Part shown: piece after piece, positions 1-21,120 of the stretch
Position numbering within the stretch: the first letter of the stretch is position 1
Layout of the letters: every line of letters starts with the position of its first letter
Source: a virus
Reading direction: 5' to 3' (one strand)
DNA length: 21,120 nucleotides
Virus record (IMG/VR): IMGVR_UViG_3300024252_000100
Coordinates: 1 to 21,120 of that record
Translations under genes and position numbers: made by a program
The notes under the pieces: generated by a model
Database searches by the model: none
What the model was told of the DNA's origin: nothing
Seen by the model: the letters and a program-made list of their open reading frames with translations, nothing else

Positions 1-1
1 T

Positions 2-2368
2 ATGCCTTCAATTACGTACGGTTCTCAAAACTCTGCAATAATTGAAGCATCTGTTACAACTGTAAACGAGTCAAAATTAAATACAGTTTACTTAACAAGA
101 AATTATCAGTCTAAGACTTCTGAAAATAATAAAGTAAAAGCTATATTTGAAGATGAACTTCCTTTAAGAATAGTTCCTGCGCAAGCAAGTATAACAATGT
201 TTGGTTGTCCTTTTGTTAATTTTGCACAATATTTGTTTTTGGACTTTGAAACTGGTACAACTTTAGATAATACATACTTTGTTACTGGCATTAAACATGA
301 TTTGACACCTGGCAAGTTTACGACACAATTGACTTTATCATATGGCGATATTTACGGTAAATATGAAAATATGGCTTCAACCATACAAAAGGCTGTAAAT
401 CAATTTGCAGGATTTGCTTCTTTACCTTCCCAAGACGGTACACCTTCGTCTGAGGCTACCCCATCAGAAGGTGCAACTGTAGAAGAAGTTGCCAAAGATC
501 CAAGTAAAGAGAACACTGGTGCTAAAAAGGCTGTTAAAAATCAAAAAAGAAAGAAGCTTTTAAGCAAAGACAAAGCATCACAAAATATTTATGCGACAAA
601 CGTTTTTACTGTTTACTTTTTTTCTACGTCTGGACAAAACAAGACGACGTCAATATATCCTCTTGAAGCTTCTAATAATCAACGTATTGATGAAAATAGT
701 GTTTCTTCAAGCAATAAAGATCAGCAACGTCAAAGAGTAACAATAAAAAATAACAAAAACATTCTTCAATTTACATCAGCAAATGGTCAAAAAAATAGTG
801 ATTCATTAAAGCCTGATTACATGGCAACGGCAAAGTTTAATAAATTTTACACTAACTTGACATATCTTACTAAACAAGATATTTTAGGTGGTATACAAGT
901 AAAAAATAATAATGTAATATCAGTTAATAATCCTGTAAAAGATGATATTTCCGGGAGAGTTTCGTTAATAGATTTTAGAGATCCTATTTACAACGATAAT
1001 TTTTTCAATAAAGCTTTTTCAATCTATAAAAATCTAATAGATGATACTCCACTAGGTGATCTAAATAAACCAGAAAAACCACATTCAAAAGAAGTGAGTT
1101 TTTCTTACGAAGTTAGTCAATATGATATTTCTGTTAATGTGAAGAATACAAATACAGATGACGTAGTGCAAATACAATATTCAGAGCCACAAAGAAAGAT
1201 TAATCTAACTGGAAAAGAAAGTTTATCTTATTCTGAAAATTGTAAAGTCGCTATTGATATAAGCATTAAACCAAATAAATTAAACACAGGAAGTTTTAAC
1301 TATTTGTATTTTGACCTATTATCTTCACCTTTTTTTATTAATAGACGAGATAAAAAAACAAATAATTTGCATGTTAATTTAGATAAAGCTATAATAGAAT
1401 CAATAAAAGACTTTAAAACCGATATACAACTTTTAAACAAGTATAAATTGTTTAGATATATTACAATGACTGATTCTCTTGGAGTTAAGTTTAAACTTAA
1501 TAATTTCTTTTATAAAAAAGGATCAAAATCTGCAGCTGAAAATAGCATGAAAGCTTTAATATTAAGGGATGATTCTTCAAATCTTTACAAGAAAAAATGG
1601 GCTAACTCTGACATGGATTCTTTGTTTTCTTTTGAATTTAACGCCGGAAATGATCAAGAAGAATTTGAACAAAGAATAAACGGATTAAAACATGAATTAA
1701 TAAATGCTCAAAACATTTTTTTAAAAGAACTTGCTTTAGGGAGCTATTCAAACAAAAGTGTAAACTGTTGTTATAGACAAGAAATAGGAATAAAAAAAAA
1801 AATATCTGTTCAAAGTACAATTAAATCTGAAGTTGGTAAAAAAATATTATACTTTAAAAATTATAAAAAATTTGAAGATTTAGTAAAAAAATATGTAATA
1901 CTCGACATATTTGATTTTAACACACAAAAAGAATTATATTCTCATTCAATTAGTGCTGATGGTGTTACAAACACATCACTGCTTACTAATCTTGATACTT
2001 TTACTGCGGGAATAAATAAAGAACATATATTTGATAATAAATATAAAAGTATAAAAATAAATCAAATATTTTCAGATGTTGATTCTTTGCTTCTTAGAGA
2101 ATTTAAATTTAATACAACACATAGCATGTCATGGAAAGATCATAAAATTAATCTGGTTGATAATGGTGGAGCTATAATAAATAATAAAAAAAACAAGTCA
2201 AACAAGGTTGTAGAATTTTCTGTAATGAGAAAAGCTGCTAAAAAAATTGCGCATATAAATTTTGATAGATGTATGGTAAAAATTTTAGAATTGTTTGTTC
2301 CTTTAGATTGGGATGAATTATATTTTGAAGACAAAAAATTTACAATTAAAAAAGAAGAGCATAAATGA
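2..2368 (+). CDS. Large virion structural protein, baseplate/tail-like (possibly 5'-partial)
   Basis: This is a 788-residue frame whose first ATG is at base 2, so the true start may lie before the window. The first ~130 residues (GCPFVNFAQYLFLDF near 68-82, then TGTTLDN and VTGIKHDLTPGKF) resemble the conserved end domain of phage baseplate or tail structural proteins; this is recalled family resemblance, not a search. Residues ~140-185 form a low-complexity Ser/Pro/Glu then Lys-rich linker (SSEATPSEGATVEE, then KNQKRKK). About 600 Asn/Lys-rich residues follow, with beta-like patterning and no motif I recognise. There is no signal peptide or membrane segment. It probably closes a virion module, because replication genes start right after its stop with their own promoter. 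The structural role is fairly likely; the exact component is unknown. Confidence 0.6.
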   Translation: MPSITYGSQNSAIIEASVTTVNESKLNTVYLTRNYQSKTSENNKVKAIFEDELPLRIVPAQASITMFGCPFVNFAQYLFLDFETGTTLDNTYFVTGIKHDLTPGKFTTQLTLSYGDIYGKYENMASTIQKAVNQFAGFASLPSQDGTPSSEATPSEGATVEEVAKDPSKENTGAKKAVKNQKRKKLLSKDKASQNIYATNVFTVYFFSTSGQNKTTSIYPLEASNNQRIDENSVSSSNKDQQRQRVTIKNNKNILQFTSANGQKNSDSLKPDYMATAKFNKFYTNLTYLTKQDILGGIQVKNNNVISVNNPVKDDISGRVSLIDFRDPIYNDNFFNKAFSIYKNLIDDTPLGDLNKPEKPHSKEVSFSYEVSQYDISVNVKNTNTDDVVQIQYSEPQRKINLTGKESLSYSENCKVAIDISIKPNKLNTGSFNYLYFDLLSSPFFINRRDKKTNNLHVNLDKAIIESIKDFKTDIQLLNKYKLFRYITMTDSLGVKFKLNNFFYKKGSKSAAENSMKALILRDDSSNLYKKKWANSDMDSLFSFEFNAGNDQEEFEQRINGLKHELINAQNIFLKELALGSYSNKSVNCCYRQEIGIKKKISVQSTIKSEVGKKILYFKNYKKFEDLVKKYVILDIFDFNTQKELYSHSISADGVTNTSLLTNLDTFTAGINKEHIFDNKYKSIKINQIFSDVDSLLLREFKFNTTHSMSWKDHKINLVDNGGAIINNKKNKSNKVVEFSVMRKAAKKIAHINFDRCMVKILELFVPLDWDELYFEDKKFTIKKEEHK

Positions 2369-2370
2369 CG

Positions 2371-2398
2371 TGTAAATATTTTAAATAGATTATACAAT
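2371..2398 (+). promoter_or_regulatory. Promoter, TGTAAA-N16-TACAAT, before the polymerase gene
   Basis: TGTAAA (2371-2376) and TACAAT (2393-2398) are 16 bases apart, the same architecture as the other promoters in this window. It starts two bases after the stop codon of the virion gene. The expected transcript start is near 2404-2406, on top of the polymerase ATG at 2405. The mRNA would therefore be leaderless, or translation would start further in. Confidence 0.6.
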
Positions 2399-2404
2399 AT
2401 AGGT

Positions 2405-3445
2405 ATGAGTAATATATACAATCTGTTTAAAATAAATAATTTAAGTCAATATGACAAGTATACGAAGATGTTTAACAATAAAGTGGTAGACATGAATCTT
2501 CTTTTGCCTGAGCATATTACAAGTGATTATGAAGCTGACTTAGAAAATACTTTAGCTATCTTAAAAAAGAAAGATATATCATGTTATAGTGATAAAGTAA
2601 AAAATTATAAAGAGTTGTTTAAAGCCTTGAAAAGAGCAAAAATAAATTTGCTTTACTATAAGACCATATTAAGCATAGAAAAAAATAGCACAGTAAAATC
2701 TACATTATTGTCATTTAAACCTGTTAATGGTTATGCTAATTTAGCTAAATATGAAATGTTCAAAACAATTACAGGTAGACTTGTAAACAAAGAAAGTTCA
2801 AGAATATTAACACTTCCTTCAAAGTATAGAAAAATTTTTGAAAGTCTCTGGGGAAATGAAGGAAAAATTATTAGTATAGACTTTAAAACATTAGAGCCAA
2901 GGATTGCAAGAAAGTTAAACGGGCAAAAATCAAGTAATGATATATACGAAGAACTTTCTAATGACTTAGACTACAAGGTAGATCGATCAATTATTAAAAG
3001 AGCAGTAATATCTATATTGTACGGATCAAATGCACCTTTAAAAGAACTAAGTAAAGAAAGAAGTGATGCAGTTTTATCAGCAGTGAAAGATTATTTTAAT
3101 CTTGATAGTTTGTTAAGAATTGCAGATAATTGTGAAAACAGAGAATATAGAATAAACTATTTTGGAAGACCGTTACATAATTTAGATGAAACAAACAATA
3201 ACAAGATAATAAATAATTTGATACAATCATCAGCAGTTGATGTTGCATTGACTTATTTTTATAATTTAGTTAAAACATTAGACACTGATATGTGTAGACC
3301 TTTATTTATTATACACGATGCAATTGTATTTGATGTTAAATTAGATTATTTAGAAAAATTAAAAATAGAAGTAGAAAAAGGATATGATTGTCAAAAACTT
3401 GGTAATTTTCCTTTAGAATTAACTAACCTTTTTAAGGAACAATAA
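2405..3445 (+). CDS. Minimal family A DNA polymerase (palm and fingers only)
   Basis: This 346-residue protein carries the family A polymerase core and nothing else: no 3'-5' or 5'-3' exonuclease domain and a short thumb. Visible motifs are TGRL (123-126), motif A ISIDFKTLEPRIAR with D159 and E164, motif B with R194, K198, Y206 and G207 at the family's spacing, NYFGRP (251-256), a Q274/D279 helix equivalent to the QGTAAD helix of Pol I, and motif C IIHDAIVFDV with D305. Two positions differ: the second motif C acidic residue is Ala306, and the fingers residue that is Phe or Tyr in most relatives is Ile202. Both catalytic aspartates remain, so it is probably active. The 5' exonuclease is a separate gene downstream. 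ATG 2405 has little Shine-Dalgarno and lies at the predicted transcript start; Met22 (2468) and Met30 (2492) are alternatives. Confidence 0.85.
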   Translation: MSNIYNLFKINNLSQYDKYTKMFNNKVVDMNLLLPEHITSDYEADLENTLAILKKKDISCYSDKVKNYKELFKALKRAKINLLYYKTILSIEKNSTVKSTLLSFKPVNGYANLAKYEMFKTITGRLVNKESSRILTLPSKYRKIFESLWGNEGKIISIDFKTLEPRIARKLNGQKSSNDIYEELSNDLDYKVDRSIIKRAVISILYGSNAPLKELSKERSDAVLSAVKDYFNLDSLLRIADNCENREYRINYFGRPLHNLDETNNNKIINNLIQSSAVDVALTYFYNLVKTLDTDMCRPLFIIHDAIVFDVKLDYLEKLKIEVEKGYDCQKLGNFPLELTNLFKEQ

Positions 3446-3446
3446 A

Positions 3447-4052
3447 ATGTATAAAGAGAGAGATATTGAAAACCTTTGGCTAAAATATGAAAAGCTTTTA
3501 AGCAACGTTAAATCTGTAGGTATTGATAAGTTGCTTGAAGAGTTTGGACAAAGAATAATAGAGTCATCTTATTCGCAAAGAGACAAAGAAGTGTTTTGTG
3601 GAATTGCTGGAAACGTAGAGTATTCTTTGACTTTAGCAAAAAATGCAAATGCTATATGCAAAGCTTTAAACTATGATATTAATAGCAGTTCAATTATAAA
3701 ATGTGCTTTATTGTCAATTTTAGGTAGAGTAGGAACTCAATTTGAAGACAGACTTAAAGAATCAGAATCTGAGTGGCATAGAGAAAAGCTTGGTCAATAC
3801 TATGAATGGAACGAATCTTGTCCTAAGTATTCTATTAATCACATGACGTTATATCACCTACAGCGATTTGGCGTTAACTTGTTATGGGATGAATTTGAAG
3901 CTTTATCTCTTTTAAAAGACATGTCAAGTGAAGACAACAAGTTTTACGGTATGCACAAATCAAGATTATCAGTTGTCTTAAATTTAGCACATGAAGCGAC
4001 TATTAAAGACGAGTTAGATAAAATTAAAGGTGTATATACTGTACCATTCTAA
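3447..4052 (+). CDS. HD-domain-like phage protein with its metal-binding residues lost
   Basis: A 201-residue protein whose ATG follows the polymerase stop by one base, with AAGGAA (3434-3439) as ribosome binding site. The pattern matches the small HD-superfamily proteins common in large phages: an N-terminal helix, GNVEYSLTLAKNA (55-67), LLSILGRVG (88-96), WHREKLGQYYEWN (110-122), HMTLYHLQRFGV (132-143) and a final helix. In active relatives the first block carries VEHSL and the second HDLGK. Here the first His is Tyr59, the HD pair is Ser90-Ile91, and the last metal Asp is not evident (NLAHEAT). The fold seems kept and phosphohydrolase chemistry lost. Position next to the polymerase suggests a role with nucleotides or the replisome, but this is inference. 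Confidence 0.6.
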   Translation: MYKERDIENLWLKYEKLLSNVKSVGIDKLLEEFGQRIIESSYSQRDKEVFCGIAGNVEYSLTLAKNANAICKALNYDINSSSIIKCALLSILGRVGTQFEDRLKESESEWHREKLGQYYEWNESCPKYSINHMTLYHLQRFGVNLLWDEFEALSLLKDMSSEDNKFYGMHKSRLSVVLNLAHEATIKDELDKIKGVYTVPF

Positions 4053-4076
4053 TAATTACGTTAAAGGAGAAGTTAT

Positions 4077-4286
4077 ATGTATATAGATCTTTATTATAAC
4101 GTTCTTGAAAAGTTAAGTCAACTTTCTGAAACAAATAAACATGTTGAACCTGACGATGAAGTTCAAGAGCACGCAATTGCAGGTATGGCTTTGCCTCTTG
4201 GTCATTCTCCAGAAACTATTAATAACAAATCTAACAAGAAGAAAAAGAAGAAAAAGAGAACAAAATCTCCATCTGATCATTTATAA
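4077..4286 (+). CDS. Small unknown protein with a poly-lysine tail
   Basis: A 69-residue protein with a strong ribosome binding site (AAAGGAGA, 4063-4070) ahead of ATG 4077. The N-terminal half is predicted helical (MYIDLYYNVLEKLSQL). The middle is acidic then hydrophobic (EPDDEVQEHAIAGMALPLGH). The end is a basic stretch, NKKKKKKKRTKS. I do not recognise a family. A basic disordered tail suggests nucleic-acid or polyanion binding, but that is only composition. It is the last gene before the long ssb operon, and no clear terminator follows. Confidence 0.6.
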   Translation: MYIDLYYNVLEKLSQLSETNKHVEPDDEVQEHAIAGMALPLGHSPETINNKSNKKKKKKKRTKSPSDHL

Positions 4287-4327
4287 GTTATTAAAATTAT
4301 TAAAATAAAATTAAAAATTAAATTATG

Positions 4328-4355
4328 TGTAAATTTGGTCCATTCATGGTATAAT
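4328..4355 (+). promoter_or_regulatory. Promoter, TGTAAA-N16-TATAAT with extended -10, driving the ssb operon
   Basis: TGTAAA (4328-4333, in the wider GTGTAAA) and a perfect TATAAT (4350-4355) are 16 bases apart, and TGG before the -10 makes it an extended -10. It lies in the only sizeable gap before the replication operon. The expected transcript start is about 4362, giving an ssb leader of roughly 77 bases. Confidence 0.75.
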
Positions 4356-4361
4356 ATGAAA

Positions 4362-4438
4362 CATGATTGGCCAACAAAACAAACAAAAAATAAATATTGC
4401 CAATTAAAAATTAAACAATTAGGAAGGAAAATTTAACT
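4362..4438 (+). promoter_or_regulatory. A-rich ssb leader with a small hairpin, possible autoregulation site
   Basis: The leader is very A-rich and poor in G between about 4373 and 4420. ATTGGC (4366-4371) can pair with GCCAAT (4399-4404), leaving a 27-base A-rich loop, and the ribosome site AGGAAGG (4421-4427) is single-stranded downstream. In T4, gp32 represses its own mRNA by binding an unstructured AU-rich leader next to a folded element. This leader has the same ingredients; autoregulation here is inference. Confidence 0.35.
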
Positions 4439-5239
4439 ATGGCTATTGATCTCGCAGCAATCCGAAAGAAACTTGGACAACTTAGTGGACAGAATTCTAA
4501 GAAAAACGTTATGTGGCGACCAGAGGAAGGTGCAGAAACAACTGTTCGACTTATGGCTTACCCCGATAATGACGGACAGCCTTTTAAGGAACTAATGTTC
4601 TATTATAACATTGGTACAAATCGTGGTCTTCTTTCACCTTACCAATTTGGCAAACCGGATCCTATCCAAGAGCTTATTACAAAGCTTCGTGATGAAGGTT
4701 CTAAAGAGTCTTACGAGTTGGCAAAGAAATTATATCCAAAGATGAGATGTTATGCACCAGTTGTTGTGCGTGGTGAAGAAGAAAAAGGTGTAAGACTTTG
4801 GGCATTTGGAAAAACTGTTTACCAGTCGCTTCTTAATTACATGCTTGACGAAGACTATGGCGACATTACAGATCCTCTCGAAGGAAGAGATGTAAGAGTT
4901 AGTTGTCAAAAAAATCCTGGCCAGCAATGGGCAACAACAGACGTAAGACCTCGAGGAAAAGACACAGCATTATCAGGAGATTCTGCAAAGTCAAAACAGT
5001 GGTTAGATAGCATTCCAGATGTCAATGACTTGTTTGAGCTTAAGTCTTACGAAGAGCTTGAAGGAATTATTAACGAGTGGTTAAATGGAGACGACGAAGA
5101 TGATCAAAAAGAAACAACCCGAGGTGGCAGTAGCTTTAAGAACAATTCTACACAGTCAAAGAGTGATGATTCACCAGATGCTATTGCAGGTAAATATAGT
5201 TCTATTGATGACGCATTTGCTGATCTTGAAGGACTATAA
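4439..5239 (+). CDS. ssb: gp32-like single-stranded DNA binding protein
   Basis: This 266-residue protein fits the T4 gp32 class of phage SSBs. Residues 1-25 are a basic N-terminal segment (IRKKLGQLSGQ) of the type used for cooperative self-association. Residues ~25-165 form the DNA-binding core, with KLYPKMRCYAPVVV (97-110) and GVRLWAFGKTVYQSLL (117-132), phrases typical of marine T4-like SSBs. After ~215 comes an acidic, Ser/Asn-rich tail (NGDDEDDQ) ending DDAFADLEGL, the usual docking tail for replication and recombination partners. I see no clear zinc-binding cluster like that of T4 gp32. Arginine is coded mostly by CGN here, whereas neighbours mostly use AGA, which suggests selection for high expression. 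Ribosome site AGGAAGG is at 4421-4427. It heads the operon and ends 10 bases before recA. Confidence 0.85.
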   Translation: MAIDLAAIRKKLGQLSGQNSKKNVMWRPEEGAETTVRLMAYPDNDGQPFKELMFYYNIGTNRGLLSPYQFGKPDPIQELITKLRDEGSKESYELAKKLYPKMRCYAPVVVRGEEEKGVRLWAFGKTVYQSLLNYMLDEDYGDITDPLEGRDVRVSCQKNPGQQWATTDVRPRGKDTALSGDSAKSKQWLDSIPDVNDLFELKSYEELEGIINEWLNGDDEDDQKETTRGGSSFKNNSTQSKSDDSPDAIAGKYSSIDDAFADLEGL

Positions 5240-5249
5240 GGAGTAGACT

Positions 5250-6458
5250 GTGGCAAAGAAGAAAGAAGTTAAAAAGGAAAAAGCACCTTTAGATGACTTT
5301 ACTTCTGATCTTATTAAGTCACTTAATAAAGAAAGAGGTAATAGAGTTGCTTATAATCTGAGTACAGACGATTCACCTACACATGTTAAAAGATGGATAA
5401 GTACAGGATCAAAACAGTTAGACTATATTATTGCTAATCAAAAGAATGGAGGTCTACCTGAAGGTAGAATTGTAGAAATATTTGGGCCTCCTTCTATTGG
5501 AAAGTCACATATTGCAACACAGATTGCAAGATCAACTCAACAAATGGGTGGAATTGTAGTTTATATAGATACCGAAAATGCAACGTCTGTTGAAAACTTA
5601 AGAATGCTTGGTGTAGACATATCAAGAAGATTTGTTTATGTTGACACGCATTGTACAGAAGAAGTATTGTCAATTGCAGAAAGCACTGTTATTAAAGCGA
5701 AAGCAATGGATAAAGATGTACCAGTTACAATCATATGGGACTCAGTTGCAGCAACATCTCCAAAAGCTGAGCTTATAGGTGATTATGATAAAGAAAGCAT
5801 TGGTCTTCAAGCACGTGCTATTTCTAAAGGAATGAGAAAGATTACTGGAGTTATTGCAAACGAAAAAGTTCTTATGGTTTGTTTAAATCAAATTAGAACT
5901 AAAGTAGGCGTAATGTACGGTGATCCTACTACTACTCCTGGCGGAATGGCAATACCTTTTCACAGTTCTGTTAGAATTAAGTTAGGAGCAGGTTCTCAAA
6001 TCTTAAACAAAGACAAAGAGCCCATTGGAATTAATGTATCTGCAAAGACAATTAAAAATAAAGTTTCAGCACCTTTTAGAACATGTAATTTTGAAATTCA
6101 CTTTGGCAAAGGTATTAAAGAACATGAACAAATATTCGATTTGCTTCGAAAACATGGCTCTGAAGTTTGTAATGGTTATACAGTAGAAGTAGGAGGTAAT
6201 GGTGCATGGAAGCATTTAGAAGTTTATGACTCTCAAGGTGAACAAATTATAGAAAAGAAATTCTATAAAGCAGACTTTGGTGAAATAATTTCACATCCAG
6301 AGTACGGAAATTATATTGACATGTTGCTTGAAAAAGCGATGATTAGAAAAAACGAAGTAGAAGAACCTAATATTGATCCTGAAAGTTATACAGATATACA
6401 AGCAATAGCTGATCACTTAATGGACAATGATGATAATGCGTTTGAAGAATTAAAGTAA
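5250..6458 (+). CDS. recA: RecA/UvsX-family recombinase
   Basis: A 402-residue ATP-dependent strand-exchange protein. After a lysine-rich start and linker, the core shows Walker A GPPSIGKS (79-86), catalytic Glu in IDTEN (106-110), Walker B VTIIWDS (159-165) and a RecA-like loop 2 region starting LNQIRTKVGVMYGDP (212-226) and continuing TTTPGG. That loop is closer to bacterial RecA than to T4 UvsX, though it does the UvsX job in this gene set. The C-terminal ~120 residues end in an acidic stretch (DNDDNAFEELK). The start is GTG at 5250, supported by AAGGAG (5238-5243), which overlaps the ssb stop codon and implies translational coupling. It would act with the SSB in recombination-dependent replication and repair. 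Confidence 0.9.
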   Translation: MAKKKEVKKEKAPLDDFTSDLIKSLNKERGNRVAYNLSTDDSPTHVKRWISTGSKQLDYIIANQKNGGLPEGRIVEIFGPPSIGKSHIATQIARSTQQMGGIVVYIDTENATSVENLRMLGVDISRRFVYVDTHCTEEVLSIAESTVIKAKAMDKDVPVTIIWDSVAATSPKAELIGDYDKESIGLQARAISKGMRKITGVIANEKVLMVCLNQIRTKVGVMYGDPTTTPGGMAIPFHSSVRIKLGAGSQILNKDKEPIGINVSAKTIKNKVSAPFRTCNFEIHFGKGIKEHEQIFDLLRKHGSEVCNGYTVEVGGNGAWKHLEVYDSQGEQIIEKKFYKADFGEIISHPEYGNYIDMLLEKAMIRKNEVEEPNIDPESYTDIQAIADHLMDNDDNAFEELK

Positions 6459-6465
6459 TAACATT

Positions 6466-7425
6466 ATGAACGAGCCTGTCATTTACATTGACGGCTTAAA
6501 TGTATTTATGAGACACTTTGCTGCCAATCCAGCTAAGTCATTAAATGGACAGCTGTGTGGTGGCATTTTTGGTATGTTAAGAAATATACAACATCTCTCT
6601 GAAAGATTTAAGCCACAAAAAATAATAGTTGTTTGGGAAGGTGGCGGTTCTTTTAGAAGAAGAGCTGTTGACCCAGATTATAAAAACAGGAGAAGACCTG
6701 TACGTTTAAATAGAAGTGAATATCATGATGACATTCCTGATACTACTAACAATAGAGACTGGCAACTTAAGACTCTTGTAAAGATTTTATATAAAACACC
6801 TGTTACACAAGTTTATGTAAATGATTGTGAAGCTGATGATGTTATTTCTTATTTAACAAAAACAAAAAAAGTAATATTTCAAAAAATAATTGCTACATCT
6901 GACAAAGATTATTATCAGTTAATTGATGAACAAACAAAAATCTGGTCACCTAATAAAAAAATATTGATTGATGAAAAATATGTATTAGAAAAGTGGGGAA
7001 TTACTCCACAAAATTTTTGTACAGCAAGATGTTTCGCAGGAGATCAGAGTGACGGTATTAAAGGTGTCAAAGGAGCAGGCTTAAAAGTAATGCTTAAAAG
7101 ATTTCCAGATTTAGGTGTGTGTAAATTTTTATCTCATCATGATATAATAAATGAAGCCAAAGATAATATTCAAAACGGCAGCAATTTAAAGTTATTTGAA
7201 AATATTATTGCAGGACAAAACGATATTGATAAAAACTGGAAGCTAATGTATTTAGATTCTGCGATGTTAAGTGCTGATCAAATCAAAAAAATAAACTTTC
7301 AAATAGAACAAAAAGAAGAAAAACTAAATAAATTTGAATTGCTTAAGTTACTAAATAAAAATGGTTTAAACGGATTTGATATTCACACGTTTTTATTAAC
7401 AATTAAATCAACACTAAGGACATAA
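6466..7425 (+). CDS. 5'-3' exonuclease of the FEN / Pol I N-terminal family
   Basis: A 319-residue flap-endonuclease-type nuclease, of the family of T4 RNase H and the N-terminal domain of Pol I, which removes RNA primers and 5' flaps using two metal ions. Acidic residues are in place: YIDGLNVF with D9, CEADDVISYL with E122, D124 and D125, ATSDKDYYQLI with D146 and D148, and FAGDQSDGIKGV with D193 and D196. A helix-hairpin-helix follows (GIKGVKGAGLKVMLKRFP, 197-214). A basic stretch at 63-82 (FRRR, NRRRPVR) fits the arch that grips single-stranded flaps. ATG 6466 lies 7 bases after the recA stop with only a weak ribosome site, so coupling is likely. It supplies the activity missing from the stripped-down polymerase. 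A promoter-like motif lies inside its 3' third. Confidence 0.85.
   Translation: MNEPVIYIDGLNVFMRHFAANPAKSLNGQLCGGIFGMLRNIQHLSERFKPQKIIVVWEGGGSFRRRAVDPDYKNRRRPVRLNRSEYHDDIPDTTNNRDWQLKTLVKILYKTPVTQVYVNDCEADDVISYLTKTKKVIFQKIIATSDKDYYQLIDEQTKIWSPNKKILIDEKYVLEKWGITPQNFCTARCFAGDQSDGIKGVKGAGLKVMLKRFPDLGVCKFLSHHDIINEAKDNIQNGSNLKLFENIIAGQNDIDKNWKLMYLDSAMLSADQIKKINFQIEQKEEKLNKFELLKLLNKNGLNGFDIHTFLLTIKSTLRT
7120..7148 (+). promoter_or_regulatory. Candidate internal promoter, TGTAAA-N17-TATAAT
   Basis: Inside the exonuclease gene, GTGTGTAAA ends at 7125 and TATAAT lies at 7143-7148, a 17-base spacer, with TGA making an extended -10. It could add transcription to helicase, dut and the reductase. The spacing is one base longer than in the main set and it is within coding sequence, so chance is possible. 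Confidence 0.4.
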
Positions 7426-7431
7426 AATTAA

Positions 7432-8808
7432 ATGAGTTTAAATACAAACTTTTCAAAATTTGGAAAGCCTTTTCAAGAAAAAGTTTTTCAATCAATGTTG
7501 TCAGATCAACTCTGGGCTGGACAAATGATCGAGGTTGTCAATCCTGAATACTTTGATCTTAAGTATTTGTCTTTTTTATGTGGAAAATATTTTTCATACT
7601 ATAAGAAATACAAAACATTTCCAACACTTACAATTCTTATTACAATTATCAAAGAAGATTTAACTAACTCAAAAGATCACGTTTTGAGAGACCAAATTAT
7701 TGAATATCTTCATCGTATGAAAACAAATCCAGACATGGGTGATCTACAATATGTTAAAGATAAATCACTTGAATTTTGTAAAAGGCAAGCTTTTCGTGAA
7801 GCTTTAGAACAAAGTGTTGAATTAATCCAAACAGAGAAATATGAATCTGTTTTAAATATCATGAAAGAAGCAATCTCTGTAGGCATGCCAAACTCTTCAG
7901 GTCACAATTTCTTTGATGATATCGAAGCAAGATTTGTTCAAATCAACAGACAAGTCTGCCCTACTGGTTTAGATAGACTTGATGCGCAAGATATTTTAAG
8001 AGGTGGTTTAGGCAGAGGTGAACTTGGCGTTATTGCAGCTAATACAGGTGTAGGTAAATCACACTTCTTAGTTGCAATGGGATGTGCAGCTATGAGAGCT
8101 GGCAAAAATGTAATACACTATACATTCGAGCTATCAGAACATGATACTGGAAAAAGGTATGACTCTAATTTGTGTAACATTCCTTCAAATGAAATTATTG
8201 AACGTAAGAAAGAAGTCATTAATAAATATGAAGGAATGGACTTAGGTAGACTTATTATTAAAGAATACCCAAGTGGTTCTGCTTCTGTTCTTACAATAAG
8301 AAATCATATTGAAAAACTAACACTTAAAGGATTTAAACCAAGTGTAGTTATTATTGACTACGCTGATGTTATGAAGTCTACGAGAGCTTATGACTCTTTA
8401 AGACATGAATTAAAGTTGATATACACAGAATTAAGAAATCTTGCAGGTGAACTAAACATTCCAGTCTGGACAGCTTCTCAAGCAAACAAAGAATCTTCAA
8501 AGGCAGACGTTGTAGGATTAGAAAATCTAGGCGAGTCATACGCTAAAGCACAAGTTGCTGATATTGTACTTTCAATTAGCAGAAAGCCTATGGAAAAGTC
8601 TGAAGGTACTGGACGAATTTTTGTTGCTAAGAACCGTGCCGGCCGTGATGGCTTATTATTTCCTATTAATATTGATACTGCAAAATCTAAGTTTGCAATT
8701 TTAGATGAAAGCTCGTTAACATTAAATGAAGCAATATCACAAGATAATAATTCTATGAAAGAAAAATTAAGAGAAAAGTGGAAAGAGGTAAATAAAAAAG
8801 ATGATTAA
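7432..8808 (+). CDS. Replicative DNA helicase, DnaB/gp41-like
   Basis: A 458-residue hexameric RecA-fold helicase. The first ~150 residues are the helical N-terminal domain that contacts primase in this family. The motor domain shows Walker A AANTGVGKS (202-210), a catalytic Glu in YTFELSEHD (230-238), Walker B SVVIIDYAD (304-312), motif H3 WTASQANK (346-353) with Gln350, and an arginine-rich end, FVAKNRAGRDG (FVAKNR plus AGRDG), supplying the arginine finger region. The C-terminus is a charged helix (KEKLREKWKEVNKK). ATG 7432 follows AAGGA at 7416-7420. The stop overlaps the dUTPase start by 8 bases. No primase or clamp loader is in the window. T4 gp41-type is likelier than a bacterial DnaB because of the gene set around it. 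Confidence 0.88.
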   Translation: MSLNTNFSKFGKPFQEKVFQSMLSDQLWAGQMIEVVNPEYFDLKYLSFLCGKYFSYYKKYKTFPTLTILITIIKEDLTNSKDHVLRDQIIEYLHRMKTNPDMGDLQYVKDKSLEFCKRQAFREALEQSVELIQTEKYESVLNIMKEAISVGMPNSSGHNFFDDIEARFVQINRQVCPTGLDRLDAQDILRGGLGRGELGVIAANTGVGKSHFLVAMGCAAMRAGKNVIHYTFELSEHDTGKRYDSNLCNIPSNEIIERKKEVINKYEGMDLGRLIIKEYPSGSASVLTIRNHIEKLTLKGFKPSVVIIDYADVMKSTRAYDSLRHELKLIYTELRNLAGELNIPVWTASQANKESSKADVVGLENLGESYAKAQVADIVLSISRKPMEKSEGTGRIFVAKNRAGRDGLLFPINIDTAKSKFAILDESSLTLNEAISQDNNSMKEKLREKWKEVNKKDD

Positions 8809-9274
8809 GATTTATTGCAATGAAAAGTTAGATGAAGCATTAGATGACAATGATGTTAAAGATTATGTTCCTGCTTATGGGGGCGAAAGTGCGGGATTAG
8901 ACCTTTACAACTCAGGAGAAAATATTTCTGTGATGCCTTCATCTTCTGATCCTAAAGGTGTAATGATAAGCACGGGTCTTCATGTTTTTACGCCAAAAGG
9001 ATACGTTTCTCTAATAAAAGAGCGAGGATCTATTACAAAGACACCGCTAAAGTATAGAGCAGGAGTAGTTGATGAAGGATATACAGGAGAAATATTTGTT
9101 AATCTTGTAAACATTAGCAGTGAAGAGTATATTATTAAAAAAGGGCAGAAACTTCCTGTGCAAATTATAGTTGTTAAATGTGATAATGAGTATTCTGAAA
9201 TTGGAGAAAAAGAATACTTAACCCTATCCAAATTTTCTAAGAGAAGCACCGGAAAAGTAGGAAGTTCAGATTGA
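8801..9274 (+). CDS. dut: Trimeric-type dUTPase (dUTP diphosphatase)
   Basis: A 157-residue enzyme that hydrolyses dUTP to dUMP and pyrophosphate, keeping uracil out of phage DNA and feeding thymidylate synthesis. The five motifs of the trimeric family appear in order: AGLDLYN (31-37), KERGSITK (motif 2, 72-80 region), AGVVDEGYTGEIFVNLVN (around 88-105, with catalytic Asp), KKGQKLPVQIIVV (motif 4) and a C-terminal RSTGKVGSSD in place of the usual RGSGGFGSTG. Motif 2 reads ERGS where PRSS is common. The start overlaps the helicase stop by 8 bases, and the end lies 17 bases before the reductase ATG. A second dUTP-clearing enzyme of a different fold occurs at 14711-15094. Confidence 0.9.
   Translation: MIKIYCNEKLDEALDDNDVKDYVPAYGGESAGLDLYNSGENISVMPSSSDPKGVMISTGLHVFTPKGYVSLIKERGSITKTPLKYRAGVVDEGYTGEIFVNLVNISSEEYIIKKGQKLPVQIIVVKCDNEYSEIGEKEYLTLSKFSKRSTGKVGSSD
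9106..9133 (+). promoter_or_regulatory. Candidate internal promoter, TGTAAA-N16-TATATT
   Basis: Within dut, TGTAAA (9106-9111) and TATATT (9128-9133) have the standard 16-base spacer. The expected start is near 9140, about 150 bases before the reductase ATG. It is coding sequence and the -10 has one mismatch, so this is tentative. Confidence 0.35.
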
Positions 9275-9291
9275 CAGTAACAAGGAGGAAC

Positions 9292-11709
9292 ATGAAAGTT
9301 ATAAAAAAAAATACAGTTAAACAGAAAACAATAGAATATTTTGATAATGATGAATTAGCTGTAAACGTATGGATGTCAAAGTATGCGTTAAAAGATAAAC
9401 GTGGCTGTTTTTTAGAGGAGACGCCTGATGATATGCATGTAAGGCTTGCAACAGAATTTGCAAGAATAGAGGACAAGTTCAAGACAAATGCAATGTCTAA
9501 AAAAGAGATTTATGATTACTTAAAAAACTTTAAATATATCGTCCCGCAAGGTTCACCAATGTCAGGAATTGGTAATGATTATATGAATATTTCATTATCA
9601 AACTGTGTTGTTGTAGAATCGCCAAAAGATACAATATCATCTATAATGAATAGTGGCAAAGATCTTGCAAATCTATTCAAGAGAAGATGTGGCGTAGGGC
9701 TAGACATAAGTGAATTACGACCTGAAGGTGCGTATGTCAACAATTCAGCAATAACAACTTCTGGCGCTTGGAGTTTTGCTGATTATTTTAGTAATGTGTG
9801 CAGAATGATTGGTCAAAACGGACGTCGTGGTGCACTTATGATATCTATGGATATTAGACATCCTGATATTGAAAAGTTTGTCGTTATGAAAAACGATTTA
9901 ACAAAAGTGACTGGCGCAAATGTATCTGTTAAAATAACAGATGAGTTTATGGAAGCTGTTGATAATGATAAAGACTTTAGACTGCATTTCCCAATCGGTT
10001 CAGAAAGCCCTGAATACGAAAAAGTCATTAAAGCTAAAGACTTATGGGATTTAATAGTTAACTCAGCAACGACAACTGCAGAGCCTGGTTTACTTATGTG
10101 GGACAATATAACAAAAATGTTACCTGCTGAGAGTTACAAAGATGTAGGATTTAAAACTGTATGTACAAATCCATGTGCAGAGATACCTTTGTCTTCATAT
10201 GATAGCTGTAGATTAATATCTATAAATCTTAAGCATATGGTAGAAAACCCATTTACAGAAAATGCAATATTTGACTTTGAGAAACTTAAAGAAGTTTCTC
10301 GTGTAGCAATGAGATTATCTGACGACTTGGTAGAGTTAGAAATAGAAAAGTTAGAGAGCATTCTCAACGTATCAGATACTGACGATGAAAAAGAAATGTG
10401 GGAAAAACTTTTAGTTGCTTGTAAGAATGGTAGAAGAACTGGGTTAGGAACACATGGATTAGCTGATGTCTTGTCAAGATTAAACTTACCATATGATGAT
10501 GAAAATGCAATAGAAATAACAGCAAATATTTATAGGACTTTAAAAGAATCAGCGTATGGTGAGAGTGTTTTGCTTTCAAAAGAAAGAGGATCATTTCCAG
10601 TCTATGACTTTGAAAAAGAAATAGATCATCCTTATTTAAGTCAACTTCCAGATGAGATGTTAAAAGAAATGTCTGAGTATGGAAGAAGAAACATTTCAAT
10701 ATTAACTAATGCGCCAACAGGTAGTGTATCAATACTATCACAGACTAGTTCCGGCTTAGAGCCTGTTTTTAGAAACTCTTATATACGAAGAAGAAAACTT
10801 GGTGACGATTCTAGTGAAAAAGTCGATTTTGTTGATGATTTAGGTGATAAGTGGCATGAATTTGAAGTCTTTCATCATAATGCTAAAGAGTGGCGACAGT
10901 TAAACCCAGGAAAAGATCTGCCAGCATTTTTTACAGAAAGTGATCAGATCAATTGGGAAAAAAGAGTTGAGATACAATCAAAAATTCAACAACACATTGA
11001 TCACGCAATAAGCTCAACTATTAATCTACCTTCAGATACAACGTCAGAAACAGTAAGTAAAATATATCTTGAGTCTTGGAAAAAAGGTCTCAAAGGTGTA
11101 ACTGTTTACGTTGATGGTTCTAGATCTGGTGTATTAGTTACAAGTAGTGAAGAGAAAGAGACGTTTCCTCAAACTCAAGCGCCAAAAAGACCCGAAACGT
11201 TGATTTGTGATATACACCATACAAAAGTTAGAGGAGAAAAATGGGTAATATTGATTGGGTTGTTAGAGAACAAGCCATATGAGGTCTTTGGTGGTAAAGC
11301 TTCTTTTGTTGAAATCCCTAAAAAGATTAGCAAAGCAACATTAGTTAAGAGGACATTTAAAACAAAAATAAGCAAATATGATCTTTGTTTTGGAGATCAA
11401 GATGATCCTACAATCATTAAAGACGTAGTTAAGGCGTTTAACAATCCAAACAACTTAGCTTTTGCAAGAATGATATCACTTAGTTTAAGACACGGATCAA
11501 AAGTCAAGTTTATGGTTGAGCAGTTGCAGAAAGACAAAGATAGTGATATGTTTAGCTTTAACAAGTCTATTGCTAGAATTCTTAAGAACTATATCAAAGA
11601 TGGCGAAGTTCCTACTGATAAGCAATGTGATGATTGTGGTGTAGAAGCTTTAGTATATCAAGACGGCTGTGTAATATGCAGTTCTTGCGGATATTCAAAA
11701 TGTTCTTGA
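9292..11709 (+). CDS. nrdJ: Adenosylcobalamin-dependent (class II) ribonucleotide reductase
   Basis: An 805-residue single-chain reductase converting ribonucleotides to deoxyribonucleotides with vitamin B12 coenzyme. Key residues are present: redox Cys105 (SLSNCVVVE), NPCAEIPL with Asn293, Cys295 (thiyl radical) and Glu297, second redox Cys306 (SYDSCRLISINL), and the phosphate-binding APTGSVS. After residue ~630 a TSCPD-like segment follows (KRPETLICDIHH, then ENKPYEVFGG), and the C-terminus is a cysteine cluster (CDDCG, CVICSSCGYSKCS) typical of class II enzymes that take electrons from thioredoxin-like partners. No small subunit gene is in the window, as expected for class II. I chose ATG 9292 because AAGGAGG (9282-9288) sits just before it; an upstream TTG at 9271 is in frame but poorly placed. 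It depends on cobalamin available in the host. Confidence 0.9.
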   Translation: MKVIKKNTVKQKTIEYFDNDELAVNVWMSKYALKDKRGCFLEETPDDMHVRLATEFARIEDKFKTNAMSKKEIYDYLKNFKYIVPQGSPMSGIGNDYMNISLSNCVVVESPKDTISSIMNSGKDLANLFKRRCGVGLDISELRPEGAYVNNSAITTSGAWSFADYFSNVCRMIGQNGRRGALMISMDIRHPDIEKFVVMKNDLTKVTGANVSVKITDEFMEAVDNDKDFRLHFPIGSESPEYEKVIKAKDLWDLIVNSATTTAEPGLLMWDNITKMLPAESYKDVGFKTVCTNPCAEIPLSSYDSCRLISINLKHMVENPFTENAIFDFEKLKEVSRVAMRLSDDLVELEIEKLESILNVSDTDDEKEMWEKLLVACKNGRRTGLGTHGLADVLSRLNLPYDDENAIEITANIYRTLKESAYGESVLLSKERGSFPVYDFEKEIDHPYLSQLPDEMLKEMSEYGRRNISILTNAPTGSVSILSQTSSGLEPVFRNSYIRRRKLGDDSSEKVDFVDDLGDKWHEFEVFHHNAKEWRQLNPGKDLPAFFTESDQINWEKRVEIQSKIQQHIDHAISSTINLPSDTTSETVSKIYLESWKKGLKGVTVYVDGSRSGVLVTSSEEKETFPQTQAPKRPETLICDIHHTKVRGEKWVILIGLLENKPYEVFGGKASFVEIPKKISKATLVKRTFKTKISKYDLCFGDQDDPTIIKDVVKAFNNPNNLAFARMISLSLRHGSKVKFMVEQLQKDKDSDMFSFNKSIARILKNYIKDGEVPTDKQCDDCGVEALVYQDGCVICSSCGYSKCS

Positions 11710-11727
11710 TATATTAAAACTAGAAGT

Positions 11728-11745
11728 CAGGGTTTTAAAATCCTG
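11728..11745. promoter_or_regulatory. Near-perfect 18-bp palindrome touching the clpP promoter
   Basis: CAGGGTTTTAAAATCCTG matches its own reverse complement at 16 of 18 positions. Its last two bases are the first two of the TGTAAA box of the next promoter. With almost no loop it is a poor RNA hairpin, and no T-run follows, so an operator for a dimeric regulator is more likely than a terminator. Confidence 0.35.
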
Positions 11746-11771
11746 TAAAATTTATAAATCTATGATATAAT
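11744..11771 (+). promoter_or_regulatory. Promoter, TGTAAA-N16-TATAAT with extended -10, before clpP
   Basis: TGTAAA (11744-11749) and TATAAT (11766-11771) are 16 bases apart, and TGA precedes the -10. It lies in the 91-base gap between nrdJ and the ClpP-like gene. Transcripts should start near 11778, giving a short leader containing AAGGAAG. Confidence 0.72.
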
Positions 11772-11800
11772 AATAAAAACACAAAACAAGGAAGTATTTA

Positions 11801-12406
11801 ATGATTAATTTTTTAACTGAGATTTCACCGCTAATTAAAGAGATAGAGCTACATCATGATCCAATCATCATTACAGTAAATGAGTTTAATGAAGAAACAG
11901 CTAATGAATTTGCTACTTTAATGAGTGCAGCACAAAATACAGGACAAAAAGTTGTTCCTGTAGTTATTGATTCGTTTGGGGGACAAGCTTACGCTTTATT
12001 GTCAATGATATCATCAATTAAATCTTCAAAAATACCGGTTGCAACAATAGTAAAAGGAAAAGCTATGTCTTGCGGAGCACTATTGTCTTCTTTTGGGGAA
12101 GATGGTTTAAGATTTATGGATAAAGATGCGACAATGATGATACATGACGTTTCGTCGATGGCATTTGGAAAAGTAGAAGAGTTAAAGTCTGATGCAAGAG
12201 AAGCTGAACGATTGAATAAAAAAGTTTTTACTATGATGTCAAGGAATTGTGGTAAACCTGATGACTATTTTGTAAACTTAATTCATGATAAAGGACACGC
12301 TGACTGGTATCTAGATGCGGTCGAAGCTAAAGAACACAATATCACACAACATCTTAGAGTGCCTAGTTTAAAAGGAAAAGTAACTGTATCTTTTGATCTA
12401 GAATAG
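11801..12406 (+). CDS. clpP: ClpP-like serine protease
   Basis: A 201-residue protein of the ClpP/crotonase-fold protease family. The triad is visible: nucleophile Ser90 in KGKAMSCGALL, His115 in MMIHDVSS, and an Asp, probably Asp168, in HADWYLDAVEAKEHNI. The oxyanion-hole pair is Gly60-Gly61 in DSFGGQAYA. The helix after the His (VEELKSDAREAERLNKKVF) is the usual ring-packing helix. Phage ClpP homologues occur in cyanophages and as head-maturation proteases. No capsid gene or protease-scaffold fusion is near, so its target is unknown. It has its own promoter and ribosome site AAGGAAG. A ~108-base gap follows. Confidence 0.85.
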   Translation: MINFLTEISPLIKEIELHHDPIIITVNEFNEETANEFATLMSAAQNTGQKVVPVVIDSFGGQAYALLSMISSIKSSKIPVATIVKGKAMSCGALLSSFGEDGLRFMDKDATMMIHDVSSMAFGKVEELKSDAREAERLNKKVFTMMSRNCGKPDDYFVNLIHDKGHADWYLDAVEAKEHNITQHLRVPSLKGKVTVSFDLE

Positions 12407-12514
12407 AGCTTTTTGTTTAATTGAAATCTTTAAAGCACTTCAAAACGCTAATGAAGAAGTCAAAGGAATTGTCAATACATACATAAGTAAGAAAAGTTAA
12501 AAAAGGAATTTATA
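12407..12514 (+). other. Gap between clpP and endolysin with a possible gene remnant
   Basis: No promoter of the recurring type or tRNA is visible. From 12402 a second frame stays open to a TAA before 12500 and reads like a coding helix (IEIFKALQNANEEVKGIV, then NTYISKKS), but it lacks an ATG, GTG or ribosome site. It could be a decayed small gene or an extension of clpP lost by a frameshift. AAAAAAGGAA just before 12515 is the endolysin ribosome site. Confidence 0.3.
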
Positions 12515-13309
12515 ATGGAACAATTTTCAACTTTAAATAAAGATAAAGAATATGTTGTATCTTTACAACAAGAAGTAGGCGTTGTAGCTGATGGTGTATA
12601 CGGTCCTAACACACATAGAGCAGTTAGACAATACTACGGTATGCCTATTATGATGCATATGGGTAAAGTAGTGCCTATTGATTCTCCGCTGGAGATTGAT
12701 TGGTCAGCACCTTTATATGAGCTTGATGATGGAACAAAAAACTGGTATAAAAGAAAAGCAGACCCATCAACAATATGTGTTCACTGGGGAGGATTAAATA
12801 CAAGGCACTGTTATAACGTATTTAATCTTGCTAGGGGTCGACACGTTTCGTCTCACTTCTTAATTGGGCGAAATCATAAGACAGGAGAATATGAAATCTT
12901 ACAGTGTTTAGATACAGGACTAGCTGCGTATCATGCTGGAAAGTTTAATAAATATTCTATTGGAATTGATATTTGTATGCATCCAGATGACAAGTATTGG
13001 GAAAAAACTAAAGGTTGGTACCCAGATGCTGAACTTCAAGTATGCAAAATACCTGATAGGAGAGTTAGAGGTCGTAAACTAGTTATGATTGGTGATGATT
13101 TTGCGGATGTGTGTAGAGAGTTTTTGCAGTCGTTAAGAGAAGCTACGAGCCTAGATGATAAACCAGTATGTGAAAGTTTAGATGTAATGTCTGTAAAGGA
13201 AGCGTCTAAATATAGTATTGTAGGACATCACAACATTTCAGCAAAGAAATGGGATGTTATACCTTGGGCAGAAAAACTTTATTATGATCTAGATGGTGAC
13301 ATTGTTTAA
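12515..13309 (+). CDS. Endolysin: peptidoglycan-binding domain plus N-acetylmuramoyl-L-alanine amidase
   Basis: A 264-residue lysis enzyme expected to cut the bond between N-acetylmuramic acid and L-alanine. Residues ~12-42 are a short PG-binding-1 motif (VSLQQEVGVVADGVYGPNTH, then RAVRQYYG). Residues ~85-255 are a zinc amidase of the Amidase_2/PGRP fold: metal His90 in ICVHWGG, HVSSHFLIG (110-118), AAYHAGKF (137-144), YSIGIDIC (147-154), and VGHHNISAKKWDVIP (236-250) carrying the second His and the Asp ligand. There is no signal peptide or membrane segment, so a holin encoded elsewhere would be needed for release. It has no promoter of the recurring type in front and probably shares the clpP transcript. 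Confidence 0.85.
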   Translation: MEQFSTLNKDKEYVVSLQQEVGVVADGVYGPNTHRAVRQYYGMPIMMHMGKVVPIDSPLEIDWSAPLYELDDGTKNWYKRKADPSTICVHWGGLNTRHCYNVFNLARGRHVSSHFLIGRNHKTGEYEILQCLDTGLAAYHAGKFNKYSIGIDICMHPDDKYWEKTKGWYPDAELQVCKIPDRRVRGRKLVMIGDDFADVCREFLQSLREATSLDDKPVCESLDVMSVKEASKYSIVGHHNISAKKWDVIPWAEKLYYDLDGDIV

Positions 13310-13325
13310 TAAAGTTCAATATAAG

Positions 13326-13353
13326 TGTAAAATTATGATTTTTGTCATATAAT
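13326..13353 (+). promoter_or_regulatory. Promoter, TGTAAA-N16-TATAAT, before thyX
   Basis: TGTAAA (13326-13331, wider GTGTAAA) and TATAAT (13348-13353) are 16 bases apart in the gap between endolysin and thyX. Transcription should start near 13360, followed by GAAAGG and ATG 13378. This placement shows that a TTG at 13342, in frame with thyX, is inside the promoter and is not the start. Confidence 0.75.
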
Positions 13354-13377
13354 CTTTATAACAAAGAAAGGATTTAT

Positions 13378-14079
13378 ATGACAAATACACATTATCTTTA
13401 TAACGATAATATAGGAAAAGTAGAACTAGTTCAAAGTATGGGAGAAGATATAACTGTTGTAAACTCAGCAAGAGTGTCTTTTGGTGTACAAAAAGACTTG
13501 TTAGATGAAAAAGATAAGAAACTAATAAATTATCTTATTAAACATAAACATACTTCAACTTTAGAACACAATGTTGCAACTTTTAGAATTAAGGTGCCTT
13601 TGTTTGTTAGATCACAACATCATAGACATAGAACTTGGTCTTATAATGAAGTAAGTAGACGATACACAGATGCAGATCTGCAGTTTTATATCCCTACAAG
13701 TTACAGAACACAACATAATTCAAATAGACAAGCTTCTAATTCTAATGATTTTATTAACCCTCAAATGGATGTATATAATATTGAATTAGAAAGTAGACTG
13801 TGCAATGAAGCAGTATCACATCATATTGACAACTCACTATTACTCTTTGAAGATATGATTAAAAAAGGTGTAGCAAGAGAGCAAGCAAGAATGATTCTCC
13901 CCCAGAATCTATACACAGAGTACTACGCTACAGCTAATCTAAATAACATATTAAAGTTTATTGAGTTAAGAACGCATGAAGGTGCGCAATGGGAAATACA
14001 GCAGCTAGCTAATTTAATGTTAAATATAGTAGAAGAAGTTTGGCCTGTGACTGTTTCTGCATATCGTTCTAAAAACTAG
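13378..14079 (+). CDS. thyX: Flavin-dependent thymidylate synthase ThyX (canonical copy)
   Basis: A 233-residue FAD- and NADPH-dependent enzyme making dTMP from dUMP. The ThyX signature is intact: RHRTWSYNEVSRRY (83-96), with the RHR flavin triad and E91, S93 and R95 for the dUMP phosphate. The second site is also conserved (RMILPQNLYTEYYATANL, then ELRTHEGAQWEIQQLA). Length matches the family. I chose ATG 13378 because GAAAGG lies just upstream and earlier in-frame codons fall in the promoter. It would use the dUMP made by the dUTPases in this window. A second, much altered ThyX lies 1.1 kb downstream. Confidence 0.92.
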   Translation: MTNTHYLYNDNIGKVELVQSMGEDITVVNSARVSFGVQKDLLDEKDKKLINYLIKHKHTSTLEHNVATFRIKVPLFVRSQHHRHRTWSYNEVSRRYTDADLQFYIPTSYRTQHNSNRQASNSNDFINPQMDVYNIELESRLCNEAVSHHIDNSLLLFEDMIKKGVAREQARMILPQNLYTEYYATANLNNILKFIELRTHEGAQWEIQQLANLMLNIVEEVWPVTVSAYRSKN

Positions 14080-14121
14080 TTGTATTACCAGATAATTATT
14101 ACATCTAACAGGAGTTAATCA

Positions 14122-14487
14122 ATGAAAAAGAATATATTACGAGAACGGCATAAAGATTTAGTCAATATGTTAGTAAGATGTAGAATTACTATAGAAGAAA
14201 GAGAAAATCCAACTGTGCTTGATATAATGACTGATATGCGAGCATTAAACGGTGTAGTAACTGTCAGACAAACAAGACCGCTTTCAGAGGTAATATCTAC
14301 AGACAAGCATAGAATAATTGAGCTAAATGTCTCTTATATACCGAAATTTGTTGAAACTAAAGGAAACATATTCCTTGAAGTTGCAAAATCACTAAAAAAA
14401 GTTGAAGGTGTTAAAATTGTTAAAATTATGGAACACGACAACGATATAATCAATGGAAAATTACAAAATAAACCACTTATTTTTTAA
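14122..14487 (+). CDS. Conserved phage protein, ferredoxin-like fold suspected
   Basis: A 121-residue protein with ribosome site AGGAG before ATG 14122. Helix, then DIMTDMRALNGVVTVRQ (34-50), a strand IIELNVSYIP (64-73), helix LEVAKSLKKVEGVKIVKI (83-100) and a closing KPLIF. The beta-alpha-beta-beta-alpha-beta order, with two GV(V/K) turns, suggests a small ferredoxin-like domain. I recall similar proteins as unknowns in marine phage genomes but know no function. It lies between thyX and a pyrophosphatase, so a nucleotide-related role is possible but not shown. Confidence 0.6.
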   Translation: MKKNILRERHKDLVNMLVRCRITIEERENPTVLDIMTDMRALNGVVTVRQTRPLSEVISTDKHRIIELNVSYIPKFVETKGNIFLEVAKSLKKVEGVKIVKIMEHDNDIINGKLQNKPLIF

Positions 14488-14496
14488 AGGAAAAAA

Positions 14497-14727
14497 ATGA
14501 AGTTACACGATAATTCAATTGCACATATTGCTAAAATAATTCAAATGGCTATTTTATCAGGTACAGATATTGTAGATCACTTGAGAATGGTAAGATTTAA
14601 CTCTAATGAAGATGAGTTTCTTATTATTGATGAAGAATATGAAGAGATATTTAATTCTTCGATTGACAAAATGATGAAAAACATACCTGAAACAGAAGAC
14701 AATATTGAGAATGAAAAACAAGACTGA
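14497..14727 (+). CDS. Small conserved phage protein of unknown function
   Basis: A 76-residue protein starting 9 bases after the previous stop, with AAAGGA as ribosome site. The N-terminal MKLHDNSIAHIAKIIQMAIL, followed by SGTDIVDHLRMVRF, is a pattern I recall from many tailed-phage unknowns. A hydrophobic helix leads into a short beta section and an acidic end (ETEDNIENEKQD). No catalytic motif is seen. Its 3' end overlaps the next gene's ATG by 17 bases, indicating coupled translation. Confidence 0.6.
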   Translation: MKLHDNSIAHIAKIIQMAILSGTDIVDHLRMVRFNSNEDEFLIIDEEYEEIFNSSIDKMMKNIPETEDNIENEKQD

Positions 14728-15094
14728 TAAGCTTGAAAGTATATTCACTAAACGTGAATCTTTTATGAATCTTATAAAACTAAAATACCCTTCGGCATAT
14801 AATAATTGGCCTGTTGATATTTCTGATAAAGCTAGTCAAGTTATATTAAGAGAAACAGCGCTTAAAGGCGTTGAGGAGATGTTTGAAGCGCTTGGTCATC
14901 TTAAAAACTGGAAGCCGCATAGAGACACAGATCTTCCTGAGATTAATAGGGAAGAGTTTCTAGAAGAGATAGTTGATGCATTTAATTATTTCTTTTCATT
15001 AATCATCTTGATGGGCGTTGATGTTGATGAATTTTATTGTGCGTTTAACAAAAAAGATGAGATAATAAGAGATAGAATTAGTAAAAATTACTAG
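14711..15094 (+). CDS. All-alpha NTP pyrophosphatase (dimeric dUTPase / MazG superfamily)
   Basis: A 127-residue all-helical protein. Residues 48-63 (ETALKGVEEMFEALGHL) carry the first EExxE-like metal motif with E55, E56 and E59. Residues 80-95 (REEFLEEIVDAFNYFF) carry the second, with E82, E85, E86 and D89. The hydrophobic LIILMGVDVDEFYCAFNKK, then KDEIIRDRI, is the closing helix typical of dimeric dUTPases. These enzymes hydrolyse dUTP, dCTP or other NTPs to the monophosphate. With thyX upstream, dUTP or dCTP is the likely substrate; MazG-like specificity cannot be excluded. ATG 14711 lies inside the preceding gene; TTG 14705 is an alternative start. It ends just before an operator-like palindrome. 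Confidence 0.65.
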   Translation: MKNKTDKLESIFTKRESFMNLIKLKYPSAYNNWPVDISDKASQVILRETALKGVEEMFEALGHLKNWKPHRDTDLPEINREEFLEEIVDAFNYFFSLIILMGVDVDEFYCAFNKKDEIIRDRISKNY

Positions 15095-15097
15095 ATT

Positions 15098-15125
15098 TAT
15101 ATTGTGTGTAAATATACACAATATA
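15098..15125. promoter_or_regulatory. Perfect 10-bp inverted repeat over the -35 of the second thyX promoter
   Basis: TATATTGTGT (15098-15107) and ACACAATATA (15116-15125) are exact reverse complements separated by 8 bases holding most of the TGTAAA box. It directly follows the pyrophosphatase stop. It could be an operator for a dimeric repressor or activator, or an RNA hairpin ending the upstream transcript; the following bases are T-rich but not a clean T-run. Confidence 0.45.
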
Positions 15126-15134
15126 TTTTATAAT
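15107..15134 (+). promoter_or_regulatory. Promoter, TGTAAA-N16-TATAAT, before the divergent thyX
   Basis: TGTAAA (15107-15112, wider GTGTGTAAA) and TATAAT (15129-15134) are 16 bases apart. Transcription should start near 15141, leaving a short leader with AAGGAG (15149-15154) before the TTG start of the next gene. The -35 is inside an inverted repeat. Confidence 0.75.
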
Positions 15135-15161
15135 AAATGGTAAATAACAAGGAGAAAAAAT

Positions 15162-16121
15162 TTGCCAATTAATAATAACTTAGAACCTGTATTGTTGCCT
15201 ATGGATCTTAAATTTGGACAAGATCCTGTAACTAATTACATTAATAACTTAGAGTCACTCAACATTGAAGTTGTAGATGCGCCTACGCAAGAACAAGCAC
15301 AAAAAATTGCTTGGAATATGACTAAGGCAACTTGGGCAGATTCACCTAGCGAAACTAGATTTGAGAATGCTTCTTTCAAAGAAGCTTCAAGTAATTTGCA
15401 AGATGTTTTAAACTTTAGAGCGTTACCTACACCTATGGAGTGTTTAGGTTTTACATTTAAGATAAGTGGTATTGATACACAGACTGTTACACATCTTATT
15501 CGACATAGAGCTGGATCATTTGCTGCACAATGCACAGGCGACAGAGACCTTCGAAATGACAACATTTTAGTTCCTGAATCTGTTGAAAATTCAGACTTCC
15601 ACAAGCGTTTTGTTGAAGTAGCTGCAGCAGCAAAGCAACTCTATTCAGATATGGTTGATTCACGTGTAGTTTCTTTAATGGACGCTAGAGTTATTCTTCC
15701 TAAGTCTCTTGAAACATTTTATATTGCTAGGTTTAATCTTAAAGATTTGATTGGATTTATTAAACAGCGTCAAGATATGCAAATCCAGCCTGAAGTGGAT
15801 AATATTATGGCTACACGTATTGCGAGATTAGTTGTTGAAAGAATTCCCGAGGTTGCTTCCTGTTTAGACTTTAACAAACCTGATATGCATTATGTGAGAA
15901 CTTTTAGAGTTGAACAACCTGATGGCACATTTACGTCCAAAGGAACAAATCTTTATCATCCTGAGACTAAGAACGATTTGTTTGAATTTAACGAAAACGA
16001 TTCGATCTATCAATGTCGTCGTGAAGAGATTAACGGGAATAAATCTGGTGAGGAAAAGATATTTACAAGAATGTGGAATGAAGACGTTGAATTTATCAAT
16101 TCAGTAAAAGATCAAATTTAA
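15162..16121 (+). CDS. Divergent ThyX-family protein (second copy)
   Basis: A 319-residue protein with the ThyX fold pattern but an altered active site. VTHLIRHRAGSF (109-120) keeps the RHR flavin triad. The following block reads AAQCTGDRDLR instead of NExSxRY, so the residues that hold dUMP in normal ThyX are changed (Glu to Gln or Ala, Ser to Thr or Cys, Arg to Asp or Gly depending on alignment). DARVILPKSLETFYIARFNL (173-192) and IKQRQDMQIQPEVDN match the C-terminal ThyX helix region. An extra ~80 residues at the end (DGTFTSKGTNLYHPE) are not typical. The start is TTG 15162, backed by AAGGAG (15149-15154). It may make a different pyrimidine or use another acceptor; dTMP synthesis is covered by the canonical copy. 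Confidence 0.7.
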   Translation: MPINNNLEPVLLPMDLKFGQDPVTNYINNLESLNIEVVDAPTQEQAQKIAWNMTKATWADSPSETRFENASFKEASSNLQDVLNFRALPTPMECLGFTFKISGIDTQTVTHLIRHRAGSFAAQCTGDRDLRNDNILVPESVENSDFHKRFVEVAAAAKQLYSDMVDSRVVSLMDARVILPKSLETFYIARFNLKDLIGFIKQRQDMQIQPEVDNIMATRIARLVVERIPEVASCLDFNKPDMHYVRTFRVEQPDGTFTSKGTNLYHPETKNDLFEFNENDSIYQCRREEINGNKSGEEKIFTRMWNEDVEFINSVKDQI

Positions 16122-16164
16122 AGTAGAATTTTAGTTTTAAAACGATTAAAGAAAGAATGTTATT

Positions 16165-16629
16165 ATGGAAAAGATTATTGAGAAGAAGATTTATTTAGCT
16201 AGCGGTTGGTTTAATGATGTGCAAGAGAAAGAATTGACGCATCTAGAAAATATTTTTTATGAAAGAAAAGATTATTTTAAGTTAGCTTCGCCAAGAAGGA
16301 TTTTTATTTGTCCACCTAACGCCTCAAAAGAGGTTCAAGATGCTACGTTTAAAGGGAATTTACATCATATTAAAACAGCAGATTTTTTACTTGTTAATAC
16401 ACGTGACAAGGATATCGGGACTATTTGGGAAACTGGTTATGCATATGCATTTGATAAGCCTATTATTTATTTTTGTGCAGGCTTGCCTAAAGGCGCTAAG
16501 TTTAATCTAATGTTAGCAAGAAGTGGTATCAAAGTTTGCACTTCTTATAATGAATTAGAAGATTATCTTGATAGAGTCATTGAAAAAGGTGAACTTATAG
16601 AAGAGCCATACACAGATGCAATCGAATGA
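16165..16629 (+). CDS. Nucleoside 2-deoxyribosyltransferase-like protein
   Basis: A 154-residue Rossmann-like protein of the nucleoside 2-deoxyribosyltransferase superfamily, whose members move or remove bases on 2'-deoxyribose, including DNPH1-type deoxynucleotide hydrolases. Motifs: IYLASGWFND at 9-18 (the family's YLAGPWF), FICPP (47-51), TADFLLVNTRDKD (71-83) with Asp73, and GTIWETGYAYAFDKPII (85-101) with the candidate nucleophile Glu89. Ribosome site AAAGAAAG lies in the 43-base gap after the divergent thyX, with no separate promoter, so the two are probably cotranscribed. Substrate is unknown. Given its neighbour, a modified or unwanted pyrimidine deoxynucleotide is plausible. Confidence 0.75.
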   Translation: MEKIIEKKIYLASGWFNDVQEKELTHLENIFYERKDYFKLASPRRIFICPPNASKEVQDATFKGNLHHIKTADFLLVNTRDKDIGTIWETGYAYAFDKPIIYFCAGLPKGAKFNLMLARSGIKVCTSYNELEDYLDRVIEKGELIEEPYTDAIE

Positions 16630-16882
16630 CACAGAAAAATTTTGGTCATTTAAAGATACAAAAACGCATAAAAGTGTTACATATATAAGTAATGTTAACG
16701 TAGTAAGGACTTTTTTGTTTAACAGAAGCTTTCTTGTTAGAATAAAGCTGGAAAAAGAAACAAAATACGTTATACCATACAAATACACATCAGTAAAATG
16801 GCCTAATGGTTTCTATACGGGCATAAGTGATAATTTATTAGTAATGTTTACTGATGACGAAATAAAGGATGTAGTGAACTAA
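16616..16882 (+). CDS. Small unknown protein
   Basis: An 88-residue protein whose ATG 16616 overlaps the previous gene's end by 14 bases. It is mostly beta by pattern (KSVTYISNVNVVRTF, FLVRIKLEKETKYVIPYKY) and ends with an acidic TDDEIKDVVN. It is rich in aromatic and basic residues and has no cysteine pairs, membrane segment or recognisable motif. It belongs to the string of tiny genes between the nucleotide enzymes and the epimerase, a layout often seen for host-takeover accessory genes. No function can be assigned. Confidence 0.5.
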   Translation: MQSNDTEKFWSFKDTKTHKSVTYISNVNVVRTFLFNRSFLVRIKLEKETKYVIPYKYTSVKWPNGFYTGISDNLLVMFTDDEIKDVVN

Positions 16883-16883
16883 A

Positions 16884-17093
16884 ATGAATTTAAAATATGA
16901 AAAAATATTTAAAAACTGGTCTTTTCATAATATTATTGCTCATCCTTTAATGCAATTCTTACAGTGGGCAGGAAAGAATGATTTGGCAAACAAAGTTCAC
17001 GATTCTACTTTGCCTGAGAGCGTTGAAGAAGAACCACCTGCAGCTAATACAGAATTAGATGATCCTGAAGCTTATAGAATTTTAAAAGATTGA
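16884..17093 (+). CDS. Small conserved phage protein (NWSFHNIIAHPLMQ motif)
   Basis: A 69-residue protein starting one base after the previous stop. NWSFHNIIAHPLMQFLQWAG (11-30), followed by a KVHDSTLP motif, is a pattern I recall from small unknown proteins in many tailed phages. The first half is an amphipathic, Trp- and His-rich segment that might lie on a membrane or form a helical hairpin. The second half is acidic and Pro-rich (PESVEEEPPAANTELDDPEA) and likely disordered. Its stop overlaps the next gene's TTG start. Function unknown. Confidence 0.6.
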   Translation: MNLKYEKIFKNWSFHNIIAHPLMQFLQWAGKNDLANKVHDSTLPESVEEEPPAANTELDDPEAYRILKD

Positions 17094-17299
17094 GTAATAA
17101 GGCTGAAAATAATATTGGTTTAAACATTAACGTTGGCCATGTTATAAACTACAATTTTTTATATTCAAATGAAGAAGAAAAAATAGGATTAGTTATAGAC
17201 ATAAAAAAAGATAGAAACTTTTATGCTATGATTTACGTTCTATCAAACAATGAAATAGATGTTATACCTTATAATATAATAACGTATAAAGTAATTTGA
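17090..17299 (+). CDS. Small SH3-like protein, member 1 of a local family
   Basis: A 69-residue protein. The only early start codon is TTG at 17090, overlapping the upstream stop by four bases, which implies coupled translation since no ribosome site is evident. The pattern INVGHVINYNF (13-23), KIGLVIDIKKD (30-40), YAMIYVLSNNEIDVIPYN (44-61), YKVI end is that of a small beta-barrel (SH3/Tudor-like) protein: a G-[DH]-x-[VI] strand, a VID strand, and a C-terminal VI. Similar arrangements recur in the genes at 17302, 17570, 17758 and 20977. Function unknown. Confidence 0.5.
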   Translation: MSNKAENNIGLNINVGHVINYNFLYSNEEEKIGLVIDIKKDRNFYAMIYVLSNNEIDVIPYNIITYKVI

Positions 17300-17301
17300 A
17301 A

Positions 17302-17631
17302 ATGTTTTTTAAGATAAACAACAGTTTTTTCTTGGATGAAGAAGATATTGGTAATCTTGTATGTGTAAAAATTCATCAACATTACTATAATTCAATAGAT
17401 ATATATGATAATTGTTTAGTGATTGACGCCATTTATACAGATAGCAATATTAGGCCGAGTCAAATAGTATTTTTAAAAGAATCCGGTTTTATATTGAAAC
17501 TTAATATGAATTATAATTCAAGTATAGAAGTTAAAAATTTATCTAGTATAAAAGAATTGAAAAGCAAAAATGATAAAAATAGGTTCTTTGATAAATATGA
17601 AAGACATTACAACAGACAAAGAAATCAATAA
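17302..17631 (+). CDS. Small SH3-like protein, member 2 of a local family
   Basis: A 109-residue protein with ATG 17302; TTG 17296 is an in-frame alternative that overlaps the previous stop. EDIGNLVCVKIHQHYYNS, then DNCLVIDAIYTD and PSQIVFLKESGFILKL give the same strand order as its neighbours. The C-terminus is a basic, possibly helical tail (KYERHYNRQRNQ). A perfect copy of the window's promoter motif lies inside the gene at 17364-17391. Its end overlaps the next gene by 62 bases. No motif for function. Confidence 0.5.
   Translation: MFFKINNSFFLDEEDIGNLVCVKIHQHYYNSIDIYDNCLVIDAIYTDSNIRPSQIVFLKESGFILKLNMNYNSSIEVKNLSSIKELKSKNDKNRFFDKYERHYNRQRNQ
17364..17391 (+). promoter_or_regulatory. Intragenic promoter, exact TGTAAA-N16-TATAAT
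   Basis: TGTAAA (17364-17369, wider GTGTAAA) and TATAAT (17386-17391) match the consensus exactly although they lie within a coding region. Transcripts from about 17398 would carry the two following small genes and the epimerase, which have no other promoter of this type. Confidence 0.5.
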
Positions 17632-17755
17632 TGTCATTGTCTTGAATAAAAAAAAGACGTATTCTAATGCGATTAGAGACTATTATGTTTATGAATTGTT
17701 ATATGACAACGTAGTTTATAAAAACGTTGATATGACGAAGTATAAGGTGATATAA
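17570..17755 (+). CDS. Small SH3-like protein, member 3 of a local family
   Basis: A 61-residue protein beginning inside the preceding gene. IKIGSLINMKD, NNVIVLNKKKT, YYVYELLYDNVVYKNV and a final KYKVI parallel the protein at 17090, which ends YNIITYKVI. A later ATG (17597) would remove the first strand, so ATG 17570 is preferred. Basic and tyrosine-rich. The shared ending supports descent from a duplicated gene. Function unknown. Confidence 0.45.
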   Translation: MIKIGSLINMKDITTDKEINNVIVLNKKKTYSNAIRDYYVYELLYDNVVYKNVDMTKYKVI

Positions 17756-17757
17756 AA

Positions 17758-18000
17758 ATGGAAAAGTATAGTTCATATAAGAGTGGTTTAAAAATAGGTG
17801 ACTACGTTCATTACGAATACAATTGTATTTTTACAGCTTTTGTTGAGAGAAGTTTGATTTTAGATAGAAAACATCTTTTTACAAAAGAGACTAGATGGGG
17901 AGAACGAAGTTTTTTTGAATATTCTGTATACAACAACGGGAACGTAAAAAAAATAAGAACACAAGATATGAGAATTATAAATTGTGAAAGGACAAGCTAA
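17758..18000 (+). CDS. Small SH3-like protein, member 4 of a local family
   Basis: An 80-residue protein starting two bases after the previous stop. LKIGDYVHYEYNCIF (11-25) is the clearest G-D-x-V strand of the group, followed by SLILDRKHLF, RSFFEYSVYNNGNVKKIRTQ and MRIINC. The order of strands matches the other members, with a longer insertion before the third strand. Its end overlaps the ribosome site AAAGGA of the epimerase gene. No catalytic or membrane feature is seen. Confidence 0.5.
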   Translation: MEKYSSYKSGLKIGDYVHYEYNCIFTAFVERSLILDRKHLFTKETRWGERSFFEYSVYNNGNVKKIRTQDMRIINCERTS

Positions 18001-18001
18001 A

Positions 18002-18991
18002 ATGAGAATTGCAATAACAGGTGAAAAAGGTTTTATCGCTAGCAACTTATCAAATAAAATTAATAAATTTAGTCATGAATTTGTATCATTAGATGAAAGC
18101 AAATATTCAGAAGGCTATGAAACTACTGAGAGTGGTGAAGTATGTGTATATAGTAATAGCATTGAAAAATGGTCGCAGCTTCTTTCAGACTTAGATGTTG
18201 ATGTTATTATACATAATGCTGCTGTTGTAGGAACTGATGTTGTTGCGTTAAACCCGGAGCATGCAATATCAACTAATGTGTTAGGAACTCACATTATAAC
18301 TGAGGCAGCTAATAATACAAATACAAAGATTGTGTATATAGGGACAACAGTCATATATGATACATATCTTTATCAAGAAAATGAAATCTATGAAAACAGC
18401 ACGATATATCCTCGAACAAATTATGCTGTTCAAAAGTATTCTGGAGAAATGACTGTTAAGAATAACGCAAAAAGCTGGTTAGTAGTTAGACCGTTATTTG
18501 CATACGGTGGTGAAGGAGATATGAACTCTCTTATATCAAAGTCTCTATTCTGTATACATAATAATATAAATAATTTAGATATGTTTTTAAATCCTAGAAA
18601 GATAAAGGATTATATGCATGTTGAAGATTTTTGCAGCAGTGTTATGGACTTAATCGTAAATGATATTAGTTATGAAGATTTCAACATTACAGCAGAGAAT
18701 CCTCATAACACATTAGAAATAGTTAGTCTAATTGAAGAAGTGACTGGTAAAAGTTTAGAGTCAGTTATTAAGTGGCACCCAGAAACAGATTACTTAGGGA
18801 ACCATAGATTAAGTAACGATAAATTTCTAGACGTTATAGGCAAAAGTAGATCTAGAAGTCTTAAGGAAGGAATAAGACAATCTTGGGAGTCAATAAAAGA
18901 AATGGATAAACTTAATAAGTTTAATCCACTTAAACATTTAACAGAAGCAAAAGATAAAAACATCGATTTAAAGATGTTTTTCCCTAAGTGA
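18002..18991 (+). CDS. NAD(P)-dependent sugar epimerase/dehydratase (extended SDR)
   Basis: A 329-residue extended short-chain dehydrogenase of the type that acts on nucleotide sugars. The nucleotide-binding turn is MRIAITGEKGFIAS (GxxGFIA, with Ala where Gly is usual). Then DVIIHNAAVVG (67-77), a catalytic Ser/Thr in VYIGTTVIYD (111-120), and YAVQK (Tyr141, Lys145). LVVRPLFAYGG (160-170) and DYMHVEDF fit the substrate domain. Residues after ~300 form an extra basic tail. ATG 18002 has AAAGGA at 17987-17992; a GTG at 17984 would include that site and is less likely. In phages such enzymes modify host surface sugars or supply sugars for DNA or protein decoration; no glycosyltransferase is adjacent, so the role is open. 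Confidence 0.8.
   Translation: MRIAITGEKGFIASNLSNKINKFSHEFVSLDESKYSEGYETTESGEVCVYSNSIEKWSQLLSDLDVDVIIHNAAVVGTDVVALNPEHAISTNVLGTHIITEAANNTNTKIVYIGTTVIYDTYLYQENEIYENSTIYPRTNYAVQKYSGEMTVKNNAKSWLVVRPLFAYGGEGDMNSLISKSLFCIHNNINNLDMFLNPRKIKDYMHVEDFCSSVMDLIVNDISYEDFNITAENPHNTLEIVSLIEEVTGKSLESVIKWHPETDYLGNHRLSNDKFLDVIGKSRSRSLKEGIRQSWESIKEMDKLNKFNPLKHLTEAKDKNIDLKMFFPK
18956..18981 (+). terminator. Terminator-like hairpin inside the end of the epimerase gene
   Basis: AAAAACATC (18956-18964) and GATGTTTTT (18973-18981) are perfect reverse complements with an 8-base loop, so the RNA hairpin ends in five U. It lies just before the stop codon and before a new promoter region. The A-tract and T-tract make it potentially bidirectional. 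Coding constraint (KNIDLKMFF) could explain part of it. Confidence 0.45.
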
Positions 18992-19004
18992 ATTAGACTC
19001 AACC

Positions 19005-19031
19005 TGTAAACTAGTCGCATTGTTAGATACT
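19005..19031 (+). promoter_or_regulatory. Weak promoter, TGTAAA-N15-GATACT, before the nuclease gene
   Basis: CTGTAAA ends at 19010 and GATACT (19026-19031) is the best -10 near the expected distance, with four of six matches. Transcripts would start near 19038, inside the hairpin that covers the ribosome site, so the hairpin would be broken in these transcripts. Confidence 0.35.
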
Positions 19032-19050
19032 TACTCTTAAAGGAGTAAGT
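19029..19050 (+). promoter_or_regulatory. Hairpin sequestering the ribosome binding site of the nuclease gene
   Basis: ACTTACTC (19029-19036) pairs perfectly with GAGTAAGT (19043-19050) around a 6-base loop. The ribosome site AAGGAG (19040-19045) is half in the loop and half in the right arm, two to seven bases from the ATG side of the stem. Read-through RNA would hide it; RNA starting near 19038 would not. T4 uses this arrangement for several genes, including the homing endonuclease I-TevI. Confidence 0.5.
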
Positions 19051-19051
19051 T

Positions 19052-19819
19052 ATGCCTAGAAAAAGTACACAAGTAACGTTGATATGCACAAATTGTGCTT
19101 GCGAATATAAAAAACTTGCATCAAGAGCAGAAAAATCAAAGTTCTGTTCTAAGTTATGTAAAGATAAAAAGTCAATACAATATAAGATTGAAAAATGTGT
19201 TAGCTGTCAAGAGGAGTTTAAATCTAAAAGAGGAAAGAAATATTGTTCTAGAGACTGTTATATCAAAGAGCACAAGCATGAAAGAATGGATTTGACTTGT
19301 GACTATTGTGGTGACACTTATCAGAAACCTGTCGGTAAGCCTACAAAATATTGTGGTAAACAATGTCAGTATAAGGCTCAAAGCAGCGGTTTACATGAAA
19401 TACCTTCAAATGGTAGGTTAGGTTTTAGATATGATTTGCCGAGCAATTACTTTTTTAAGTCATCTTTAGAGGCAGACTATGCGAGATGGTGTGAAGCTAC
19501 AAAAAAACCTTATGTTTATGAGCATAAAACATTTACAGTTCAATATGATGGAAGAGACAAGCAATATACTCCGGACTTTTATCATCCCGATGAGGATAGA
19601 TATGTAGAGTTAAAAGCAATAAGAAGAGATAGGAAGTTTAATTCTAATCTTCTAGCTGCAGATATTTTAAAGCAGCAAGGGCTTAATATCGACGTGTTAT
19701 TAATGCATGAATTTTATAAAATAATAAAACAAAGCGGGCATTATTGGACAGTTGACAATATAGAAAACAAAAATTATCATGGAACAAGAAGACTTATATA
19801 TCTCAAGAAAACACAGTAA
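19052..19819 (+). CDS. Zinc-finger PD-(D/E)XK endonuclease, probable free-standing homing endonuclease
   Basis: A 255-residue protein in two parts. Residues 1-110 hold three repeats of CxxC then CxxxC: C12/C15 with C32/C36, C49/C52 with C65/C69, C83/C86 with C101/C105, each able to bind zinc and contact DNA. Residues ~120-230 fit a PD-(D/E)XK nuclease: SSLEADYARWCE with Glu140, QYTPDFYHP with Asp175, and VELKAI with Glu186 and Lys188. The gene sits between a terminator-like hairpin and its own weak promoter, with a ribosome site folded into a hairpin, as for T4-type homing endonucleases. Alternatives are a phage repair or host-DNA-degrading nuclease. Start ATG 19052 has strong AAGGAG. The end overlaps the next gene by 41 bases. 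Confidence 0.7.
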   Translation: MPRKSTQVTLICTNCACEYKKLASRAEKSKFCSKLCKDKKSIQYKIEKCVSCQEEFKSKRGKKYCSRDCYIKEHKHERMDLTCDYCGDTYQKPVGKPTKYCGKQCQYKAQSSGLHEIPSNGRLGFRYDLPSNYFFKSSLEADYARWCEATKKPYVYEHKTFTVQYDGRDKQYTPDFYHPDEDRYVELKAIRRDRKFNSNLLAADILKQQGLNIDVLLMHEFYKIIKQSGHYWTVDNIENKNYHGTRRLIYLKKTQ

Positions 19820-20990
19820 AGGATTTGCGGCGTTAACTATAGTTTTGTTGGCTGCAGTCTTATCTATACTGTCATACACAGTAATACAATACGGGAGAAT
19901 CTCTCTTAATGTCATTGAAGAAAAACAAAGTTTAGATTCGTGCAGTGTAGGAGTAGGAAGAAGTATAATCAGCACAAACGATATTGAAAGTATTTGTTCT
20001 AGTGATTTTCTGAATAGCTGTAGTGGTCTTTTGAACATGCCTGTGCCGAACATGAGTTGTGTTGACGAAGGATTAGAGTGTGATGGTGTAGGTATATGTG
20101 AAAGAGTTTTTACTATATCATCTACGTACAATCCTGGTCGTGGAGAAGTTTCCAAGGATGTTATAGTTAAAGTCAAGGAAGAAGAGCATGATGTGAGTAT
20201 TGTAGACGCTGCTGTAATAATGTTACTTGACTTTAGCGGTTCTATGAATGGAAATAGAATTACACAGTTAAAAGACACAGTAAGGTCATTTATAGATTCT
20301 GATTATAATCTAAGTTACTCTGTTATTCTTTATAATAGCGACATTATAACAACATCAAATATTGGAAAAGGTCAGCAACACAAGCAATCTATACACACTA
20401 TGATTAACAGCAATAATCCTGGCGGTGGGACAAATTTTGTAAAGCCTTTGAACGAAGCATTAAATCAAATACAAACTAGCAATTACGAAGTATACTACAT
20501 ACTTTTGATAAGTGACGGCTCACCAAACGAAGGTATAGACTCTTCGCAAAACTTTGTTCAAAATAACGTATTAAACTTGAACAATGATGCATGTTTATTT
20601 ACTACATCACAAAATCCTTGTATCACAGTATATACTTTGGGTGTTGACAACGCAAACCAGAGTGCTTTGCAAAGTATAAGTGGAAATACTCTTAGTCAAA
20701 ATCCAGAAGAGTATAGTTACGCAGTCAATGCTAATCAAGTGCAATTAGCATTTCAAGCTATTATAGAAGAGATAATGTGTAGAATAGGACCGGTTTTAGC
20801 TGAGTTACCTATTAACGTATTTAATGGTTTAGACTTGTTAGATGAAAACATTGATTATGTATACAATGAAGATACAAAAGTGTTTAAGTTTTATGATGTT
20901 GATCCATTTTATATCTGTACTGAAATGTTGAATGATAGCGCACAATTAACTTTAAGATGGGGAGACGTGAATTTAAATGTTAGCGAGTAA
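19779..20990 (+). CDS. Membrane-anchored VWA-domain protein with pilin-like N-terminus
   Basis: A 403-residue protein. Residues 1-15 are charged (SRKHSKG), then FAALTIVLLAAVLSILSYTV (16-35) is a single membrane helix. The KG/F junction looks like a type IV prepilin cleavage site but lacks the usual Glu at +5. Residues ~50-135 contain at least six cysteines (55, 73, 81, 94, 101, 107), suggesting a disulfide-bonded extracytoplasmic part. From ~142 a von Willebrand factor A domain follows with a complete metal-ion adhesion site: LLDFSGSMN (D151, S153, S155), GGGTNF (T218) and ISDGSPNEG (D246). The last ~80 residues are beta-rich. It could be a surface adhesin, pilus-tip-like or pilus-blocking protein. 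ATG 19779 starts inside the nuclease gene with a weak ribosome site. Rare cargo for a phage; its role is unknown. Confidence 0.75.
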   Translation: MEQEDLYISRKHSKGFAALTIVLLAAVLSILSYTVIQYGRISLNVIEEKQSLDSCSVGVGRSIISTNDIESICSSDFLNSCSGLLNMPVPNMSCVDEGLECDGVGICERVFTISSTYNPGRGEVSKDVIVKVKEEEHDVSIVDAAVIMLLDFSGSMNGNRITQLKDTVRSFIDSDYNLSYSVILYNSDIITTSNIGKGQQHKQSIHTMINSNNPGGGTNFVKPLNEALNQIQTSNYEVYYILLISDGSPNEGIDSSQNFVQNNVLNLNNDACLFTTSQNPCITVYTLGVDNANQSALQSISGNTLSQNPEEYSYAVNANQVQLAFQAIIEEIMCRIGPVLAELPINVFNGLDLLDENIDYVYNEDTKVFKFYDVDPFYICTEMLNDSAQLTLRWGDVNLNVSE

Positions 20991-21120
20991 TGAAAACAAA
21001 CAAGAAGAGATACGATTTGTATCACAGTTAAACAAAGGTGATATTATCAATGTATTTTATCACGGAATGTGTATTAAAGAAAACTGCTTAATTGTAGAGA
21101 CTATTCAAGATCACTACTTT
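20977..21120 (+). CDS. Small SH3-like protein, 3'-partial
   Basis: ATG 20977 opens a frame that is still open at the end of the window (48 codons). It overlaps the VWA gene's stop by 14 bases. LNKGDIINVFYHGM (18-31), then CLIVETIQDHYF, repeats the G-D-x-[VI] strand plus V-[ED] strand seen in the proteins at 17090-18000. It is probably a further member of that group. The rest lies beyond the window. Confidence 0.5.
   Translation, partial: MLASNENKQEEIRFVSQLNKGDIINVFYHGMCIKENCLIVETIQDHYF

Follow-up and report, generated by a model that had tools for sequence, protein, structure and literature searches.

The viral window analysed here, a linear record of 21,120 bases (a 21-kb IMG/VR fragment), was found to encode two proteins of the flavin-dependent thymidylate synthase family, the second of which (ThyX2) has an altered active site and is followed by a gene for a nucleoside 2-deoxyribosyltransferase-type protein (NDT) (Table 1). 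Judged from sequence, there is about an even chance that ThyX2 uses flavin to methylate or hydroxymethylate dCMP at C5, which would give rise to cytosine-modified DNA, with the canonical ThyX making dTMP. In the pathway that we infer, which takes in the substrate, product and one-carbon donor of ThyX2 as well as the roles of the MazG-like protein and NDT, a MazG-like NTP-pyrophosphohydrolase (NTP-PPase) would hydrolyse dCTP to dCMP, and ThyX2 would then draw on reduced flavin and a one-carbon donor to modify C5 of dCMP, most probably to 5-methyl-dCMP (or else to 5-hydroxymethyl-dCMP). Kinases would raise the modified dCMP to the triphosphate, from which the polymerase would build DNA with modified cytosine, and a 5'-deoxynucleotidase (where present) together with NDT would probably drain unmodified deoxynucleotide via the deoxynucleoside to the free base.

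To our knowledge, C5 marking of dCMP building blocks has so far been found only with an enzyme family unrelated to ThyX, and neither a dCMP enzyme of the ThyX fold nor a ThyX2-NDT module was found described in searches of open-access literature (most subscription papers lie outside this scope). If the proposal is true, flavin chemistry would open a second way to C5-modified dCMP that does not depend on the ThyA-type dCMP enzymes, the T4 and Xp12 pathways would have a non-orthologous counterpart in marine phages, and a source of enzymes for modified cytosine nucleotides would be at hand. It would also suggest a genomic marker for phages with modified cytosine, namely an MBD4-like glycosylase combined with either a dCMP-type ThyA or ThyX2.

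Table 1. Positions of the genes and active-site features of the window.
Feature	Position	Strand	Evidence
dUTPase, PF00692 type	8801..9274	+	PF00692 E 3e-10
Canonical ThyX (dTMP synthase)	13378..14079	+	TIGR02170 179.8 bits; alignment
MazG-like all-alpha NTP-pyrophosphohydrolase, directly 5' of ThyX2	14714..15094	+	phrog_12184 E 1.6e-14
ThyX2, divergent flavin-dependent thymidylate-synthase-family protein, 319 aa, TTG start	15162..16121	+	PF02511 E 1e-19
Leu88 of ThyX2, at site of flavin/folate-stacking His53 of T. maritima ThyX	15423..15425	+	L 83/85, I 2/85
RHR motif of ThyX2 (R114-H115-R116)	15501..15509	+	R78 and R80 85/85, H79 82/85
Altered substrate-recognition loop FAAQCTGDR of ThyX2, residues 120-128, in place of ThyX Y-N-E-x-S-x-R-Y	15519..15545	+	alignments
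Arg176 of ThyX2 (= ThyX Arg147), retained	15687..15689	+	85/85
Arg203 of ThyX2 (= ThyX Arg174, activates pyrimidine), retained	15768..15770	+	85/85
NDT, nucleoside 2-deoxyribosyltransferase-type, 154 aa	16165..16629	+	PF05014 E 6e-12; 6evs E 1.4e-11

The original prediction had recognised a canonical ThyX beginning at 13378, and this was borne out by a TIGR02170 score above the cut-off of 87.9 bits and by the presence of H53, N85, E86, S88, R90 and Y91 in alignments. One alignment of canonical ThyX proteins contained a stray one-residue row, and two other alignments with junk rows were left out of the analysis. An adenosylcobalamin-type ribonucleotide reductase is also encoded in the window, and dUMP supply is covered separately by the PF00692-type dUTPase. 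ThyX2 and NDT lie on the same strand with a spacing of 43 bp, which makes their co-transcription plausible. Further downstream, at 17984-18991, lies a gene for an NAD-dependent epimerase/dehydratase, which is kept 3' of NDT in 62 of 79 loci.

Loci with ThyX2 numbered 46 in a scan of viral contigs, and a profile scan yielded 118 candidates, 80 of them retained. The ThyX2 of the window scores above the Pfam cut-off for the Thy1 family and, at 55.2 bits, below the TIGR02170 cut-off that defines thyX equivalogs. Its AF2 model (pLDDT 81, weak in the loop region at residues 120-128) matches ThyX structures, with a TMt of 0.76 to 1o2b. The second ThyX had been expected to carry about 80 additional residues; its actual excess over the first is 86 aa, divided between N- and C-terminal extensions. 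These extra parts, which are not found in T. maritima ThyX (TM0449), include a conserved GTNLYxPxxKND...IYxxRREEING region. Most relatives start with ATG where the window copy has TTG.

The phylogeny called for in the original prediction recovers ThyX2 as monophyletic with a support of 100/100. As the group stands on a long branch, recent duplication of the neighbouring ThyX is ruled out as its origin. No host-derived ThyX2 gene turned up when strict patterns were run against the genomes of 84,980 prokaryote species. The ThyX-like matches in Pbunavirus, Onyinye, Luteibacter, Aeromonas and Ss1 phages were rejected as orthologues, since they keep Arg90 and fall outside ThyX2. A phage ThyX-like group which lacks His53 and Tyr91 and has Arg90 is represented by L053 (Victoria, a Pbunavirus), L052 (Onyinye), L054, L055 and L056.

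When compared with T. maritima ThyX (TM0449; PF02511/TIGR02170), ThyX2 has the fold, the RHR motif and the equivalents of Arg147, Arg174 and Gln180 in common but is without His53, Asn85, Glu86, Arg90 and Tyr91, and falls under the equivalog cut-off. The T. maritima reference residues relied on here agree with the PDB chain. Retention of the RHR triad and replacement of the dUMP-binding block had both been predicted, and both are evident: the triad is found as R114-H115-R116, and YNEVSRRYTDAD of the first copy aligns with FAAQCTGDRDLR of the second. Over 85 ThyX2 copies, the equivalents of R78, R80, R147, R174, E58 and Q180 are unchanged, and His53, Arg90 and Tyr91 are missing from all 85. The sequence FAAQCTGDRD is invariant across 35 aligned marine homologues. 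The register of this loop is ambiguous by one residue. In the ungapped register, Gly occupies the position of R90 and Asp that of Y91; with a one-residue insertion, S88 is matched by Thr or Ser, R90 by an invariant Asp and Y91 by Arg or Lys, and the sequence SADCSGDK in the ThyX2 of locus L202 favours this second register. R90 and Y91 are lost under both.

H53 is hydrogen-bonded to N85 and Y91 in reduced T. maritima ThyX, and in the ternary complex it lies stacked against folate (PMC11940539). Mutants of ThyX R90 and Y91 are slow in the methylene step, and Arg174 is the residue which activates the pyrimidine (PMC8316439). In PolB, a ThyX homologue, the equivalent of Arg90 contacts both uracil O4 and the phosphate (PMC5003785). 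As read from the alignments, the residues of ThyX2 that correspond to reading of the uracil edge and to carbon transfer have changed together, and the arginine that activates the pyrimidine has stayed, as has the RHR motif. This joint change with retention of the RHR motif and activating arginine corresponds to a substrate switch and not to decay, and loss of the O4-reading Arg90 fits a 4-amino pyrimidine. If the insertion register is accepted, the change of R90 to Asp would be comparable to the Asn177-to-Asp change which switches ThyA to dCMP (PMC8670742). A precedent for a ThyX fold with a changed nucleotide substrate is provided by PolB, the UMP/dUMP C5-methylase of polyoxin biosynthesis (PMC5003785). 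ThyX2 has His at the Gln75 position, equivalent by counting to PolB His83; however, the recognition-peptide residues Glu94, Ser96, Arg98 and Tyr99 are kept in PolB and not in ThyX2.

The partner protein had been placed in the deoxyribosyltransferase/DNPH1 superfamily; its assignment as an NDT stands (Table 1), but the DNPH1-like part of that claim does not. The window NDT retains Y10, D73, D83, E89 and N114 (corresponding to Y7, D72, D92, E98 and N123 of LlNDT), of which all are invariant across 26 NDT homologues except D73, which is nearly so. Its AF2 model (pLDDT 91) has BpNDT (6evs) as best fold match, and BpNDT is also the closest match by sequence. The phage NDT shares catalytic and 5'-hydroxyl-binding residues with LlNDT and BpNDT and differs from them in belonging to a family linked to ThyX2. 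Enzymes of the nucleotide type are marked by a missing 5'-OH-binding Asp/Asn (DmtZ study, PMC12884076). Because these Asp and Asn residues are retained, the partner is taken to be a nucleoside-type enzyme, and its identification as a DNPH1-like nucleotide sanitiser or DNPH1-MilB nucleotide N-hydrolase is ruled out.

Of the 77 marine viral loci, 76 have NDT 3' of ThyX2 and one is truncated by the contig edge; NDT follows immediately in 65 of the 77, with a median gap of 39.5 bp. The pair recurs in the lineage of Geobacillus phage GR1, whose ThyX2 is UDY80709, and the suggestion that thyX2 and NDT might fail to co-occur in relatives can be set aside. Given this linkage and the invariant loop sequence, neither the altered loop nor the pairing is attributed to chance. 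A putative MazG-like gene, as the dNTP pyrophosphohydrolase expected of pre-replicative cytosine modification, is situated 5' of ThyX2 in 63 of the 64 loci with enough upstream sequence, and in 41 of these 64 a fusion of MazG-like and NT5C-type 5'-deoxynucleotidase domains is also encoded 5' of ThyX2. No such fusion adjoins ThyX2 in the window, and PDB sequence searches with the MazG-like and MazG-NT5C proteins gave no match. An Fpg/Nei-type DNA glycosylase is kept near the ThyX2-NDT pair at L061 (3226-4023) and at 41 other loci.

GR1 and three long marine contigs have only a handful of proteins in common, including ThyX2, NDT, DNA polymerase III and ribonucleotide reductase subunits. A YfbR-type 5'-deoxynucleotidase is encoded close to NDT in GR1 and its relatives, and locus L202 has the contiguous order NDT, YfbR, ThyX2. 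The usual module is hence composed of an NTP-pyrophosphohydrolase, often a 5'-deoxynucleotidase (of either the NT5C or the YfbR fold), NDT and ThyX2. As two unrelated nucleotidase folds adjoin the same ThyX2-NDT pair, a deoxynucleoside intermediate is pointed to. The original prediction of a modified-pyrimidine pathway is in part supported, by inference from the near-invariant ThyX2-NDT linkage, the NTP-PPase and the frequent 5'-deoxynucleotidase, apart from the DNPH1-like role given to the partner. The ThyX2 proposal is directly testable on one cultured phage, GR1. A GR1 gene annotated as a glycosyltransferase, with no Pfam match, lies between NDT and ThyX2 (L003, 4552-5931).

Enzymes of the MBD4 class repair T:G mispairs arising from deaminated 5-methylcytosine. 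An MBD4-type G:T thymine glycosylase was detected in 12 of 31 ThyX2 records, with several copies 3-5 kb from ThyX2, and ThyX2 was detected in 15 of 19 viral contigs with such a glycosylase, these phages being related within groups and representing few independent events and not independent samples. Three of the four MBD4 contigs without ThyX2 end at most 1.7 kb from the MBD4 gene; the fourth (G037) has no ThyX2 in 5 kb of further sequence. The glycosylase is missing from several long ThyX2 contigs (e.g., G025 at 236 kb) and from the window's own sub-clade, and because of the latter the assignment of cytosine to the window is one transferred within the family. Copies of the phage glycosylase include L043:2009-2431 (E 3e-50 to mammalian MBD4), L113:3602-4048 and L117:5020-5436.

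Among isolated phages (INPHARED), the MBD4-type glycosylase was found in eight records representing five distinct phages, all of which carry a PF00303 ThyA. Asp occupies position 177 of ThyA in the four whose sequence was read; the fifth ThyA, that of DoCa6, was identified through its operon, which is the AXL1 operon at 96% identity. The AXL1-group operon consists of MBD4, NTP-PPase, ThyA, dCMP deaminase and DHFR, and MBD4 stands beside an NTP-PPase, a ThyA-type protein and a dCMP deaminase in AXL1 and Donnerlittchen (by annotation) and in YB23 (by position). In alignments, the ThyA of these three phages has GLPYD against the GVPFN of thymidylate synthases. Cyanophage S-TIM54 encodes an Asp177 ThyA (GVPLD) besides a canonical ThyX, and for this reason it was dismissed as an example of an MBD4 phage without a cytosine enzyme. 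From these sequences, the Asp177 ThyA-type proteins of AXL1, Donnerlittchen, YB23 and S-TIM54 are probably dCMP enzymes. The Asp-bearing proteins are annotated as thymidylate synthase or left unnamed in L186:11914-14576 (AXL1), L187 (Donnerlittchen), L188 (YB23) and L203/L205 (S-TIM54).

Xp12, a close relative of AXL1, has 5-methylcytosine in place of all cytosine and carries the same glycosylase (PMC9206674). The same pre-replication C5 modification of dCMP is proposed for ThyX2 as for the phages with dCMP-type ThyA and MBD4 (the AXL1/Xp12 group and S-TIM54) and for the dCMP hydroxymethylase of T4. By analogy, the MBD4 glycosylase and the parallel with dCMP-type ThyA point to cytosine as the modified base. 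As phage MBD4 accompanies dCMP modification, ThyX2 is the best candidate for that slot in the phages that carry it. The AXL1-group ThyA is accompanied by an NTP-PPase, a dCMP deaminase and an MBD4-type glycosylase; in contrast to ThyX2, its fold is that of ThyA and not ThyX, and its operon has DHFR and lacks NDT.

A ThyA/dCMP-hydroxymethylase (PF00303) was absent from all 20 of the ThyX2 records searched, and the dCMP slot of these phages would for that reason otherwise be empty. A dCMP deaminase was present in 16 of 20, and no DHFR above cut-off was found among the ThyX2 records tested. Most ThyX2 records have the second, altered ThyX beside a canonical one: with the Thy1 profile, two Thy1 proteins were found in 20 of 27 distinct IMG/VR records, one long and of the ThyX2 type, the other shorter and higher-scoring. 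ThyX2 occurs alone in the remaining 7 of 27, on contigs of 16-141 kb, and in the complete GR1 genome; the ThyX2-only contigs (G010, G011 and the like) may be fragments.

Both ThyX2 and NDT come from nucleotide-supply families, of which phages often have extra gene copies, so that ThyX2 might simply be an additional dTMP synthase of low grade, with NDT serving in salvage. This reading appears quite improbable, as both ThyX types are kept in most records, the catalytic loop is replaced in a coordinated and invariant way, ThyX2 scores under the TIGR02170 equivalog cut-off, and ThyX2 and NDT are strictly co-inherited across lineages. It is also improbable that dUMP is the substrate of ThyX2, which might then act as a hydroxymethyl-dUMP synthase and lead to thymine-modified DNA, with NDT clearing dT or dU. 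The fold and Arg174 are indeed those of a uracil enzyme, and for the thymine-modified phage SP-15 a likewise divergent Thy1 protein, gp130, has been put forward as hydroxymethyl-dUMP synthase (PMC5977210). However, Arg90, the uracil O4 contact, is lost in 85 of 85 ThyX2 copies but kept in the divergent phage ThyX-like proteins examined, including that of LIS04, and the association with MBD4 is an indication of modified cytosine.

The weakest part of the dCMP proposal is the uncertain role of NDT, an enzyme for which the pathway has no obvious need: AXL1-type operons lack it. Its being the most constant partner of ThyX2, often with a 5'-deoxynucleotidase (NT5C or YfbR), and the seemingly conserved deoxynucleoside intermediate would be accounted for if nucleotidase and NDT freed 2-deoxyribose, and if the flavin were loaded with the open-chain sugar aldehyde, or with something made from it, in place of methylene-folate and passed it to C5 of the pyrimidine as a carbon-linked hydroxyalkyl chain. 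We regard this as unlikely. It agrees with the absence of the folate-stacking His53 from ThyX2 and with the loading of free formaldehyde on ThyX flavin (PMC8316439). It would also suit Listeria phage LIS04, filed under the species Thornevirus SP15, in which NDT is close to a divergent ThyX; SP-15 DNA contains 5-(4,5-dihydroxypentyl)uracil (PMC5977210), which ribose label enters according to the title of a 1978 paper cited there. SP-15-type phages (LIS04, Thornevirus SP15) resemble the ThyX2 phages in combining NDT with a ThyX-like protein that lacks both His53 and Tyr91, and are filed under a species whose DNA is hypermodified. Against this, Arg90 is still present in the LIS04 protein, which is no orthologue of ThyX2, the product known from SP-15 derives from uracil, and other phage ThyX-like proteins without His53 are also without an annotated NDT nearby. 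MBD4, moreover, is known for methyl- and hydroxymethyl-type products. The arrangement in LIS04, filed under the same species as thymine-modified SP-15, points to a different logic from that of the dCMP pathway. It is doubtful that a new hypermodification logic exists in which a ThyX-fold enzyme without its folate-stacking residue adds a deoxyribose-derived aldehyde to C5 (of cytosine in ThyX2 phages, of uracil in SP-15-type phages) to give carbon-linked polyol bases.

NDT genes close to those of very divergent ThyX-like proteins were observed in Listeria phage LIS04 (L195:9549-12201) and Streptococcus phage GXN1 (L190:6001-8353), the latter with a YfbR-type 5'-deoxynucleotidase between NDT and the ThyX-like gene. 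Runs of several ORFs of one cluster were found inserted between the conserved genes at L060 (from 3113 onward), L061, L079 and L088.

Follow-up and report, generated by a model that had tools for sequence, protein, structure and literature searches.

Hairpin-controlled genes in other phages

The endonuclease genes I-TevI, I-TevII, I-TevIII and segB of phage T4, as well as mobE of phage Aeh1, are controlled by a hairpin combined with a late promoter (PMC2988022). T4 genes e (lysozyme) and soc are late genes that are also present in early transcripts, where a hairpin silences them until the late promoter is used (PMC3014915, PMC2988022).

Here, we analysed a 21,120-nt stretch of viral DNA (IMG/VR record IMGVR_UViG_3300024252_000100, positions 1-21,120), hereafter the window; all coordinates refer to it and all features lie on its + strand. 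A first-pass annotation had proposed T4-like logic at a nuclease gene near the end of this stretch, which is supported by a hairpin, by the covariation of its arms in relatives and by a promoter-like motif nested within it. From these comparisons, we consider it probable that RNA structure and promoter position together form a timing switch at this gene. A limited search of the open-access literature found no paper on this phage group or its switch.

A hairpin over the ribosome site

The nuclease gene (19052-19819, 255 aa; start codon 19052-19054) is preceded by the Shine-Dalgarno sequence AAGGAG (19040-19045). The left hairpin arm, ACTTACTC (19029-19036), is perfectly complementary to the right arm, GAGTAAGT (19043-19050), which overlaps the Shine-Dalgarno sequence; the two are separated by a 6-base loop. 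Folding adds a ninth pair (U19037.G19042) and gives the hairpin -9.9 kcal/mol. Both sequence and folding thus confirm the perfect 8-bp stem that the first-pass annotation had described as hiding this ribosome site.

Taken alone, the stem is weak evidence, because such stems are not rare in the A+T-rich window: it holds ten perfect stems of at least 8 bp with loops of 3-8 bases, vs 5.05 +/- 2.6 in dinucleotide shuffles, and the 90-base read-through RNA folds no better than shuffles overall (z 0.15). The hairpin is nonetheless the most stable among the window's 27 gene leaders (-9.9 vs -4.3 kcal/mol for the next; z -3.2), and the same leader ranks 1 of 60 in the near-identical contig G009. An Rfam search gave no match. 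The main support, which is strong, comes from comparison with relatives.

Another perfect A+T-rich stem, of 9 bp and followed by a T run, lies at the end of the upstream epimerase gene (18956-18981); it is not retained in relatives such as L007.

The arms covary in relatives

We scanned viral contigs twice, and the wider setting yielded 72 distinct nuclease loci with identities from 100% down to 38%, two of them short partial matches only. Covariation was tested on 49 distinct leaders, and also on 13 divergent groups (<62% similarity). Across the 49 leaders, both arms vary jointly into quite different stems: the same layout is built from CATATTTATTCT/AGGAGTAAGTATG in L014, GATATTTA/TAAATATC in L063, GATTGAC/GTCAATC in L044 and ATATAACTATC/GGTGGTTATAT in L047. 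Each leader's own arms pair at about -7.8 kcal/mol, vs about -5.3 kcal/mol when arms are swapped between leaders (permutation p ~5e-5). Among the 13 divergent groups these values are about -8.3 and -4.6 kcal/mol, and p was ~5e-5 at every clustering level tried. The first-pass annotation had pointed to covariation in related phages as a check, and the arms are indeed both conserved and covarying.

As the MAFFT leader alignment ignores structure, we counted pairs in the fold of each leader. These folds have C-G, U-A, A-U, G-C, G.U and U.G pairs at the free position of the promoter-like octamer described below. In many relatives, the AUG of the nuclease gene is also paired. Such a hairpin is absent from some leaders, among them those of the orthologs L024 (contig G002) and L051.

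Just 5' of the hairpin, ~30-45 bases ahead of the start codon, a second inverted repeat is present in L017, L058, L059, L060 and their relatives. It reads GGGTT..AACCC, or CAAGGT..ACCTTG in L015, apparently with compensatory changes.

A shorter RNA would free the ribosome site

The predicted mean cost of freeing the ribosome site in 48 leaders is 11.0 kcal/mol on read-through RNA vs 2.6 kcal/mol on RNA starting inside the hairpin. This gap is at least 3 kcal/mol in 44 of the 48 leaders, and the cost does not differ between long and short RNA in L048 and L037. Folding both transcripts, a check named in the first-pass annotation, bears out the difference for the window itself, where the ribosome site is predicted to open at 9.5 (long) vs 2.1 (short) kcal/mol. 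That annotation placed an RNA start near 19038, downstream of a candidate promoter at 19005-19031. The release of the ribosome site holds up, since by prediction any start from 19034 onward lowers the cost to ~3 kcal/mol or less. The promoter probably does not: read as a sigma-70 site, it (TGTAAA-15-GATACT) matches the consensus at only 3/6 and 4/6 positions and fails the criteria of our consensus scan, and relatives do not conserve the -35 part.

An octamer within the left arm

The promoter is probably an octamer that also occurs before other non-early genes of these phages, meaning genes without the GTGTAA early-type promoter described below. In the window it reads ATACTTAC (19027-19034, inside the left arm), while its group form is ATANTTAY and its commonest form ATATTTAT. 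ATANTTAY occurs in 38/49 distinct nuclease leaders (2.2 expected) and in 62/265 other non-early leaders (23.8 expected), a wider pattern that came from the nuclease leaders themselves. ATATTTAT occurs in 33 of the other non-early leaders vs 9.2 expected, usually 17-36 bases ahead of the start codon, and in 2 leaders of the early-type class vs 1.9 expected. Genes with the octamer include those for a head-decoration/tail-fibre-like protein, a baseplate wedge subunit and PhoH. As a ribonucleotide reductase subunit gene carries it too, "late" is an uncertain label for these genes.

T4 late promoters are spaced 6 bases from the RNA start. With this spacing, we infer a short RNA beginning at 19040, which is also the first base of the Shine-Dalgarno sequence.

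Could the octamer instead be no promoter at all, conserved through its pairing with the Shine-Dalgarno spacer, in a hairpin that merely holds the nuclease constantly low? Being inside the stem, the octamer is under both constraints at once, so that they are confounded, and part of its conservation may follow from pairing. The exact window form, two letters off ATATTTAT, is also rare, being found in none of the 265 other non-early leaders. However, leaders that lack the hairpin (L024, L048, L051 and L070) retain the octamer, and its main form is over-represented upstream of unrelated genes. A second gene family, discussed below, has it in a hairpin loop, a place for which pairing cannot account. 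We therefore regard constant low expression as unlikely.

Early-type promoters and the proposed switch

Genes and leaders were also read in long related contigs for promoter classes. An early-type promoter (GTGTAA, 17-18 bases, TATAAT) precedes many genes, including thyX, ndt and the gene for DNA polymerase III alpha. The nuclease leader does not belong to this class; the window has CTGTAA-16-GATACT there, and relatives lack it. Another promoter-like class, TATAATAAACCATAAGG, is seen ~40-75 bases before start codons in contigs G001 and G002.

Early-type promoters do lie upstream of the nuclease gene on the same strand. One (GTGTAA-17-TATAAT, 15106-15134) precedes thyX2 and is a possible source of read-through RNA, while a promoter-like match of the same form (17363-17391) falls within a coding frame, 1.7 kb before the nuclease gene. 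No terminator-like site was found between these and the nuclease gene.

From these sequences, we infer a late promoter in the octamer, an RNA start close behind it, repression in the cell before that start is used, and nuclease activity of the product. Read-through RNA from the upstream early-type promoters would contain both arms, and the resulting hairpin would hide the Shine-Dalgarno sequence, and in many relatives the AUG along with it, so that little nuclease is made. The octamer would act as a second promoter, used once the phage switches on its non-early genes. Its RNA would start ~6 bases on, at or just before the Shine-Dalgarno sequence, and, without the left arm, would be translated. 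The product would be a DNA-binding PD-(D/E)xK nuclease whose early synthesis should be avoided.

The ribosome site might be freed otherwise than by a new start, through a change in temperature, a protein or cleavage of the long RNA. In general, A+T-rich stems of 7-12 pairs can melt or be cut, but neither loop sequence nor loop length is conserved among the nuclease leaders, so no common protein or cutting site is apparent; the conserved element is the octamer, and we consider such a release very unlikely. Least probable of all is a DNA operator, for instance one for autorepression by the nuclease as T4 I-TevI does at its own promoter (PMC2988022): the inverted repeat overlaps a promoter-like motif and the enzyme has zinc-finger-like repeats, but wobble pairs are frequent (octamer positions 8, 10 and 11 each have U.G in 12-15 leaders), loop lengths differ greatly and wholly different stems stand beside closely similar proteins, which points to RNA pairing rather than a single binding site.

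The arrangement is rare and found mostly before nuclease-like genes

When 950 Shine-Dalgarno-bearing genes of 11 related contigs were screened under strict criteria, six passed, all of which look nuclease-like. Four are orthologs of the window nuclease. The others are a protein in contig G003, which by eye is like the phrog_3339/559 homing endonuclease of G001, and a gene for an MTES_1575-like REase in G002; for both, the predicted gain from a hairpin-internal start is small (<2 kcal/mol).

A looser screen took in 119 octamer-bearing genes; nine orthologs of the window nuclease were among its top 15, together with members of two small gene families whose window copies start at 4077 and 14122. 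The octamer precedes both copies (at 4052-4059 and 14092-14099), which themselves lack the hairpin. Relatives of both families have the octamer nested in a strong hairpin; for the 4077 family, those in G002 and G008 have it in the hairpin loop. The same control is predicted for HNH and MTES_1575-type nucleases and for two small families whose genes belong to the replication cluster.

The nuclease

The protein begins with repeated CxxC pairs, resembling zinc fingers, followed by a C-terminal PD-(D/E)xK domain in which E140, D175 and E186-x-K188 are invariant. This domain resembles T7 endonuclease I; the closest Pfam family is Phage_endo_I (PF05367), for which the window protein scores below the cut-off (15.8 bits vs a gathering score of 29.1), while 10/22 members match it with E <0.01 (best 9.2e-5). 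We predict a DNA-binding PD-(D/E)xK nuclease. Structure prediction (pLDDT 63.9, pTM 0.27, catalytic domain mostly <60) was too poor for a meaningful fold search. No relatives of the protein were found in 50,697 phage records, and none were confirmed in bacterial and archaeal genomes. The endonuclease VII family had no match in 12 contigs, in a search where the controls were silent too. Shortly downstream of the L044 ortholog lies another nuclease-like gene (L044:1566-2540), which also begins with a zinc-finger-like part.

Resident in the window, possibly homing in split inteins

The first-pass annotation had called the gene a putative homing endonuclease and regarded it as selfish. The window gene is not at an intein; it lies between a nucleotide-sugar epimerase (17984-18991) and a VWA-domain protein (19779-20990), and was present at every one of the 48 clade loci where the epimerase occurs and the sequence runs on far enough after it. 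At loci lacking the epimerase, it stays near ndt. No sporadic presence or empty sites were seen among these close relatives (48/48 clade loci). Because of this, the window gene is best described from synteny as resident and conserved, with a fixed location; the idea of a freshly mobile element is rejected, and "selfish" is not supported for this copy. In a sister group (thyX2, ndt and epimerase 44-52% identical), the gene is absent at this site, and ten of its contigs searched whole gave a weak, short nuclease match in one. Clade-wide presence and sister-group absence therefore suggest that the gene was probably gained once and then kept.

The homing part of the claim does fit relatives in three other phages, where the gene lies between the halves of a DnaE split intein (L111:1483-2406, L074:2857-3771 and L234:3001-3921), at the split point RHR|C...N|TSWPDID. 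Those of L111 and L074 are ~40% identical to the window protein, and that of L234 is 65% identical to L074. Here, a T7-endonuclease-I-like family occupies the position of a homing endonuclease, tying this domain to split-intein homing. Hairpins over the three start regions are readable by eye; in L074 and L111, an octamer-based short RNA would still hold the left arm.

Contig G009 has a nuclease 99% identical to that of the window. Its DnaE is spread over several frames with three intein-like insertions (L078:2-5721), two of which carry further endonuclease-like genes. The split-intein site that holds the nuclease family in the three other phages is empty there. In the leader of the L078 gene at 2856, the Shine-Dalgarno sequence is likewise part of a hairpin, whose loop contains ATAGTTAA.

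Comparison with known systems

Work by Dassa in 2009 reportedly described split inteins with an endonuclease gene between their halves as "fractured genes". L111, L074 and L234 share this layout; the published endonucleases are said to be Vsr-like, whereas those found here resemble T7 endonuclease I.

Compared with the T4 I-Tev and segB genes and Aeh1 mobE, the likenesses are an RNA structure that hides the ribosome site on upstream-initiated RNA (here predicted), a nested promoter giving RNA without the 5' arm (here a candidate, the conserved promoter-like octamer at the corresponding place) and nuclease genes that lie within units of early or middle transcription. The differences are the promoter (TATAAATA in T4, an ATANTTAY octamer here), the enzyme (GIY-YIG or HNH there, PD-(D/E)xK here) and the gene itself, which here is resident and conserved throughout the clade. 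T4 e, soc and gene 49 belong to another phage lineage, with another promoter and enzyme. Gene 49 (endonuclease VII), which to go by the title of a 1988 report by Barth is reportedly under the same hairpin control, would be the closest functional parallel if the window enzyme, whose activity is putative, is a resolvase.

The first-pass annotation had also suggested convergence with T4. This is likely, though not proven: the T4 late promoter TATAAATA is found in 0/49 nuclease leaders, and among nine partly incomplete related contigs the T4 late-sigma (gp55-type) family phrog_234 has one marginal match (E 4.7e-4). A sigma-70-like protein is encoded in five to six of the nine (clear in five); one such protein is that of L084:13880-14641. 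The fuller version is tentative, and we would call it possible rather than probable: that a lineage without the T4 late promoter evolved the hairpin-nested-promoter switch independently, mostly for nucleases, including a T7-endonuclease-I-like family that homes in split inteins and is resident here. If true, what T4 does to hold back dangerous or late proteins would be a general strategy, for which a different promoter and a different enzyme can serve. The broad covariation record makes the rule behind such hairpin switches testable.

Follow-up and report, generated by a model that had tools for sequence, protein, structure and literature searches.

The window analyzed here, i.e., the whole 21,120-bp IMG/VR virus record IMGVR_UViG_3300024252_000100, carries a gene for a VWA protein of 403 amino acids, whose reading frame starts with ATG and is open throughout (Table 1). 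Its start overlaps by 41 nt the 3′ end of the upstream gene, c1; across the contigs compared, c1 always adjoins the VWA gene, save where genes of another kind, c0, come between. Elsewhere in the window, two ThyX-like thymidylate synthase paralogues (13342-14079 and 15162-16121) lie within 2 kb, and one copy is duplicated or split in some relatives.

Table 1. Features of the VWA gene and its two neighbors, with positions in the window
Feature	Position	Strand	Basis
Upstream gene c1, zinc-finger/endonuclease-like	19052..19819	+	phrog_1271/945 matches, synteny
CDS, 403 aa, very probable Tad-type (TadG/CpaL-like) minor pilin with VWA domain	19779..20990	+	
Pilin-like module, aa 1-139: predicted long helix and three-strand sheet (91-101, 107-117, 124-139)	19779..20195	+	AlphaFold2 model, cysteines
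Leader peptide, aa 1-15, ending in K-G	19779..19823	+	G/A at the aa 15 position in 34/34 homologues
Membrane helix/pilin alpha1-N, aa 16-40	19824..19898	+	Hydropathy maximum 2.4-2.8; helix 3-65 in model
VWA domain, aa 144-333	20208..20777	+	PF00092/PF13519, model, Foldseek
MIDAS motif D151-x-S153-x-S155	20229..20243	+	Kept in 34/34
MIDAS T218	20430..20432	+	Kept in 34/34
MIDAS D246	20514..20516	+	Kept in 34/34
C272-C281 loop	20592..20621	+	Alignment
C-terminal strand module, aa 334-403, with C334 and C380	20778..20987	+	Conserved in all Tad VWA relatives
Downstream gene c3, incomplete in the window, 74-79 aa in relatives	20977..21120	+	Co-conserved with the VWA gene

Regarding its N-terminus, the VWA protein begins with MEQEDLYISRKHSKG^FAALTIVLLAAVLSILSYTVIQYGR, namely a basic leader, K-G and then a hydrophobic stretch; K14-G15 directly precede the sole strongly hydrophobic stretch of the hydropathy profile, and position -1 is G or A in each of the 34 phage and bacterial homologues compared. 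The prepilin-peptidase site is presumed to fall between G15 and F16, and the single membrane helix should be oriented N-in, C-out because the leader is basic. The features of a class III leader (basic leader, G/A, N-terminal hydrophobic helix) are all present, while the stricter consensus quoted for CpaL, G/A-X4-F/E, is half matched: the G/A is there, and at +5 the presumed mature form has Thr, neither Glu nor Phe. At this position most pilins have Glu; the relatives have a hydrophobic residue or Thr, and the homologues of the bacterial Tad operons likewise lack Glu. Tip-capping subunits lack Glu5 (PMC10191384), and the non-Glu residue at +5 is consistent with such a subunit.

As for the central part of the protein, Pfam assigned it to VWA (PF00092, E = 1.7e-12, residues 146-316) and to VWA_2 (E = 2.3e-10), and the five residues of a complete MIDAS, D151, S153, S155, T218 and D246, are invariant across the 34 phage and bacterial homologues. 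The protein has exactly ten cysteines (55, 73, 81, 94, 101, 107, 272, 281, 334 and 380), the first six of them within the pilin-like module; all ten are invariant in 13 phage homologues and present throughout the main-clade phage homologues checked. Their distribution is nested: C73, C94, C334 and C380 are nearly universal among homologues, the C272-C281 loop is seen in the alignment only in phages and in the two closest bacterial Tad homologues, and C55, C81, C101 and C107 are restricted to the main phage clade. The class-III-signal-like start, single membrane helix, cysteine-rich segment and complete MIDAS that the original prediction had read from this sequence were thus confirmed by the reading frame, hydropathy, Pfam and the 34-sequence alignment.

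The first AlphaFold model, computed with phage sequences alone, was poor (pLDDT 63.8); after two bacterial homologues were added, the AlphaFold2 model reached a mean pLDDT of 76.8, with a moderate pTM of 0.68. It consists of a helix (3-65), strands 91-101, 107-117 and 124-139, the VWA domain and a C-terminal strand module. This order recalls that of CpaL, described by Charrouf et al. as a long helix with a three-strand sheet and then a VWA domain (PMC12607857), so that a CpaL-like pilin "lollipop" plus VWA layout is predicted for the phage protein. The prepilin-like anchor proposed originally holds as far as leader and helix are concerned; the prediction for the first ∼139 residues is a whole pilin module and not an anchor only. 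A Pfam scan of this N-terminal module alone against the PilX, Tad and TadE models gave no match. Foldseek against the PDB matched VWA proteins, including SpaC and Mfa5, both from pilus tips, and the minor pilin PilB of S. sanguinis, although these matches rest on the VWA domain and by themselves do not prove the pilin part. Foldseek against viral structures returned generic VWA proteins, and the PDB sequence search generic VWA domains only.

Among 84,980 bacterial and archaeal genomes, a scan that requires exact conserved peptides and is not exhaustive found the two nearest bacterial relatives, both from uncultured Myxococcota of the same class, one of them labeled Myxococcales. In both, a complete Tad operon closes with the gene of the homologue (L032:8645-9967 and L033:9965-11290). 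The L033 operon has Pfam matches for Peptidase_A24, TadE, RcpC/CpaB, Secretin, a ParA-type ATPase (TadZ), T2SSE (TadA), two T2SSF (TadB and TadC) and TPR; it ends with the TPR protein, then a small lipoprotein and then the VWA protein, and the L032 operon agrees with it from CpaB onward. The phage protein shares 36-37% identity with these two proteins and is colinear with them end to end, with the same N- and C-termini. More distant Myxococcota homologues exist, and in L038 and L040, inspected by eye, the genes before the VWA gene again encode a TPR protein and a small lipoprotein. These observations, together with the predicted fold of pilin module plus VWA as in CpaL, bear out the likeness to pilus-tip or minor pilin proteins noted originally; the minor-pilin reading stands, and the generic pilus can be narrowed to the Tad type. 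On both sequence and model, the phage-carried protein is very probably a Tad-type VWA minor pilin.

In the tree, which carries a long-branch warning, the main phage clade is separated by a branch at 100/99, and the phages, the more distant phage copy at L100 and the two bacteria are held together at 100/100 against the other Myxococcota Tad VWA proteins. The nesting of the cysteines parallels this grouping. Most simply, these sequences suggest that a Tad VWA gene was acquired from a bacterium related to those of L032/L033 and that the pilin module was then elaborated in a phage-specific way.

Homologues were found at 48 viral loci, with identities of 28 to 100%, by pattern-plus-tblastn scans of IMG/VR that returned 9, then 18 and then 48 loci; tblastn with the phage protein and a bacterial homologue as queries gave no match in 50,697 annotated phages. 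In nearly all loci the gene order thyX - deoxyribosyltransferase - small genes - epimerase - c1 - VWA - c3 is kept. The dN/dS ratio is 0.07-0.13 in eight of nine close phage pairs, the ninth having no synonymous difference; these ratios and the synteny conserved in dozens of contigs indicate a real, selected gene. A recent bacterial capture without any role in the phage would agree with the single bacterial origin that the tree makes likely; however, it is refuted by the selection and synteny data, since the position, the sequence and the dN/dS are maintained in phages that have diverged to about 45% identity, the gene cannot be a useless passenger of recent date, and this explanation is left with a negligible chance.

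Some loci show further variation around the gene. At L002:6965-7080, downstream of c3, some 100 bp remain from the 3′ end of a second, diverged VWA gene (CTEMLNNNSNITLRWGNPRFEVLD*); L003 and L004 have this remnant too, and L005 lacks it. A longer match in L002-L004 goes back to a short 3′ remnant of a second copy and not to a larger protein. The remnant suggests that one VWA allele was replaced by another via recombination. In some phages only, arrays of 5-9 paralogous c0 proteins of ∼150-163 aa, of no assigned family, lie beside the VWA gene or an amidase gene (L008:6799-9738, L009:6458-11991, L010:921-6219, L019:4959-8003 and L092); they look like variable surface or decoration proteins. Finally, a second, distantly related phage (L100:218-1471, in the 60.9-kb contig G303) has the same type of baseplate gene and a VWA pilin at 28% identity that has some features in common with the bacterial ones; it may represent a more ancient branch or a separate capture.

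At 239,550 bp, the largest record with the VWA gene carries an exact terminal repeat of 141 bp, which would be expected for a complete genome, and it is apparently the complete genome of a contractile-tailed phage. The VWA gene occupies 55.2-56.4 kb of this record, and genes related to those for terminase, portal, tail sheath and baseplate in the 133-kb contig span 97-160 kb, which leaves about 40 kb between the VWA gene and the closest virion gene; the VWA gene is therefore phage-borne and outside the virion block. This location bears on the possibility that the protein is a virion component, that is, a membrane- or tail-associated adhesin for host attachment. VWA domains do occur in phage tail proteins, for example in RcTitan gp22, encoded directly 3′ of the tape measure gene, and in a PaMx28 "virion structural protein", and in some contigs the gene is embedded in c0 arrays that could encode surface proteins. 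Nevertheless, the distance of about 40 kb from the terminase-portal-sheath-baseplate region speaks against such a role, in which a membrane helix with a prepilin site and Tad-operon homology would also be unexpected; gp22 has no such N-terminus. A virion component is accordingly rated as quite improbable, and the original view that the protein resembles pilus-tip or minor pilin proteins rather than known phage proteins agrees with the gene position, the negative search of annotated phages and the predicted N-terminal membrane helix.

A further question is whether the phages carry other parts of a Tad system. A search for Peptidase_A24 gave no match in nine phage records and was positive for both bacteria and for 12 of 14 control genomes. 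When all eleven proteins of the L033 Tad operon were compared by phmmer with the ORFs of the 74.8-, 107-, 133- and 239.5-kb contigs, the VWA protein was the sole credible relative; a TadA-like match in the phages (E about 0.002, to a protein of 249-250 aa) was weak and was judged a generic ATPase. As neither a prepilin peptidase nor any other Tad part was found in the phages searched, the host Tad system would be needed if the protein acts as a pilin, and with a single tip component in the phage, the partner minor pilins must be host-supplied. The original prediction had proposed to look for pilin-type partners or a MoxR-like ATPase; the former were not found in the four contigs, and the latter does exist, although away from the VWA gene. 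The neighbors of this gene in nearly all contigs are the endonuclease-like gene and a small gene, with no adjacent MoxR-type AAA+ ATPase. Elsewhere in the phage genome, a MoxR-like AAA+ ATPase is followed by a DUF2201 metallopeptidase/VWA-like protein (L022:13213-14829 and L059:2331-4701), and this position beside DUF2201 rules out a MoxR-VWA pair of the CoxE/CobT/ViaA type for the pilin-like protein.

Among known systems, the closest likeness in layout is with the TadG-type CpaL of Caulobacter crescentus (PMC12607857), which has a leader, a pilin module of ∼120 residues and a VWA domain with complete MIDAS in the same order, the tie to Tad pili and the predicted tip position. It differs in having two beta-rich domains inserted in the VWA domain, which the phage protein lacks; the latter has instead a short C-terminal strand module, extra cysteines and Thr in place of Glu/Phe at +5, and its gene sits in a phage without a Tad machine. 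The L032/L033 proteins are homologous to the phage protein over the full length and share the C272-C281 loop, but they belong to bacterial Tad operons, lack the four cysteines of the main phage clade and have a leader ending in G-G or L-G instead of K-G. The Tips of the Myxococcus Kil pilus, KilN/TadG (PMC12075869), are also large TadG-like minor pilins with an added distal domain, predicted disulfides and a place at a Tad tip; in contrast to the VWA of the phage protein, the distal domain of KilN4 is described as unlike any known structure, and the system serves bacterial predation. The relation with Rhodobacter phage RcTitan gp22, representing siphophage VWA tail proteins, is at the level of the VWA fold only, since gp22 is encoded in the tail gene block and has no membrane helix or prepilin leader.

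A phage-encoded minor pilin is known from Pseudomonas phage JBD68, whose P-FimU replaces the host FimU; JBD68 lysogens put the phage FimU into their own pili, which is thought to bar later infection with the pili still working (PMC12826054). Like the protein described here, P-FimU is a minor pilin encoded by a phage, and it enters the host pilus tip and alters its use as a phage receptor; it is, however, a small FimU-type pilin without VWA, of a type IVa pilus and a temperate Pseudomonas phage, whereas the present one is Tad-type and from a large contractile-tailed phage. The original statement that no such phage system had been described must therefore be restricted: P-FimU is the only phage minor pilin found described, and no description of a phage-encoded Tad tip protein was found in the open-access PMC literature.

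Taken together, the proposed explanation, for which the chances are put at about even, is that the phage gene encodes a captured Tad (type IVc) minor pilin of the TadG/CpaL kind that would be processed by the host, enter the tip of the host pilus and alter or stop the pilus, probably against superinfection; in it, the cleavage, the incorporation into host pili and the protective effect are the inferred parts. A large contractile-tailed phage would have taken the gene from a Myxococcota-like bacterium, with purifying selection since then. During infection, the protein would be inserted in the inner membrane, and the host prepilin peptidase would cleave it behind G15; in its mature form it would then join the host minor pilins at the Tad tip, displacing the host VWA subunit, and the tip would display the phage version of the VWA domain. 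Such a phage-variant or stalled tip might change the binding of the pilus or halt its cycling, and the payoff rated as most probable is that the infected cell would be shielded from further phages that adsorb via the pilus. For this payoff, P-FimU is a direct precedent among type IVa pili. In Caulobacter, loss of CpaL leads to partial phiCbK resistance and altered surface sensing (PMC12607857).

Two other outcomes of the same interaction have to be weighed. The protein might be a dominant-negative decoy that enters the Tad machine or titrates partners of the CpaJ/CpaK type, stopping pilus assembly or retraction; it would fit with a tip complex that primes assembly (PMC10191384, PMC13170226) and with the phage proteins Tip and Aqs1, which switch off type IVa pili (PMC12826054). 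Yet a decoy has no need of an intact MIDAS, whose five residues are all fully conserved, and it is argued that a VWA domain with intact MIDAS must bind something and not merely block assembly; a decoy is thus considered unlikely. The same conservation of MIDAS in every phage copy would suit a behavioral payoff, with the same entry into the pilus and a phage tip that suppresses surface sensing and attachment, so that cells stay planktonic and the progeny disperse. CpaL carries a VWA mechanosensor and negatively regulates the surface-sensing pathway and holdfast production (PMC12607857); on the other hand, nothing links the phage to a surface-sensing pathway, and the Caulobacter phenotype is that of a deletion, so that this payoff is as doubtful as the decoy.

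In broader terms, with tip replacement as the preferred reading, there is perhaps one chance in two that large marine phages of a widespread clade exchange the host Tad tip for a phage-made VWA mechanosensor or adhesin, thereby setting adhesion or phage entry. Phage-encoded minor pilins are already known, and what is new here is the pilus class, the VWA architecture and the phage type: the gene would extend the type IVa case to another class of pili and to large contractile-tailed phages, and, if tip replacement is true, it would give the first phage-controlled tip for Tad pili. Tad pili serve as phage receptors and as surface sensors, and only lately have the proteins at their tips been recognized as interchangeable functional heads; a tip protein that phages have preserved through deep divergence would offer a natural means of studying the function of the VWA domain at the Tad tip.

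As for the host, the gene predicts for this uncultured marine phage clade a Tad-bearing bacterium related to Myxococcota. The window, compared with 55 genomes of the same bacterial class in an uncontrolled search, gave no nucleotide, CRISPR-spacer or prophage-like match. By terminase and GroEL, the nearest cultured phages infect Flavobacterium or cyanobacteria and are only about 40% alike.

Other genes of these phages deserve mention. The GroEL-type chaperonin is encoded in the regions L021:11147-12784 and L022:6108-9728, where genes resembling IMP dehydrogenase, adenylosuccinate synthetase and adenylosuccinate lyase also occur. A gene similar to that of DNA polymerase III alpha is split by apparent inteins and homing-endonuclease ORFs at L005:14387-21209 and L020:770-5721, and it is continuous in L056. 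Finally, many phage proteins start with a short amphipathic motif (ITERRLRSLIRQVIKES, IRWLLTES, LIENYVKVFLNES) similar to capsid-targeting peptides, as at L020:5734-7704, L022:881-5748, L056:4560-10595 and L058:1229-14371; these proteins may be packaged in the head and injected, and some of the large ones carry a YHLT motif reminiscent of ADP-ribosyltransferases.
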